Shown one piece after another: positions 1 through 64,000 of a stretch of 64,000 bases of DNA. The position numbers were made by a program, and so were the translations under genes. The notes under the pieces were generated by a model. The model saw only the letters and a program-made list of their open reading frames with translations, did not search any database and was not told where the DNA came from. This DNA comes from Gammaproteobacteria bacterium (GTDB lineage: Bacteria; Pseudomonadota; Gammaproteobacteria; SURF-13), in the NCBI GenBank assembly GCA_030680605.1, contig JAUXUQ010000021.1, positions 2,501-66,500 on the forward strand, given 5' to 3'. Positions within the stretch are counted from its first letter, which is position 1. Every line of letters begins with the position of its first letter.

Positions 1-465
1 GGTGTAGCGCTTGTGGAAATCGTCGCGCTCCAGCATGCGTGCAACGGTGTGTTTTGCGGCGAGCTGTATCATGTCGGCCGCGCTCATCTCGCCCATCCAG
101 CTGGAGTTGAACACGACCAGTGTTTTGGCGGGATCAAGTATCTTGAATATCTGGCCCTCGTAGGTGCGGGCGTTTTCCAGCACCTCGTCGCGGCTCAACG
201 GCTTGCGCGTGACATTCTTCCCGGTGGGGTCACCGATCATGCCGGTAAAGTCACCTATAAGAAACAGGACTTCATGCCCCAATTCCTGAAACTGGCGCAG
301 CTTGTTGATGAGCACCGTATGGCCAAGATGCAGGTCGGGCGCGGTCGGGTCAAAGCCCGCCTTGATGCGCAACGGCTTGCCCAGCCGCAATTTGGCAACC
401 AGCTCCGCCTCCGAGAGAATCTCCTGCGCGCCGCGCCTTATGATTTCGAGGCTCTGATCCGACAT
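1..465 (-). CDS. tyrS: Tyrosyl-tRNA synthetase, N-terminal part (cut by window edge)
   Basis: The enzyme charges tRNA-Tyr with tyrosine in the cytoplasm. The reverse strand reads from an ATG at 465 through 155 codons and runs off the left edge, so only the class I Rossmann part is visible. HLGH (residues 46-49) is the ATP-binding HIGH signature, preceded by the [13 protein letters not shown] context typical of the bacterial TyrRS branch, and followed by [15 protein letters not shown]. The C-terminal KMSKS loop and S4-like domain lie outside the window. It is divergent from the M23 peptidase gene, with about 145 bp between the starts. Family is clear. Confidence 0.95.
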
Positions 466-610
466 AACCTGTGAGATACCCAGCATATTGACTAGTAAAT
501 AAGCGTACCATACTTCACTGACGCTGTTGGTCTTGACTAAGCCGGGGTTGACCTCGACTAAGCTTATGATTATGTTAGGCGCAATTCATCCGCAAGATAA
601 GGGTTTTCAT

Positions 611-1984
611 ATGCATCTACCAGCGCTTATCAAGCGTCATCTACGCAGCTTGCCCGAGGTCCCTGCAGTTCGCCTGAGCCACCGCCATTGGATTGCACTT
701 GCTGGCAGCGTGCTAGCGGTAGCTGTGGTATTTGGACTCACCTCGCCCGACGCCGCGGCCACGCGCAGTCCAGTCTTGCCATACATGGACAACGGAGTGG
801 AGCGTATCGCCCTGCCACTGGCCCTACCTCACCTGATACAGCCTGCTGGCGAACCACACTCACCATCAGCCTCTGAACTGCAACCGTGGCAAACAGTCAT
901 GGTAAAGAGCGGCGATACCCTGTCGCACATCTTCTCGCGCATTGGCCTTGGTGGACGCCCCTTACAGGAAGTGCTGGCACTGGGCCAGGACATCGCCCCG
1001 CTGGCCCTGCTGCGCCCCGGCCAGCAGATACAGTTCAGAATCGACAACGGCAAACAACTGCGGGAACTACGCTTTGATGTCTATGAAAACTCCCTGCACA
1101 TACAACGTGTCGGCACTGCGCTGCAGGCCACCAGCATCAGTCATGAACTGGAGACACGTCCCGTCTACGCCACCGGCACGATTGAAAGCTCATTGTTTCA
1201 GGCCGCCGATCAGGCAGGCATCTCCGACAACCTGACCTTCGCCATGGCGGATATGTTCGGCTGGGACATCGACTTCGCCCAAGATCTGCGCGTAGGCGAT
1301 AAATTTACCGTGATCTACGATGAGCACTACGTAGCCGGCGAGAAAATCCGTGACGGCAACATCCTCGCGGCAGAGTTCACCAATCGTGGCACCACCTATC
1401 GCGCCATACGCTTCGACGACGGCAGCGATCAGGTCAATTACTACACCCCGGAGGGCCTCTCCATGCGCAAGGCCTTCCTGCGCTCGCCGGTCAAATTTTC
1501 CCGCATCAGCTCCGGCTTTACGCTGGCGCGCTACCACCCTGTGCTGCACCGTATGCGTGCCCACAAGGGCGTGGATTATGCCGCACCGACCGGCACCCCG
1601 ATCCGCGCCGCGAGCAACGGCAAGGTCATTTTCCGTGGCGTGAAGGGCGGCTATGGCAACACCATCATCCTGCAGCATGCCGGGAGCTACACCACCTTGT
1701 ATGCCCACATGTCCAGCTTTGCGCGGGGCCTCAAACAAGGCGCCAGGGTACAGCAGGGTGAGTTGATCGGCTATGTCGGCAAATCCGGCATGGCCACGGG
1801 GCCGCACCTGCACTATGAATTCCGCATTGCCGGTGTACACCGCAATCCGCTGACCGTGCCGCTGCCCAAGGCCGAGCCGATCATGGCCAAATACAAACCG
1901 GCGTTTAAGGCAGAGGCACATCGCCTGATCGCACAGATGGAGTTGTTCAAGACCGGTAACCAGATCGCCCTCAACGCCCGTTGA
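611..1984 (+). CDS. M23 family murein endopeptidase with LysM/OapA-like N-terminal part
   Basis: A likely envelope-anchored zinc peptidase that cuts peptidoglycan cross-links. ATG 611 was chosen over an upstream TTG (527) because an AAGGG-like ribosome site precedes it and it gives a short cytoplasmic tail followed by a transmembrane segment (about residues 22-42). A LysM/OapA-like region (VKSGDTLSHIF) follows, then a C-terminal lysostaphin-type domain. Zinc ligands are visible as HKGVD (H318, D322) and HLHYEF (H399, H401). The general plan matches the MepM/YebA group. Its stop TGA overlaps the anmK ATG by one base, which links wall cutting to recycling of the released anhydromuropeptides. 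Confidence 0.9.
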   Translation: MHLPALIKRHLRSLPEVPAVRLSHRHWIALAGSVLAVAVVFGLTSPDAAATRSPVLPYMDNGVERIALPLALPHLIQPAGEPHSPSASELQPWQTVMVKSGDTLSHIFSRIGLGGRPLQEVLALGQDIAPLALLRPGQQIQFRIDNGKQLRELRFDVYENSLHIQRVGTALQATSISHELETRPVYATGTIESSLFQAADQAGISDNLTFAMADMFGWDIDFAQDLRVGDKFTVIYDEHYVAGEKIRDGNILAAEFTNRGTTYRAIRFDDGSDQVNYYTPEGLSMRKAFLRSPVKFSRISSGFTLARYHPVLHRMRAHKGVDYAAPTGTPIRAASNGKVIFRGVKGGYGNTIILQHAGSYTTLYAHMSSFARGLKQGARVQQGELIGYVGKSGMATGPHLHYEFRIAGVHRNPLTVPLPKAEPIMAKYKPAFKAEAHRLIAQMELFKTGNQIALNAR

Positions 1985-3108
1985 TGTCTGCGGTGACCGC
2001 ACCGCGCTACTTCATCGGGCTGATGTCCGGCACCAGCATGGACGCGGCCGACGCCGCGCTGGTTGATTTCAGCACCGCCACCCCCACACTCGTTGCCACC
2101 CAACACAACCCGTTGTCTGCCGAGTTGCGCGCCGGGCTGTCCGCGCTCTGCACGCCCGGCCCGGATGAAATCAACCGCATGGCGGCACTCGATACACGCC
2201 TGGGCGAAATTTTTTCCGACTGCGCGCTGGCATTGCTGAAAAAAGCAGGCGTTGCTGCCAGCGCAGTACACGCCATCGGCAGTCACGGCCAGACCGTGCG
2301 CCATCAGCCCGGCGGGCCGTATCCTTTCAGCGTGCAAATTGGCAACCCGGCGCTGATCGCCCTGCGCACCGGCATCACCACCGTCGCCGATTTCCGCCGC
2401 GCCGACATGGTCGTCGGCGGGCAAGGCGCACCGCTGGCACCCGCATTTCACAATGCTGTGCTGCGCTCACCGCACCACAATCGCGTTGTGGTCAATGTCG
2501 GCGGCATCGCCAATGTGACATTGTTGCCCGCCGACCTCACGCAGGGGGTGCGCGGGTTTGATACCGGCCCCGCCAACGGGCTGCTGGATGTCTGGGCCGA
2601 GCGGCATCTTGGCCAGCGCATGGATGAGGGCGGCCAGTTCGCCGCCAGCGGCCAGAGCAACGACGCTTTGCTCGCTACATTTTTAGCCGATGATTATTTT
2701 GCGCTCGCGCCGCCCAAGAGCACGGGGCGCGAATACTTCAACAGCGCGTGGCTCGACAGCTTGCTGCGACAGCACAGCAACGTCAGCCCCGCCGATGTAC
2801 AGGCCACGCTGTGTGAGCTCAGCGCCGCCACCATCGCTGCGGCGATTCTGCATTACGCCCCCGACACGACGGAAGTACTGATTTGCGGCGGCGGCGTGCA
2901 CAACGCACATCTGATGCAGCGCCTGCGTACCCACCTGAAACCTCGCACCGTTGAATCCACCGAAAACTACGGCGTCAGCCCGGGCTGGATGGAAACCCTG
3001 GCCTTTGCCTGGCTGGCAAAACAAACCCTGGAAGGCAAACCGGGCAACCTGCCGAGCGTGACCGGGGCAAAACGTGCGGTGGTACTGGGGGGAATTTATA
3101 AATCGTAG
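1984..3108 (+). CDS. anmK: Anhydro-N-acetylmuramic acid kinase
   Basis: Converts 1,6-anhydro-MurNAc released from murein into MurNAc-6-phosphate in the cytoplasm, using ATP. The 374-residue product is family length and opens with the phosphate-binding GLMSGTSMDAADAAL. Further ASKHA-fold signatures are NVGGIANVTLL and GFDTGPANGLLD, with a C-terminal ENYGVSPGWMETLAFAWLA block. ATG 1984 is used because it overlaps the upstream stop (TGATG). The in-frame TTG three bases earlier is less likely. It is the last gene before two converging hairpins and faces citrate synthase. Confidence 0.96.
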   Translation: MSAVTAPRYFIGLMSGTSMDAADAALVDFSTATPTLVATQHNPLSAELRAGLSALCTPGPDEINRMAALDTRLGEIFSDCALALLKKAGVAASAVHAIGSHGQTVRHQPGGPYPFSVQIGNPALIALRTGITTVADFRRADMVVGGQGAPLAPAFHNAVLRSPHHNRVVVNVGGIANVTLLPADLTQGVRGFDTGPANGLLDVWAERHLGQRMDEGGQFAASGQSNDALLATFLADDYFALAPPKSTGREYFNSAWLDSLLRQHSNVSPADVQATLCELSAATIAAAILHYAPDTTEVLICGGGVHNAHLMQRLRTHLKPRTVESTENYGVSPGWMETLAFAWLAKQTLEGKPGNLPSVTGAKRAVVLGGIYKS

Positions 3109-3173
3109 TGAGTCGGATCAAGCGCAGCGGATCCGACTCACATTTGTCGGCTCCGCCTTACGGCTTGAGCCGA
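3108..3173. terminator. Two hairpins between convergent anmK and citrate synthase
   Basis: A 12-bp perfect stem (3108-3119 with 3130-3141, 10-nt loop) starts on the last base of the anmK stop codon. A second stem follows (3147-3153 with 3167-3173). No long U-run follows either. The position between two convergent genes suggests a bidirectional transcript end. Confidence 0.6.
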
Positions 3174-3182
3174 CCTGCCTCC

Positions 3183-4343
3183 TCAACGCTTGACGAGCGG
3201 AATGTACTCGCGCAGCGCTTCACCGGAGTAAACCTGGGTCGGCCGGAAGATGCGGTTGTCGGCGATCTGCTCGCGCCAGTGGGCGAGCCAGCCGGCGCTG
3301 CGGGCAATGGCGAACAGCGCGGTAAACTGGTCGGCGGGGATACCCATATCGGCGTAGATGATACCTGAATAAAAATCCACGTTGGGGTATACGCCCTTGG
3401 CTGCCAGCCGGTGCGTGGCAGCAGCTGCCAGCGTACGTGCGATGCCGTAATAACGGCTGCTGTTGCCGCCCCGGTGCTGCACCAGCTTTTCCACCAGATC
3501 ATGCAGCACCATGGCGCGCGGGTCCGTCACCTTGTACTCGCGGTGCCCCATGCCCCAGATGATTTCCTTGGCCGCAAGTTTCTGATCGAGCCACGCTGTC
3601 ACCCTGTCAGGTGAGCCTATCTCCTCGAACATTTCCAGTACGCGCTGGTTGGCGCCACCGTGCAGTGGACCTGCCAGCGCACCGATGGCGGAAGAGATCA
3701 CGCCATAGGGGTTGGCCAGGGTGGAGCCGGTGACCATGGCGGCGAAGGTGGAGGCATTGATGGTGTGTTCGGCGTGCAGAATCAGGCAGGCGTCCAGCAG
3801 CCGCGCCATGAACGGATCAGGTTCTGTGCCCGTGAGCATGTACAAAAAGTTGGCGGCAAAACCGAGATCGGCGCGCGGCTCGACCAGGGGCAGGTTGCGG
3901 CGCAGGCGCTCCCAGTAGGCCACCAGCAGGGGCATGCGCGCGATGATCTTGATCGACATGGTACGCACGTAGTCGGGATCGGCGTAGGCGCGCGCGCTGG
4001 TAGGTTGCGACACCTCGTCGGGGTAGAACATATCGAGGCTCGCCACCATGCACTGAAGCATGTGCATGGGGTGGCCGCTGTGCGGCAGGTGGCACATGAG
4101 GCTGATGACATCCGGCTTCAGTCCGCGCTGGGCACGCAGCGCGGCATCAAACCCGCTCAACGCCTCTGCACCAGGCAGTTCGCCGTCCAGCAGCAGCAAC
4201 GCGGTTTCTTCGTAGGTACTATGCCGGGCAAGTACGTCGATGGGATAGCCGCGATAGGCCAGCACGCCGCGCTCGCCATCGATGGAGGAGATGCTGGACT
4301 GGGTAGCGGGTACGCCCGCCAGGCCGCGTGGATGTGTGCTCAT
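3183..4343 (-). CDS. gltA: Citrate synthase (short form)
   Basis: Condenses acetyl-CoA and oxaloacetate to citrate, the entry step of the TCA cycle. At 386 residues it belongs to the shorter group of bacterial citrate/2-methylcitrate synthases rather than the roughly 430-residue E. coli GltA. Catalytic signatures are ILHAEHTINAS, PLHGGANQRV and GMGHREYKVTDPR for the histidines, and NVDFYSG for the aspartate. Methylcitrate synthase (PrpC) has the same fold. No prpB or prpD lies nearby, and sucCD is in the same window, so citrate synthase is the simpler reading. It is transcribed on its own, with terminators on both sides. Confidence 0.88.
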   Translation of the reverse strand: MSTHPRGLAGVPATQSSISSIDGERGVLAYRGYPIDVLARHSTYEETALLLLDGELPGAEALSGFDAALRAQRGLKPDVISLMCHLPHSGHPMHMLQCMVASLDMFYPDEVSQPTSARAYADPDYVRTMSIKIIARMPLLVAYWERLRRNLPLVEPRADLGFAANFLYMLTGTEPDPFMARLLDACLILHAEHTINASTFAAMVTGSTLANPYGVISSAIGALAGPLHGGANQRVLEMFEEIGSPDRVTAWLDQKLAAKEIIWGMGHREYKVTDPRAMVLHDLVEKLVQHRGGNSSRYYGIARTLAAAATHRLAAKGVYPNVDFYSGIIYADMGIPADQFTALFAIARSAGWLAHWREQIADNRIFRPTQVYSGEALREYIPLVKR

Positions 4344-4381
4344 GCGTTGTGTTGCATCCCGGTGTGCCCGGTTATTAACGT

Positions 4382-4408
4382 AAAAGGGAGGCGCCGGGCC
4401 TCCCTTTT
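4382..4408 (-). terminator. Rho-independent terminator after erpA
   Basis: An 11-bp perfect stem (4382-4392 with 4398-4408) with a 5-nt GCCGG loop. It has A4 on the left and T4 on the right, so it can act in both directions. It lies just downstream of the erpA stop. Confidence 0.85.
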
Positions 4409-4430
4409 ACTGCCGGGTTGTTATGTAAAA

Positions 4431-4796
4431 TCAGGTCGAAAAGGACGAGCCACAGCCACAGGTAGTGGTGGCATTGGGGTTGCGGATGACAAACTGGGCA
4501 CCTTCTATGCCCTCGCTGTAGTCGATCTCCGCGCCCACCAGATACTGGTAGCTCATCGGGTCTATCAGCAGGGTCACGCCGCCATTCTCCACCGCCGTGT
4601 CGTCACCACTGACCTTTTCGTCAAAGGTAAAGCCGTACTGGAAGCCGGAGCAACCGCCGCCGGACACAAATACCCGCAGCTTCAGCGCCGGATTGCCTTC
4701 CTCGGCAATCAGTTCACTCACTTTGGCCGCCGCGCTGTCGGTAAAAACCAGTGGGCTCGGCATGTCGTTGCTGGTGTCTGTTGCGGGTGTGCTCAT
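4431..4796 (-). CDS. erpA: Iron-sulfur cluster insertion protein ErpA
   Basis: A-type carrier that passes Fe-S clusters to apo-enzymes, including those of isoprenoid synthesis and respiration. The product is 121 residues. The start at 4796 was chosen over a longer frame from 4865 because an AGGAG site lies 5-6 bases upstream and it gives the usual family length. The three cluster-binding cysteines are visible: one in [11 protein letters not shown] and two in TTCGCGSSF near the C-terminus. It stands between argC and citrate synthase with its own terminator. Confidence 0.95.
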
Positions 4797-4889
4797 GACG
4801 GTCTCCTGCGGATGCGCAGCCTTCCTGAAGGCGGCATTATCCACCTTCGCACGCTGTCGCGTCAATGTACGGCCCGCCGCAAGGCCTGC

Positions 4890-5948
4890 TCAGGGCGCCA
4901 GTGCGATGGCGGTAAGGCCTGTGGTCTCCGCCAGACCGAACATGATGTTCATGTTCTGTACCGCCTGCCCGGCGGCGCCCTTGACCAGATTGTCGATCAC
5001 CGACAACACCACCACGGTATCGCCACTGCCCTGTGAATTATTCGGGGGCCGATGCACGGCAATGCGGCAGGTGTTGGCGCCGCGCACGCTCTTGGTCTCC
5101 GGGTGCGCACCCACCGGCAGCACGTCCACGAACGGCTCGTCCCGATAGCGCTGCTCGTACAGCGCCTGCAGATCGACCTCCTGCTGCTTGAGTACGGCAT
5201 ACAGCGTGGCGTGGATGCCGCGCACGATCGGCAACAGATGCGGCACAAAGGTCAGGCCCAGGGCCTGCCCGCTCGTCAACTCCAGACCTTGCAGTATCTC
5301 CGGCAGATGGCGGTGCCCTGGCACGGCATAGGCCTTAAAGTTCTCGCCCGCCTCACCCAGGGTGAGCGCCAACTCGGCCTTGCGTCCCGCGCCGCTGACG
5401 CCGGATTTCGCGTCTGCAATCAGGTGCTGCGTATCCACCCAGCCCTGCTCAAGCAGCGGCAGCAGACCGAGCTGCACTGCGGTCGGGTAGCAGCCGGGGT
5501 TGGCCACCAGCCGGGCGGTTTTGATTGCCGCGCGGTGCAACTCGGGCAGGCCATAGACGGCCTCAGCCAGCAGCTCGGGGCAGGCATGCGGCATGCCGTA
5601 CCAGTGCTGCCACGTCTGTGCGTTTTTCAAACGGAAGTCGGCGGCAAGGTCGATCACCCGGGTCTTGCCCCGCAGCAGTTCCGGCACCAGCGTCATGGCA
5701 GTGCCGTTCGGGGTGGCGAAAAACACCACATCGCACGCGGCCAACGCCTTGGGGTCGGGCGCGGCGAATTTGAGCGCCACCTGGCCGCGCAAGCTGGGAA
5801 ACATGTCCGCCACGGCCATGCCGGCCTCGCCGCGTGAGGTAATCACACACAACTCCGCCTGCGGGTGGCCTGCGAGCAGGCGCAACAACTCAACGCCGGT
5901 GTAACCGGTGCCGCCGACAATGCCGACCTTGATGCTGTTCTGGCTCAT
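4890..5948 (-). CDS. argC: N-acetyl-gamma-glutamyl-phosphate reductase
   Basis: Third step of arginine synthesis: NADPH-dependent reduction of N-acetylglutamyl phosphate to the semialdehyde. The 352-residue product begins with the dinucleotide-binding [17 protein letters not shown] and carries the active-site cysteine in [17 protein letters not shown]. The histidine-containing [10 protein letters not shown] and the C-terminal [15 protein letters not shown] are also typical. The ATG at 5948 is the first start. The gene is divergent from the lytic transglycosylase gene across about 160 bp that must hold both promoters. Confidence 0.96.
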
Positions 5949-6111
5949 AAATTATGCACAGTGGTGGAGATCTGGTAGGCCGGGTTATCGATAAACACTA
6001 TATCTTGCACGCATATCCCGATTACCCGCCAAGATCGGCCATTTTATTTGTTTTTCACGCTTCTTGCATGTAAATTCAGGCGTTCAGAGACGGAGTTTAC
6101 GCATTCTGCAC

Positions 6112-6729
6112 ATGAACGTAGTCGCGATCATTCGCTGTGCTGCTATCTGTCTGGTGCTGGGCGCGGCACCGGTGCAGGCGGATATTTTCAAATTCGTGGA
6201 CGAAAACAACGTCGTCCACTTCACCAACATACCCAATGATTCGCGCTACCGCCTGTACAAGCGCACGTCACCGCAACAGGTTGCGATATCCTATGATGGC
6301 CGCAACAGCGCATCCGGCGCCGACCGTATGGTCGCGTTGCGGGCCAATCGTCAGCGCTACACCCCGATGATCAACACCACGGCCGCGCAGTATCAGGTCG
6401 ACCCGGCGCTGGTGCATGCCGTAATCATGGCGGAGTCCGGCTACAACCCGAATGCGGTCTCACCCAAGGGCGCCACCGGCCTGATGCAGCTCATGCCGGG
6501 TACCGCACAGCGCTATGGTGTGTACGACAGCTACGATGCCGCCGCCAACATCCGGGGCGGCACCCGCTACCTGCGTGATCTGCTGGAGATGTTCAACCAG
6601 AACATTCAGCTGGCCGTCGCCGCCTACAACGCCGGCGAAAATGCCGTGATCAACCACGGCAACCAAATCCCGCCCTACCGCGAGACCCGCAATTACGTCA
6701 GCCGGGTACTCGCCTTTTACAGCAAGTAA
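6112..6729 (+). CDS. Exported lytic transglycosylase (DUF4124 + SLT domain)
   Basis: Cleaves glycan strands of murein to 1,6-anhydro products in the periplasm. The start at 6112 (205 residues) gives a clean signal peptide ending at APVQA, then a DUF4124-like segment (DIFKFVDENNVVHFTN), then the SLT domain. The catalytic glutamate is in HAVIMAESGYNPNAVS, followed by KGATGLMQLMPGTAQRYG and AVAAYNAGENAV. The TTG at 6064 would add a poor signal. Ribosome-site support for either start is weak. Its product is the substrate of the AnmK encoded 3 kb upstream. Confidence 0.92.
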   Translation: MNVVAIIRCAAICLVLGAAPVQADIFKFVDENNVVHFTNIPNDSRYRLYKRTSPQQVAISYDGRNSASGADRMVALRANRQRYTPMINTTAAQYQVDPALVHAVIMAESGYNPNAVSPKGATGLMQLMPGTAQRYGVYDSYDAAANIRGGTRYLRDLLEMFNQNIQLAVAAYNAGENAVINHGNQIPPYRETRNYVSRVLAFYSK

Positions 6730-6732
6730 ACC

Positions 6733-7122
6733 CTACTCCACCCGCACGGTGATCGTGCGGCGCAGCTTTTCGCCGTAGGATATATGCGCGCCATCGGCAA
6801 ACTGCAGGCTTAAGGTGTGCTCCCCCGGCGTCAGTGCCAGCGTGGTTTCCGTCTGGCCCTTGCCGAAGTGGCGGTGCTGCTCGTCGTTCGGCACCACCTC
6901 GCCGGCGGCAATCGGCTCGGCATCAATCAGCAGATGATGATGGCCGGCGCCTTCCACGACCTCACCGGCAGGCATGACCTCCATGCCCCGCACGTCCATC
7001 ACCACCCTGAATTCGCCGCTCACCACGGCGCCATCCAGCGGCTCGACAAAACTCACCTGCGGGCCGGGTGAGCAGGCGGCCACGGCTGCCCCCAGTATGC
7101 CCAGTATCCATAGCTTGTGCAT
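6733..7122 (-). CDS. DUF4399 domain lipoprotein
   Basis: A small envelope lipoprotein of unknown function. The start at 7122 has a strong AGGAGGT site and gives a lipoprotein signal with lipobox LGAAVAAC at residue 17. The rest (VSFVEPLDGAVVSGEFRV, GHHHLLID, HFGKGQTETTLAL, HTLSLQFADGAHISY) matches DUF4399, a beta-sandwich family with a histidine cluster. The histidines could bind metal, but that is inference. It converges on the transglycosylase gene with only 3 bp between stops. Confidence 0.82.
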   Translation of the reverse strand: MHKLWILGILGAAVAACSPGPQVSFVEPLDGAVVSGEFRVVMDVRGMEVMPAGEVVEGAGHHHLLIDAEPIAAGEVVPNDEQHRHFGKGQTETTLALTPGEHTLSLQFADGAHISYGEKLRRTITVRVE

Positions 7123-7204
7123 CGTTACCTCCTGCTTTAAAAGCATCACGGGAACCTGCCCAGCATTCTAACACCTGCTGCAGGCGAGGCCGCCCACTGC
7201 GGCC

Positions 7205-9691
7205 TCAGGCCTCGCGCAATACCTGCAACGGCGTCCGCCGCAGCACCGACCAGGTGCCCATTACTCCCGCCAGGGCAACGCCCAGCGCGCCCAGCCCCGG
7301 GCCCAGCAGCCATAGCCACGGATTAAACTGGTAGGGCAGATGGAACAGCCGCTCGGCCAGCACATAGCCGGTCAGGCTGGCGGCAGACGCCGCCACGATG
7401 CCGGCCAGCAGCCCCAGCACCACAAATTCGGCACTCACAGCCGCCAGCAGTTGCCGACGGCCCGCCCCCAGGGCGCGCAGGATGGCGCCCTCCTGCAGGC
7501 GTTCGTGCTGGGTGGCCTGGATCGCGGCATACAGCACCATGAAGCCCGCCGCCAGGGTGAACATGAAAATATATTCCACCGCCAGCGTCACCCGTTCGAT
7601 GATCTTGCGCACCTGGGTCATGATCGCCGCCACATCAATCACACTGACCGCGGGAAACGTCCGCACCAGCGCCTGCAGAAAATCCTGCCGCGCCTCAGGC
7701 AGATAAAAGCTGGTGATGTAGCTGGCCGGATACTGCTCCAGCGCCCCCGGCTCGGCGATGACGAAAAAATTGACGCGGAAGCTGTCCCAGTCGACCTTGC
7801 GCAGGCTGGTCACCACGCCGGTGAACTGCTGACCGGCAATGCTGTAGTGCAGTCGATCACCGAGCGTGAGGCTCAGCGTCTGCGCGATACCCTCTTCCAC
7901 CGACAGCGCAGACTCATCACCCGTCTTGTCACCCCGCCAGCGTCCGGCAGTGACCTGATTGTCGGGCGGCAACGTCTGCATCCACGACAGATTGAACTCA
8001 CGCTCTACAAGCCGTGCTGCCCTCTCATCCGGGTAATCTGCTGCCGTCACCGGGCGGGCGTTGATCGCCGTCAGCCGTCCGCGCACCATGGGATAAAGGG
8101 CAGGCGGCAGCATGTGCGTGCGCGCGAAAAAATCCTGCATCGCGTGCAGTTGCTCCGGCTGGATGTTGATGAGAAACCGGTTGGGTGCATCCGGTGGCAG
8201 ACTGCCCTGCCAGCTTTGCAGCAGATCGGCACGTACCAGGGTGAGCAACAACAGCGCCATCAGGCCCAACCCCAGCGCCAGAATTTGCGCCACGCTGCCG
8301 CCGGCGCGACGCACGATATTGGCCAGACCAAAGCGCCATGCCACACCCACCCGCCCACGCACGAAACCGAGACTGCGCACCAGCGCCCACGCCGCAATCG
8401 CGAGCAGCCCCAGCGTAGCCGCCGTGCTCGCCACCAGATACAACCCCAGCTTGATATCCCCCGCCTGCCACAGCAGCAAAACGGCAAACACCAGCGCGCC
8501 AAAAAAGTAGGCGGACAAGCCGCGCGCCGGTAGCCCGATCTCGCGCCGCAATACGCGCAGCGTCGGCACCTCTTTCAGCGCCAGCACCGGCGGCACCACA
8601 AACCCCAGCAGCGTGACGAGGCCGGTGGCCACGCCGGTCAGCACCGGCCACCACGAAGGCTGGGGCAGTTGCACCGCCACCATCTCGCCCAGCAGCCCCG
8701 TCAGTGCATGCTGCGCCGCATAGCCCGCCGCACAACCCACCAGACTGGCCGCCAGCCCCAACACCAGCATCTGCTGAACATACAGACGGGTAATCACCGA
8801 CTGGCGCGCGCCCAGACAACGCATGATGGCGCAATCATCCAGATGCCGCGCCGTAAAACGGCGTGCCGCCATGGCACAGGCAACAGCGGCCAGCAACACC
8901 GCCACCAGAGCCGCCAGCCCCAAGAATCGCTGCGCCCGCTCCAGCGCTGCACGCACTTCCGGGCGCGCGTCTTCCACGCCCTCCATGTGCTCGCCAGTAC
9001 CCAAACGCGGCAACACCTCCGCGCGAAAATTCTGTACCTGTTGCGCGTCACCGGCGACCAGCAACCGGTAGCGGACGCGGCTGCCGGCCTGAATCAATTG
9101 CGTGGCAGCCACATCGTGCAGATTCATCAGTAGCCGGGGGCCAATGCTGAACAACTCGCCGCCGCGATCCGGCTCATGGGCCAGCACCGCCGTGATGCGC
9201 AACTGCAGCCTGCCGAGCGTGATGGTGTCACCCACCGTCAGCGCCAACTGTCCCAACAGCCGCGCATCGGCCCATACCGTGCCCGGTGTTGGAATCTCAC
9301 GCGCCGTGCGCTCAGGCGCAAAGGGTGTGGCCGCAATACGCAATTCGCCGCGCAGGGGATAGCCTGTGCTCACTGCCTTGACCTCGGTGAGCTGGCTGCC
9401 ATCGGCTGACTGCACCATGCTGACAAAGGTCTGGGTCTCGGCGCGGCGCAGACCCGCCGCCTGCGCACGCTGCGCAATATCCTTCGCCAGTGGCTGGCTC
9501 GCCACTATCAGCGCATCGGCACCCAGCAGTTCATTGGCCTGTCGCTGCAAGGCCTGATCGACGCGGTCGGTGGCAAACCCCACCGCACTGACGCTGGCCA
9601 CGGCGATGACCAGCGCGACAAACAGCACGCGCACCTCCCCTGCACGCCAGTCGCGTCCCAACATGCACAGGGAAAAATAAAACAGCCTCAT
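7205..9691 (-). CDS. ABC transporter permease, FtsX/LolCE type (YbbP-like)
   Basis: Inner-membrane permease paired with the ATPase encoded just upstream. The 828-residue protein from ATG 9691 has a first membrane segment near residues 20-40, a large periplasmic domain, three segments in the middle (about 250-390), further segments near 400-480, a second periplasmic domain, and a C-terminal FtsX domain (FTLAAGFMVLYAAIQ, EGAILRALGAGRRQLL). This two-FtsX layout matches E. coli YbbP. Its ATG overlaps the ATPase stop (ATGA), so the two are translationally coupled. The substrate is unknown. Proximity to tesA is conserved in E. coli. Confidence 0.9.
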   Translation of the reverse strand: MRLFYFSLCMLGRDWRAGEVRVLFVALVIAVASVSAVGFATDRVDQALQRQANELLGADALIVASQPLAKDIAQRAQAAGLRRAETQTFVSMVQSADGSQLTEVKAVSTGYPLRGELRIAATPFAPERTAREIPTPGTVWADARLLGQLALTVGDTITLGRLQLRITAVLAHEPDRGGELFSIGPRLLMNLHDVAATQLIQAGSRVRYRLLVAGDAQQVQNFRAEVLPRLGTGEHMEGVEDARPEVRAALERAQRFLGLAALVAVLLAAVACAMAARRFTARHLDDCAIMRCLGARQSVITRLYVQQMLVLGLAASLVGCAAGYAAQHALTGLLGEMVAVQLPQPSWWPVLTGVATGLVTLLGFVVPPVLALKEVPTLRVLRREIGLPARGLSAYFFGALVFAVLLLWQAGDIKLGLYLVASTAATLGLLAIAAWALVRSLGFVRGRVGVAWRFGLANIVRRAGGSVAQILALGLGLMALLLLTLVRADLLQSWQGSLPPDAPNRFLINIQPEQLHAMQDFFARTHMLPPALYPMVRGRLTAINARPVTAADYPDERAARLVEREFNLSWMQTLPPDNQVTAGRWRGDKTGDESALSVEEGIAQTLSLTLGDRLHYSIAGQQFTGVVTSLRKVDWDSFRVNFFVIAEPGALEQYPASYITSFYLPEARQDFLQALVRTFPAVSVIDVAAIMTQVRKIIERVTLAVEYIFMFTLAAGFMVLYAAIQATQHERLQEGAILRALGAGRRQLLAAVSAEFVVLGLLAGIVAASAASLTGYVLAERLFHLPYQFNPWLWLLGPGLGALGVALAGVMGTWSVLRRTPLQVLREA

Positions 9692-10377
9692 GGCTGTACC
9701 AGTCGACCGGCATCCAGTTGCAGGCGACGACTGCAACGTTGCGCCAATGCCTCATCGTGCGTCACCAACAACAGCGTCGAGTGTTGCGCGCGGTTCAACT
9801 CAAACAGCAGGTCGATGATCTGCGCGCCGGTATGCTGATCCAGATTGCCGGTAGGCTCGTCCGCCAGCAGCAGCTTCGGGCGCGGTGCAAAGGCGCGGGC
9901 GAGGGCCACGCGCTGCTGCTCACCGCCGGACAACTGGCACGGCGTGTGGTGCAGCCGTTCACCCAGGCCCACCTGCTGCAGCACCTCACGCGCAACGTCA
10001 CGCGCCTCCCTGGCGCGGCCCGCCAGTTCGAGCGGCAGCATGACGTTCTCCAGCGCGGTCAGCCCCGGCAGCAACTGAAAACTCTGGAACACAAAACCGA
10101 TCATGCGCCCGCGCAGTTCTGCACGGTCGTCTTCGTCGAGCGCAAAGAGGTCGCAGCCGTCGAGCACTACGCGGCCACTGCTCGGCACGTCCAACCCCGC
10201 CAGCAGCCCGAGCAGCGTGGTCTTGCCCGAACCCGAAGCGCCGATGATGGCAGCGGCCTCGCCCGGCATCACGCTGAAACTGACCGCATCCAGAATGCGC
10301 AGCACGCCCTCTGGCCCGTTGACTTGCTTGCTCAAACCTTCAACCTGCACAATGGGGGATGAATCAGAGACTGTCAT
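9688..10377 (-). CDS. ybbA: ABC transporter ATP-binding protein (YbbA-like)
   Basis: ATPase of the YbbAP system. The 229-residue product has Walker [11 protein letters not shown]-loop [21 protein letters not shown], signature [15 protein letters not shown], Walker [13 protein letters not shown] and an H-loop histidine (LVTHDEA). These are features of the LolD/MacB-type ATPase group. The start at 10377 uses the same CATG that starts tesA on the other strand. Longer in-frame extensions have no ribosome site. The 3' end overlaps the permease start. Confidence 0.93.
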
Positions 10378-10990
10378 GCTAAGGCGTTTCCTTTTTGTGT
10401 TGCTGTGGGTAATTGCAACGGCAAGCAGCGCACATGCTCCGCCCCAAACCATACTGGTGCTGGGGGACAGTTTAAGCGCGGGTTACGGCATCGATCAAAC
10501 CCAAGGCTGGGTCAGCCTGCTGGATCAACGGTTACAGGAGAAATCCCTGCCTTACCGGGTGATCAACGCCAGCATCAGCGGCGACACCACCGGCGGCGGC
10601 CGGGCGCGCATCGCAACCGCACTTGATACCCATCAGCCTGCCATCGTGACCATCGAACTCGGCGGCAACGACGGCCTGCGCGGCCTGCCCCTGAGCGAGA
10701 TGCAGAAAAATCTGGCCGCCATCATCGCACAATGCCAACAACGCAAAGTACGCGTGTTGTTGGTCGGCATGCGCCTGCCACCCAATTATGGCCCCGTTTA
10801 TACGGAAAAGTTTCAGCAGATGTACGCCGAGCTGGCACGTCGCTACCACGTACCGCTGGTGCCTTTTCTGCTCGAAGGCGTCGCTGGTCATCCAGACCTG
10901 ATGCAGCCAGACGGCGTACACGCCCGCACTGCCGGGCAGCCCATCATGCTGGAAAACGTGTGGCGCGTGCTGGCGCCGATGTTGCATTAA
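10376..10990 (+). CDS. tesA: Periplasmic esterase / lysophospholipase / thioesterase I
   Basis: SGNH hydrolase that cleaves acyl esters and thioesters in the periplasm. The product is 204 residues. ATG 10376 gives a signal peptide ending near SSAHA. The four SGNH blocks are present: LVLGDSLSAGYG (nucleophile serine), the ISGDTTGGG glycine, LGGNDGLRG (asparagine) and QPDGVHARTAGQ (aspartate and histidine). It is divergent from ybbA with overlapping start codons, so the tesA promoter must lie within the ybbA coding region. Confidence 0.93.
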   Translation: MLRRFLFVLLWVIATASSAHAPPQTILVLGDSLSAGYGIDQTQGWVSLLDQRLQEKSLPYRVINASISGDTTGGGRARIATALDTHQPAIVTIELGGNDGLRGLPLSEMQKNLAAIIAQCQQRKVRVLLVGMRLPPNYGPVYTEKFQQMYAELARRYHVPLVPFLLEGVAGHPDLMQPDGVHARTAGQPIMLENVWRVLAPMLH

Positions 10991-11232
10991 GGAACCTACC
11001 GGGCTATTTTTACACTCAATAATCGGCACCCGCCACTTTATGCGCTGGTGAATTCACCGAGATTGTGCTGCTTAGCTCGACCTGACCTGGTGCCAGAGGC
11101 AACAGTATGCCCAAGCCAAGCAAGAAACCGCCTATTATCATGTGCTCATTGGTTGAGTGCACAAGCACGGCATCCTCAGCCGCGCCAGTAAACGCAGGAC
11201 GGGCAAATGCGCATGCTTTGGCGTGAAGAACA
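10991..11232. other. Intergenic stretch after tesA, nothing firm
   Basis: No gene with good start and family match is seen. A minus-strand frame here contains one hydrophobic run (IIGGFLLGLGILLPLAPG) ending near 11016, which might be the tail of a decayed membrane protein. It has no usable start of its own. Confidence 0.4.
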
Positions 11233-11307
11233 TCGGAAAGCCGTGTGCGGGAAAAACTGCATGCCCGGTTTGATGAGGGAAGGGCAGGCGAGAGCCTGCT
11301 CTCTAAC
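11233..11307 (+). mobile_element. Group II intron 3' remnant (domains V and VI)
   Basis: Positions 11238-11271 form a 34-nt block with the layout of group II intron domain V: AGCCG near the start, a GGGAAAAAC central loop, and CCCGGTTT pairing back at the end. One pair (T with C near positions 7 and 28) breaks the usual helix. It is followed by a short linker and a GCAGGC-GAGA-GCCTGC hairpin (11284-11299) ending in CTCTAAC, as expected for domain VI and the 3' splice end. No reverse transcriptase frame lies upstream, so this is a fragment or an ORF-less relic. Confidence 0.5.
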
Positions 11308-11403
11308 CTTTGTTCGTGCGTACCGCCCAAGAGCGTGCGAACGGTACTGATCCTGATCAAGGTGGGTTATACGCGAACAGTAACTCAAGACGAAGGAGTC
11401 CCC

Positions 11404-11976
11404 ATGCGACTGTGTAAAGCGTTACCACCACTATTGTTGGCGCTGTCTGCCATGCCGGCCGTGGCGTCGGATGAGGTCGCACTTACCGTCTTCGTCGGCC
11501 AGAGCACGCGCAACCACTGGGAGGACTTTTTCGTCTCGCCCGGCTCCCTGGACTTCGCCTCCTCCGGGTTGCTGGCGGGGGCTCTGTCCCGGCCGCTGGC
11601 CCGCTATCGGGACGGCGACCTGACCTTGGAGATGGAAGGGCAGGTGGTCAAGCACTTCGGCCAACAGACCCACTGGGAATTGAACGCGCCCCTGGCGGCA
11701 CGTTGGCACCGCTTTCCCTGGAACGGCACAGTCGCCACCACGGCCGCCTTCGGCGTGGGGCCGTCCTGGTCCAGCCGCACCCCCCCGCTGGAGGTAGAGA
11801 CGCGGGGCGGCAGCCAGCCTTGGCTATTCCACTGGTTCATGGAATTGACCCTAGGGCCGCCCGGAGAGGACTGGGCGGTATCCCTGCGCCTGCATCATCG
11901 CTCCAGTGGATTTGGCCTGGCGGGTGAGCGCGGCGGCCTGGACACCCTGACGCTGGGTATCAGGAAAACGTTCTAA
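11404..11976 (+). CDS. Exported beta-rich protein, possible outer-membrane barrel
   Basis: Unassigned function. ATG 11404 has a good AAGGAG site 6-7 bases upstream and starts a 190-residue protein with a signal peptide ending at AVASD. The mature part alternates polar and aromatic residues and ends with a phenylalanine (GIRKTF), as outer-membrane barrels do. The segment SLRLHHRSSGFGL followed by a final strand recalls the His-x-Ser block near the C-terminus of PagL-type lipid A deacylases. The spacing of an acidic partner does not fit well, so this is only a hint. Confidence 0.6.
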   Translation: MRLCKALPPLLLALSAMPAVASDEVALTVFVGQSTRNHWEDFFVSPGSLDFASSGLLAGALSRPLARYRDGDLTLEMEGQVVKHFGQQTHWELNAPLAARWHRFPWNGTVATTAAFGVGPSWSSRTPPLEVETRGGSQPWLFHWFMELTLGPPGEDWAVSLRLHHRSSGFGLAGERGGLDTLTLGIRKTF

Positions 11977-12132
11977 GCACGCCCGGCAGGATGCCCTGAA
12001 AGCAGAACTGGGTCAGTCCGACCCGACCCTCAAAATAAGGGGTCACAAAATAACCGGCAACCGTGATATCAAGACGTGTCCCTTGTCCGAGCGGCTTTAT
12101 CGCTGCGCCGGGGTTGATGGATGGGTTTTGCG
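11977..12132. other. Short non-coding gap, nothing recognised
   Basis: No gene, hairpin with a U-run or known repeat was seen between the exported protein and the decayed toxin gene. Confidence 0.4.
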
Positions 12133-12427
12133 TCATAGCGATGGCCCGACTTCGCGGCTAGAGTGCCAGAGTGCGACAACATCGAGAAACTGCCCGCTGA
12201 CGCGGCAGTAAATGAAGCAGCTAATTCGGGTAAGGTACAGCCTGCGAACTGTGTCAGAGCGCGCTGTTTTAATCTTGGTGCCTATACCACCGGGTTCTTC
12301 AACGAGTAAGGCCAAGGCGGCCTCGATATCCTTGCGAACGGCGCCAGAGGCCTGTTTTCAGCCCACCATTCTGCCGCCCGTTCATCTCCCGCTGTGCGCG
12401 GGGCTTGACTCGGACAGCGAGCGCCAA
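12133..12427 (-). pseudogene. Decayed RelE/ParE-type toxin, frameshifted
   Basis: Joined across three reading frames, the reverse strand gives a recognisable RelE/ParE-superfamily toxin. LALAVRVKPRAQRE is in the first frame, DERAAEWWAENRPLAP in the second, and VRKDIEAALALLVEEP through VRRLYLTRISCFIYC to ALWHSSREVGPSL in the third. The AWW..NRP block and the C-terminal RRLYL...WH.SR pattern are typical of the family. At least two frameshifts break it, so the toxin should be inactive. It follows the antitoxin relic in the usual antitoxin-toxin order. Confidence 0.7.
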
Positions 12428-12429
12428 GA

Positions 12430-12652
12430 TCAGCCGAAACGGCGGAGCCGTGCGAAAAGTTCGTCGGCAGAAATGTCCTCTTCGCGATCAGCCTCGTCAA
12501 GGACCTCAAGTAACTCGGCTTCTTGATTGTGGCGGGAGTCGCACAGCAATCTCATCGCCCCGGGCGAGGACGGTCACGGCTGGTCCCTCTGGCAGGGAGA
12601 GACCCTCTACGACGACCTTACCGTCAACTATGGTTCCTGAAACGATTTGCAT
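12430..12652 (-). pseudogene. Decayed antitoxin partner, one frameshift
   Basis: From ATG 12652 the frame reads MQIVSGTIVDGKVVVEG then LPEGPAVTVLARGDEIAV, a swapped-hairpin-like start common in antitoxins of this type. A shift near 12535 is needed to continue with QEAELLEVLDEADREED and SADELFARLRRFG up to the stop at 12430. The acidic toxin-binding tail and the adjacent toxin relic support the call. A single indel would restore it, so a sequencing error is possible here, though the toxin is also broken. Confidence 0.68.
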
Positions 12653-12755
12653 GCTGAAATAGTACCCCACAGCTTGTAATCGATGCCATCTGACGCCTAA
12701 CGCCGCCCTTGAGCCAGGTGACCACTGATATTGCGAGTCTTTAGAGTCCGGCTCC

Positions 12756-13535
12756 TTAATCCTCGCTCCGCATCACAAATGCCTTTTCCGTGGTGAAATT
12801 GCCCACGCCGCGATGCGTGGTGAACACCCAGCCGTGGTGCTCCAGATAGGCGCTCATTTCCTTGTTCATGTCAGGGTTGCCGCAAATCATCACCCGGTCA
12901 TGCTCCGGATCGGCCTGCGGCAGGCCGAGCTTGGTGAACAGTTCTCCGGTGCGGAACAGATCGGCGCCGCGCTGCGGTGTCGGGAAGGGTTCGCGCGTCA
13001 CGGTCGGAACATAGATCAGGCGGTCGTTGGTGAGCGCCTCGATCTCGGCCCTGTAGGCCAGCTCGGCCACGGTACGCACGGTGTGCACCAGAATGACCCG
13101 CTCAAAGGTTTTATACACCTCGGGATCGCGGATCAGGCAGACGAACGGGGCCAGCCCGGTGCCGCTCGACAACAGATAGAGGTTGCGCCCGGGCCGGATG
13201 TATTTCAGCGTGAGCGAGCCAGTGGCCTTGCTGTTGACCCAGACCGTATCGCCCTCGCGTATCTGCGCCAGACGGCTGGTCAGCGGCCCCTCCGGCACGT
13301 GTATGCTCAAGAACTCAAGGTAATCGGCGTCGTTGGTCGAGACGATCGAATAGGCGCGTGAAATGAGCTTGCCCTCGGGCCGCAGGCCGATGGTAACGAA
13401 CTCCCCATTCTCAAACTCGAAGTCGGCGGGACGGGTCGTGGTCAGGCTGAAGGTTTTATCCGACCATTTGCGGACGGAGGTGACGCGTTGCGCGGAGTAT
13501 GGCACTGCCGGATTCCTCGTATAGGTGTGGTGCAT
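12756..13535 (-). CDS. fpr: Ferredoxin/flavodoxin-NADP+ reductase
   Basis: FAD enzyme exchanging electrons between NADPH and ferredoxin or flavodoxin, used for Fe-S assembly, oxidative stress response and reductive biosynthesis. The 259-residue product has the FAD-binding RAYSIVS, the NADP-binding SSGTGLAPFVCLIRDPE, and the CGNPDM block. The C-terminus EKAFVMRSED resembles the Azotobacter-type bacterial FPR, where an alanine replaces the terminal aromatic residue. It stands alone between the decayed toxin-antitoxin pair and a MITE. Confidence 0.92.
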   Translation of the reverse strand: MHHTYTRNPAVPYSAQRVTSVRKWSDKTFSLTTTRPADFEFENGEFVTIGLRPEGKLISRAYSIVSTNDADYLEFLSIHVPEGPLTSRLAQIREGDTVWVNSKATGSLTLKYIRPGRNLYLLSSGTGLAPFVCLIRDPEVYKTFERVILVHTVRTVAELAYRAEIEALTNDRLIYVPTVTREPFPTPQRGADLFRTGELFTKLGLPQADPEHDRVMICGNPDMNKEMSAYLEHHGWVFTTHRGVGNFTTEKAFVMRSED

Positions 13536-13591
13536 TGGTATGAAACATAGAGTTTAAACGATTCAATAGGTTCGCTTTACCTGTTTATCTA

Positions 13592-13745
13592 AGGAACCTC
13601 TGATTAAGTCAGAGGTTCCTGCGGTGCAGGGTTGCACCGCCCTGTTTCAAACACGCAAGTGTTTGAAACAGGGCGAAAAGCAAAAACCACGTTTTTGCTT
13701 TTCGTGCTCTTAGATGTCCAGGACAGACTTATTCAGAGCTTCCCT
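13592..13745. mobile_element. Palindromic MITE with four internal hairpins
   Basis: A 154-bp non-coding element with imperfect terminal inverted repeats (AGGAACCTCTGATTAAGT at the left; AGGGAAGCTCTGAATAAGT read inward from the right). Inside are four successive perfect or near-perfect stems: 13592-13620, 13621-13640, 13640-13673 and 13674-13704. No coding capacity. The ends resemble those of IS5-type elements, which is an inference. Confidence 0.75.
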
Positions 13746-13844
13746 AAGGTCCAGCCCCCTACACGCCCCACACAGGCCGTTCACCTTGACAGAACGTACG
13801 GCGATAGGCAAGGTTAAGCGCTTTAGCGCACCCAAGGGGAAATT

Positions 13845-14714
13845 GTGGCTCACTTCACGCTGAATTCGTCCGACCTGTCCGCCACCCTCTCCACGCAGGG
13901 CGCGGAACTGCAATCCCTCAAAATGGCCGACAGGCTGGAACTGATGTGGCAAGCCGACCCAAAGGTATGGGCGCGCCACGCACCCCATCTGTTTCCCATT
14001 GTCGGGCGCTTGAAGGACGACACCTTGCGTCATGCAGGTGCGACCTACCCCATGACGCCGCATGGCTTTGCGCGCGATCTGGAGTTTGAGTGTACGCAGC
14101 AGTCGGATGACACCTGCGTCATGCTGCTGCAAGACAGCGAGCAAACCCGAGCGCGTTTCCCGTTCGCCTTTGAGTTACGCATCACACATACACTGGCAGG
14201 CAATGCGCTGGTCATCACCTACGCGGTGCGCAACCCGGCGGACACCGAACTGTTGCTGAGTATCGGCACCCACCCGGCCTTTAGCTGGCCGCTCAAATCC
14301 GGCGTGGAGCGCAGCGCGCACAGCATGACCTTCGAGCGTGACGAGCCTGCACCTATCCGGCGGGTTGCGGGAGGCCTGCTCAAGGTGCAGGACTTCCCCA
14401 CGCCGGTGCAAAACCGTGTGTTGCATCTTGCCGATGATTTGTTCAAGGATGACGTGGTGATTTTTGATCAACTGAACAGCCGGGCGCTCACTTATACCGC
14501 GCCGGGCGCGCCGAAGATCCGAGTCGAGTTTCCCGACTTCCCGCACCTCGGCATCTGGACCAAGCCCGGCGCGAATTTCGTCTGCATTGAACCGTGGCAG
14601 GGCCACTCCAGCCCGGAAGGGTTTGACGGCGAACTCCGCGACAAGCCCGGCATCGTGACGGTTGCCCCCGGCAGTGAACGCCGCTGGCAATGCCGGGTGA
14701 CTGTGGAGGCGTAA
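13845..14714 (+). CDS. Aldose 1-epimerase family protein (LacX-like)
   Basis: A galactose-mutarotase-fold protein of the LacX branch, whose sugar substrate is unknown. The start is GTG 13845 with AAGGGG 5-6 bases upstream, giving 289 residues. Family blocks are APHLFPIVGRLKDD, YPMTPHGFARD with the histidine expected in the active site, and SIGTHPAFSWPL. The C-terminal FVCIEPWQGHSSPEGF supplies the likely catalytic glutamate. The gene stands alone between a MITE and a convergent ZIP transporter gene. Confidence 0.85.
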   Translation: MAHFTLNSSDLSATLSTQGAELQSLKMADRLELMWQADPKVWARHAPHLFPIVGRLKDDTLRHAGATYPMTPHGFARDLEFECTQQSDDTCVMLLQDSEQTRARFPFAFELRITHTLAGNALVITYAVRNPADTELLLSIGTHPAFSWPLKSGVERSAHSMTFERDEPAPIRRVAGGLLKVQDFPTPVQNRVLHLADDLFKDDVVIFDQLNSRALTYTAPGAPKIRVEFPDFPHLGIWTKPGANFVCIEPWQGHSSPEGFDGELRDKPGIVTVAPGSERRWQCRVTVEA

Positions 14715-14721
14715 GCCGCGG

Positions 14722-15495
14722 TTAGTGCAGCAGGTGCCCGGCGATATAAATCGTCAGCAGGCCAAGCGCAATCAGCACGATCTGCTGTAACGTCGCCCGT
14801 ATCTGGGTACGCTCATGCAACCCCGGTATAAGATCTGCCACTGCAATGTAGATAAAACTCGACGCCGCAATGGCCAGTATTATCGGTATCGCCTGTTGCA
14901 CATTCGCCAGACTGTAATAGGCCAGCAGCGCACCTACCACGGTGGCCAGGCTTGATATGACGTTGTAGAGCAGCGCCTTCGCACGGCTGAAGCCGCTGTG
15001 CAACAGCACGACAAAATCACCCATCTCCTGCGGAATTTCATGCGCCGCTACCGCGATACTGGTCAGGATGCCGAGATGGATGTCGGTGAGAAAGGCGGCG
15101 GCAATCAGTACGCCGTCTACGAAGTTATGAATGGCATCGCCAATCAGGATCAATGTGCCACCGGCATGGGTGTGTGATACGTCACCCGGACACGGCTGCA
15201 CATCGCCATGGTGGTGGTGACGCCACAACACCATTTTCTCCAGCAGGAAGAAACCGAGCAGCCCGGCAAGCACGGTAAAGCTGATGAGGTTGATGTTCAC
15301 ACCCGGTGCCGACATGGCCTCCGGCAGCAGATTGAAAAACACTACGCCCAGCAACGCGCCCACCGCATAACTCACCATGGGCGGCAACACGCGCGCCAGC
15401 AGGTGCTCTGGCAACAGCAGGAAACTGCTGGCCGCGATGACGCTCAACACGCCACCCAGCAGGCTGAACAAGATGATCCAGGTCAATAAATCCAT
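14722..15495 (-). CDS. ZIP family metal transporter
   Basis: Inner-membrane importer for zinc or related divalent metals. The 257-residue protein has about eight membrane segments. The metal-binding pair of helices is visible as GDAIHNFVDGVLIAAAF and VAAHEIPQEMGDF. A cytoplasmic histidine loop (WRHHHHGD, with SHTHAGG) lies between segments 3 and 4, as in many ZIP proteins. Specificity cannot be told from the sequence. It converges on the LacX-like gene with 7 bp between stops. Confidence 0.92.
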   Translation of the reverse strand: MDLLTWIILFSLLGGVLSVIAASSFLLLPEHLLARVLPPMVSYAVGALLGVVFFNLLPEAMSAPGVNINLISFTVLAGLLGFFLLEKMVLWRHHHHGDVQPCPGDVSHTHAGGTLILIGDAIHNFVDGVLIAAAFLTDIHLGILTSIAVAAHEIPQEMGDFVVLLHSGFSRAKALLYNVISSLATVVGALLAYYSLANVQQAIPIILAIAASSFIYIAVADLIPGLHERTQIRATLQQIVLIALGLLTIYIAGHLLH

Positions 15496-15575
15496 GCATG
15501 CCTCGCGCGCACAAGCGCGTCATGATACCCAAAACGCAGAGACAAGATACAAATTAAAGAGGAATCGGAAGGGGC

Positions 15576-16340
15576 TTATCCTGTAGCTTCTATCTTCCCT
15601 CTTGTATCCGCCTCCAACCAGATCATGGTCGCCATACGCCCGGTAACAGCGTCACGACGATACGAGTAGAAGCGCTCGGCGTCGTTATAGGTGCACCAGT
15701 GCCCGCCATATACCTGCTCCACGCCACGCGCAGCCAGCCGGCGCCGCGCCAACTGGTAAATATCTGCCAACCATCGGCCCGCAGGCGATGGCTGAAATTC
15801 CGCTTGGGTGCTGGCGTCATGCGCCATGAAGGCAGCGCGCACCTCATCGCCCACCTCAAAAGCCGCAGGGCCGATGGCAGGCCCCAGCCAGGCCATGATC
15901 TCATTGCCCTCGCCCATCACGTCCAGCGCCGCTTCTACCACCCCGGCCGCCAGGCCGCGCCAGCCCGCATGCACGGCGGCCACCTGGGTGCCAGCGCTGT
16001 TGCACAGCAGCAGCGGCAGGCAATCCGCCGTCAACACCGCACAGGCTACACCCGCCCGGTCGGTGCACGCGGCATCCGCTTCGCAGCCACCCTGCGTTGC
16101 TTCTACCATCCGGGTACCGTGCACTTGCCGCAACCATAACGGCGGCGCAGGCAAACCCAGCACTTGCATCAGCTGGGCACGATTCGCCATCACCGCGCGC
16201 GGGTCATCACCCACGTGATCCCCCAGGTTGAACGAACCATACGGCGCGGCACTGACACCGCCTTGCCGGGTGGTAGACACCGCCCGCACTGCGGGTGGCG
16301 CGGGCCAGTCCGGGGTAATCCAGCCCTCAGCCGCCGGCAT
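15576..16340 (-). CDS. pgeF: Laccase-domain purine nucleoside phosphorylase / peptidoglycan editing factor
   Basis: YfiH-family protein. Members have been described as multi-substrate nucleoside phosphorylases and as editing factors that remove misincorporated peptides from murein precursors. The 254-residue product has the metal-binding layout: LRQVHGTRMVEA (histidine), VLTADCLPLLL (cysteine) and AVHAGWRGLAAGVVEA (histidine). The product ends LEADTRGKIEATG. The start overlaps the rluD stop by 14 bases, an arrangement (rluD-yfiH) also conserved in E. coli. Confidence 0.93.
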   Translation of the reverse strand: MPAAEGWITPDWPAPPAVRAVSTTRQGGVSAAPYGSFNLGDHVGDDPRAVMANRAQLMQVLGLPAPPLWLRQVHGTRMVEATQGGCEADAACTDRAGVACAVLTADCLPLLLCNSAGTQVAAVHAGWRGLAAGVVEAALDVMGEGNEIMAWLGPAIGPAAFEVGDEVRAAFMAHDASTQAEFQPSPAGRWLADIYQLARRRLAARGVEQVYGGHWCTYNDAERFYSYRRDAVTGRMATMIWLEADTRGKIEATG

Positions 16341-17289
16341 CTTCTTCCAGCACCTTGATCAAGTGCAGCATGTCGGCTGGCGGCGGTACCGACCATTCCA
16401 GCATCTCCCCTGTGACGGGGTGCTCCAGCCCCAGCGTGGCTGCGTGCAGCGCCTGGCGCTTGAAGCCACGCAAGGCCTGCTGCAGCGCTTCGCTGCATCC
16501 GGCAGGGAGCGCGAGACGCCCGCCGTATACCGGATCGCCGACGATGGGATAGCGGATATGCGCCATGTGAGCGCGAATCTGATGGGTGCGGCCGGTCTCA
16601 AGCTGCACCCGGATCCGGGTGTGTGCGCGATAACGCTGCGCCACACGGTAATGCGTGATCGCCGCCTTGCCGTTACTGCCTTCACGGGTCACGGCCATGC
16701 GCGTGCGTTGTACCGGATGACGCCCGAGCGCCGCCTCGATACGCCCGCCTGCCGTCATTACACCCACCACGACTGCGTCGTAGGCGCGCTGCACGCTGCG
16801 TGCGTGCAACTGCTTCACCAGAGACTTCTGTGCTGGCAGCGTGCGCGCCACCATCAGCAAGCCGCTGGTCTCCTTGTCCAGCCGGTGCACGATCCCGGCG
16901 CGCGGCACCGTATTGAGTCCGGGCGCATGATGCAACAGGGCATTCAACAACGTACCCTGCGGATTACCTGCGCCCGGATGCACTACCAGGCCTGCAGGCT
17001 TGTTGATCACCAGCAGCGCGTCGTCCTCATACACGATATCCAGTGCGATAGGCTCGGACTGCCAGCTACCCTCTGCCTTGAGCACGGCCATGATCTCCAC
17101 CGACTCACCGCCGCGCACCTTGTCGCGTCCGCGCCACTGCTGCGCATCCACGCGCACCTCGCCTGCGCGTATCCACTGTTGCAGGCGCGCACGCGAATAG
17201 GCCGGGAATATCTGCGCCAGCGCCTGATCGAGGCGCAGCCCCGCCAGTTCGTCAGGGATGTTCGCAGTGAGTTGTTGCGGTGTAGTCAT
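16327..17289 (-). CDS. rluD: 23S rRNA pseudouridine(1911/1915/1917) synthase
   Basis: Modifies helix 69 of 23S rRNA. The start at 17289 was chosen because the frame upstream to 17436 lacks homology and runs into the bamD promoter region. The product is 320 residues with an N-terminal S4 domain (LRLDQALAQIFPAYSRARLQ) and the RluA-type catalytic block IVHRLDKETSGLLMVART containing the essential aspartate. QLETGRTHQIRAHM also fits. It is divergent from bamD by about 58 bp, the same order as in E. coli. Confidence 0.95.
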   Translation of the reverse strand: MTTPQQLTANIPDELAGLRLDQALAQIFPAYSRARLQQWIRAGEVRVDAQQWRGRDKVRGGESVEIMAVLKAEGSWQSEPIALDIVYEDDALLVINKPAGLVVHPGAGNPQGTLLNALLHHAPGLNTVPRAGIVHRLDKETSGLLMVARTLPAQKSLVKQLHARSVQRAYDAVVVGVMTAGGRIEAALGRHPVQRTRMAVTREGSNGKAAITHYRVAQRYRAHTRIRVQLETGRTHQIRAHMAHIRYPIVGDPVYGGRLALPAGCSEALQQALRGFKRQALHAATLGLEHPVTGEMLEWSVPPPADMLHLIKVLEEDAGG

Positions 17290-17347
17290 GGTGTGGGGGT
17301 CACATGGTATACTTTGGTCAGTTTGTTTTTCAGGAAATCTGCCTTCG

Positions 17348-18127
17348 ATGCCCCTGTCCAGATACCTTACAGCAGTCTGTTTGTTGCTTGCCAGCGCATC
17401 CTGTTCGCTGCTGCCGGACAGGATCGATGAGACCAAAAACTGGTCGGCAAACAGATTTTACACGGAGGCCAAGGATGCGATGGACTCGGGTGACTATGCG
17501 ACTGCCGCCAAACATTTCGAGACCTTGCAGGCGCGCTACCCCGTCGGGCGGCTGGCACAGCAGGCACAACTGGAAATCATCTACGCCTATTACAAGGACA
17601 GCGAACCGGCATCGGCCATCGCCGCCGCCGACCGCTTCGTCAAGCTCCATCCGCGTCATCCGTATGTGGATTATGCCTATTACATGAAGGGCCTCACCAA
17701 TTTTAATCTGGGCAAGGGGCTGCTCGAGCGCATCATTCCGCAGGATGCAGCCCAGCGCGACCCCGGTGCGGCACGTCAATCGTTCCAGGATTTTTCCGAA
17801 CTGGCGACACGCTTCTCGCAGAGCAAATATGCCGAAGACGCCACGCTGCGCATGGCCTACCTGCGCAACAATCTGGCGCAATATGAGGTCAACGTGGCCG
17901 AATACTACATGACACGGGGCGCTTACCTTGCCGCCGCCAACCGTGGCAAATATGTGGTGGAAAACTACCAGCGCACCCCGGCGGTAGAGGGTGCCTTAAC
18001 GGTGATGGCAAAGGCCTACAAGGTGATGGGTCTGAATGACCTTTCGGACTCTGCCCTGCGCGTACTGGAACTCAATCACCCGGACTCCCCCGGCATCGCG
18101 GAAGTGAAAAGACTGGTCGTAAAGTAG
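17348..18127 (+). CDS. bamD: Outer membrane assembly lipoprotein BamD
   Basis: Essential lipoprotein of the BAM complex that folds outer-membrane proteins. ATG 17348 gives a lipoprotein signal with lipobox LASASC. The mature part is a run of TPR-like repeats (NRFYTEAKDAMDSGDYATA, LQARYPVGRLAQQAQLEI, FVKLHPRHPYVDYAYYMKG, RFSQSKYAEDATLRM), matching the five-TPR BamD fold, and the 259 residues are family length. It is divergent from rluD and convergent with glnB. Confidence 0.96.
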   Translation: MPLSRYLTAVCLLLASASCSLLPDRIDETKNWSANRFYTEAKDAMDSGDYATAAKHFETLQARYPVGRLAQQAQLEIIYAYYKDSEPASAIAAADRFVKLHPRHPYVDYAYYMKGLTNFNLGKGLLERIIPQDAAQRDPGAARQSFQDFSELATRFSQSKYAEDATLRMAYLRNNLAQYEVNVAEYYMTRGAYLAAANRGKYVVENYQRTPAVEGALTVMAKAYKVMGLNDLSDSALRVLELNHPDSPGIAEVKRLVVK

Positions 18128-18140
18128 CGCTGCGCGCCTT

Positions 18141-20113
<1,973 letters not shown>

Positions 20114-20121
<8 letters not shown>

Positions 20122-21004
20122 GTATCTTGCCCCGCTTCAGTTGCTGCAACATGCCCTCGCCCAACTCTGCCGGCGAGCGTACCACCCGCACACCGGCGCG
20201 CTCCAGCGCGGCGATCTTGCTGCCTGCCGTGCCCGAGCCACCACTGATAATAGCCCCCGCGTGCCCCATGCGCTTGCCTGCGGGCGCCGTGAGCCCGGCA
20301 ATATAGGCCACCACCGGCTTGCTGACATGGGCGGCGATATATTCCGCCGCTGCTTCTTCCTCGGTGCCGCCGATCTCACCCACCAGAATAATGCCTTCGG
20401 TCTGCGCGTCCTGCTCAAACAGCGCGAGACACTGCATGAAATTCATGCCGTGAATCGGGTCACCGCCAATGCCGATGCAGGTGCTTTGCCCGAGGCCGGC
20501 TTGCGTCGTTTGATGCACGGCCTCGTAGGTCAGCGTGCCGGAGCGCGAGACAATGCCGATGCGCCCCGGCGCGTGAATCGCGCCCGGCATGATGCCGATC
20601 TTGCACTCGCCCGGCGTGATAATACCGGGGCAGTTGGGGCCAATCAGCCGCGCGTCGGGATACTGGCTCAGTCTTGCCTTGAGCTTGAGCATATCCAGCA
20701 CCGGAATGCCTTCAGTGATGCAGGCGATGACGCGGATACCCGCTTCCGCCGCCTCCAGAATCGCATCTGCCGCATACGGCGCGGGCACGTAGATCATGCT
20801 GGCATCGGCCTGCGTGGCCTGCACCGCCACGCGCACTGTGTTGAACACCGGCAAGCCCAGATGCGTGCTGCCGCCCTTGCCGGGTGTCACGCCACCGACC
20901 ATGCGCGTACCGTAGGCTATCGCCTGCTCGGAATGAAACGTGCCCTGCTTGCCGGTAAAGCCCTGGCAAATAACACGGGTGTCCTTGTCAACTAATATGC
21001 TCAT
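20114..21004 (-). CDS. sucD: Succinyl-CoA ligase alpha subunit
   Basis: With SucC converts succinyl-CoA to succinate with substrate-level phosphorylation in the TCA cycle. The 296-residue product has the CoA-binding [15 protein letters not shown] and GGVTPGKGG. The ADP/GDP-type [17 protein letters not shown] and the phosphohistidine loop [17 protein letters not shown] also fit. It has no clear Shine-Dalgarno upstream: the space to sucC is filled by a GTAGCGAGTGGC-type palindromic repeat, so translation may depend on coupling. Confidence 0.96.
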
Positions 21005-21012
21005 AAGAATTA

Positions 21013-21081
21013 GTAGCGAGTGGCTAGTGGCTAGTGGCTAGTAAAGACATGATTCTGTTCTCGCTACTCGCCACTCGCTAC
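21013..21081. repeat. Palindromic repeat with TGGCTAG tandem units between sucC and sucD
   Basis: GTAGCGAGTGGC at 21013-21024 pairs with GCCACTCGCTAC at 21070-21081. The left arm continues into three tandem copies of a 7-bp TAGTGGC unit. The right arm lies inside the sucC coding region and supplies its last codons and stop. Confidence 0.8.
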
Positions 21082-22233
21082 TGCCTTTACTGCCTTGACA
21101 GCCGCGTCCGTCAGGCCGTCAGCAGTAATGATTGCAAGGCCGCTCTCGCGCAACAACTCGCGGGCACGCTCGGCGCTGTTGCCTTCCAACCGCACGATCA
21201 CGGGCAAGGTAATGCCTACCTCGGAAACTGCCTTGATAATGCCTTCGGCAATCAGGTCACAGCGCACGATACCGCCGAAGATGTTGACCAGTATGGCGCG
21301 CACCTTTTTATCGGACAGAATCAGCTTGAACGCCTCCGCCACCTTGGCCGCTGTGGTGCCGCCGCCCACATCGAGAAAATTGGCAGGCTCGCCGCCGTGC
21401 AGCTTGATCATGTCCATGGTGGCCATGGCGAGCCCGGCGCCGTTCACCATGCAGGCGATCGTGCCGTCGAGCGTGATGTAGTTGAGTCCATACTCGCGTG
21501 CCGCGCTTTCGCGCGCGTCTTCCTGGCTGACATCACGCAACGCGGCCAGTTCAGTCTGCCGGTAAAGGGCGTTGTCGTCGAGCACGATCTTGGCATCGAG
21601 TGCGAGCAGGCCGCCCGTGTCCGTCACCACCAGCGGATTGATCTCGAGCATGGCGACGTCCTTGTCCACGAACAAGCGATACAATCCGTCCAGGATCCGG
21701 CTGAACTGTGTGGCCTGGTCGTTGTTGAGTTGCAGTGTAACGGCCAGGGCGCGGCATTTCTCCTCCGGCAGGCCGCTGACTGGATCGGCATACACCGTAT
21801 GGATAGCCTCAGGCTGCCCATGGGCGAACTGCTCGATCTCCATGCCACCCACGGCGGCGGCCAGCACCATCACGCGCTCGCTGCTGCGGTCTACAGCAAG
21901 CGAGAGGTAAAGCTCGCGCGTCACCGCACAGGGGGCCTCTACCAGCACAGCCCCCACCGGCAGGCCGTGTGCGTCCGTCTGCTGCGTCACCAGCCGACTG
22001 CCGAGCAGCGTCTGTGCGATATGCTCCACCTCCGCGAGGGAAGCAGCGTGCCGCACGCCACCGGCCTTGCCGCGCGCCCCGGCGTGCACTTGCGCCTTGA
22101 TCATCCAGCCCGCACCAGCCAGCGTCTGCGCCGCCCGCACGGCCGCTTGCGCCGTGTGCGCAATCCGGCCCGCAGGCAGCGGGACGTCATAGGCCGCAAG
22201 CAGTTGCTTAGACTGATATTCGTGGAGGTACAC
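21064..22233 (-). CDS. sucC: Succinyl-CoA ligase beta subunit
   Basis: Nucleotide-binding partner of SucD. The 389-residue protein has an N-terminal ATP-grasp domain (MYLHEYQSKQLLAAYDVPLP, GGVRHAASLAEVE) and a C-terminal ligase domain (GTIACMVNGAGLAMATMD, NIFGGIVRCDLIAEGI, VIVRLEGNSAERARELL). The start is a GTG with an AGGCGGA-like site. The last residues (AVASGE) are encoded by the palindromic repeat that separates sucC from sucD, so the native C-terminus has probably been replaced. Confidence 0.95.
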   Translation of the reverse strand: MYLHEYQSKQLLAAYDVPLPAGRIAHTAQAAVRAAQTLAGAGWMIKAQVHAGARGKAGGVRHAASLAEVEHIAQTLLGSRLVTQQTDAHGLPVGAVLVEAPCAVTRELYLSLAVDRSSERVMVLAAAVGGMEIEQFAHGQPEAIHTVYADPVSGLPEEKCRALAVTLQLNNDQATQFSRILDGLYRLFVDKDVAMLEINPLVVTDTGGLLALDAKIVLDDNALYRQTELAALRDVSQEDARESAAREYGLNYITLDGTIACMVNGAGLAMATMDMIKLHGGEPANFLDVGGGTTAAKVAEAFKLILSDKKVRAILVNIFGGIVRCDLIAEGIIKAVSEVGITLPVIVRLEGNSAERARELLRESGLAIITADGLTDAAVKAVKAVASGE

Positions 22234-22280
22234 GGCATTCCGCCTGAAAAGAGCGCTATTGTGGGGGAATACGCCGATTT

Positions 22281-22347
22281 AGGGAACCTCTGATTGCTAT
22301 AGCGCCGCGCCCAGGACGGCTTTATACAGGGCGTTACAGAGATTCCT
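22281..22347. repeat. Short element with GGAACCTCTGA-type inverted ends
   Basis: The left end AGGGAACCTCTGATTG (22281-22296) and the right end CAGAGATTCCT (22337-22347) are imperfect inverted copies. The left end matches that of the MITE at 13592. It lies in the sucC / PP0621-like divergent promoter region and is probably an internally deleted relative. Confidence 0.55.
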
Positions 22348-22397
22348 CCGGCAAAATACGCTATGCTTTCCCGACCCTTTAATTGCATCGATTATCC

Positions 22398-22616
22398 ATG
22401 AACCTGCTGCGCCTGATATTTATCGCCCTCGTCGTCTGGGTACTGGTCGCCCTGGTACGCTCTTACCTGCGACGCGCCGCCGCCCCCAAACAACCCCAGC
22501 GCATCGGCACCATCGTCCGCTGCGCCAAATGCGGCCTGCACGTACCGCAGGGCGAGGCACTACTCAAGGATGAGCGCTACTATTGTTCAGCGTCACACCG
22601 GGACGCCCGGGATTGA
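22398..22616 (+). CDS. Small membrane-anchored PP0621-type protein
   Basis: Function unknown. A 72-residue protein with one N-terminal membrane segment (LIFIALVVWVLVALV), a basic linker, and a C-terminal part with two cysteine pairs or near-pairs (VRCAKCGLHVPQGEALL and YYCSASH), like the PP0621 family found next to pilS in pseudomonads and relatives. The arrangement suggests a small metal-binding fold on the cytoplasmic side. Its stop is 11 bases before the pilS GTG, so the two are probably cotranscribed. Confidence 0.82.
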   Translation: MNLLRLIFIALVVWVLVALVRSYLRRAAAPKQPQRIGTIVRCAKCGLHVPQGEALLKDERYYCSASHRDARD

Positions 22617-22627
22617 CCGAGGCTGGG

Positions 22628-24256
22628 GTGACCGAACTCTCTACCACCCCCACCACCCGAGCCGACGCGGCCATCGATTCCAGTTTCACCTGGAACGTCC
22701 CGCGCTTCCTCAATATCTACCGGCTTCTGCTGGCGGGCCTGCTGTTCGCCTTCTCACTGCCAGAGATGCACCTCGAGCCGTTCGGCGAATTCGCACCCCG
22801 CCTTTTTGCCGCCCTCAGCGCCTTTTATCTGGTGTTTGCCGTCACCTGCGGCTTTGCGCTGCTCTGGCGCTGGCCCCCGCTGCGTCACCAGGTGCTCATC
22901 CAGGTGCTCATCGACATTGCCGCCATTACCCTGCTCATGCACGCCAGTGGCGGGGTGGACAGCGGCCTTGGCATTCTGCTGCTGGTGGTAGTCGCGGCCG
23001 GCAGCCTGTTCATGCCGGGACGGATTGCGATATTTTTCGCCGCCGTCGCCGCCCTCTCCACGCTGGGCGCGGCTGCTTACATGGACTGGCAGACCCCGGG
23101 AACGCCCAGCAACTACACGCTGGCAGGCATACTGGGCGCAAGCTATTTCGCCACTGCCATACTGACGCAGTATTTCGCGCGCAGCGCCAGCGCCAGCGAA
23201 AATCTTGCCGCACAGCGCGCAACAGACCTCGCCAACATGCAGCAGCTCACGGAATACATCATCGACCGCATGCAAACCGGCATTATGGTACTGGATGCCG
23301 ACGGCACTGTGCGCCTCATGAACGAATCCGCCGCGCACATGTTCGGGCTTGCCCGCCCTGCGGCTGCGTATCCACTGACTGATATCAATCCCGATCTGGC
23401 GCGGCAGTATCAGGCCTGGAAGAATGACCGGCACAGCACCACCCAGACCATTCGTTCCGTCAATGTGCCTGCCGATATCCAGCCACGCTTCGCTCAACTC
23501 GGAACCGACACCACGTCAGGTGTACTTGTTTTTCTCGAAGACGTCAGCGCCATCTCACAGCAGGCGCAACACCTCAAGCTCGCCTCGCTCGGCAAGCTTG
23601 CCGCCAGTATCGCGCATGAAATACGCAATCCGCTGGGCGCCATCAGCCATGCAGGCCAGTTGCTGAGCGAGTCTGCCTCGCTCACCGCAGAAGATGTACG
23701 CCTGACAGACATCGTCTGTGACCAGTCGCTACGCGTGAACAAAATAATCAGCAACGTACTGCAGATAGGACGCCGTGACCGTACACAGCAGACGGATATT
23801 GCATTAAAATCCTGGCTGGAAGAATTCATCACGCAACTTGCACATACCCATAACCTCACGGACGACGATATTGTCGTTGAGTATGGCGACCGTGACATCC
23901 CGGTACACATGGACCCGGGCCAGTTGCATCAGGTACTCTGGAATTTGTGCGAAAACGGTCTGCGCCACAGCGACCCCTCCCGGCAACCCAGGCTGACACT
24001 GATCTGTGCCCCCGGGTCCAAAACCGCCGCACCCCACATCGATGTCATCAACGTGGGGGCCCCCATCACAGCAGACGCTGCGCAACATATCTTCGAGCCG
24101 TTCTTTACTACCGAGCAAAGCGGCACCGGACTTGGCCTGTATATCGCGCGCGAACTGTGTGAACTCAATCAGGCACGACTCAATTACATACGCACCCCCG
24201 AGGGAAGTTGCTTTCGCATTACCTTCGCCGACCACAGGCGCAAGCCGCTGATGTGA
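22628..24256 (+). CDS. pilS: Sensor histidine kinase PilS-like
   Basis: Membrane sensor kinase that in Pseudomonas and relatives controls type IV pilin transcription with PilR. The start is uncertain: GTG 22628 has a GAGG site and is preferred over TTG 22583 or 22613. About six membrane segments span residues 25-185, followed by a PAS-like domain (GIMVLDADGTVRLMNESAAHMFG). Then come the H-box SIAHEIRNPLGAI, an N-box (LWNLCENGLRHS) and the ATP lid GTGLGLYIARELCELNQA. The intervening DNA to pilR is a MITE copy. Confidence 0.92.
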   Translation: MTELSTTPTTRADAAIDSSFTWNVPRFLNIYRLLLAGLLFAFSLPEMHLEPFGEFAPRLFAALSAFYLVFAVTCGFALLWRWPPLRHQVLIQVLIDIAAITLLMHASGGVDSGLGILLLVVVAAGSLFMPGRIAIFFAAVAALSTLGAAAYMDWQTPGTPSNYTLAGILGASYFATAILTQYFARSASASENLAAQRATDLANMQQLTEYIIDRMQTGIMVLDADGTVRLMNESAAHMFGLARPAAAYPLTDINPDLARQYQAWKNDRHSTTQTIRSVNVPADIQPRFAQLGTDTTSGVLVFLEDVSAISQQAQHLKLASLGKLAASIAHEIRNPLGAISHAGQLLSESASLTAEDVRLTDIVCDQSLRVNKIISNVLQIGRRDRTQQTDIALKSWLEEFITQLAHTHNLTDDDIVVEYGDRDIPVHMDPGQLHQVLWNLCENGLRHSDPSRQPRLTLICAPGSKTAAPHIDVINVGAPITADAAQHIFEPFFTTEQSGTGLGLYIARELCELNQARLNYIRTPEGSCFRITFADHRRKPLM

Positions 24257-24270
24257 AAAATATGATGCGG

Positions 24271-24402
24271 GCTTCTCTACAATGATGGATATTGCTTCAA
24301 GGCAGGCTGTAACGGCCGCGCCTGCGCGTCCTGGGTTCGCGCCATTCATGCTTTCATGTGTAACACAGTATTGGAGCAAAAGACACGTGTTTAGAGGCGC
24401 CC
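24271..24402. mobile_element. Diverged MITE copy between pilS and pilR
   Basis: Both ends align with the intact element at 62749-62903. At the left, TCTCTACAATGATGGAT is followed by CTTCAAG. At the right, a shared CAGTATTGGAGCAAAAGAC leads into a TTTAGAGGCGCCC end. The last base directly precedes the pilR ATG, so the AGAGG of the element end serves as the ribosome-binding site. Confidence 0.75.
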
Positions 24403-25728
24403 ATGAGTGACCCCATTGCATTAATAGTAGATGATGAGGCCGACATCCGTGAGCTGCTGCAACTCACGCTGAAGCGCATGCACATTACCTCACAAACGGC
24501 TGCAACACTGCAGGAGGCACATACCCTGCTCGCGCAACAGTCGTTCGACCTCTGCCTCACCGACATGCGCCTGCCGGACGGTAGCGGCCTCGATCTCGTC
24601 GAGCACATGCAAACCGACTACCCTGACACGCCGGTTGCCGTCATCACCGCCCATGGCAACATGGAGTCGGCCATCGCCGCACTCAAGTCAGGTGCGTTCG
24701 ATTTCGTTTCCAAGCCCGTCGACCTGCGCGTGCTGCGTAATCTGGTCAGCACCGCGCTGCGGCTCTCGTCCACCCGCATCGAGCCGTCACCCACGCGCTC
24801 CGGTCTCGACCTGCTCGGCAACTCGACTGTCATGCAGGCCATCCGCAGCACCGTCACCAAGCTCGCGCGCAGTCAGGCGCCGGTGTATATCAGTGGCGAG
24901 TCCGGCACCGGCAAGGAACTGGTCGCACACCTGATTCACGAAAGCGGTCCGCGCGCGCGCGGACCATTCATCCCGGTGAACTGTGGCGCGATTCCCGAGC
25001 ACCTCATGGACAGTGAATTCTTCGGCCACAAGAAAGGCAGTTTCACCGGCGCGGTGGCCGACAAGGCCGGGCTGTTTCAGGCCGCCCACGGCGGCACCCT
25101 GTTTCTGGATGAGGTTGCCGACCTGCCACTGCACATGCAGGTGAAACTGTTGCGCGCGATACAGGAAAAATCCGTGCGACCCATCGGCGAACAAAAAGAA
25201 GTCGGCATCGACGTACGCATTCTGAGCGCCACCCACAAGGATCTGGCCACCCTGGTGAAAAAAGGCGAGTTCCGCCAAGATTTATTTTACCGCATCAACG
25301 TCATTGAATTGCACGTGCCCAGCCTGCGTGAACGCCCACAGGACATCCCCCTGCTGGCCGAACACATCCTGCAACGCCTCGGCACAGCGACCGGTGTCAC
25401 CACGCCGCGCCTGAGCCCCGCCGCACGGGAAGCGCTCAGCCACTACCCGTTTCCCGGCAACGTGCGCGAGCTGGAAAATATACTGGAGCGTTCGCTCACC
25501 CTGTGCGAAGGCAGCGTAATCGATGCCCCCGATCTGCACCTGTCGCAGACGCATGAGGCCGTCGTGCATGATGGCAGCGCGCTGGAACCCTATCTCGGCA
25601 CGCTGGAAAAAGAGGCCATCGTCAAGGCACTGGAAAAGACACGCTACAACAAAACTGCCGCCGCCAAGCTGCTCGGCATCACCTTCCGCGCCCTGCGCTA
25701 TCGGCTGAAAAAACTCGGCCTCGACTAG
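24403..25728 (+). CDS. pilR: Sigma-54-dependent response regulator PilR-like
   Basis: NtrC-family activator, partner of PilS, expected to drive sigma-54 transcription of pilin genes. The 441-residue protein has a receiver domain (DDEADIRE; phosphoacceptor aspartate in LCLTDMRLPDGSG). The AAA+ domain has Walker A GESGTGKELVA, the sigma-54 loop as KKGSFTGAV and GTLFLDEVADLP. A Fis-type helix-turn-helix follows (KTRYNKTAAAKLLGITFRAL). The serine in the GAFTGA loop is the usual PilR variant. The stretch encoding the last residues (KLGLD) recurs 588 bp downstream. Confidence 0.94.
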   Translation: MSDPIALIVDDEADIRELLQLTLKRMHITSQTAATLQEAHTLLAQQSFDLCLTDMRLPDGSGLDLVEHMQTDYPDTPVAVITAHGNMESAIAALKSGAFDFVSKPVDLRVLRNLVSTALRLSSTRIEPSPTRSGLDLLGNSTVMQAIRSTVTKLARSQAPVYISGESGTGKELVAHLIHESGPRARGPFIPVNCGAIPEHLMDSEFFGHKKGSFTGAVADKAGLFQAAHGGTLFLDEVADLPLHMQVKLLRAIQEKSVRPIGEQKEVGIDVRILSATHKDLATLVKKGEFRQDLFYRINVIELHVPSLRERPQDIPLLAEHILQRLGTATGVTTPRLSPAAREALSHYPFPGNVRELENILERSLTLCEGSVIDAPDLHLSQTHEAVVHDGSALEPYLGTLEKEAIVKALEKTRYNKTAAAKLLGITFRALRYRLKKLGLD

Positions 25729-25800
25729 GCCGCGAGACAACAAACTGCTAGGTGGTCCCTGGCTCCTTAACGATTTATGGGTATCCATAATGGAGTGAAC

Positions 25801-26229
25801 ATGAAAGCCGTGAAATTAACCCTTCCGATCATCGCACTGCTGTTTCAGCAAACCGCATTTTGTCTTGAGCAATCCACATCTGTAACGGTTTCCACACTAT
25901 TAAAGACGGAAAGCAGCTGGGACGGGAAACCAATTTCTTACCCTGACGGCAAGGCGGAAATTACCGGCATGCTTGTTGAACTGGCACCGGGCGCTGAAAC
26001 TGGCTGGCATTTACACCCGGTTCCTTCGTTTGGCGTGATTCTGGAAGGCGAGCTGGAAGTTCATCTGAAAACCGGGGAAGTAAAGCGCCTCAAGCAAGGT
26101 GAGGCGCTGGCCGAGGTCGTAAACACTCTTCACAACGGCCGCAGCGTTGGCACTGTACCGGTAAAAATCGTGGTTTTCTATGCAGGATCAGTGAACCAGC
26201 AGTTATCGATAAAGGAAAGCGCACCCTAG
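25801..26229 (+). CDS. Exported cupin-domain protein
   Basis: Single-domain cupin of unknown substrate. ATG 25801 follows a GGAG site and starts a 142-residue protein with a signal peptide ending near AFCLEQ. The cupin motifs are visible: LAPGAETGWHLHPVPSFGVILEGELEV (two histidines and a glutamate for metal) and, less well kept, VNTLHNGRSVGTVPVKIVVF. It is probably periplasmic. Its less GC-rich codon use and its position inside a duplicated pilR 3' end suggest acquisition by transfer. Confidence 0.8.
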   Translation: MKAVKLTLPIIALLFQQTAFCLEQSTSVTVSTLLKTESSWDGKPISYPDGKAEITGMLVELAPGAETGWHLHPVPSFGVILEGELEVHLKTGEVKRLKQGEALAEVVNTLHNGRSVGTVPVKIVVFYAGSVNQQLSIKESAP

Positions 26230-26286
26230 CAAGACAGGCAGCAAGCATTATTCTCGCAAACCACTCAAGTCGACGCACGCCCGGTT

Positions 26287-26319
26287 TACCGCCTGAGCAA
26301 ACTCGGCCTCGACTAGGCC
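26287..26319 (+). repeat. Second copy of the pilR 3' end
   Basis: Positions 26299-26319 repeat 25711-25731 without mismatch (21 bp including the pilR stop codon). Upstream similarity continues more weakly. In frame it reads VYRLSKLGLD and stop, against RYRLKKLGLD and stop in pilR. The two copies lie 588 bp apart and bracket the cupin gene. Confidence 0.85.
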
Positions 26320-26340
26320 CGATACAAAGCGCTTGCCCCT

Positions 26341-27441
26341 TCATGCACCTGCGGCGGGTTCGGTGGCGGGCTCGATGTGCAGGGTGCGGGTGGGGAAGGC
26401 AATCTGCGCACCGTGGCGGTCGATGACCCCGGCCACCTTCAGCAACACGTCCTGCTTCACTGCATGGTAGTGCACCCAGTCCTTGGTTTTGGTGAAAGTG
26501 TAGATAAAGAAATCCAGCGACGACGGGCCGAAGGTGGTGAAGTTCACAATCAGGGTCTGGTTGGTATCGATCTCCGGATGATTCTGCAACATGGCTTTTA
26601 CGTCTGCCACGATCGCATCCATTACGCCGATATCCTCGTAGCGAATACCCACCGTCTCCTTGATCCGGCGATTGGTCATGCGTGTGGGGTTCTCCACCAC
26701 GATGGTGGTAAACAGGGCGTTCGGCACGTAGATAGGGTTTTTGTTGAAGCCCCGTACCCGGGTGTGACGCCAGCTGATGCATTCCACCGTACCTTCGATC
26801 TCCTTGTCCGGCGAGCGTATCCAGTCACCTACGCTGAAGGGCCGGTCCAGATAGATGGTGAGACCGCCAAAGAAATTGGCCAGCAAATCCTTGGCCGCAA
26901 AACCGAGGGCAAGGCCGCCGATACCACCTGCCGCCAATATACCCGAGACGCTGAAACCGAGGGTTTGCATTGCCACCAGCGCGGTAGTGATGACCACTGT
27001 GAGGCGGGCCAGCTTCGACAGCGCGTCGATGGTGGTGCGGTCTACCTCGTCGCCTTTTTCCTCGTGCAGCGCGATGATGTTGTGGGCAACGTTGCGAATG
27101 AGGCGGACCAAAAACCAGGCGAGACAAAGAATGATGCCGACGTTGCGCACCTGTGGCACAGAATCGAAGATGGCAGCGCTACTCTCCTTGCCCACGATGT
27201 CTGCCGCAAGGGTAATGCCTATCAGCCAGACCACGACTGGTACCGGCCGCTTCGCCGCCTTGATGAGCGCATCATCCCAGGTGCCGTTAGCCAGGCGGGT
27301 GAGCTTCTCCGCATGGCGCAGCAGAAAATGGGCAACGGCGTTGGCCAGCACGGCGGCCACGGCCACCAGCACAACCTGCAACAGCCACAGCTCTGCCAGA
27401 GCGGAAAATCCCAGCGAGTCTGAGAGTGCGTTCATATCCAT
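26341..27441 (-). CDS. Mechanosensitive ion channel, MscS family
   Basis: Inner-membrane channel that relieves turgor on hypo-osmotic shock. The 366-residue protein has about five membrane segments. The pore helix region is GILAAGGIGGLALGFAAKDLLANFFGG followed by the beta domain (YLDRPFSVGDWI, GTVECISWRHTRVRGFNK, VPNALFTTIVVENPTRM). Extra N-terminal segments and the length make it larger than E. coli MscS (286 residues), nearer the YbdG/YnaI group. The start may be 27441 or 27435. Confidence 0.92.
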   Translation of the reverse strand: MDMNALSDSLGFSALAELWLLQVVLVAVAAVLANAVAHFLLRHAEKLTRLANGTWDDALIKAAKRPVPVVVWLIGITLAADIVGKESSAAIFDSVPQVRNVGIILCLAWFLVRLIRNVAHNIIALHEEKGDEVDRTTIDALSKLARLTVVITTALVAMQTLGFSVSGILAAGGIGGLALGFAAKDLLANFFGGLTIYLDRPFSVGDWIRSPDKEIEGTVECISWRHTRVRGFNKNPIYVPNALFTTIVVENPTRMTNRRIKETVGIRYEDIGVMDAIVADVKAMLQNHPEIDTNQTLIVNFTTFGPSSLDFFIYTFTKTKDWVHYHAVKQDVLLKVAGVIDRHGAQIAFPTRTLHIEPATEPAAGA

Positions 27442-27520
27442 CGGGTTGCTGTCACGCCGTAAAGAGTGAAACCACAGTTTAACAGATCATGCTCACACGT
27501 TGCCCCAAAACGGCGGCAGA

Positions 27521-27596
27521 AACCCGGCCTCGGCCAGCCCCAAAAAGTACTTGCCTTGAATCAGGCTGCGGCGTCTAATTCAACACAAACGGCCTG
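27521..27596. repeat. Direct repeat, left copy
   Basis: About 76 bp matching 28937-29012, with an identical first 26 bp and roughly 80% identity in the remainder. The two copies are in the same orientation, 1416 bp apart, and bracket a small ORF and the DUF2235 gene. Confidence 0.8.
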
Positions 27597-27651
27597 CGCT
27601 TTCAGCACCCAAAAGCACCCTGGCCACGTAACTGTCCATTGGAGGCAGAGC

Positions 27652-27747
27652 ATGCATGAGAATAAACGCCAACAAGGGTTTGAACCGGAAGCGATTCATA
27701 TAGTGGCCAATGAAGCAGCCCGGGATGGCGCACGCAAGAAGAAATAG
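27652..27747 (+). CDS. Possible 31-residue small protein
   Basis: ATG 27652 is preceded by GGAGG at 7-base spacing and opens a 31-residue, very hydrophilic frame ending in a basic tail (ARKKK). It precedes the DUF2235 gene by 44 bp on the same strand. No family is recognised. The evidence is only the good ribosome site and the position. Confidence 0.35.
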   Translation: MHENKRQQGFEPEAIHIVANEAARDGARKKK

Positions 27748-27791
27748 CCACAGAATTACCTCAAACCCGCCCCGCCTGACAAGGAGACGCC

Positions 27792-28877
27792 ATGAAACGG
27801 CTCATACTTTGCTGTGATGGAACGTGGAATACGGCAGACCAGGAAGAGAACGACGAGCCCTGCCCCACCAACGTTGTCAAGATTGGCTACCGGATTGCCA
27901 AGCGTGATGGCGATATTCCGCAGATTGTTTATTACGATCAGGGTGTGGGTAGCGGCAATATTCTGGATCGTGTCTCGGGCGGGGCGTTAGGTGCGGGGCT
28001 GGAAGCCAACATCCACGACGCTTATCGCTTCCTCGTCGCCAACTACGAGCCCGGCGACGAGCTGTATCTCTTCGGTTTCAGCCGGGGCGCGTTCACTGCC
28101 CGCAGCATTGCTGGCATGATACGGAAATGCGGTGTACTGGGGCGCGGCTTCGTCGAGCATTACCGCGAGGCGATCGCCTTGTACCGCACAGACCTGCACC
28201 CCGACGATGCCGTCCCGCTGAAATTCAGAACCGATTACTCTCTCTGCGGTGCCGACGAGATCAAGATTAAATGCATCGGCGTGTGGGATACCGTTGGCGC
28301 GCTCGGTATTCCGCTGCGCGGTCTGCGCTGGGTCACGCGGGGCAAATACCAGTTTCACGACACCGAGCTAAGTGGCGTGGTTGAGCATGCCTACCATGCG
28401 CTCGCCATCGATGAGCGGCGCGCGCCGTTCGAACCCACGCTCTGGACGTATAAGCCGAAACCAGAGCAGACCGTCCAGCAGGCGTGGTTCTGCGGCGTAC
28501 ACAGTGATGTAGGCGGCAGTTACCCCGAGCGCGGGCTGTCGGATATCACGCTCGACTGGATGATAGGCAAGGCACAGGGTGCCGGCCTCAAATTCGATAG
28601 CGCAGCAATGCAGGCCCATGCACTCAAGCCTGACCCACTCGCGATGCTACACAACTCGAAAACCGGTTTTTATCGGCTGACCGTTGGCTGTGATCGCGAC
28701 ATCGGCTGGGCCATCAAACCTGCGGACGCATCAACCGGTAACATGAGCCGCACCGACCCAACGCAATCTGTGCACGACAGCGTGCTCACCCGCTGGGACA
28801 GCGATGCCACATACCGCCCACCCGGGCTCAAGGATTATTTCAAAAGAACCGGCGACCGCCGAGGGGACGAGCAGTAA
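27792..28877 (+). CDS. DUF2235 alpha/beta-hydrolase-like protein
   Basis: A 361-residue cytoplasmic-looking protein of the DUF2235 family, which includes Tle1-type phospholipase effectors of type VI secretion as well as many uncharacterised stand-alone proteins. It opens with RLILCCDGTWNTAD and has the nucleophile elbow LFGFSRGAFTARSIAG, IGVWDTVGALG and the catalytic GVHSDVGGSYPERGLSD. A Shine-Dalgarno AAGGAG precedes the ATG. No VgrG, PAAR or immunity-like gene is adjacent, so an effector role is not supported here. Direct repeats flank it. Confidence 0.85.
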   Translation: MKRLILCCDGTWNTADQEENDEPCPTNVVKIGYRIAKRDGDIPQIVYYDQGVGSGNILDRVSGGALGAGLEANIHDAYRFLVANYEPGDELYLFGFSRGAFTARSIAGMIRKCGVLGRGFVEHYREAIALYRTDLHPDDAVPLKFRTDYSLCGADEIKIKCIGVWDTVGALGIPLRGLRWVTRGKYQFHDTELSGVVEHAYHALAIDERRAPFEPTLWTYKPKPEQTVQQAWFCGVHSDVGGSYPERGLSDITLDWMIGKAQGAGLKFDSAAMQAHALKPDPLAMLHNSKTGFYRLTVGCDRDIGWAIKPADASTGNMSRTDPTQSVHDSVLTRWDSDATYRPPGLKDYFKRTGDRRGDEQ

Positions 28878-28936
28878 CGGGCGAGCCTATCGTTTGGCCA
28901 ACCCTACTGCCGCACCGCCCCACTATCAGCGGCAAC

Positions 28937-29012
28937 AACCCGGCCTCGGCCAGCCCCAAAAAATACCCGCCTTGAAACAAGCTGCGGGGTCTAATCCAGC
29001 ACAGGTGGCTTG
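28937..29012. repeat. Direct repeat, right copy
   Basis: Same-orientation partner of 27521-27596. It begins 59 bp after the DUF2235 stop codon and closes the 1.4-kb module. Confidence 0.8.
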
Positions 29013-29073
29013 CCAATGGTGTCAGGAAGACCTTACAGGATGCGTACTATTTTATAAGTAGGGGTTTCAGCCT

Positions 29074-29481
29074 ATGGATATTTTAACGCTCGCTCCAATT
29101 GTAATCTTCATCGGCACCATCGGTGCACTGCTTTACTTAAGATATCGTGATTATGCATCTTTGACACAAGCAGAAAAAGAATAGCTTCTTGCAGAAAGTA
29201 GTAGAGTTACTCTTGAGAAAGCCGGTGGGCGTGTACAGTCGTTAAGTAAAAAAATTGATGAGTTGATGCCCGCATTTATATCAGTGGTTGTTCTCCTCTA
29301 AAGCATCTACGTTATTCTCTCCGCAAACTATGGTGAAGCCCAAAACAAGTGGGCACTTGGGTCGATAGGGATGATTTTGGGGTATTGGCTTCGCTCAACA
29401 GCTAAAAGCGGGGGCGGAAAGCGTAGCCAGCAAAAGATCAATCGAGTCAGACCATTGATTCGCCAAAATGCCGATCATTGA
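29074..29481 (+). pseudogene. Small membrane protein broken by two in-frame stops
   Basis: One uninterrupted frame of 136 codons runs from ATG 29074 to TGA 29479-29481 except for TAG at 29182 and TAA at 29299. It reads MDILTLAPIVIFIGTIGALL (membrane segment), a charged coiled-coil-like middle (KAGGRVQSLSKKIDELM), a second hydrophobic segment broken by the TAA, and IGMILGYWLRSTAKSGG. Both stops could come from CAG/CAA glutamine codons by a single C-to-T change. The lower GC content suggests foreign origin. Family not recognised. Confidence 0.6.
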
Positions 29482-29903
29482 CGCTCCCAAGGTTCAACTT
29501 CACCTGCTCGCACTGTAAACATGGGATGCGCCTCTGGTACTTCAGTAGCCAGCCACTTCCGATAAAGCGCGGGGTTACGCACGCTGAGTTTTACCAGGAG
29601 GTGCGCCCATTCATACGCCATCTGGCCGGACGTGACAGTCAGTGTTACGACCTTTCGTGTTGGTTTGATTTTGCTTTTATTGAAAGAGTACCCGCGCATC
29701 TCGGCCTCGGCATGAATAGCCGTTAGATACAGCGAGATGGCCGCGAGTGGCGCTGAGTGGTTCTTAAAGCGGTCCAACTGCGGATGATTGCGATAACCAC
29801 GCGTTTCGCCCCGTAGAACGGACTGCGCCAAAAGGGTTTCCCGCCACAGCGCGACTAGACCTTGAGGATCGAGATACTTGGAATGTAATGACCAGAGACG
29901 CAT
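29475..29903 (-). CDS. Pyrimidine dimer DNA glycosylase family protein
   Basis: A 142-residue protein of the Pyr_excise (T4 endonuclease V-like) family, base excision enzymes for UV photoproducts. The N-terminus MRLWSLHSKYLDPQGLVALWRETLLAQ with the following RGETRGYRNHPQLDRF is the family core. In T4 EndoV the N-terminal threonine is the nucleophile, whereas in this branch the first residue after methionine is arginine, so catalysis is not proven. Its ATG lies 10 bases after an attC-like site, as in integron cassettes. It converges on a broken membrane gene with 7 bp overlap. Confidence 0.8.
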   Translation of the reverse strand: MRLWSLHSKYLDPQGLVALWRETLLAQSVLRGETRGYRNHPQLDRFKNHSAPLAAISLYLTAIHAEAEMRGYSFNKSKIKPTRKVVTLTVTSGQMAYEWAHLLVKLSVRNPALYRKWLATEVPEAHPMFTVRAGEVEPWERQ

Positions 29904-29913
29904 GCTCTATGGC

Positions 29914-30000
29914 GCCCAACGCTTCGCATCACCGGCAGCAAAAAGCAGAGCGAGGAACGAGCGGCGCTTTTTGCTGCCCGCGTGCATGCGATTGTTAGGT
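29914..30000 (-). other. attC-like recombination site
   Basis: Read on the minus strand, the 87-bp block begins ACCTAAC and ends GTTGGGC, fitting the R'' (RYYYAAC) and R' (GTTRRRY) core sites of integron attC elements. Inside are CGCAT/ATGCG arms and a 13-bp perfect stem (29934-29946 with 29966-29978). The stop codon of the stress-protein gene lies within R'', and the next gene starts 10 bases after R', a cassette-like layout. No integrase is in the window. Confidence 0.6.
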
Positions 30001-31029
30001 TTTCTTGTCGCTCAACGAACCCATCTTAAGTAGCATCAAGTTTGGTATCTGCTGCTCAGATAGCTTTATCGGGGAGACAAAGCCAAGAGGTTTTACGGCG
30101 AGTACGGAACATTGCAATTGTTCGAGAATGGCTTCTGCAGTATTACCGATGAACAATCCAGCTATGCCTGTCCGGGCGACCGTTCCCATGACCACCAGAT
30201 CGGCTTGCAGCTGCTTCGCTGTATCCGGTATGACCTTGGAGGCTGCTCCGCGGAGAAAATGGTATTGAGGAGAAAGATGATCGTAGGCCTCTTTTCCTAT
30301 TCGGTCTCTTAACTGCTCGCGAAGGCGGCTTAAGTCTCTTTCATGACGTGAACGTTCACCTTCAACATAGGCCATGCCAGCTTCGTCCGGATTGTCGCTC
30401 CATGACCGCACCATCATTTCGGCCGGGGCATCCCAGACATGAACTAAATGCAATGCAGCGAAGTTGGACAACGCGAGCGAACTGGACAGTGCAAGAATCT
30501 TCTGGTTGAGGTTCTGATCTACTGTGTCAGACGTGTCAGGCATATCCAGGTTGAAGTCGACGGCGGCCAGAATGCATGCGTAATTCGCCTTTTCCTCTGG
30601 ACGCGTTAACCATACTGGACAGGGACACTTGCGCAGCAAATGCATGTCGTCGCTGCCAAACAGCCGTTCGATGAAGTTTGGATTTTCGGCGGGCTTGATC
30701 AGCAGATCGTGCTTGTTGCGCATAACGGCGCGAATTGCTTCAAGGAACGTTTTACCCACCAGCACGTCCAGCCGGATGCTGAGGCGTTGCTTGTAGGGCG
30801 CGATCAGGGACTCCAGTTCCTCCCGGCGTTTGTTAACCATGGCTGTCTGTAATTTGGCAGAGGTGGGCCCGCCGGGCGGCGTACCGATACTCGCCGTGAC
30901 AACCGGAACGACCGCAATAACCGTCAGGTCCGCCTGATTATTTTCCGCCAGCGACACCGCCCGCGTTATCGCCGGTCCCTGCGCAACGGATGCCTCGGAG
31001 ACGTAGAGAATGTTCTTGAATTGCCTCAT
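29995..31029 (-). CDS. Tandem universal stress protein (UspE-like)
   Basis: Cytoplasmic stress protein with two Usp domains in 344 residues. The start at 31029 has a strong GGAGGTG site, in contrast to a GTG at 31044. The first domain starts FKNILYVSEASVAQG. The second has the ATP-binding pattern VVMGTVARTGIAGLFIGNTAEAILEQLQ. The lysine-rich tail ends SLSDKKT with the TAA inside an attC-like site. It follows a Kef-type antiporter gene on the same strand after about 72 bp, a pairing that suggests shared control under stress. Confidence 0.9.
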   Translation of the reverse strand: MRQFKNILYVSEASVAQGPAITRAVSLAENNQADLTVIAVVPVVTASIGTPPGGPTSAKLQTAMVNKRREELESLIAPYKQRLSIRLDVLVGKTFLEAIRAVMRNKHDLLIKPAENPNFIERLFGSDDMHLLRKCPCPVWLTRPEEKANYACILAAVDFNLDMPDTSDTVDQNLNQKILALSSSLALSNFAALHLVHVWDAPAEMMVRSWSDNPDEAGMAYVEGERSRHERDLSRLREQLRDRIGKEAYDHLSPQYHFLRGAASKVIPDTAKQLQADLVVMGTVARTGIAGLFIGNTAEAILEQLQCSVLAVKPLGFVSPIKLSEQQIPNLMLLKMGSLSDKKT

Positions 31030-31101
31030 ATTATTCACCTCCACCTCCAGACGGCCGGCAACGCACCCGGTGATGCGCGCAAGCGCCTGGTTGAATTTTT
31101 A

Positions 31102-32805
31102 CTACTTTTCCTGCTCATCTTCCAGTATGGGCCTGTAGCCCCAATCTCTCACGCCCTGGACTACCTGATCGATATCGTCAGACGGAACGTGAAGCATCTG
31201 CAGCGCGGTCACACCGAGGCGCAGGCTCGCTTCAATTGTTTCTGGATACGCGTGGATAGCGCCGGCATCAAGCAGCCGTGTACTTGTTTCAAGATCCCGC
31301 GCCCGCGCGATGACCGGCACCTGCGGACAGGTTCTGCGCAAATAGGAAATCGTGTCCAATGCCGTGGCGAAGCTGTCAACGGTAATCACGACCAGAGAAG
31401 CGCGTTCCACATGAACGGCGGTCAGCAATCCCGGATCGGAAATGTCACCATACGATACCGGGTGACCATCCGCTCTTCCCTGCGCTACCCGCTTCGAATC
31501 GGTGTCAAAGGCCACGAACGGAACACCGCTTGAATGCAATAGCACGGCGATGGTGTGGCCTACGCGGCCATAACCGCCGATCACGACCTGTTGTCCCGGA
31601 GTTTCCGGCAACTCCGGAATAGCGCGCGCCTCAGCACGCGGGGTTCCGGCCAGCCGGGCCGCAATGACGCCATTGAAGCGAACCAGAACGGCGCCTGCGA
31701 TCATCGAGAGCAAAACCGATGTTATCGCGATCTGACCCAGTTGCATGTCGATTACGCCGGTATCCAACGCGATGGCAATGAGGGCGAGGCCGAATTCACC
31801 GCCCACGCTCAACAACAAGCCGGTGCGCCACGCGACCTGGGTGTCAACCCCGATCCTGCGCACCATTGCGGCGACAATCAGTGTCTTGCTCACCAGAATG
31901 AGCAACGCGCCGAGCAGGGTCCAGTACCATATGGGTGGTATCGCGGCCGGGTCGAAGCGCATGCCGATGCCGATAAAGAACAAACCAAGCAGTACATCCC
32001 GGAAAGGGCGTATGCTCGATTCCACCTGGTGGCGGAACTCCGTCTCACCCAGCATCATTCCGGCAAGAAATCCCCCGAATGCCAGCGACAACCCGAGACT
32101 GTTTGTGGTCCATGCGGCGAGCAATGTGACCAGCAGCACTGCCAGCGTGAACATTTCGATAGACCTGCGTTCCGAAACGATATGAAACAGCGGACGGAGC
32201 AGCCAGCGCCCTGCAAAGAACACGAGCGCGAAGGCGAGAACGGCTTTCGCGAGCGCCCAGCCTAAAGCGCCCGCCAGCACATCCGCAGCGACTGCCGTGC
32301 CCAGCACGGGTATGATCACCAGAAAAGGAACGGCGGTGACGTCCTGAAAAACAGACATCGCGAGTCCGAGGCGGCCGTGTCGGGTGTTTTCCTCGCCCTG
32401 CTCGGTCAACAGGCTGGAAATAATGGTCGTCGACGACTGGGCGAAGACGGCACCGAACACGAACGCGGCTGCGACGGGAAGCCCGGCGAGCCACAAGATA
32501 GTCCCAACGAGCAAGGTTGTGAATACGACCTGCCCGCTTCCCAGTCCCAGGACCTGGTGCCGCAACGCGTGCAATTGCGGCAGGGAGAAATTAAGCCCAA
32601 TCATAAACAGCAGGAAGACGACGCCGAATTCAGCGAGCGCTGCAAACTCCGGCACCGAGACCGTCGGCCCCAGCGTGTATGGCCCGAGAATCACGCCCAC
32701 CAGTAAATACCCCAGGCTGGTCGGGATATGCAAGCGCTGAAACGTAACCACGACGGCTATCGCTACGGCCAGAAGCAAGAGGATTTGTGCGAGATGCTCC
32801 ATCAT
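31102..32805 (-). CDS. CPA2 cation:proton antiporter with TrkA-N domain (YbaL/Kef-like)
   Basis: Inner-membrane potassium or sodium:proton antiporter. The 567-residue protein has about twelve membrane segments (residues 1-385). These include the family core FGVVFLLFMIGLNFSLPQL and FAQSSTTIISSLL. A cytoplasmic TrkA-N/RCK domain follows (QVVIGGYGRVGHTIAVLLHS, AFDTDSKRVAQG, YGDISDPGLL) that binds NAD(H). Membrane topology and length match E. coli YbaL/RosB more than KefB/C. The start could be the second methionine, 3 bp inside. Confidence 0.93.
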   Translation of the reverse strand: MMEHLAQILLLLAVAIAVVVTFQRLHIPTSLGYLLVGVILGPYTLGPTVSVPEFAALAEFGVVFLLFMIGLNFSLPQLHALRHQVLGLGSGQVVFTTLLVGTILWLAGLPVAAAFVFGAVFAQSSTTIISSLLTEQGEENTRHGRLGLAMSVFQDVTAVPFLVIIPVLGTAVAADVLAGALGWALAKAVLAFALVFFAGRWLLRPLFHIVSERRSIEMFTLAVLLVTLLAAWTTNSLGLSLAFGGFLAGMMLGETEFRHQVESSIRPFRDVLLGLFFIGIGMRFDPAAIPPIWYWTLLGALLILVSKTLIVAAMVRRIGVDTQVAWRTGLLLSVGGEFGLALIAIALDTGVIDMQLGQIAITSVLLSMIAGAVLVRFNGVIAARLAGTPRAEARAIPELPETPGQQVVIGGYGRVGHTIAVLLHSSGVPFVAFDTDSKRVAQGRADGHPVSYGDISDPGLLTAVHVERASLVVITVDSFATALDTISYLRRTCPQVPVIARARDLETSTRLLDAGAIHAYPETIEASLRLGVTALQMLHVPSDDIDQVVQGVRDWGYRPILEDEQEK

Positions 32806-32924
32806 TGGTTTGTTTCGCTGTCAAGAGAGCCTAACGAATGATATCGACTCCCCCTGCTTCTGGGGCATCAGATGTGCCAGACTGAAGGTGTAAGCCATCA
32901 ATCAACGGAAGAGGAGGAGTCATC

Positions 32925-33074
32925 ATGAACGTTGCTACCATGGGTATTGATTTGGCAAGGAATAGCTTTAGTGTGCATGGGGTCGATGCCCGAGGCAAGA
33001 CAGTGTTCCGCAAAAATCTCAGTCGTGACCCCTGTGACGTACTCGAGCAAAATATTAGCCGCCATCGAAATTAA
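32925..33074 (+). pseudogene. IS110-family transposase N-terminal remnant
   Basis: From ATG 32925, with a GAGGAGG site, 49 codons read MNVATMGIDLARNSFSVHG and then VDARGKTVFRKNLSR. That is the DEDD-type RuvC-like start of IS110/IS1111 transposases with the first catalytic aspartate in GIDLA. Homology stops after about 35 residues, where the frame enters unrelated DNA and ends. About 65 bp upstream of the ATG may belong to the IS left end. Confidence 0.8.
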
Positions 33075-33103
33075 GCCAATCCGGCCACCATGCCGAACCG
33101 GGC

Positions 33104-33205
33104 GAATCAATGGAATCAATGGAAAATCAATGTGAAAATCAATGCATGGAATCAATGGGGTCAGACTCGGTGAATCAATGGGGTCAGACTCGATTGATTC
33201 TGAAT
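33104..33205. repeat. REP units, left block of the RAYT element
   Basis: Tandem degenerate copies of a GAATCAATGG unit lead into two full copies of AATCAATGGGGTCAGACTCG (33149-33170, 33172-33193). The block reaches into the transposase gene and encodes its last residues and stop codon. Confidence 0.85.
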
Positions 33206-33894
33206 TTTTCTGATTTTCTATCCCCACCCCTGGCTCCCGGCTCAACTCGTCTCTCCAATCGCTTTTGAATGCGTTGCTTGAACCGATCATTTCCTAACAC
33301 CCAGGCTTTATTGGTCGCTTCTCTTATTTCGGTGATGCTTTTCTCGGGAATATGATGCTTGAATAGCTGGCGGTAGGCAGCCTGACGCTCTTCGTCGGCC
33401 TTGCCCAAGCGCCGGTATTCAAGATACGGCGTCACCAAATCATTGGGCTGACCCAAGGCGTTGTGATGATAACTTGACCAAGGATATTCGGACGGATGTG
33501 ACACCATGCCTGCCCGTACCGGATTTAACTCTATGTAGCGCATGCACGTCAACAGGTAGGCTTCGGTATCAATCAGGGTGGCTTTATAGCGGCCTTCCCA
33601 CAGGGTGCCGGTACGCTGGTAGTAGTAGTTGAAGTACTGCACATAGTAACGCCCCAGCATTTGCATGGCTTTTGGAAGGCTTTGTTCTTCGTGTGGTGTG
33701 ATGAGTAAATGTACGTGGTTGGTCATCAGTACATAGGCATGAACATCACAGCCGTGGTGGTCGCAGGCTAACTGTAACTTTTCAAGATAGAAACGGTAGT
33801 CTGCGTCGGCACAGAAGATTTCTGTACGGTTGTTGCCGCGCAGGATGATATGTTGCGGTTGGCCGGGAATTACAAATCTAGGTAAGCGCGCCAT
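33184..33894 (-). CDS. REP-associated tyrosine transposase (RAYT)
   Basis: Y1 HUH-superfamily transposase that moves or processes REP sequences. The 236-residue protein starts MARLPRFVIPGQPQHIILRG. It has the HUH motif in YVLMTNHVHLLITP, the catalytic-tyrosine helix region GRYYVQYFNYYYQRTGTLWEGRYKA, and YIELNPVRAGMV. The last codons (INRV, stop) are made by the flanking REP. REP blocks in inverted orientation lie on both sides, so the whole unit looks like one insertion into older IS debris. It appears intact. Confidence 0.92.
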   Translation of the reverse strand: MARLPRFVIPGQPQHIILRGNNRTEIFCADADYRFYLEKLQLACDHHGCDVHAYVLMTNHVHLLITPHEEQSLPKAMQMLGRYYVQYFNYYYQRTGTLWEGRYKATLIDTEAYLLTCMRYIELNPVRAGMVSHPSEYPWSSYHHNALGQPNDLVTPYLEYRRLGKADEERQAAYRQLFKHHIPEKSITEIREATNKAWVLGNDRFKQRIQKRLERRVEPGARGGDRKSEKFRINRV

Positions 33895-33948
33895 TGCCTG
33901 CCACCAGCTTCATGGGAATAGGCACTGTACTGCGTTTTCAATCAAATA

Positions 33949-33997
33949 TCAATCGAGTCTGACCCCATTGATTCTGAGTCTGACCCCATTGATTCTT
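33949..33997. repeat. REP units, right block of the RAYT element
   Basis: Two copies of the AATCAATGGGGTCAGACTC unit in inverse orientation to the left block (33951-33970 and 33976-33995). They interrupt an IS3-type remnant. Confidence 0.85.
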
Positions 33998-34107
33998 GAA
34001 CTGATCGCCATACCTCGACACTTTGCGGGGCCCTGATCTTGCCATTCCACACCTCCGAGCTCGTTAGCCCAAGGTGTCAACTAAATCGGGGAAAGTTTAA
34101 GGGGCCA
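33996..34107 (-). pseudogene. IS3-family OrfA remnant with one IS end
   Basis: On the minus strand a TGGCCCCTTAAACTTTCCCC end is followed by GGAGGTG and an ATG at 34045 reading MARSGPRKVSRYGDQFK. This is the start of an OrfA-type helix-turn-helix protein of IS3-like elements. After 17 codons it runs into the REP block of the RAYT element. The rest of the IS is absent. Confidence 0.65.
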
Positions 34108-34127
34108 GTTGATTGTGTCGTTAGATG

Positions 34128-35465
34128 CTATTCCCGTATTTTCTCAAACAACGCGATGGACTCAACATGCGTGGTGTGCGGAAACATGTCCATCACGCCC
34201 GCACTCAGCAGCCTGTATCCACGCTGCACCAGCTCCTGTGCGTCGCGCGCCAGGGTGGCGGGATTGCACGAGACGTACACAATTCTTGAGGCCCCGAACA
34301 GCGGCAGTTGCCTGACGATCTCCAGCGCGCCGGTGCGCGGCGGGTCGAGCATAATCTTGTCAAAGCACTGTTCGGCCCACGGCTGTTGCGCCAAATCCTG
34401 ACTGAGGTCGGCAGCGTAGAATTCCGCGTTGTGGATACCGTTGTGGCGCGCATTGTCTTTTGCGCGCTGCACCAGTTTCGCATCACCCTCCACTCCAGTG
34501 ACATGTCCGGCATGGCGCGCCAACGGCAGGGTGAAATTGCCGAGGCCGCAGAACAGATCGAGCACACGCTCCTGCGGCTTGAGGTCGAGCAGACCGATGA
34601 CGCTCGCGATCATGGCGCGGTTGATCTCGCCGTTGACCTGCACAAAGTCGGTCGGTGAGAAAAACAGTTCGAGTCCGTCATCGGGTAGCCGGTAACTCAA
34701 ACTCGCGGCCTCCGGCCAGATCAAGGTCACGCTCTCCGGCCCTGACGGTTGCAGATATATCTGTAAGCCGTGCGCCTCACCGAACTGCTGCATCTTTTCC
34801 AGATCGGAACCGCTCAACGCGGCCAGGTTGCGAAATACCAAGGCCGTCGCTTCGTCACCCACGGCCACTTCAATCTGCGGAATGCAGTTATAGCTTTCGA
34901 GACCGGCGATAAGCGCACGCAATTCGGGCAGCCGTTCGCCGACCGAGGGGTGCAACACCTCGCAGCGCTCAAGATCGGCCAGCAGGGCGCTGCGCTTTTC
35001 ACGAAATCCGACCAGCAGCCGGTCTTTCTTGAGGACGAACTTCACCCCCAACCGCGCACGGCGGCGGTAGCCCCAGTGCGGGCCCCTCAGCGGCGGCAAT
35101 ACCTGCTCCGGCTCGACTCTCCCGATCTGCCTGAGATTGTCCAGCAGGACCTGCTGCTTGGCCTCGATCTGTGCAGCGCCCTCCATATGTTGCAGGCTGC
35201 ATCCGCCACAGATATTGAAATGAGTACAGCGCGGGGTTACACGCTGCGGCGACGGTTTGAGAATTTGCGCGACTGTTCCTTCATCGTAGCGCTTGCGTTG
35301 TGCGACATAGGTGAACATCACCTCTTCGCCCGGCAGCGCGCCTTCGATGAACACGGCCTTGCCGCCGACATGCGCCACACCGCGCCCATCATGGTTGAGT
35401 GACTCGACGTGAGCCGGCACGGGCTCTTGCGGCAGTGATTTTAAATTACGCGAACGGCGGGGCAT
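34128..35465 (-). CDS. rlmD: 23S rRNA (uracil(1939)-C5)-methyltransferase
   Basis: SAM-dependent rRNA methyltransferase with a 4Fe-4S cluster. The 445-residue protein has an N-terminal TRAM domain (HVESLNHDGRGVAHVGGKAVFI), cluster cysteines at 80, 86 and 89 (CTHFNICGGC) plus one in LERCEVLHPS, then the Rossmann domain (VLDLFCGLGNFTLPLA). DPPRTGALEIV and the catalytic cysteine in VYVSCNPATLARD follow. The C-terminal PHTTHVESIALFEK is the family signature. Confidence 0.96.
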   Translation of the reverse strand: MPRRSRNLKSLPQEPVPAHVESLNHDGRGVAHVGGKAVFIEGALPGEEVMFTYVAQRKRYDEGTVAQILKPSPQRVTPRCTHFNICGGCSLQHMEGAAQIEAKQQVLLDNLRQIGRVEPEQVLPPLRGPHWGYRRRARLGVKFVLKKDRLLVGFREKRSALLADLERCEVLHPSVGERLPELRALIAGLESYNCIPQIEVAVGDEATALVFRNLAALSGSDLEKMQQFGEAHGLQIYLQPSGPESVTLIWPEAASLSYRLPDDGLELFFSPTDFVQVNGEINRAMIASVIGLLDLKPQERVLDLFCGLGNFTLPLARHAGHVTGVEGDAKLVQRAKDNARHNGIHNAEFYAADLSQDLAQQPWAEQCFDKIMLDPPRTGALEIVRQLPLFGASRIVYVSCNPATLARDAQELVQRGYRLLSAGVMDMFPHTTHVESIALFEKIRE

Positions 35466-35516
35466 TTAGAAGCAGTGGCAAGTTACAAGTAGCAGGAAGG
35501 CGCAGAGGTGCGCCGG

Positions 35517-36287
35517 TTAGCGCCAGGCAGCGAGAAACTCATCAAGATGCGGCTTGCCTGTGCTGGCAAGCTCATCGCGCAGGCGCTGGCACGCGTGTTC
35601 ATATTCCGGCGGCGTCAGGTGGCCACGGATCAGCTCAAAGCGCAGATAGACCAGATAGGTGTTGAGCACGTCGGTTTCGCAGTAGTTGCGTATCTTCAGG
35701 ATATCGCCTTGCTGGTAGTGATCCCACACCTGGCTGCCGTGCATGCCCATCTTGCCGGGGAAACCCAGCAGCGTGGCGATTTCATCCAGCGGCGCCGTGG
35801 CGCGTGCCTGATACAGGGAAATCACATCCATAAGATCGGTATGGCGGGCATGATAACGGCTGAGGTAGTTGTTCCATTTGAAGCTGCTGTCCGCCTCGCC
35901 GGTATCCCAATATCTGGGTGAGGCCACCCCATGCACCAGCGCCCGATAATGCAATACCGGCAGGTCGAACCCGCCGCCGTTCCAGGACACCAGTGTCGGG
36001 CTGTATTTCTCAATGCCGTCAAAAAAGCGGGTGATCAGCTCGCCTTCGGAGGAGTCTGCATCGCCCAGCGACCAGACCTTGAGCTTGTCGCGCGTGTGCA
36101 CCACCACCGAGATGGTGATGATGCGGTGCAGGTGCAGGCGCAGAAACTCCGAGCTGCCGGTTTCCTGCCGCCGCGCATAATACATGACCTCGGCGACCTC
36201 CTTGTCGTTGAGGCCTTCCAGCTGATACAGCCGCCGTCCACCTTCTACGTCCGGCACGGTCTCAATATCAAACACCATGATGTTCAT
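35517..36287 (-). CDS. Predicted 3'-5' exonuclease, PolB-type (DUF2323 group)
   Basis: RNase H-fold exonuclease related to the proofreading domain of B-family polymerases, standing alone without a polymerase part. The 256-residue protein shows the DEDDy layout: FDIETVPD (Exo I, two acidic residues), LVSWNGGGFDLPVL (Exo II), and YCETDVLNTYLVY (Exo III with tyrosine and aspartate). It probably trims DNA in repair, but that is inference. The start overlaps the cysM stop (ATGA), so the two are coupled. Confidence 0.85.
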   Translation of the reverse strand: MNIMVFDIETVPDVEGGRRLYQLEGLNDKEVAEVMYYARRQETGSSEFLRLHLHRIITISVVVHTRDKLKVWSLGDADSSEGELITRFFDGIEKYSPTLVSWNGGGFDLPVLHYRALVHGVASPRYWDTGEADSSFKWNNYLSRYHARHTDLMDVISLYQARATAPLDEIATLLGFPGKMGMHGSQVWDHYQQGDILKIRNYCETDVLNTYLVYLRFELIRGHLTPPEYEHACQRLRDELASTGKPHLDEFLAAWR

Positions 36288-37180
36288 TCCGGAAACACCC
36301 CGGTAGACAGGTAGCGGTCACCCCGGTCGCAGATGATGGTGACGATAACGGCATCGCTGACCGCTTGCGACAGCCGCAACGCCGCCGCCACCGCACCGCC
36401 CGACGAAATGCCGGCAAAGATACCCTCCCGTGCGGCGAGCTCGCGCGTCATCGCCTCCGCCTCGCTCTGGCTCACCTCCATCACCTGATCCACACGCGTG
36501 GGGTCATAAATCTTCGGCAGGTAGGCCTCTGGCCAGCGGCGGATGCCGGGGATTTGCGTGCCCTCAGTCGGCTGCACACCAATAATCTGCACTGTGGGGT
36601 TTTTCTCTTTCAGAAAGCGCGAGGCACCCATGATGGTACCGGTGGTGCCCATGGCACTGACAAAGTGGGTGATCTTGCCCTCTGTGTCGCGCCAGATTTC
36701 AGGCCCGGTAGTTTCATAGTGCGCGCGCGGATTGTCGTGGTTGGAGAACTGGTCGAGCACACGACCCTTGCCCTCGGCCTGCATCTGCAAGGCGAGGTCG
36801 CGCGCGCCCTCCATACCGGCCTGTTTTGACACCAGAATGATCTCGGCGCCAAACGCCTTCATGGTGCTGCGCCGCTCTACGCTCATATGCTCAGGCATGA
36901 TGAGCGTCAGGCGATAGCCGCGTATTGCCGCCGCCATGGCGAGTGCAATGCCGGTATTGCCGCTGGTAGCCTCAATCAGTGCGTCGCCCGATGTGATCTC
37001 GCCACGCGCCTCGGCGTGCCTGATCATGCTCATGGCCGGACGATCCTTCACCGAGCCGGCCGGATTATTACCCTCCAGCTTGACCAGCAGGGTGTTGGAC
37101 GTGGCGCCCGGCAGGCGCTGCAGGCACACCAGCGGTGTGTTGCCGATAAACGCCTCAATCGTGGGATGGTCTGTGGCCAT
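36284..37180 (-). CDS. cysM: Cysteine synthase B
   Basis: PLP enzyme forming cysteine (or S-sulfocysteine) from O-acetylserine and sulfide (or thiosulfate). The 298-residue protein has the PLP lysine in NNPAGSVKDRPAMSM, the TSGNTGIALAMAAAI loop, the phosphate-binding GTTGTIMGASRFLKE, and SSGGAVAAAL. The shorter length and the PEHMSVERR segment favour CysM over CysK. It follows acpS after 2 bp and overlaps the exonuclease gene. Confidence 0.95.
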   Translation of the reverse strand: MATDHPTIEAFIGNTPLVCLQRLPGATSNTLLVKLEGNNPAGSVKDRPAMSMIRHAEARGEITSGDALIEATSGNTGIALAMAAAIRGYRLTLIMPEHMSVERRSTMKAFGAEIILVSKQAGMEGARDLALQMQAEGKGRVLDQFSNHDNPRAHYETTGPEIWRDTEGKITHFVSAMGTTGTIMGASRFLKEKNPTVQIIGVQPTEGTQIPGIRRWPEAYLPKIYDPTRVDQVMEVSQSEAEAMTRELAAREGIFAGISSGGAVAAALRLSQAVSDAVIVTIICDRGDRYLSTGVFPE

Positions 37181-37182
37181 GA

Positions 37183-37572
37183 TTATTCCGTGATCAGTGT
37201 GACAAAGGCCACGGCGTGGTCGTCTTCATCGGCAATGCTGACGTGCCCGGCGCTGATGCCGATCTTTTTCACCAGTGCGCTGGCCTTGCCATGATACTCC
37301 AGCACCGGCTTGCCGTTGCTTTCGTGGCCAACGCCAATATGCCGCGGGGTCAGGCCAGCGCTAAAGCCCAGCCCCAGCGCCTTGACCGCCGCCTCCTTGG
37401 CGGCAAAGCGCTTGGCAAGGAAATGGGCTGGACGTTCGCTGCGGGCGAAGTCGGCCATTTCGCTGAGCGTGAGGATACGACGCGCGAACTTGTCGCCGTG
37501 GCGGGCGATATTTTCCTGCATGCGCGAAACACGCACGATGTCGGTGCCGATACCGAAGATGCGCTCAGCCAC
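37183..37572 (-). CDS. acpS: Holo-[acyl-carrier-protein] synthase
   Basis: Transfers 4'-phosphopantetheine from CoA to apo-ACP, activating fatty acid synthesis. The 129-residue trimer-forming type has [12 protein letters not shown] (metal aspartate) and [17 protein letters not shown] (metal glutamate). The C-terminal [15 protein letters not shown] also fits. It overlaps pdxJ by 8 bases, the conserved pdxJ-acpS pair of gammaproteobacteria. Confidence 0.96.
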
Positions 37573-38302
37573 GACGCGCCTCGTGCATCAGGCGCTTCAT
37601 CTCGCGCACCGCCTCGGAAAATCCGGTAAATACGGCGCGCGCCACAATCGCGTGGCCGATGTTGAGCTCGCTCACCTCCGCCAGGGCGGCAATAGCCGCA
37701 ACATTATGGTAGTGCAGGCCATGCCCGGCATTGACCTGGAGCCCCAGCGTCTTGCCGTACCTTACGGCCTCCGTGATACGCTGCAATTCCGCTGTCCGTG
37801 CCTGGTCGTCCTGCGCATCCGCATAATGCCCGGTGTGGATTTCAATTACCGGTGCACCGGCACGTGCGGCGGCCTTGACCTGCTGCAGTTCGGCATCAAT
37901 AAACAATGAGACCCGGACACCTGCCGCCTTGAGCACTGCGCAGCCCTCAGTCACACGCACAAGCTGCCCGGCCACATCCAGCCCGCCTTCGGTAGTCAAC
38001 TCCTCGCGCCGCTCCGGCACCAAACAGCAGTCGTGCGGCTTGATATGGATGGCGAACGCCAGCATCGCATCGGTGACTGCCATCTCCAGATTCATGCGGG
38101 TCTGCAAAGCGTCCTTCAGCACCTCCACATCGCGTTCCTGAATATGCCGCCGGTCTTCGCGCAGGTGCAGCGTAATGGCATCGGCACCAGCCTGCTCTGC
38201 CTCAAAGGCGGCCTGCACCGGATCTGGGTAGCGGGTACCGCGCGCCTCGCGCAGCGTAGCCACGTGGTCAATATTGACGCCAAGCAGAATCTCACTGTTC
38301 AT
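37565..38302 (-). CDS. pdxJ: Pyridoxine 5'-phosphate synthase
   Basis: Last ring-closing step of DXP-dependent vitamin B6 synthesis, joining DXP and aminoacetone phosphate. The 245-residue TIM barrel starts [18 protein letters not shown]. It has [17 protein letters not shown], an [13 protein letters not shown] strand with the active glutamate, and the phosphate-binding [11 protein letters not shown]. It overlaps recO by 4 bases upstream and acpS by 8 downstream. Confidence 0.97.
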
Positions 38303-39084
38303 GATGCAGTTTCCAGCACGGGCGCTGCCCGCGCCGGTGATATGTCCTTCTGAAAGTCGATATACAGCTCGCGGCTTTGCAACGGCTTGCTGCCGAGGTA
38401 CAGGCCAAGTGCAGCGCGCATCAGGTGCTTGCTCTCGCGCAGGCTCAACGTGTCGTGCAGGGTCTCATGCAGCAGTGCCAGCAGGCTGCTGCCCTGCACA
38501 CGAATGCCGACCGACGTGCCTGCATGATCCCTCAGTGGGCCGCGCTCCAAGTGATAATTATACGCCTGTCCGGGCTCTATCGGCGCGCCGCTCTCCGCCT
38601 CGTGATCCAGCATCAGCGCATAGCCTATTTCACGCAGCAGGTGCTTCTCGAAGAGGCGCAACGCGCGTTGCACCCCCATACCCGCTGCACCCACACTACC
38701 GTCCGGCTGCTGCATCTCCTGCAGCGTTTGGCCGTAGCACTCAAACAGAGCAGGATGCGGGTCGTGCCGGTGCAACAAACGCAGCAACAACTCGTTCAGA
38801 TAGAAGCCGCTGAGGATTAACGGGCCATCCAGTTTGGTCATGCCGCCGTCCGCCTCGCAACCGGTAAGCGTACCCAGTTCGCCGCGCCCACTCCATGAAA
38901 TCAGCAGCGGACGAAATGGCTGCACTATGCCTTGCAGGCGCGACTTGGCCGATCTCAGACCGCGTGCCACCAGCCCTACGCGCCCGAACTCCGGCGTGAA
39001 AACTTCCAGCAGTGCGCTGGTATCGCGGTAAGGCCGATGGTGCAGCACAAAGGCGGGCTGCAGGCTGACGCGGGTGACGCTCAT
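38299..39084 (-). CDS. recO: DNA repair protein RecO
   Basis: RecFOR mediator that loads RecA on SSB-coated gaps. The 261-residue protein has the N-terminal OB fold ([32 protein letters not shown]) and the helical C-terminal part ([27 protein letters not shown]). No zinc cysteines are seen, as in other gammaproteobacterial RecO. Its ATG overlaps the era stop. Confidence 0.93.
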
Positions 39085-39959
39085 TGATAGCCCAGTCGCG
39101 CCATGACGCGGGCATCGTCCGACCAGCCCTGCTTTACGCGCACCAGCAACTGCAGGAATACCCTGGACTGAAACATGCGCTCCATCTCCATGCGCGCCTG
39201 AGTCCCCACGCGCTTGAGGCGCTCGCCTTTTTCGCCGATGATGATGGCCTTCTGCCCCTCGCGCTCGACCCAGATCACGGCGTGAATATGCAATATTCCG
39301 CGCTGATGTGAAAATTTATCGATCTCCACCGTGACGGCGTAGGGTACCTCCTGGCCGGTGCCACGCATGAGCTTTTCGCGCACAAATTCCGCCGCCAGGA
39401 AACGTTCGCTGCGATCGGTAAGCTGGTCTTCTGGGTACAGGGCCTCACCCTCGGGCAACAGCGCCGTCACGGCTTGCTCCAGCTCCGGCAGATTGCTGCC
39501 ATTACGCGCCGAAAGCGGAATGATGTGCGCGAACTGCATCTGCGCCTGTAATTTGGCGAGGTGCGGCAGCAACGCCGTTTTATCGAGAATCTTGTCAACC
39601 TTGTTGACGGCCAGTATTACCGGCACCTTCAAATCCTTGATCCGCTCCAGCACATAGCCATCTTCGTCCGTCCAGCGCAGCCCTTCAACCACAAAAATTA
39701 CCACCTCTACATCGTTCAGGGCGGTAAGCGCGGCACGGTTCATGTATTTGTTTATGGCACGTTTACCCGCCTGGTGCAGGCCGGGGGTATCTACGTAGAT
39801 GATCTGATAGTCGCTGCCGTTCTTGATGCCGAGAATGCGGTGGCGCGTAGTTTGAGGGCGTTGCGAGGTGATGCTGATTTTTTGTCCGAGCAGGTGGTTG
39901 AGCAGTGTCGACTTGCCCACGTTGGGACGGCCTACAATGGCAGCGTAGCCCGAACGCAT
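39081..39959 (-). CDS. era: GTPase Era
   Basis: Essential GTPase that helps mature 16S rRNA and assemble the 30S subunit. The 292-residue protein has G1 [17 protein letters not shown]3 [18 protein letters not shown]4 NKVD and a C-terminal KH domain ([20 protein letters not shown]). The start overlaps the rnc stop by one base (TGATG) and the stop overlaps recO, the conserved rnc-era-recO cluster. Confidence 0.97.
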
Positions 39960-40648
39960 CAGTGGGCAGACTTCTGGTTCTGTCCCAGCTGCAGGAGCGC
40001 CTGCTCTGCTGCCGCCTGCTCTGCGCTCCTGCGCGTACTACCCACACCTTCAGTGGGCGATATGCCTGCGGCGCGGCATTCAACGCGGAAGGTTTGCGCG
40101 TGCGCCTCGCCTGTCGTTTCGATCATGCCGTATTCAGGTGTCGGCTTGCCGCGCGACTGGAGATACTCCTGCAACCGGGTTTTGGGATCCTTGAGCGCGG
40201 TCGCTGATGGAAGGTTTTGCAACGCATCCCGATACAGGCCCAGCACAAAAGTACGTCCGGCCTCAAAGCCACCATCCAGATAGACAGCACCGATAACGGC
40301 TTCAAGCGCGTCTGCCAGCGTAGATGCGCGGCGTTGGCCGCCACTCTTGAGCTCGCCCGGCCCCAGACTGAGATGCTCACCGAGCTTCAGGTTGCCGGCA
40401 AGATCAGCCAATGCATCGCGCCTTACCAGGCTCGCGCGCAGACGGCTCAAATCGCCTTCGCGCGCCATGGGGAAGCGTTGGTACAACTCGGCAGCAATGA
40501 TGAAGTTCAGGATGGCGTCGCCAAGAAATTCCAGCCGTTCGTTGTTGGCGCCGCCCACGCTACGGTGCGTAAGCGCATCCGCCAGCAGCCCGTCATTGCC
40601 AAAGCGGTATCCAAGCAACTTATGCAACCGTCTGCGCGCTTCGCTCAA
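39959..40648 (-). CDS. rnc: Ribonuclease III
   Basis: Double-strand RNA endonuclease for rRNA and mRNA processing. The 229-residue protein has the signature [17 protein letters not shown] with catalytic acids, [20 protein letters not shown], and a C-terminal dsRNA-binding domain ([20 protein letters not shown]). The start appears to be a TTG at 40648 lying across the stop of the DUF4845 gene (TTGA). No in-frame ATG gives the N-terminus, so translation probably depends on coupling. Confidence 0.95.
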
Positions 40649-41016
40649 CGCAGCTCCACGGTCTTGTCGAAACGCACCACAAAGTCGAGGTTCCCCACCA
40701 GATTACCACGTATCTCATATTTGACGCCGAGCAGAAAACCGCCGTTGTTGCCCGGCTTGATTTCGATATTCGCCGGCTTGACGTGGTCGACATTATCCAC
40801 ATCCAGGCGCTTGACCAGCATGTCGATGATTTCGCTCCGGCGCTTCTCGCCTATGTCCGCCTGAGTGCTGAGTGAATCCATGGCAAACGCGACCTTGAAG
40901 TTTTCCATATACGCCGGATACAACCTGAGCGCCACCAGTGTAACGATACCGATCAGCGCAAGAATAAAGAGAAATCCGATCGCCGATATACCATCCTGTT
41001 TATTGCTGTTATACAT
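40645..41016 (-). CDS. DUF4845 membrane protein
   Basis: A small protein of unknown role found between lepB and rnc in many proteobacteria. The start at 41016 was chosen for the G-rich ribosome site upstream (AGGGGGGG), rather than 41037. The 123 residues start with a pilin-like membrane helix (GISAIGFLFILALIGIVTLVALRLYPAYMENF) followed by a small periplasmic domain ending in a predicted strand pair (YEIRGNLVGNLDFVVRFDKTVEL). The helix recalls type IV pilin N-termini but no prepilin cleavage site is evident. Confidence 0.88.
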   Translation of the reverse strand: MYNSNKQDGISAIGFLFILALIGIVTLVALRLYPAYMENFKVAFAMDSLSTQADIGEKRRSEIIDMLVKRLDVDNVDHVKPANIEIKPGNNGGFLLGVKYEIRGNLVGNLDFVVRFDKTVELR

Positions 41017-41054
41017 GGCCCCCCCTATGACTTGCATGACTCAAGTATTGGATA

Positions 41055-41876
41055 TTACTGGATGCTGGCCCCGATACGCCGCCATGATACACCACCATTC
41101 GAGCCGTCCCAATTCATCCAGATCATGAAGGCCTTGCCCACCAAATTCTGTTCCGGCACGGTGCCCCAGTAGCGGCTGTCATTGCTGTTGTCACGGTTAT
41201 CCCCCATGACAAAATACTGTCCCGCCGGTACCGTGAACTCACCCTCCACCGAGGGCTGGCCCGGGCGCACCAGAATCGGGTGCCCCTTGCCGCCCAGAGT
41301 CTCCTGTAGCAGATTCGCCCCGGTCATACTGCTACCGGCACCCACGCCGGTGTAAATACCCATGGAGTCCTGCGCCATCAACTGTCCATTCACACGCAGG
41401 GTCTTGTTGTAATAGGCAACATGATCGCCCGGCACACCCACCACTCGCTTGATATAATCGACCGAGGTGTCAAGCGGGTAGCGGAACACTATGACGTCGC
41501 CGCGCTGCGGTGCGTTCATCTCGATGACTTTCTTGTCTATTACCGGCAACCGGATGCCGTAGGTAAACTTGTTCACCAGAATAAAGTCGCCGGTAAGCAG
41601 CGTCGGCATCATTGAGTTTGAAGGTATGCGGAATGGCTCGACCAGAAACGAACGCAGCAACAGTACAGCCAGAAATACCGGAAAGAATGAGCGCGCATAC
41701 TCCACCAGTACCGGGCCACGCTTGAGCCGCTCGATCTCTGACTGCGCAGCGCCACCCGCCTGCAACTGTGTCAATGCTACACGCCGCCGGGGGGCAAACA
41801 GCACTGCGTCAATCACCCAGATCACGCCACTCACGACCACTGCCGCCAGCAGCACTGCTGCAAAATCAACGTTCAT
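41055..41876 (-). CDS. lepB: Signal peptidase I
   Basis: Inner-membrane serine protease that removes Sec and Tat signal peptides. The 273-residue protein has two N-terminal membrane segments. The catalytic serine is in [20 protein letters not shown], the lysine in [12 protein letters not shown], and the box E block in [16 protein letters not shown]. Its ATG overlaps the lepA stop (ATGA), as in E. coli lepA-lepB. Confidence 0.97.
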
Positions 41877-43675
41877 TTGCCACCTGTCTTGAGCACTGCC
41901 AGAAATGCCTCCTGCGGGATTTCCACCCTGCCTACCTGCTTCATGCGTTTTTTCCCCGCCTTCTGTTTCTCAAGCAGTTTGCGCTTGCGCGTGATGTCGC
42001 CACCATAGCATTTTGCGATTACGTTCTTGCGCATCGCCTTGACGGTCTGGCGCGCAATCACGTGGGCACCGATGGCGGCCTGGATGGCCACATCGAACAT
42101 CTGGCGCGGAATAATATCCTTCATCCGCTCTACCAGATCCCGCCCCCGCATTTGGCTGCGCTCGCGGTGCACGATAAGCGACAGCGCGTCCACCCGCTCG
42201 CCGTTGATGAGGATATCGAGCCGCGTCAGGTCAGCGGCCTGAAAGCGGTCGAAGTGGTAACTGAACGAGGCATAGCCACGGCTCACCGATTTCAGTCGGT
42301 CAAAAAAATCGATCACCACCTCGTTCATCGGCAGATCGTAGGTCAATGATGCCTGCTTGCCATGAAATTGCAGATTCTTCTGTACACCACGCTTCTCCAT
42401 GCACAGGCCGATTACATCTCCCAGATACTGCTGCGGCACGAAAATATCAGCGTGAATGATTGGCTCACGCATCTCGGCAATATGATTTTGCAGCGGCAAT
42501 TTGGAGGGATTGTCTACCCGCAACACCTCACCCTGGGTTGTCAACACTTCGTACACCACGGTAGGCGCCGTGCCGATGAGATTGAGTTGGTATTCCCGCT
42601 CCAGCCGCTCCTGCACGATCTCCATGTGCAGCAGGCCGAGAAAGCCGCAGCGAAAACCAAAACCCAGCGCCTGCGAGGTCTCCGGCTCATAGTTCAGCGA
42701 GGCGTCGTTCAGCTTCAGCTTGCCCAGCGCCTCGCGTAGATCCACATAATCCTCCGGGTCGACCGGGAACAGGCCCGCGAACACCTGGGGTTGTACCGCC
42801 TTGAAACCTGCGAGCTCCTTCAGGGCCGGATTGTCCACGTGCGTCAGCGTGTCACCCACCGGCGCACCATTCACGTCCTTGATGCCGGCGATCACATAAC
42901 CCACCTCGCCCGCCTGCAGCCCCTCTGTCTCCTTGCGTTTAGGTTTGAAGACACCCACCTTCTCCACCTGAAACGCGCGCCCGGTTGACATCACCCTGAT
43001 CTTGTCCTTGGGCGTGATGCGTCCCTGCATCACCCGCACCAGCGAGATGACGCCGACAAAATTGTCAAACCAGGAGTCAATAATAAGCGCCTGTAACGGC
43101 GCATCGGCATCGCCATCGGGAGCAGGCACCAGCTGAATCAACTGCTCCAGCACCTCTCTGACACCGAGACCGGTCTTGGCGCTCACACGCAACGCATCCT
43201 CGGCCTCGATGCCTATGATTTCCTCGATTTCGCTGATCACCCGTTCAGGTTCCGCCGTAGGCAGATCGACCTTGTTCAGCACGGGCACAACCGTCACTCC
43301 CTGCTCGAGCGCGGTATAGCAGTTGGCCACGCTCTGCGCACCCACCCCCTGCGCCGCATCCACCACCAGCAGCGCGCCCTCGCATGCCGCAAGCGAGCGA
43401 GATACCTCATAGGAAAAATCGACGTGGCCGGGTGTATCAATCAGATTTAACAGGTAGGTCTCGCCATTGTCGGCCTTGTAATTAAGTGACACGCACTGCG
43501 CCTTGATGGTGATACCGCGCTCGCGCTCGATATCCATGGAATCCAGCACCTGCGCCGACATCTCACGCGCCGTCAGGCCACCACAGAGTTCTATGAAGCG
43601 ATCCGCAAGCGTGGATTTGCCATGGTCGATGTGAGCAATAATGGAAAAATTACGGATATGCGAGATAGCGACCAC
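41873..43675 (-). CDS. lepA: Translation elongation factor 4 (LepA)
   Basis: Ribosome-associated GTPase implicated in back-translocation and 30S biogenesis. The 600-residue protein has G1 [13 protein letters not shown], switch [29 protein letters not shown], domains II to V, and the LepA-specific C-terminal domain ([34 protein letters not shown]). The start is GTG 43675. It heads the minus-strand run down to the PolB-type exonuclease gene. Confidence 0.97.
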
Positions 43676-43992
43676 AGTCCAAACCCTTGTTGCAATGGGA
43701 AATTATACCTTAAACCACCCTTGACGGCGCGGGAAATCAGCTTGATTTCATGGCGTGTGGCCCTGTTGCGCCTGACAGACCGCCCTATATGCGTGCTGCT
43801 CCTGAGGCGTACCCCTACAATAATTGAAAAGCCCGTAGAGGGTGCAATAAGCAGGGCGCACACCCTTATAGCCGCCAAGACACATGCGGCGCAATGCCCT
43901 CTGGTTATTGCGCCCTACCGGGCTGACAAGACGTTAGCCCGGATAGCATGACGTGAGACCGGAATGTTATGCCCCATATGACACCAGCCACA
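43676..43992. other. Intergenic region upstream of lepA
   Basis: About 300 bp without a gene. It should hold the lepA promoter on the minus strand and contains a palindromic repeat at 43832-43922. No other feature was recognised. Confidence 0.5.
43832..43922. repeat. Palindromic repeat with GCAATAA/TTATTGC ends
   Basis: CCCGTAGAGGGTGCAATAA at the left and TTATTGCGCCCTACCGGG at the right are imperfect inverted copies bounding 91 bp. A shorter palindrome of the same sequence family is at 59542-59576. Confidence 0.65.
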
Positions 43993-45213
43993 TTACTGGT
44001 ATCGCAGCGCGTCAATGGGTTTCAGGCGGGCGGCCTTGTTGGCGGGATAAAAACCGAAGAAGACGCCCACGCCGGCGGCGGCGAGGAAGGCCATCAGCAC
44101 GGAGCCCAAGGTGATGACCACGGCGGCCCCGGTGATTTTGTTGACCAGCGTCGCACCACCGATGCCCAGCACCACGCCCACCAGACAGCCCACGACGGAA
44201 ATGATGATGGCCTCGAGCAGGAACTGCAGCAGGATGTCGCGCTGGCGTGCGCCGACGGCCATGCGGATACCGATCTCGCGGGTGCGCTCGGTGACGGACA
44301 CCAGCATGATGTTCATGATGCCGATGCCGCCGACGACGAGTGAGATGGAGGCGATCGCGCCCAGCATGAGCGCCATGATGCGGGCGGTTTCCGCCGCGGT
44401 GTTGGCAACCGCAGTGAGATTTCTCACGGTGAAATCGCTGTCCGCGCTTTCCTGCAGACGGTGGCGCTGGCGCAGCAACTGGTTGATGGCGCGCTCCGTG
44501 CCCGCCATGGTCTCCGGCGCAGTGGCCTGCACCATGATGAAGCGTACGGTGCCATGAAACTGGGTACCGAAAAGTTTTCGTTGCGCGGTGGTCACCGGAA
44601 CGAGAATGGTATCGTCCTGGTCGCGTCCGTCCAGGCTCTGTCCCTTCGCCGCGAGCAGCCCGATGACGAGGTACGGGCTCTGCTTGATGCGTATCGTCTT
44701 GCCGACCGGCTCCTCTTCGCCAAACAGATTCCTGGCGACGGTCTGCCCGATCAGCGCCACGCGCGTGGCCGAGCGCACGTCGGAGTCGGTGAAGGGATAT
44801 CCGGCGGCGAGGCGCCAGGCGCGCACCTCCAGATAACCCGGTGTCGTGCCGATCACCTGCGTACCCCAGTTGTTTTGCCCGTACACGACCTGCGCGCCAC
44901 CAGACACGGTGGGCGCGACCGCCGCGATGGTGGGCAGTTCTGCGATGGCCTGCGCATCACCCAGGGTCAGGGTGGGCGAGGCGCCGCTGCCCAGCCGCAC
45001 GCCGCCCGCGGTCGTGGAGCCCGACAGGATGATGAACAGGTTGCTGCCCATCGAGGCGATGGACTGATCGACTTGAAACTGCGCGCCGCGGCCGATGGCC
45101 AGCATGAGAATCACTGCGCCGACGCCGATCACCATGCCGAGCATGGTGAGAAACGTGCGCAGCCGGTTCGCGCCCATCGCATGCCACGCCTCGGCCAGCA
45201 TCGGGCCGATCAT
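43993..45213 (-). CDS. MacB-like ABC transporter permease
   Basis: Membrane half of a tripartite efflux pump. The 406-residue protein has one N-terminal membrane segment (LRTFLTMLGMVIGVGAVILML), a MacB-type periplasmic domain (GGVRLGSGASPTLTLGDAQAI, GEEEPVGKTIRI), and three C-terminal segments of the FtsX domain (GGIGIMNIMLVSVTERTREIGIRMAVGA). Unlike E. coli MacB, the ATPase is a separate upstream gene. The start overlaps that ATPase stop. Confidence 0.93.
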   Translation of the reverse strand: MIGPMLAEAWHAMGANRLRTFLTMLGMVIGVGAVILMLAIGRGAQFQVDQSIASMGSNLFIILSGSTTAGGVRLGSGASPTLTLGDAQAIAELPTIAAVAPTVSGGAQVVYGQNNWGTQVIGTTPGYLEVRAWRLAAGYPFTDSDVRSATRVALIGQTVARNLFGEEEPVGKTIRIKQSPYLVIGLLAAKGQSLDGRDQDDTILVPVTTAQRKLFGTQFHGTVRFIMVQATAPETMAGTERAINQLLRQRHRLQESADSDFTVRNLTAVANTAAETARIMALMLGAIASISLVVGGIGIMNIMLVSVTERTREIGIRMAVGARQRDILLQFLLEAIIISVVGCLVGVVLGIGGATLVNKITGAAVVITLGSVLMAFLAAAGVGVFFGFYPANKAARLKPIDALRYQ

Positions 45214-45926
45214 GCAGGCGCCTCTTCAAGATGGGTCACGGCGCCGTCATGCACCACGCGGCCGTCAACAAACCGCACCAGACGTTTGGCATAGGCCGCG
45301 ATGTCGTGTTCGTGGGTGACCAGCACGATGGTGATGCCGTTCTCTTTGTTGAGCCGCGTGAAGAGACTCATGATCTCGCGGCCGGTCGTCGTGTCGAGAT
45401 TTCCGGTCGGCTCGTCCGCCAGGATGAGCTGCGGACGGTTAACCAGTGCGCGGGCAATCGCCGCGCGCTGCTGCTGCCCGCCGGAAATCTGGTTGGACAT
45501 GGAATTCCCGTAGCCCTTCAGGCCTACTTTTTCAAGCATCTCAAGGGCCGGCGCAGTCTGCGCGGTTTTCGTGACGCCACGGTAGACCAGCGGCAGCGCC
45601 ACGTTATCTTCCAGGTTGGCGCGCGGCAGCAGGTTGAAACCCTGGAACACGAAGCCGATCACCTCATTCCTGAGATGCGCCAACTGGTCGGCGTCCAGCG
45701 TGCCGACGTCCTGGCCGTTGAGCACATAGCTGCCGCTGGTGGGGACATCCAGGCATCCGAGGATGTTCATGAAGGTGGACTTGCCCGATCCGGACGGGCC
45801 CATCACGGCGACAAATTCGCCGGGGGCAATGGTGAGGCTGACGTCTTTGAGCACCGGCACGGCGCCCGCTGCGGTCTCATACTGCTTGCACAGCCTTGCT
45901 ACACGGATAACGGGTTCGCTTCCCAT
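45210..45926 (-). CDS. MacB/LolD-type ABC ATPase
   Basis: ATPase subunit of the exporter. The 238-residue protein has Walker A GPSGSGKSTFMNILG, Q-loop FVFQGFNLLPRANLEDNVALPL, signature ISGGQQQRAAIARALV, Walker [13 protein letters not shown] and the H-loop in LVTHEHD. The order adaptor-ATPase-permease, with start and stop overlaps on both sides, points to one transcript with coupled translation. Substrate unknown; macrolides, peptides or lipids are all possible for the family. Confidence 0.94.
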   Translation of the reverse strand: MGSEPVIRVARLCKQYETAAGAVPVLKDVSLTIAPGEFVAVMGPSGSGKSTFMNILGCLDVPTSGSYVLNGQDVGTLDADQLAHLRNEVIGFVFQGFNLLPRANLEDNVALPLVYRGVTKTAQTAPALEMLEKVGLKGYGNSMSNQISGGQQQRAAIARALVNRPQLILADEPTGNLDTTTGREIMSLFTRLNKENGITIVLVTHEHDIAAYAKRLVRFVDGRVVHDGAVTHLEEAPA

Positions 45927-47101
45927 CAGAACATGCGCATTCTGAAACTGCCCGTGCCCTGGTTGTCACCGCTGCTGAGTTGTGTATCTTCCATCACCAC
46001 CTGGTCTCCGGTCTTGAGTGCACCGGAAAGCACTTCGGTGGAGCGGTTGTCGGTGATGCCGATGGCGAGGGTGACGGGCTTGAGATGATTATTTTCCAGC
46101 ACATAAACGGTGCCCGTGCCGGCTTCGCGCTTGTCGTCCTTGCCTTTGCGCCTCTCGCCCTTGGCAGCGGCGTCCTGCGGCTTGAAGCGCAGCGCCGCGT
46201 TCGGCACCAGCAGTACATTGTTGCGGCTCGCCACGATGATGTTGACGTAGGCGGTCATGCCCGGCAATAGTATCTGCTCCGGATTGTCCACCGCCACGAC
46301 CACGTTATAGGTCACCACATTCTGCTCCGTGGTGGGATTGAGCCGCACCTGCCTGACGTTGCCGCCAAAAGTGCGGTCGGGAAAGGCATCCACCGTGAAC
46401 TTCACCGCCTGCCCCTCCCTGATATTGCCGATATCGGCTTCGGCAAAGCTGGAGTCGATCTGCATCTGGCGCAGGTCTTGCGCTATCTTGAACAGGGTGG
46501 GCGTCTGGAAGCTGGCCGCCACGGTCTGGCCGATGTCCACCTCGCGCGCTACCACTACTCCCGACACCGGCGAGCGGATGACATTGTAGCCCAGATTGGT
46601 GCGGTCTTTTTCAAGCTGCGCCTGTGCCAGCGCGCGCTGGGCGCGGGCCGATTGCAACGCCTGCACCGCCTGATCCAGCTCCTGTTTCGAGACATACTCC
46701 TGTGCGTACAGGCTGCGGCTTCTGGCTTCGTTCGCCAAGGCAAGATCGAGCGCGGCCTGCGCGTTGCGCACATTGGCCTCGCTCTGCTTCACTTGCGCCT
46801 GAAACAAGGCGTCGTCGAGCTCCATCAACACCTGCCCCTGCTGCACCTGGTCGTTGAAATCGGCGTAGAGCTTCTTCACCGTGCCCGATACCTGCGTGCC
46901 AACGCTGACCAGCACGACGGGATTCAAGGTGCCATTGGCCGACACGGTCTGGGTGATGTCGCCCGACTCGACGGCCTCGGTTTTGTAGCGCTCCCCGCTG
47001 GCGGACGGTTGCAGTGTCTGCCACAGGTAAAATCCGCCCGCCGCCGCCGCGAACAGCGCCAGCAGAGTCGGTTTGTTCCATTTGCCTTTTTGTGTCTGCA
47101 T
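45926..47101 (-). CDS. MacA-like periplasmic adaptor (HlyD/RND family)
   Basis: Links the inner-membrane pump to the outer-membrane channel. The 391-residue protein has an N-terminal membrane anchor (LLALFAAAAGGFYLWQTLQP). It has the split biotinyl-lipoyl domain (VLMELDDALFQAQVKQSEAN and VIRSPVSGVVVAREVDIGQTV), a coiled-coil hairpin between them and beta-barrel domains after. The basic insert KGERRKGKDDKREAG in the membrane-proximal part is unusual. It sits 28 bp after the TolC-like gene. Confidence 0.93.
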   Translation of the reverse strand: MQTQKGKWNKPTLLALFAAAAGGFYLWQTLQPSASGERYKTEAVESGDITQTVSANGTLNPVVLVSVGTQVSGTVKKLYADFNDQVQQGQVLMELDDALFQAQVKQSEANVRNAQAALDLALANEARSRSLYAQEYVSKQELDQAVQALQSARAQRALAQAQLEKDRTNLGYNVIRSPVSGVVVAREVDIGQTVAASFQTPTLFKIAQDLRQMQIDSSFAEADIGNIREGQAVKFTVDAFPDRTFGGNVRQVRLNPTTEQNVVTYNVVVAVDNPEQILLPGMTAYVNIIVASRNNVLLVPNAALRFKPQDAAAKGERRKGKDDKREAGTGTVYVLENNHLKPVTLAIGITDNRSTEVLSGALKTGDQVVMEDTQLSSGDNQGTGSFRMRMF

Positions 47102-47129
47102 TCGGTATGTGTTGCGTCGAGGAGTGCGG

Positions 47130-48575
47130 TTATTGAACAGGCAGGGCGGCAGCGCCTACGCTGGCCAGCTCCAGTTGACCCATGGACTGCGCCAGCGTGG
47201 CCTTGGCGATATGCCAGTTATACAGGCTCTGGACGTTCTGCTGGCGCGCACTCGCCAGCGCGCTTTGTGCATTCAGCGCATCGAGAATATTGCCGACGCC
47301 TTCCTTGTAGCGGCCCAGCGCGACACGCTCCGACTGCGCCGCGCTCGCCAGCAAATCGGCGCTGGTTTGCAGCGCCCGGGTTTCGGTGATCAGATCCTGA
47401 TACGCCCGCCATACGTCGAGGGCCACCTGCTGGCTCAGGCGGTCGCGCTGCGCCACGCGTGCTTCAACCTGGGCACGTGCGGACTGGGTGCGGTAGGTAG
47501 TGTTGTAGCCGGTAAACAGCGGAATGCTGAGCGTGATGCCCGCCGCGCTGCTGTTGAGCGGGTCGGCGCCGGACGCATCGGTGCGATTGAGATTGCTGCT
47601 GAACGAAAGGCTCGGCTTGCCGGACGCCTGCACCACCGCGACGTTGGCCTCGGCGGCCTTGATTTGCGCCTCTGCTGCCGCGAGATCAGGCCGATGGCGG
47701 CGCGCGGTTTCGATCAGGCGGGCGACGTCGGCCTCGAACTGCACATCCGGTGCCTGCGCACGTGGCGGTGTAATGACCGGCGTGTGGTTTGCATCCAGCC
47801 CCATGACGTTGGCGAGCACGCCCTGCGCGTTGCTGGCGTTACCCTCGGCGCGCACCCGGTTCAGCGCTGCCTGTGAATAGGCGGTCTGCGCCTGCAACTT
47901 GTCCGCCGGCGTGGCGGCGCCCGCGCTGTAACGCGCGGCGGCGGCATTAAAACTTTCCCGGCTCGACTGCTCCGCCTCGCGGGCCGAATTCACCGCGGCC
48001 TGGGTGGCAAACAGCTGGTAATAGGCCTGCACGGCGGCGAGAAACACCGACTGCAGGGTGGCGTCTTGCGTGGCGTTGGTGGCGGCCAGCACCTGTTTGG
48101 CATTTTCCAGCGCGGCATCACGGCCACCGAAATCGTACAACAAATAGGTGAGCGTCACACCGACGCTGTTCTGGGTGCTGGTCGTGTTGCCGGTGTCGTT
48201 GTGGCTGAGTGACCCGCTGGCGTCGATGGATGGCAGAAAGGCCGACTCGCCGATACCGACCTGCGCCGCCTGCGCCCGGGCATTCGCCCATGCCTCGCGC
48301 GTCTGCGGGTTGTTGCACAGCGCCCGCTCGACAACGTCTGGCAACGTCAGCGGCGCGCCGTTTGTCGCATCAAAGTTGCACGGCTGTATTACGTGAGGTG
48401 TATTGATGCTGGTGGCCGGGGAAGGAGCGGCAAGCACCTGGGTTGCAAAGGGGTCTTCTGCAGTGTCCGCCCGTGTGAACGCCGGGCCGGCCAGCAGCGC
48501 CACGGCGAGCACTGACCAGAACCAGTACGCCAGCCGCGCCTTCACGCGTTCGGCCTGCATGCCTGGTGTATGCAT
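47130..48575 (-). CDS. TolC-family outer membrane channel
   Basis: Outer-membrane exit duct for the MacAB-like pump downstream. The start is uncertain between 48575 and 48560. Either gives a signal peptide (WFWSVLAVALLAGPAFTRA). The mature part has the paired repeats of TolC, each with a long coiled-coil helix: LTLPDVVERALCNNPQTREAWAN in the first, LIETARRHRPDLAAAEAQIKAAEANV in the second. The gene order channel-adaptor-ATPase-permease forms a self-sufficient tripartite exporter. Confidence 0.92.
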   Translation of the reverse strand: MHTPGMQAERVKARLAYWFWSVLAVALLAGPAFTRADTAEDPFATQVLAAPSPATSINTPHVIQPCNFDATNGAPLTLPDVVERALCNNPQTREAWANARAQAAQVGIGESAFLPSIDASGSLSHNDTGNTTSTQNSVGVTLTYLLYDFGGRDAALENAKQVLAATNATQDATLQSVFLAAVQAYYQLFATQAAVNSAREAEQSSRESFNAAAARYSAGAATPADKLQAQTAYSQAALNRVRAEGNASNAQGVLANVMGLDANHTPVITPPRAQAPDVQFEADVARLIETARRHRPDLAAAEAQIKAAEANVAVVQASGKPSLSFSSNLNRTDASGADPLNSSAAGITLSIPLFTGYNTTYRTQSARAQVEARVAQRDRLSQQVALDVWRAYQDLITETRALQTSADLLASAAQSERVALGRYKEGVGNILDALNAQSALASARQQNVQSLYNWHIAKATLAQSMGQLELASVGAAALPVQ

Positions 48576-48629
48576 TGATCTGAAGACAGGCACCTGAAGA
48601 AATCGTCCATCTGAGTGTAGACAGCACCA

Positions 48630-48656
48630 TCCTCCCCCGTGCAGCACGGGGGAGGA
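48630..48656 (-). terminator. Strong GC hairpin between cytochrome c and TolC-like genes
   Basis: A 12-bp perfect stem (48630-48641 with 48645-48656) and 3-nt loop. On the plus strand it is followed by ATTTATTTTT. On the minus strand, the direction of both neighbours, no U-run follows, so it may act as a pause or mRNA-stabilising hairpin rather than a full terminator. Confidence 0.55.
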
Positions 48657-48704
48657 TTTATTTTTCCGGATTGGCCTGTTCCCTGACGATCAGGGCCCGC
48701 GGCA

Positions 48705-49241
48705 CTACGCCCTCGGCAGCGAGAGGATGAAGTCCACCAGTTTCTCGATGTCAGCGTCACTCACGCGCGGCGAGTAGGCCGGCATCACGCCCATCTGCCA
48801 GCGGCCCGAACCGCCTGAATGCACCCACTTGATAAGACTGTCGCGTGCGCCAGCATCGCCTTTGTACTGCTTGCCGACCTCACTCCAGGCCGGGCCGACA
48901 CGCTTCTGTTCCATATGGTGGCAGGCGAAACAGCCGTTCTGTTTGCCGAGCGCGGTGCCTGCCGCCATGTCCAGCGCTGCACCTGCTGACGCCGGGGCAG
49001 GCTCAGATGGTGCCGCAGAGGGTTCCGGAACCGACGTTGCCACTGCTGCCTCAGGCGCGAGAACTGGCTCTGGCTCTGGCTCTGGCGCAGGCGCAGGCGC
49101 CGTCATCGTAACAGGCGCGGGGGGGGCCGGGGTTGCGGGTGCCTCTCCTTGCTGCGTCGGTGTAATCGTGGTCGATTCCTCTTTGCCACACCCGCCCAGC
49201 GCCAATGCCAATACACCGAACATAAGAATGATTCGCGTCAT
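48705..49241 (-). CDS. Lipoprotein mono-haem cytochrome c
   Basis: Small electron carrier tethered to a membrane. The start at 49241 has a strong GGGAGGTT site and gives a lipoprotein signal (LALALGGCGKEES). A long Ala/Pro/Glu-rich linker (about residues 28-95, with APAPAPEPEPEPV) follows. A class I cytochrome c domain has the haem motif CFACH and a methionine ligand in WQMGVMPAYSP, spaced as in c551/c8-type cytochromes. The linker would let the haem domain reach far from the membrane. The partner oxidoreductase is not in the window. Confidence 0.9.
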   Translation of the reverse strand: MTRIILMFGVLALALGGCGKEESTTITPTQQGEAPATPAPPAPVTMTAPAPAPEPEPEPVLAPEAAVATSVPEPSAAPSEPAPASAGAALDMAAGTALGKQNGCFACHHMEQKRVGPAWSEVGKQYKGDAGARDSLIKWVHSGGSGRWQMGVMPAYSPRVSDADIEKLVDFILSLPRA

Positions 49242-49347
49242 ACCCAACCTCCCTTCTTCAAGGAACAAAATACTAAATAGCCCAAACGTATCGCCACGCG
49301 CCCGAATACCGGCGGATGCAAAATTCTAACAGATTTGGCCTGTAGCT

Positions 49348-52300
49348 TCAGCCCGCCGTCTTTTTTGTGTCCGTCTTGCCCACCTCGACAGGCGCAATGA
49401 CGGGCTCTTTCCACGGGCCTTTGATGGTGTATTGATACGCAGCAATGTCCTTGAGGCCCGGCAACAGCTTGTTGGCCAGAAAGAATGACAGGCCCACTAT
49501 CGGCCCGCCCGCAAGGCCTGCGCCCACGGACAACCCTTCGCTGATCTCGGGCTGAACCGTAACCACCTGATCATAGTCCTTGGCCGCCAGACCCGTACGC
49601 CCGGTCACCGTGACCTTGGCCGCGGGGCCCTCCATGACGAGATTGTTGGTATAGGCATTACCGTTCTCCAGCACAAAACTGCCCTCGATGCGGTCAAAGC
49701 TGAATCCCTTGGAGAACAGGTCGCTGAAGTCGAGCGTCAACCTGCGTGGCAACGCCTGCAGGCTCAGCAAGCCAAACACCCTCCCGGCGCCGGGGTCTAC
49801 ATCGAGCAGGCGGCCTTTGGTTGCCCGCAGATCCATCTCTCCATTCAGGTGTTCGAGCGCGAAATCCGCAGGGGAACCCGGCCAGCTCGCGCTGAGATCA
49901 AACTGACTCTTGCCTCCGGAGACCGGTGCATCGTAGTCGAAGGCGGTAAGCATTTTCCCCATGTCATCCGCGCGGGCCTTGGCCGTAAAGCGCGACATGA
50001 GCCCCTCCTGCTCCATCACCCAGTCTCCCTGCCCGTTGATCTGGAAATCCGGTGATGCGAGACTCACGCTGTCGATGCGCAACCCGAGACTGCGCCTGGC
50101 AGCCTCAAGATGCAACTGACCGAGGTCGGCATCGCCATATTTGAAATTTGCCACATCGACCCGCAATGCCGGCCACTGGCGTGGATCAGCACCCTTGGTC
50201 GCACCACCTTCTGCTATCTTGCCGAGATGCAGGCGCTCCAGCTTCATCACCAGCATGGCCTCTTTCTCGCGCGTCAGACGCAGGCTGCCCGCCAGCGCCG
50301 TACTACCGACATTCGCCTCCCAAGCCTGGGCTGTCTGTGACGCGCGCAGCTGGATATCGCTGAAATGCTGGCCGTACACTTCCAGCGCACCCACCTGTAT
50401 GTCAACGGCATTGAGCTTGCCCGTCAAGCTGCCCGCACGGCTGGCTCCCCCGTCGAGAAATTGCAGCCACTCTGTCAGCGCAAACCGCTCAACTTCACCA
50501 CTGACACGCAGCCCCTGTGGCGGCAGGGTCGCCTTGGCCACACCAAAATACAGCTCGCCACGCGCCAATTCCCACGCCTTGTTGACACGCGCAAACTCGA
50601 ATGTGCCATTCCTGCCATTACCGTAATGCAGGTTGATGCGTCTGTTCTGTGGCGTTGAGGCCAGCGCACTTTCGATCATGAATGACACTGCCTCAGCCTC
50701 GGGCTTGCCGAGCGGATCAGGCAGCTTCAGCGCCATACCCCGCAGCGAAGATACCAGTCGCCACTCGCTGTCAAAAGAGGCATTACCATCGTCAGATGCC
50801 TTCAGATACAGAGTCCCAACCCAGTCAGTTGAACCGCTGAGCCAGTCCAGCGTGCGCGCCTGCATGTCTGGTGCAACCTGCTGCAGTTGCCGCACAATAC
50901 CGGCAACATCGGTCTTGCCGCGCGCCTCGATCGCCAGTAACTGGCTGGCGCGGCCTGCCACAGTCGGCACCTCCGTCCGCAGCGCAAGCTTCACCTTCTG
51001 GCCGTACAGATTGGCGTCAATATTATTGCCGCTGAGATGGTAGTCGCTGTTGAAGCTGAGCGTGCCGTTGATGTGCGTGAGTTCGACATCTCGCTCCCGC
51101 GGCTTATCTGCGTAGCGCAGGGCTCCCTCCTTGAAGGTCAACCCACCCTTGATCTGGTTGGGCTGAAGGGAAAGCGGTATCAACAACTCCAGATCGAGCG
51201 TGGTTTCACCACGCGCACTCACGCCCGCCACGTAGCCTGCCACTGTATTCTTGAGCGGGCTTTCGCGCAGCAGGCGCAGCACATCGGGCGCAGCACCACG
51301 CGCTGCGCCCTGCACGGTGAGCAGCGGCTCTTCCAGCGTCATATCAGGAATTTTGGCGCTTACTTTCTTTACTTCGGAGTCGAGTATTTTCCCGGAGGCA
51401 ACATTAACCTCCAGACTGCGACCGCGAATTATCACTTCGCCTTCGATATCACCCAACCATGGCCAGCCCGGCTCATAGTCGAGCACCGCGCCACTCAGCG
51501 CCATGCGCGCCTCGGCCACCCCGCTGCCACCTTCAAACGGAAAATCGCTGAGCCGCCCGCGCACAACCGCGCTGCCTGAGTTGATACGGCCTGTCACCAG
51601 CGCACGCGCGAGCCAGCTGCGCGCCTGCTCGGGTAATGCATCCGGCAGATAGTCCGGCAGGCGCCCGATATTGGGGCTGGCAAAATCAGACTGCAGATTG
51701 ATGCTGGGTGACGAGCCGTCGTGGGGCCACTCTATCACACCGCTGGCATGCACACGCAGGTCATCGTTATTGAGCTCCACATCCCTGAATCCGGCACGCC
51801 AGCCCTGATCGGTACGCACCCAGCCCAGCATGCCGGTTGCATGTTTGATTACCACCGGCTTGCGCAGATGGTCGAACACAACCTGGCCCTGCTGTGTGTC
51901 GATCTTGAGACTGCCGGAGTCTGTATCACACTCCAAAATACCACTGACGTTATCGAGTCCGGGCAAGGACTGAAAGGCATGCGTACGTACACTCTCGACC
52001 CGTGCCCTGAGATAAAAATTCTCGGGACTGCCGCCGGACGACTGTGGCGCAAAGCGCACACGCACATCATGCAATACACCCTGCGGCTGCATGCGGGTAA
52101 GTGGCGCTCGCAGCACTTCCTCTGCTGTATCGGTCGCCAATAGCAGCGCGGCAGCATCTTCGATGCGCCACTCGCTCGCTCGCGCATCCAGCACCGGTGC
52201 GCCGTCCGCTGCTCTGGATGACACAATCGCCAAACGTATTGCAGGTGCAGCCCTGTCACGCTCTATCACGAAATTCTCAGCCGCAAGGGCCCAGCCATAC

Positions 52301-53268
52301 GTTTCGCGCTGCCACTGCAACTGTGTGCTCACCCGGCGTATCTCCAGCACTGGCTTGTCCGCCACTGCCAGGCGCACACTGCGCGCAACAGCCTCACCCT
52401 CCAGTCGCTGCAGGCGTGCATCGCTCCACTCGCCCCAAAGCATGAAATCAATAATCCCTTGTGGCACCACCATGCCCGCCCACTGCAGCAACTCCTGCGC
52501 CTGCACCAGATCGACATCCTTCGATTGCAGATACACCTTGCCGCCCAAGCTGGCAGGGGTGGCAAGGTCGCCGCCGAAATCAAGTGCGAGCATCACATAT
52601 CCGGGTTGTGCGCCGGGCAAATCAAGTTCGCCGGTCAGCTGATGCCGCTGACCATCAGTCCGGAGCAGAAAACTCACGTCACTGAAGCGCCGCCGCGCCT
52701 TGCCGGTCTCCTGATCTGTCCAGTCTATCCGGCTGTGCCGGACCTCAAGCCGCCCCTGCCGCAATAACCACTGCACGAACGCGTCGCCTGACAGGTCCCC
52801 GTCTTCAAACCCTTCCAGCACGATGTGTCCTTGAGGCGTACGAATGAGCGATAGATCCACTCCTACCAGCACCAGATGGCTAGGCTCAATGCGTCGGTGA
52901 CGCAGATAACTCAGGGGGTCAACTCGCAGCAGTGTATTGCCTAACCGCAACAGCACACGTTCGCCCTGCGTGGTGTATACGCGTACATCCGTCAATTTGA
53001 TCAGCGGCAGCCACCCTGACCAGTCCGCCTCGACCCCCCCTATCTTTACCGGCTGGCCAACGGAAACACTGGCCCATGCCTCAATGTCGCCGCGAAACTC
53101 CCCCAGCATGGGCGACAACAAACGGACTGCTCCAAGCATCACCCCGGCCATGATGATGATGACAGCAGTCGCGCCGATGGCCATCTTCCAGGTGTGCCGC
53201 AGCGTGATATGACTTGCCGCCAACAACTGGTGCAGCACGGCGTGTAACCTGTAGCGAAGGGTGCGCAT
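49348..53268 (-). CDS. yhdP: YhdP family AsmA-like envelope protein
   Basis: A 1306-residue inner-membrane-anchored periplasmic protein. E. coli YhdP, with TamB and YdbH, takes part in moving phospholipids to the outer membrane. One membrane segment near residues 30-55 (ATAVIIIMAGVMLGAVRLL) precedes a long repetitive beta-rich DUF3971/AsmA-C region, expected to form a lipid-holding groove. The C-terminal part (GLLSLQALPRRLTLDFSDLFSKGFSFDRIEGSF) is the typical conserved block. It lies 8 bp after rng, the same order as in E. coli, but no tldD follows. Confidence 0.93.
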   Translation of the reverse strand: MRTLRYRLHAVLHQLLAASHITLRHTWKMAIGATAVIIIMAGVMLGAVRLLSPMLGEFRGDIEAWASVSVGQPVKIGGVEADWSGWLPLIKLTDVRVYTTQGERVLLRLGNTLLRVDPLSYLRHRRIEPSHLVLVGVDLSLIRTPQGHIVLEGFEDGDLSGDAFVQWLLRQGRLEVRHSRIDWTDQETGKARRRFSDVSFLLRTDGQRHQLTGELDLPGAQPGYVMLALDFGGDLATPASLGGKVYLQSKDVDLVQAQELLQWAGMVVPQGIIDFMLWGEWSDARLQRLEGEAVARSVRLAVADKPVLEIRRVSTQLQWQRETYGWALAAENFVIERDRAAPAIRLAIVSSRAADGAPVLDARASEWRIEDAAALLLATDTAEEVLRAPLTRMQPQGVLHDVRVRFAPQSSGGSPENFYLRARVESVRTHAFQSLPGLDNVSGILECDTDSGSLKIDTQQGQVVFDHLRKPVVIKHATGMLGWVRTDQGWRAGFRDVELNNDDLRVHASGVIEWPHDGSSPSINLQSDFASPNIGRLPDYLPDALPEQARSWLARALVTGRINSGSAVVRGRLSDFPFEGGSGVAEARMALSGAVLDYEPGWPWLGDIEGEVIIRGRSLEVNVASGKILDSEVKKVSAKIPDMTLEEPLLTVQGAARGAAPDVLRLLRESPLKNTVAGYVAGVSARGETTLDLELLIPLSLQPNQIKGGLTFKEGALRYADKPRERDVELTHINGTLSFNSDYHLSGNNIDANLYGQKVKLALRTEVPTVAGRASQLLAIEARGKTDVAGIVRQLQQVAPDMQARTLDWLSGSTDWVGTLYLKASDDGNASFDSEWRLVSSLRGMALKLPDPLGKPEAEAVSFMIESALASTPQNRRINLHYGNGRNGTFEFARVNKAWELARGELYFGVAKATLPPQGLRVSGEVERFALTEWLQFLDGGASRAGSLTGKLNAVDIQVGALEVYGQHFSDIQLRASQTAQAWEANVGSTALAGSLRLTREKEAMLVMKLERLHLGKIAEGGATKGADPRQWPALRVDVANFKYGDADLGQLHLEAARRSLGLRIDSVSLASPDFQINGQGDWVMEQEGLMSRFTAKARADDMGKMLTAFDYDAPVSGGKSQFDLSASWPGSPADFALEHLNGEMDLRATKGRLLDVDPGAGRVFGLLSLQALPRRLTLDFSDLFSKGFSFDRIEGSFVLENGNAYTNNLVMEGPAAKVTVTGRTGLAAKDYDQVVTVQPEISEGLSVGAGLAGGPIVGLSFFLANKLLPGLKDIAAYQYTIKGPWKEPVIAPVEVGKTDTKKTAG

Positions 53269-53276
53269 TATATGCC

Positions 53277-54746
53277 TCAGGTCAGCACCACGTCGTACTG
53301 TTCCTGGGTGTACTGCGTCTCAAGCTGAAGCCGGATCGGCTTGCCGATGAACTCCCCCAACTCCGCCAGTCCGGTGGACTCCTCATCCAGCAGCAGGCCT
53401 ACTACTTCCTGCGAGGCCATAACCAGAAAACGCTGTGCCTCAAACTGGCGCGCCTCACGCAGGATTTCACGGAATATTTCATAACACACGGTCTCGGCGG
53501 TCTTGAGCGACCCCCTCCCCTGGCAGGCTGGGCAGGGCTCGCACAACACATGCTCCAGGCTTTCGCGCGTGCGCTTGCGCGTCATCTCCACCAGCCCCAG
53601 CGCGGACACTTCTGAGATGTGGGTCTTGGCATGATCGCGCTCCAGCGCCTTGTTCAGAGCGCGCAACACCTGACGTCGGTGGTCAGGATCTATCATGTCG
53701 ATAAAGTCGAGGATAATGATGCCACCCAGATTGCGGAGACGGAGCTGGCGGGCGATGGTCTGCGCCGCCTCCAGGTTGGTCTTGAAAATGGTTTCCTCCA
53801 GATTACGATGACCCACGAAGGCGCCGGTGTTGACATCAATTGTTGTCATCGCCTCGGTCTGGTCAAACATGAGATATCCACCCGACTTCAGCTGCACCTT
53901 GCGCTCCAGCGCCTTCTGGATCTCATCTTCCACGCTATAGAGGTCAAAGATCGGGCGCTCACCCGGGTAATGCTCAATGCGCTCCACGATCTGGGGGATG
54001 AATTCCTGTGCAAACTGGAGCACCCGCTGATAGGTTTCGCGTGAATCAATGCGCACCTTTTCAACCTCCACCTCGACCAGATCGCGCATGGTACGCATCA
54101 CCAGCGGCAAGTCTTCATGAATCAGCGGCCCCCCTTCCTTGCTGCGTGCACGCTCATCGATCGAAGTCCACAATCTGTGCAAAAACGCCATGTCAGCACG
54201 TAACTCCTCCGCACTTACCCCCTCCGTTACCGTGCGGATGATGTAGCCGCCACCCGCCGCAGGCGGTATATTTTCCTTGAGAATATCCTTCAGGCGTTGC
54301 CGTTCGGCAGGGTCTTCGATCCGCTGCGACACTCCGATGTGCGTCGTGTTGGGCATGAACACGAGATAACGTGAGGCGATGGATATCTGGGTCGTGAGGC
54401 GCGCACCCTTGCTGCCCAGCGGATCTTTCACCACCTGTACCAGCAACTCCTGGCCATCTCGCAACAGCGAGGCAATTGGCTCGCTGGTTTTTTTCTCATC
54501 CAGATCATCGCCATTGGCGGCGGGGAGAATATCCGAGGCATGCAGGAACGCCGTGCGCTCCAGCCCGACATCCACGAAAGCCGCCTGCATACCGGGCAAT
54601 ACGCGGCTCACCCGGCCCTTGTATATGTTACCGACCAGCCCCCGCTTGTGCGCGCGCTCGACAAAAATATCCTGCAACACGCCGTTTTCCACCACGGCAA
54701 CACGCGTTTCACGGGGGGTAACATTGATTAAAATTTCGCGGCTCAT
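53277..54746 (-). CDS. rng: Ribonuclease G
   Basis: Single-strand endoribonuclease that matures the 16S 5' end and degrades mRNA. The start at 54746 was chosen to begin at MSREILINVTPRETRVA, the normal family N-terminus. The 489-residue protein has an S1 domain (GNIYKGRVSRVLPGMQAAFVDVG), an RNase E/G catalytic core (TTIDVNTGAFVG, GGIIILDFIDMIDPDHR with metal aspartates), and the zinc-link CEPCPACQGRG. No E. coli RNase E-like C-terminal scaffold is present. Confidence 0.95.
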   Translation of the reverse strand: MSREILINVTPRETRVAVVENGVLQDIFVERAHKRGLVGNIYKGRVSRVLPGMQAAFVDVGLERTAFLHASDILPAANGDDLDEKKTSEPIASLLRDGQELLVQVVKDPLGSKGARLTTQISIASRYLVFMPNTTHIGVSQRIEDPAERQRLKDILKENIPPAAGGGYIIRTVTEGVSAEELRADMAFLHRLWTSIDERARSKEGGPLIHEDLPLVMRTMRDLVEVEVEKVRIDSRETYQRVLQFAQEFIPQIVERIEHYPGERPIFDLYSVEDEIQKALERKVQLKSGGYLMFDQTEAMTTIDVNTGAFVGHRNLEETIFKTNLEAAQTIARQLRLRNLGGIIILDFIDMIDPDHRRQVLRALNKALERDHAKTHISEVSALGLVEMTRKRTRESLEHVLCEPCPACQGRGSLKTAETVCYEIFREILREARQFEAQRFLVMASQEVVGLLLDEESTGLAELGEFIGKPIRLQLETQYTQEQYDVVLT

Positions 54747-55150
54747 GGCTGGCACGTCATCAGCGATAACGTCATCGACAGGAAAATGCAGCCCGCCCAC
54801 CTGCGGTGGGCCTGGCCACGCAGGCCAGGCAATTACGGCAATCACTGTAGTCGAGCATCAACGCGAGCACAACAGCATCTGCCATGGTATAGCTCCAGAT
54901 CTCCCGCTGCCTCATCAGGTTATACCTTAAAGTAATGCGCACAAGCGACGGCGCCAACGGCAATTTTTCCCCACCGAATAACACAAGCTTAACAGAACAG
55001 GCCCAGCGTGGGTACGCTTGTGGCTAACCCCCGCACCGGCATCATCGACGCAATAACACCGTGTTATAGAAACAGAATTTACCCCCTGCACGCCCGCCAC
55101 CCGTGCCTGCTATCGTCATCCGGCGACAGTTCCTATAAAGTAAGTGGAAA
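54747..55150. other. Divergent intergenic region with two hairpins
   Basis: About 400 bp without a gene between rng and the HlyD-type adaptor. Two adjacent GC stems (54795-54801 with 54805-54811; 54810-54817 with 54823-54830) lie in the rng leader side. The stretch near 54950-55140 is AT-richer and probably holds promoters. No clear operator was identified. Confidence 0.5.
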
Positions 55151-56161
55151 ATGCGCATACGTTCACTGACTCTTATCCTTTTATGCGTGCTGCTGGCCGG
55201 TACTGGCGCGTATTATTTTCTGTCCCTGCCCGTCACTGTCACCGTCGCACAGCCCCTGCGCGGCCCGGCGGTGGAGGCGGTGTACGCCACCGGCAATGTC
55301 GAACCGGTGCGTTGGGCCAAGGTGGGGCCGAAAGGCACGGCACGCATCGAGCAGATACTGGCGCGCGAAGGCGTGCAGGTTACCCACGGCCAGGTGCTCG
55401 CGCGCCTGAACGATGTGGAGGCGCGCGCGCGCGTGGCTCAGCTGTCTGCACAGGAGCGCCTGCTGCAAGGCGAAGTAAAACGCCTCACGCCGCTACTGGC
55501 AAAAGGCTACGTCGGCAAACAGGCCTATGACCGCACCGTGAGTGATCATACACAGGCGCAAGCCAGCCTTGCTGCCGCGCAGCAGGTGGTCAACGACCTC
55601 AGCCTGCGCGCGCCGATGGACGGCATCGTGTTGCGCCAGGACGGCGAGCCCGGCGAAACCGTCACCAGCACACAAGTCTTGTTCTGGGTGGGCGAAACCA
55701 GCCCACTGCGCATCACCGCCGAAGTGGACGAAGAAGACATTCCGCGCGTAAAAACCGGCCAGCGCGTGGTCATCAAGGCCGACGCCTTCCCCGGCGCTAC
55801 GCCGGAAGGCACAGTCGGCGACATCACGCCCATGGGCGATCCCATCAACAAAAGCTATCGCGTGCGCATCAGTCTGCCTGCCGACACGCGCCTCAAAATT
55901 GGCATGACCACCGAGGTCAACATCATCGTGCGGGAAACCCCGCAGGCCCTGCTGGTACCCGTCGATGCCGTCGCAAACGGCAAGTCATGGCGGGTACGCG
56001 ACGGCAAGGCAACCCCGGTCGCAGTGACCACGGGTGCGCTCGATGAAAAGCGCATCGAAATCGTCACCGGCCTCAGCGAGCAGGATGCAGTCATCATCGC
56101 TCCGCCGCCGGGGCTGAAAGCGGGTGACAAAGTACGCACCCAGGCATCATCCGCCCCCTGA
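55151..56161 (+). CDS. HlyD-family periplasmic adaptor of an ABC exporter
   Basis: Membrane-fusion protein of the second exporter in the window. The 336-residue protein has an N-terminal membrane anchor (LTLILLCVLLAGTGAYYFL), the half-lipoyl motifs (GVQVTHGQVLARLNDVEARAR and RAPMDGIVLRQDGEPGETV), a short coiled coil, and beta-barrel domains (ITAEVDEEDIPRVKTGQRVVI). It resembles DevB/MacA-type adaptors. It is followed after 48 bp by the permease gene, whose start abuts a MITE end. Confidence 0.9.
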   Translation: MRIRSLTLILLCVLLAGTGAYYFLSLPVTVTVAQPLRGPAVEAVYATGNVEPVRWAKVGPKGTARIEQILAREGVQVTHGQVLARLNDVEARARVAQLSAQERLLQGEVKRLTPLLAKGYVGKQAYDRTVSDHTQAQASLAAAQQVVNDLSLRAPMDGIVLRQDGEPGETVTSTQVLFWVGETSPLRITAEVDEEDIPRVKTGQRVVIKADAFPGATPEGTVGDITPMGDPINKSYRVRISLPADTRLKIGMTTEVNIIVRETPQALLVPVDAVANGKSWRVRDGKATPVAVTTGALDEKRIEIVTGLSEQDAVIIAPPPGLKAGDKVRTQASSAP

Positions 56162-56166
56162 TTTGC

Positions 56167-56209
56167 CGCAACAGCATTTGGCGCAAAAGACACATTGTCA
56201 GAGGTACCC
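56167..56209. mobile_element. Right-end fragment of the AGAGG-ended MITE family
   Basis: About 43 bp (CAACAG..TT..GCAAAAGACACA ... AGAGGTACCC) aligns with the right end of the intact element at 62749-62903. It ends exactly at the ATG of the permease gene and provides its GAGG ribosome site. The left part of the element is missing. Confidence 0.6.
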
Positions 56210-57454
56210 ATGTGGCTGCCCGTTGAAATAGCGCTTACCCATCTGCGTAACCGCAAACGCCAGACCCTGGTGTCGGTGCTGGGGGTGGCGATGGGGGTGG
56301 GATTTTTCATCGCCATGGCCGCCTTGATGCAGGGTTTTCACGTCTACTTCATCTCCAAGGTCATCGACGTGTGGCCACACGTCACCATCAAGGATGAATA
56401 CCGCAACGCGCCGCCGCAACCGGTGCAGCGTTTATTCGGCAATGGTGTAGTGACATTGCACGGGCTGAAACCGCGCGAAGAATTGCGCGGCATCAAGGAT
56501 GCCGACACCGTGCTCGCCGAACTCAACCGGCGCAGCGATCTCGCCGCCGCACCTACCCTGCGCGGGCAGGTCTTTCTGCGCTATGGCTCCAAGGATGTCT
56601 CCGCCACCCTGGTCGGCATTGAGATAGAATACGAGCGGCGCGTCAGCCAGCTGGAAAAAGACCTCATCGCCGGCAGCCTTAACGCCCTGCACACAGCTGC
56701 CAACGGCATCATCCTCGGCGACGGCGTGGCGAAAAAGATCGGTGCAGAGTTAAACGACACCTTGTCGGTCATCTCACCTGCAGGCGTCATCCTCAAAATG
56801 AAAGTGGTCGGCATCTTCCGCACCGGCATCACACCCATAGATAATTTCGAATCCTATGCACTGTTGAAGAAGGCGCAAATCCTGCAAGACCGCCCCAACG
56901 TCATCAACCAGATACGCATCCGCCTGAACGACGTCAATCAGGCGCGCAGCATCGCCAGCAGCATCGAGGCCCGCCTCGACTACCGCACCGAGTCGTGGGA
57001 GGAGACCTACGAAAACATCCTCGGCATCTTTGTCATCCAGAACGGCATCATGTACTCCACCGTGGGCGCCATCCTCATCGTCGCGGCATTCGGTATCTTC
57101 AACATCATCTCCACCGTCATCCATGAAAAAACCCGCGACATCGGCATCCTCAAATCCATCGGCTTCGAGGAGCGCGACATCCGCCGCATCTTCCTCATCG
57201 AAGGACTGCTGGTGGGGCTGATCGGTACCCTGCTCGGCTGGGCGCTGGGCTATGGGCTCACGCGCCTGCTCGGCACGATACGCTTCCACATTGAGGGCTT
57301 CGTCACTGCCCAGGGTTTCATCCTGTATTACAGCATCACCCACTACCTCATCGCCGGGGGCTTTGCCATCCTCTCTGCCGCCTTTGCTGCCTGGCTGCCC
57401 GCACGCAAGGCGGCGCACCTCAATCCGGTGGACATCATCCGGGGCGCCGCATGA
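56210..57454 (+). CDS. FtsX-type ABC permease
   Basis: Membrane subunit of the adaptor-permease-ATPase exporter. The 414-residue protein has an N-terminal segment (RQTLVSVLGVAMGVGFFIAMAALMQGFHVYF), a periplasmic domain, and three C-terminal segments (VGAILIVAAFGIFNIISTVIHEKTRDIGILKSIGFEERD, then two more). It resembles DevC/LolE-type permeases more than MacB. ATG 56210 was chosen over TTG 56195 for its GAGG site. It overlaps the ATPase start by ATGA. Confidence 0.9.
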   Translation: MWLPVEIALTHLRNRKRQTLVSVLGVAMGVGFFIAMAALMQGFHVYFISKVIDVWPHVTIKDEYRNAPPQPVQRLFGNGVVTLHGLKPREELRGIKDADTVLAELNRRSDLAAAPTLRGQVFLRYGSKDVSATLVGIEIEYERRVSQLEKDLIAGSLNALHTAANGIILGDGVAKKIGAELNDTLSVISPAGVILKMKVVGIFRTGITPIDNFESYALLKKAQILQDRPNVINQIRIRLNDVNQARSIASSIEARLDYRTESWEETYENILGIFVIQNGIMYSTVGAILIVAAFGIFNIISTVIHEKTRDIGILKSIGFEERDIRRIFLIEGLLVGLIGTLLGWALGYGLTRLLGTIRFHIEGFVTAQGFILYYSITHYLIAGGFAILSAAFAAWLPARKAAHLNPVDIIRGAA

Positions 57455-58140
57455 CGCCCCTGCTCGAAACGCACGGCGTCACCCGCATACTGCCCGGCCC
57501 GCTGCCAGTCACGCTGGTGCGCGACATCAACCTCACCGTATACCCCGGTGAATTCATCGCCATCACCGGGCCCTCGGGCTCCGGCAAATCGTCACTGCTC
57601 TACCTGCTCGGCCTGCTCGACGTGCCGACCCACGGCTCCGTCTACCTCGAAGGCCGCGAGACCTCCCAACTTAGCCGCAGCGAACTCGCCGCATTGCGGC
57701 TGCAAAAGCTCGGCTTTGTATTCCAGTTTCATTTTCTGCTGCCGGAGTTTTCCGTACTGGAAAACGTCATGCTGCCGATGCGCAAACTCGGTACGCGTAG
57801 CGAACCCCAGATGCGCGCCCGCGCCACCGAGATACTCGATGAACTGGGACTGACCCCGGAAATCAAACGCCGGCCCGACCAGATCTCCGGCGGTCAGCGC
57901 CAGCGCGTGGCCATTGCCCGCGCGCTCGCCAACGACCCGCTCATCATTCTCGCCGACGAACCCACCGGCAACCTCGACACCAAAAACGGCCACATCGTGT
58001 TTGACATTTTCAAACGACTGGTAGACGAAAACCGTCAGACCGTGATTACCGTCACCCACGACGCCCAACTCTCCGCCCTCACCCAGCGGCAGATTCATCT
58101 GGTGGACGGCAGTATTGTGGGTGCAGAGAGCAGCCAGTAA
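57451..58140 (+). CDS. LolD-like ABC ATPase
   Basis: ATPase of the second exporter. The 229-residue protein has Walker A GPSGSGKSSLLYLLG, Q-loop FVFQFHFLLPEFSVLENVMLPM, signature ISGGQRQRVAIARALA, Walker [13 protein letters not shown] and the H-loop VTHDAQL. It is coupled to the permease by a 4-base overlap. Whether this set exports a lipid, a peptide or a drug cannot be told. No outer-membrane channel gene is in the operon, so the TolC-like protein at 47-48.6 kb may be shared. Confidence 0.92.
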   Translation: MTPLLETHGVTRILPGPLPVTLVRDINLTVYPGEFIAITGPSGSGKSSLLYLLGLLDVPTHGSVYLEGRETSQLSRSELAALRLQKLGFVFQFHFLLPEFSVLENVMLPMRKLGTRSEPQMRARATEILDELGLTPEIKRRPDQISGGQRQRVAIARALANDPLIILADEPTGNLDTKNGHIVFDIFKRLVDENRQTVITVTHDAQLSALTQRQIHLVDGSIVGAESSQ

Positions 58141-58251
58141 CTGTTTGACGGCGGCACTGGTGAGGCGTAGTTTTTCAAACATTGAAACGGCTCAAATAGT
58201 CGCCCCATCAGGGGCCTACCTCTAGTTAGGTACCACAGACATCCTCATGCA
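58141..58251. other. Gap after the ABC operon, nothing recognised
   Basis: No gene or clear terminator. A weak GCCCC...GGGGC hairpin is near 58202. Confidence 0.35.
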
Positions 58252-59122
58252 ATTCTTTTTTGCGGGGTTCTGGTTGACAGCGTGCAACTAAAGCCACTCG
58301 CACAGAAGATTGACAAGATTATCTCAGGCCATGGCGTCCCGCCTGACGAGGAGATTAAGTGGTCCCCTCGCAAGGGAAGCTGGATATACGAGAACTTGAA
58401 GTGATGAAGCTCGCGCAAGCTGTTACACCTCGATCCTCAGAACTGCAAATGAAACTGGCTGCAAGTCAGTTGTCGCTCTGTGTGACTACGCGATGCGAAA
58501 TATAAAACCAGAATGGGGCTTCGAGCGTTGCGTCACTTACGCGCTCGAACGTGTTTCCACTCACCTGGCCAAGACATCAAATGAAGCCGTAATCATTGCC
58601 GACCGCCCAAGCGGCGGTCACAAGGAGGCAGATGAATTCTTGGCTGCGTTCGTTTAGCATCTTTCTAGCGATCGTAATCATATGTTAGAGAAAACATTTT
58701 CTATCAATATGCTGACGGCACAATCCCGCATGGTGAGGCATCTGCAGTTGGCCGACTTGGTTGTCTCAATTACTGCAGCTATGTTTGCCGGACAGACCAA
58801 ATGGGCATCTCAGTATTTCGAGCTCATCAAAGGCACGTTCATACGTAATGCCCTCGGTTACATCGGTGGCACAGGGGTCAAAGTGTATCCCGACGAACTG
58901 ATCAACTTGTATTACTGGGTTCTTGGGGAGAAGCAATTTTCGAAGGCTGGCAGGGGGCTGCGTGGCCCATACCTGACAAAAATAAGCGCTTTTGCTCCAA
59001 TGACGGCACCTTGCAAATCGATAAGATCAGACTCGATTAATTTTTATTCCTCTGCACCCAGAAAATCAGGCATTGCGTTACATATGTTGTACCCACCACA
59101 AAAAAGGAGGCCACAATGCTGA
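58252..59122 (+). pseudogene. DUF3800 family gene, truncated and frameshifted
   Basis: Three pieces read as one DUF3800 protein. The first frame has ILFCGVLVDSVQLKPLAQKI then WSPRKGSWIYENLK. After a +1 shift near 58400 come EARASCYTSILRTANETG and KSVVALCDYAM. The frame continues to a TAG at 58655, and goes on in the same frame with MLTAQSRMVRHLQLADLVVS and the C-terminal GGTGVKVYPDELINLYYWVL. The usual N-terminal Asp-Glu-Ser-Gly start is missing. The last 30 codons run into a REP-like repeat. Clearly inactive. Confidence 0.65.
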
Positions 59123-59520
59123 CTCATGACAAGAAAATTCAGTTATCACTGCTGTCGCTTCGGCTCACCGTCTTTCTGGTGATGCTGATGTGGACCATCG
59201 ATAAATTCCTTAATCCGGCACACGCCGCCAGTGTCTACGAGACCTTCTACTTTATGCCAGGTCTGGACTCTACTGTGATCTATGCAATCGGGGCACTGGA
59301 GCTTGTACTGTTGCTGCTGTTTCTAATCGGCTACCAGAAGTTCTACACTTACGGTGCGGTGCTGGTACTGCATGCCGTGTCTACCTTGTCGTCCTTCGGC
59401 ATGTATCTGGCGCCGTTTGAAGGCCCGAACCTGTTGTTCTTTGCAGCCTGGCCGATGCTGGCGGCCTGTTTCACACTGTTCCTGCTACGTGACCACGATA
59501 CCCTGTGGAGCACCCACTAA
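59116..59520 (+). CDS. DoxX-like small membrane protein
   Basis: A 134-residue four-helix membrane protein resembling the DoxX/DoxD-like family. Segments are near residues 13-30, 50-70, 75-92 and 105-122, with the LRLTVFLVMLMWTIDKFLNP start typical of this group (R..F..W...K...P). An AAGGAGG ribosome site precedes the ATG. Function unknown. Relatives are linked to thiosulfate:quinone oxidoreductase or redox stress complexes, but no partner is nearby. Confidence 0.78.
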   Translation: MLTHDKKIQLSLLSLRLTVFLVMLMWTIDKFLNPAHAASVYETFYFMPGLDSTVIYAIGALELVLLLLFLIGYQKFYTYGAVLVLHAVSTLSSFGMYLAPFEGPNLLFFAAWPMLAACFTLFLLRDHDTLWSTH

Positions 59521-59541
59521 CTCCACACCACACGCAGATCG

Positions 59542-59576
59542 GTAGGGCGCAATACCCTTCGGTTATTGCGCCCTAC
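59542..59576. repeat. Perfect 13-bp palindrome, REP-like
   Basis: GTAGGGCGCAATA (59542-59554) pairs fully with 59564-59576 around a 9-nt loop. It is the same sequence family as the larger repeat at 43832-43922. It could also end the DoxX-like transcript, though no U-run follows. Confidence 0.75.
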
Positions 59577-59664
59577 GCCCCTGAAGATGACACAAAATCA
59601 GGAGCAGACTAGGACTAGTTTGGCACCTGATAATACTGGCAGGCCACCCTAAGAGGCAGCATCG

Positions 59665-60024
59665 ATGCACGACAAGATCATTGTTTACCAGAAGCCCACC
59701 TGCGGCACATGCAAATCGACACTCGACCTGCTCAAGGAGAGTGGGGAAGAGTTTGAGGCTATTAATTACTACGAGGTGCCTTTGACGGAAGATCAACTGC
59801 GTGGGCTGCTTGTGAAGCTGGGGCTCACTGCGCGCGACATACTGCGCAGCGGTGAACCGCTGGCGCACAGCCTCGGGCTTGCGGAGCGGCAACTCTCTGA
59901 TGATGAGCTGATAAAAATCATGGTGGCAAACCCGGATCTGATTCAGCGCCCGATTGTCGTGCGTGGCAATGAGGCGGTGCTATGCCGCCCGGCGGAGAAC
60001 GTGAACAAGCTGCTGGCGGATTAA
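59665..60024 (+). CDS. ArsC/Spx-family thioredoxin-fold protein
   Basis: A 119-residue ArsC-like protein. The N-terminus has KPTCGTCKSTLDLL, a CxxC in place of the single CxxS active cysteine of classical glutaredoxin-linked arsenate reductases. The rest follows the ArsC pattern (YYEVPLTEDQLRGLLVKLG, PDLIQRPIVVRGNEAVLCRP). With no arsB, arsR or acr3 nearby, a role in arsenate reduction is unproven. A general thiol reductase of the YfgD type is as likely. Its stop overlaps the msrA stop from the opposite strand. Confidence 0.85.
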   Translation: MHDKIIVYQKPTCGTCKSTLDLLKESGEEFEAINYYEVPLTEDQLRGLLVKLGLTARDILRSGEPLAHSLGLAERQLSDDELIKIMVANPDLIQRPIVVRGNEAVLCRPAENVNKLLAD

Positions 60025-60563
60025 GTCTTGAGCCTTGTGCTGTAACGTTCGCGGAGCTTGCTGAGCTTGGGGCTGATTACCATCTGGCAGTAGGGCTGGC
60101 TGTCATTCCGGGCGTAATAGTCCTGGTGGTAGTCCTCGGCGCGGTAAAAGGCGCTGAAGGGTGCAAGCTCGGTAACCAGTGGCGCGCTCCAGATGCCTGC
60201 CGCGCCAATCTCCCGCATCACCTCTTCGGCCTCGGCCTGCTGCTGCGGCGTGTGATAAAAGATCACGGAGCGGTATTGCGTACCGGTGTCGGCGCCCTGC
60301 CGGTTGAGCGTGGTCGGGTCGTGGATGGCAAAGAAGATTTCCAGAATCTCTTTATACGAGATAACAGTTGCATCAAACGTGACCTGCACCACCTCCGCAT
60401 GGCCGGTGCTGCCCTCGCACACTTCGCGGTAGGCCGGATTCTTCACCGTACCGCCGGCATAACCCGACTCCACTTTCTTCACGCCCTTGAGGCTGGCAAA
60501 CACGGCCTCCAGACACCAAAAACAGCCGCCGCCTAGTGTTGCAATTTCAGTGTCCCCGGCCAT
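60021..60563 (-). CDS. msrA: Peptide methionine sulfoxide reductase A
   Basis: Reduces the S form of methionine sulfoxide in proteins. The start at 60563 gives a 180-residue protein of normal length. The upstream frame to 60653 overlaps the DUF1003 gene and lacks similarity. The active site GGGCFWCLEAVF and the blocks SGYAGGTVKNPAYREVC, DPTTLNRQGADTGTQYRSVIFY and YHQDYYARN are all family signatures. It starts 5 bp after the DUF1003 stop, so it is probably cotranscribed. Confidence 0.95.
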   Translation of the reverse strand: MAGDTEIATLGGGCFWCLEAVFASLKGVKKVESGYAGGTVKNPAYREVCEGSTGHAEVVQVTFDATVISYKEILEIFFAIHDPTTLNRQGADTGTQYRSVIFYHTPQQQAEAEEVMREIGAAGIWSAPLVTELAPFSAFYRAEDYHQDYYARNDSQPYCQMVISPKLSKLRERYSTRLKT

Positions 60564-60568
60564 ACGCG

Positions 60569-61288
60569 CTATTCGTTCCTCAGCGGCGTCCTGCGCGCGA
60601 AGTCCTGCATGGTGTCGAGCTGGATGCGCTGGATTTCCAGCAGGCGCTGCCATTGACGCGTCATCAGCAAGTCCATCTTTCCGCTCAAGTGGCGTATCTC
60701 CAGCTCCGCCTTCAGGTTCACCTGATAGTCATGTTCCGCGTGCAGGCGATCTTTGGACTCCTGGCGGTTCTGGCTCATCATGATGATGGGCGCCTGTAGC
60801 GCTGCGATGCACGACAGCACGAGATTGAGCAGGATAAAGGGATAGGGGTCGAAGGGGCCGGACAACAAAAACCCGACGTTGAAGGCTATCCAGATTCCCA
60901 TCACAGTGAGAAACGTAATGATGAAGCCCCAACTCCCGCCGAACTCGGCGACCTTGTCCGCAAGGCGCTCGCCCAGGGTGAGTTGCTGCTCAAATTCAAG
61001 ATTAATATTTTTGGCCAGCACCTCGTGCTCGCGCAGGCTTTCCAGCACCTCGTGTTCGAGCGTGGAAAGCTCGCCCTTCTGCAACTCAAGCACGTCTTCC
61101 ACATATTCGGTGCGGAAATGATTGAGGCAGTCGGAACAGATCAAGCCGTGCGCAGGCCATTCGGGGCGCTTGCGCAGGATGAGGTCCTCTACCGGGCCGT
61201 AGACCAGCTCACGGTTGACGGCCTCATCCTGCGGTTTCTGTTGCCCACAGATCGGGCAGGGGAACAGGCTGCTCTCGGCGAGCGGCAC
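60569..61288 (-). CDS. DUF1003 membrane protein with zinc-ribbon-like N-terminus
   Basis: A 239-residue protein of unknown function. An N-terminal cysteine-rich part (FPCPICGQQKP and LICSDCLNHF) looks like a split zinc ribbon. It is followed by the DUF1003 core (LTLGERLADKVAEFGGSWGFIITF) with two membrane segments, then a charged helix (SQNRQESKDRLHAEHDYQVNLKAELEIRHL). The start is a GTG that overlaps the SET-domain stop by one base. Confidence 0.86.
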   Translation of the reverse strand: MPLAESSLFPCPICGQQKPQDEAVNRELVYGPVEDLILRKRPEWPAHGLICSDCLNHFRTEYVEDVLELQKGELSTLEHEVLESLREHEVLAKNINLEFEQQLTLGERLADKVAEFGGSWGFIITFLTVMGIWIAFNVGFLLSGPFDPYPFILLNLVLSCIAALQAPIIMMSQNRQESKDRLHAEHDYQVNLKAELEIRHLSGKMDLLMTRQWQRLLEIQRIQLDTMQDFARRTPLRNE

Positions 61289-61761
61289 TATATGGCCTGC
61301 TTCAGAGCAGCTTGCCCATGCTGCAGGCGGAGATACGGCAACAGCCAGGGGGTGAGGCGCTGCTGTTCGGCCAAGTCCAGGTGACGAAATGACAGCACCA
61401 CGCTACGGCAGTTCGCCGCGCCACAGCAACACGGGAAGCCTGCAAAGTCTTCCTCGTCTATCGCCGTACTGTAGTCCCAGGTGATTTCCTCGTCGCACGC
61501 AATGTCACGCAGCGCAACCAGCGCGAGTCCCTTGCCAAAACCGGCGTTCGGGTTGCAGCTGTGGTTGACATAGTCGTCGGCCTCACCTGAGGCGCCGAGA
61601 TAGAGGTTATCGCCAATCTGGAGGTGGTAGTCATCGGGTGTGAACTGCCCGCGCTGTATCAGCGGACCGGTGAAGGTGAGTATCTCATCGCCCGCCGCAA
61701 TCGCCGCTGCCGCAAACACACCCCTGCCATGCTGCGCACTGATTTTGACGCGTATTTTCAT
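61288..61761 (-). CDS. SET-domain protein (putative lysine methyltransferase)
   Basis: A 157-residue single SET domain, probably a protein-lysine methyltransferase with unknown target. It has an N-terminal strand pair (SAQHGRGVFAAAAIAAGDEIL). The SAM-binding NHSCNPNAGF pseudoknot motif, EEITWDYST with the catalytic tyrosine, and a post-SET-like cysteine cluster (FPCCCGAANCR) follow. Small bacterial SET proteins are scattered across lineages. The start at 61761 follows the hemF stop by 4 bp with a GTGAGG site, so it is in an operon with hemF. Confidence 0.85.
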   Translation of the reverse strand: MKIRVKISAQHGRGVFAAAAIAAGDEILTFTGPLIQRGQFTPDDYHLQIGDNLYLGASGEADDYVNHSCNPNAGFGKGLALVALRDIACDEEITWDYSTAIDEEDFAGFPCCCGAANCRSVVLSFRHLDLAEQQRLTPWLLPYLRLQHGQAALKQAI

Positions 61762-61765
61762 GGCC

Positions 61766-62903
<1,138 letters not shown>

Positions 62904-63650
62904 TCAGGCCCAGTCACCCCACAGGGTTTGCATCGCGGCAAGCGCGGCGGCGGGTACGGTCTCCGTACGCAGGATGCGCGGCCCCAGACGCACACCGGTA
63001 AAACCGGACTGTTTGGCATGCATCACTTCCAGATTACTCAGGCCGCCCTCAGGCCCGACCAGCAAAACGATGTCGCCCTGCGGCGGCGGCAACTGCCGCA
63101 GCGTGGCGTGTGCCAGCGGGTCGAGCACCAGCCTGACGTCTGCATTTACCGCAGCCAGCCAGTCGGAAAAGGTCTGCGGCGCCTCCACCACCGGCACCCG
63201 CACCCGCCCCGACTGCTCGCAGGCGGACGTCGCCACGCCCTGCCAGTGGGCGACCCGTTTGCCTTTGCGTTCATCCTGCAGCTTGACCGCGCAAAACTCG
63301 GTGATCAGCGGCACGATACGCGTTACACCCAGCTCCGCCGCCTTCTGCACCGCGTAGTCCATACGCTCCCCGCGCGAAATGGCCTGCGCCAGCGTAATGT
63401 GCAGCGGCGACTCGGTTGTGCGTGCCACAAATTCGCCTACCTGCACCACAGCGGTGGCACCCTGTACACCCTGCAGCGTGCACGGGTATTCGCCGTGCTG
63501 CTGGCCGACCGGCTCGCCGTTAAACAACAGCAGCGGATCACCCACCTCCAGACGCAGCACGCGCAGCACATGTTGCGCGGCCTGTTTGTCGAGCGTGACG
63601 ATGGCGCCGCTGGCGAGTAGCGCGGGGAAATAAATACGCGGCAGGGTCAC
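62904..63650 (-). CDS. rsmE: 16S rRNA (uracil(1498)-N3)-methyltransferase
   Basis: SPOUT-class methyltransferase acting on helix 44 of 16S rRNA. The start is taken as GTG 63650, giving TLPRIYFPALLASGAIVTL, the usual N-terminal PUA-like start. The longer frame to 63860 overlaps the NfeD-like gene. The 248-residue protein has ERMDYAVQKAAELGVTRIVPLITEFCAVKL and the SAM-knot motifs DIVLLVGPEGGLSNLEV and RLGPRILRTETVPAAALAAMQ. The start overlaps the upstream gene's stop (GTGA). Confidence 0.95.
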   Translation of the reverse strand: MTLPRIYFPALLASGAIVTLDKQAAQHVLRVLRLEVGDPLLLFNGEPVGQQHGEYPCTLQGVQGATAVVQVGEFVARTTESPLHITLAQAISRGERMDYAVQKAAELGVTRIVPLITEFCAVKLQDERKGKRVAHWQGVATSACEQSGRVRVPVVEAPQTFSDWLAAVNADVRLVLDPLAHATLRQLPPPQGDIVLLVGPEGGLSNLEVMHAKQSGFTGVRLGPRILRTETVPAAALAAMQTLWGDWA

Positions 63651-63886
63651 ACCGCAAAACGCCTGAGATAAAAACGCCAGAGCAGGATGGCCAGCGCGGC
63701 GAGTACGGCGAACAGCGCCAACTGGTACAGAATGCCCAGCGGCATAAACAGCAAAATCAGGCCCGTCACGCCTGCCGCCACGCCCAGGCAGAGGAAAAAC
63801 AGCCCCGGCGTGGCAAACTCCAGCAGCACCAGCACTGCTGCGACGATCCACCAATGCCAATACTCTATAGCCTCAAACGGCAACAT
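63647..63886 (-). CDS. Short NfeD-like membrane protein
   Basis: A 79-residue protein with three membrane segments (YWHWWIVAAVLVLLEFATPGLFFLCLG, AAGVTGLILLFMPL, LALFAVLAALAILLWRF), matching the membrane half of NfeD/YbbJ proteins. The OB-fold domain that normally follows is absent. The frame stops right after the third segment, where rsmE begins. A strong GGAGG site precedes the ATG. It may be a natural short form or a gene truncated at its 3' end. No stomatin-like partner is in view. Confidence 0.75.
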   Translation of the reverse strand: MLPFEAIEYWHWWIVAAVLVLLEFATPGLFFLCLGVAAGVTGLILLFMPLGILYQLALFAVLAALAILLWRFYLRRFAV

Positions 63887-63954
63887 GCGCCTCCTCCAGC
63901 CAACAGCCTGTTACGCGGCTTCCGAGTATAACCGGGATTGCGTAGAATAGGCCC

Positions 63955-64000
63955 ATGCACACCGCGCTAAAACCACCCAAGCCACTGCTGCGTCACGCGG
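63955..64000 (+). CDS. Start of an unidentified plus-strand gene (cut by window edge)
   Basis: An ATG at 63955 opens a frame (MHTALKPPKPLLRHA) that runs off the window. A TAGAAT box lies about 10 bases upstream and could be a promoter -10 element. Only 15 residues are visible, so no product is named. Confidence 0.35.
   Translation, partial: MHTALKPPKPLLRHA

Follow-up and report, generated by a model that had tools for sequence, protein, structure and literature searches.

A decayed MITE between pilS and pilR whose terminal repeat probably provides the Shine-Dalgarno sequence of pilR

The pilS-pilR Junction

The window analysed is a stretch of 64,000 nt (G000:C21:2501-66500) of a 1.87-Mb genome in 23 contigs, here called G000, and its relevant features are collected in Table 1. 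The two genes under study encode a PilS/PilR two-component system on the basis of their Pfam domains, i.e., a 6-TM domain followed by kinase domains in PilS and a sigma-54 response regulator as its partner. The stop codon of pilS and the ATG of pilR are separated by 146 nt, of which positions 24269-24402 are a degenerate MITE copy. This copy aligns best with a 192-bp form of the element, sharing with it both ends and the internal CGCCTGCGCGTCCTG unit, and the alignment score of 127.5 is far above that of 500 shuffles (mean -0.3, maximum 28), which bears out the claim of an earlier note on this DNA that the gap matches an intact MITE of the window at both ends. The limits given there need correction: the element extends over 24269-24402 (134 bp) and not 24271-24402, and the intact reference copy over 62750-62902 (153 bp) and not 62749-62903. 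When 3 mismatches at most are allowed, the pattern of the right end, CAAAAGACACNNNTTTAGAGGNGCCC, occurs three times in the window, whereas shuffled sequence gives an expectation of 0.00.

Table 1. Features of the pilS-pilR region and related elements (positions refer to the window unless a contig is given).
Feature	Coordinates	Strand	Evidence and remarks
pilS, sensor histidine kinase	22583..24256	+	Stop TGA 24254-24256; Pfam 6TM_PilS (PF25323) 1.4e-37, PAS, HisKA, HATPase_c
Left copy of target duplication, ATGC; probably what is left of the original pilR start codon	24265..24268	+	Sequence; family makes 4-bp duplications
Decayed MITE, 192-bp form cut to 134 bp	24269..24402	+	Left end GGGCTTCTCTAC, right end TTTAGAGGCGCCC; alignment and BLAST
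AGAGG in right terminal inverted repeat, putative pilR Shine-Dalgarno (GAGG 24394-24397, 5-nt spacer)	24393..24397	+	Anti-SD duplex -5.8 kcal/mol; native SD peak -15 to -6
Right copy of target duplication, ATGA; pilR start codon and the base after it	24403..24406	+	Sequence
pilR, sigma-54-dependent response regulator	24403..25728	+	Response_reg, Sigma54_activat, HTH_8; sister-genome ortholog 89% identical
Fossil right end of MITE	56165..56209	+	82% over 45 nt; directly before the ATG (56210) of a LolC/LolE-type permease (TIGR02212, PF02687)
Intact MITE reference copy, 153 bp	62750..62902	+	1 nt past the stop of the convergent right-hand gene; not at a start codon
IS with DDE_Tnp_1 transposase (345-aa open frame)	L268, G003:C39, 1300-2520		34-nt inverted ends GAGACCTCTGAACAACCCCC... 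(TATAGAGACCTCTGAACAACCCCC...), related to MITE ends

The final base of the element is 24402 and the ATG of pilR begins at 24403, the direct contact that the earlier note had described. The same note had taken the AGAGG of the element end as the Shine-Dalgarno (SD) sequence of pilR; no SD-like motif other than AGAGG (24393-24397) lies at the correct spacing, inside the native SD window, and its use by the ribosome is likely, as far as sequence can tell. The element could instead supply a promoter for pilR, a role described for Correia elements and a number of further MITEs (PMC10969869), but a search of 24150-24450 for consensus sites of the sigma-70 type found none, and this role appears very improbable. 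No known RNA families were found in the window.

At the other end of pilR, its last codons (AACTCGGCCTCGACTAGGCC, about 25710-25734) recur at 26296-26321, downstream of the cupin-like ORF (about 25777-26229) that follows pilR; insertion of this ORF together with a duplicated pilR tail would give such a layout.

Structure and Mobility of the MITE Family

The full copies of the family range from 84 to 244 bp, with 141 and 142 bp the usual lengths, below the limit of about 400 bp applied to MITEs; they have no conserved ORF, encode no transposase and carry the terminal inverted repeat (TIR) GGGYRCCTCTAAAAATG at both ends. In six genomes (G000-G005), 53-54 full copies are dispersed, with empty orthologous sites, and are flanked by 4-bp target duplications: the flanking 4-mers are 69% identical over 54 full copies, with exact duplication in 17 of them against 1.3 expected by chance (shuffling). 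TTAA, TTCA, TTTA, and ATAT are the commonest target 4-mers in these 54 copies, giving a TTNA-like consensus. Elements with a similar core occur in three other sampled genomes of the class, and the papers listed by a search of open-licence literature with the TIR sequence were unrelated, their matches apparently being due to chance.

A coding role of the element was considered and rejected: in most of the 141- and 192-bp copies, whose lengths are multiples of three, one frame runs through without a stop, but stops interrupt it in the 142-bp subfamily. Within the 141/192/201-bp subfamily the frame is open through most copies and the indels are multiples of three; in the pilR copy it terminates within the first pilR codons.

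Regarding a possible source of transposase, an IS of G003 encoding a DDE_Tnp_1 protein (Table 1) has an inverted repeat, GRGACCTCTGAAMAACCCCC, that is similar but not identical to that of the MITE, while G000-G002 gave no match to DDE_Tnp_1. Its role as parent of the MITE is not established, since the repeats are related but not the same. A trmL-like gene (L249, G000:C10:93155; L314, G001:C17:9281) starts 2 nt after ATTTTTAGAGGCGCC[CT], which is preceded by AAGGGGGGCAAGGGGGG, a different subterminal sequence resembling the end of the G003 IS; this sequence may mark the repeat of an autonomous parent. Two repeat ends are also found back to back within 36-45 bp (G003:C13:24779-24823 and G004:C41:11695-11730), apparently after almost complete deletion of the interior.

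Empty Junctions and Target Site

Two genomes of the same genus show the junction free of the element. In G001, whose pilR is 89% identical, pilS and pilR overlap by 4 nt (CTGATATGAGCG), and in G002 they are separated by 10 nt (CTGATGTGA GTGATGAGCC ATGAGC). More generally, the gap is at most 12 nt in 53 of the 67 relatives with an identifiable pilS, in agreement with the expectation of the earlier note that the two genes usually lie close together, versus the 146 nt of G000. The element is otherwise common in these genomes, with 27 matches in G001, 24 in G002, 21 in G003, and about nine places in G000. Because the G001 and G002 junctions are empty while copies exist elsewhere, the pilR insertion is specific to the G000 lineage within the genomes compared, and the relatives found are the reverse of those that the earlier note had named as fatal to its reading, namely genomes with the same junction sequence and no other copies of the repeat.

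The pilR element is flanked by ATGC on the left and ATGA on the right, which fits the 4-bp target duplication of the family. Removal of one 4-mer restores CTGATGTGA-AAAATATG-ATGAGTGACC with an 8-nt gap, close to that of G002, and for these two reasons the start codon of pilR was probably itself the insertion target and was duplicated by the insertion. The ychF gene of G001 has the same pattern (ATGT, element, ATGG), with the native leader retained on the left; in aroC of the same genome the native SD and ATGTC are retained to the left of the element, together with three further unplaced bases.

Recurrence at Other Gene Boundaries

The tail pattern ATTTTTAGAGGYRCCC, allowing one mismatch, identifies 141 ends in the six genomes versus 1 for the reversed control. 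The analysis covered 139 distinct ends, 72 of them oriented towards a gene start and 64 towards a stop. A start codon lies 0-8 nt outward of 30 of the 139 ends (4.8% expected from random intergenic positions, p 3e-12), i.e., of 42% of the start-facing ends (30/72) against 12% (p 2e-10), and the 30 starts at 0-8 nt compare with 8 at 9-17 nt where a ratio of 1.2 is expected (p 0.003); these p-values are optimistic, as a few orthologous insertions (queC, ubiJ, trmL) are counted repeatedly and the gene starts come from a simple caller. The start-proximal ends have no significant orientation bias (18 right to 10 left, versus 44 to 48), nor does the start-proximal share differ significantly between orphan and paired ends (10/31 versus 20/108, p 0.14).

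The genes led by an element include ychF, aroC, mnmA, queC, queA, lpxK, fabD, ccmB, radA, ubiJ, panC, nuoE, tilS, nhaA, dnaQ, mapA, grxC, an acetolactate-synthase-like gene, and a permease of the LolC/E type. These names were assigned from recognisable N-termini and from orthologs, the permease and PilSR being the ones also checked against family libraries. Most of those checked have orthologs in other genomes without the element and with different leaders. Thus, judged from sequence position, the arrangement seen at pilR is found at more than 20 other genes in G000 and its relatives. In some cases only a fossil of 16-45 bp persists, and it is the start-proximal end that is kept (LolC/E-like permease, lpxK in G003, queA in G001, and trmL in G000 and G001).

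On the other side, the distance to a stop codon is at most 1 nt for 28 of the 64 stop-facing ends; for seven the position is exactly -12, and there the stop is provided by the inward repeat GGG NNC CTC TAA itself. Such positions would be expected if the insertions were tolerated accidents: TTAA-like targets contain stops, so that the TTNA-like preference alone would place many copies at gene boundaries, purifying selection would clear the genic ones, and pilR would need no SD or would reinitiate, many native starts in these genomes being without a strong SD. This explanation leaves unaccounted for the excess over 9-17 nt of ends at 0-8 nt, a distance at which an insertion should come to lie between the native SD and the start codon, and it also does not explain the fossils retaining the start-proximal end; it is considered unlikely.

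Short inward repeat remnants of 14 bp were also observed just before gene starts in G001-G003 (L320, L313, L324, L323, L310, L316, and L322), among them mutM, def, a dprA-like gene, and an RND-type transporter. They mostly follow the upstream stop immediately (TAA/GGGYRCCTCTAAAA/ATG), and in most of them the ATG of the gene coincides with an ATG within the repeat.

Putative Shine-Dalgarno Position and Predicted RNA Folding

An outward repeat whose end lies d nt from a start codon places GAGG 5 nt + d from it, so that d values of 0-6 correspond to -9 to -15. SD motifs of the other genes in these genomes are concentrated in the same region (57 in -15..-11 and 22 in -10..-6, with 7-16 per 5-nt bin further upstream); element ends 0-6 nt before a start therefore put GAGG in the native SD peak. 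The 3' end of 16S rRNA is often absent from metagenome-assembled genomes, and GGATCACCTCCTT is absent from all six assemblies G000-G005, for which reason the anti-SD sequence was assumed. With this assumed sequence the predicted pairing is -5.8 kcal/mol at pilR versus +0.3 and -2.2 at the two empty sites, and averages -6.0 kcal/mol at 28 element-led starts versus -3.6 at other genes. Position and fossils suggest selection on the SD itself; it is not proven, because GAGG is not significantly better conserved at start-proximal ends (23/28) than at other ends (72/92).

The two TIRs of an intact copy can pair in the transcript. In the predicted folds of most intact copies examined, among them those at aroC, queC, and ychF, the SD is fully buried, and opening the region from SD to start would cost 10.8-29.6 kcal/mol in most intact copies. 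The decayed or partial copies of G000 (permease, als, pilR, and radA) would require 4.7-7.3 kcal/mol. In particular, the predicted cost at pilR falls to 6.7 kcal/mol because the left repeat (GGGCTTCTCTAC) has decayed, compared with 5.7 and 5.8 at two empty pilR sites, although GAGG is still mostly paired, if weakly, to other local sequence. The models thus predict that TIR:TIR pairing hides the SD in intact copies and that the decayed pilR copy largely escapes it; a path may be envisaged from intact copy through decay of the left arm and a freer SD to a short fossil.

The folds could be taken to mean that the element mainly lowers expression, its hairpin hiding the SD or being an RNase III substrate as in Correia, and acts at pilR as an attenuator. 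The fully paired SD of intact copies, with an SD-to-start opening of about 15-30 kcal/mol for most, fits this idea, as does the RNase III cleavage in Correia TIRs (PMC10969869). The pilR copy, however, is decayed and its opening cost is close to that of the empty sites, and intact copies must still permit translation since they precede broadly conserved housekeeping genes (aroC, ychF, mapA); a mainly repressive role is accordingly improbable. Possible routes past intact copies such as those at aroC and ychF are ribosomes entering from the left or cutting of the stem by RNase III as in Correia elements (PMC10969869).

Proposed Explanation

The explanation favoured with good confidence is that the start codon of pilR received a MITE insertion and that the TIR end of this element is now the pilR leader, with GAGG as SD. 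The 4-bp duplication would have copied the ATG (ATGC, element, ATGA), and the right-hand ATG would have acquired the outward end TTTAGAGGCGCCC as its 5' leader and GAGG, 5 nt upstream, as its SD. A tight pilS-pilR junction, where initiation was probably coupled, would thereby have been converted into an independent initiation site 146 nt after the pilS stop; decay of the left end would then have released an SD locked by TIR:TIR pairing, and the PilS:PilR balance may have changed.

For the family as a whole, the data suggest a mobile element with ends doubling as translation signals. A broader reading, tentative and put at slightly under even chances, regards the TIRs as portable translation punctuation: the inward TAA (GGG NNC CTC TAA) can end the upstream gene, the outward SD is correctly spaced, and the 4-bp duplication can copy a start codon, so that insertions between packed operon genes or on start codons would stay viable, and decay of one arm would free the SD to give a domesticated leader. 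If true, this would be a route for mobile-element survival in compact, operon-dense genomes, and many housekeeping genes would change their translation-initiation site and coupling by element insertion. The natural series of empty site, intact copy, decayed copy, and 16-25-bp fossil would make it possible to test directly how a transposon end evolves into a ribosome-binding site.

Comparison with Known Systems

The element resembles the bacterial MITEs Correia/NEMIS, ERIC, RUP, and MITEAba12, which are short, lack a transposase, have TIRs and target duplications, occur in many intergenic copies, and form hairpins in transcripts. The effects documented for these differ, being promoters, IHF sites, RNase III/E sites, gene inactivation, small RNAs, and in-frame fusions (PMC10969869). 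A 2024 review of prokaryotic MITEs also lists possible riboswitches or terminators and says nothing of ribosome binding, Shine-Dalgarno sequences or start codons (PMC10969869); the literature compared here is that of open-licence papers. In Amoebophilus asiaticus, IS ends likewise lie too near start codons for a native SD to fit, but the discussion in that paper concerns promoter sequences within the IS and not an SD in the repeat (PMC3196728). ORF-11 of the integron attI1 site is similar in that the recombination site of a mobile element gives translation initiation to adjoining genes, but it acts through a translated 11-aa leader and coupling, with one site per integron (PMC8876359). In contrast, in the MITE described here the repeat end itself is the putative SD and has been moved to many chromosomal genes.
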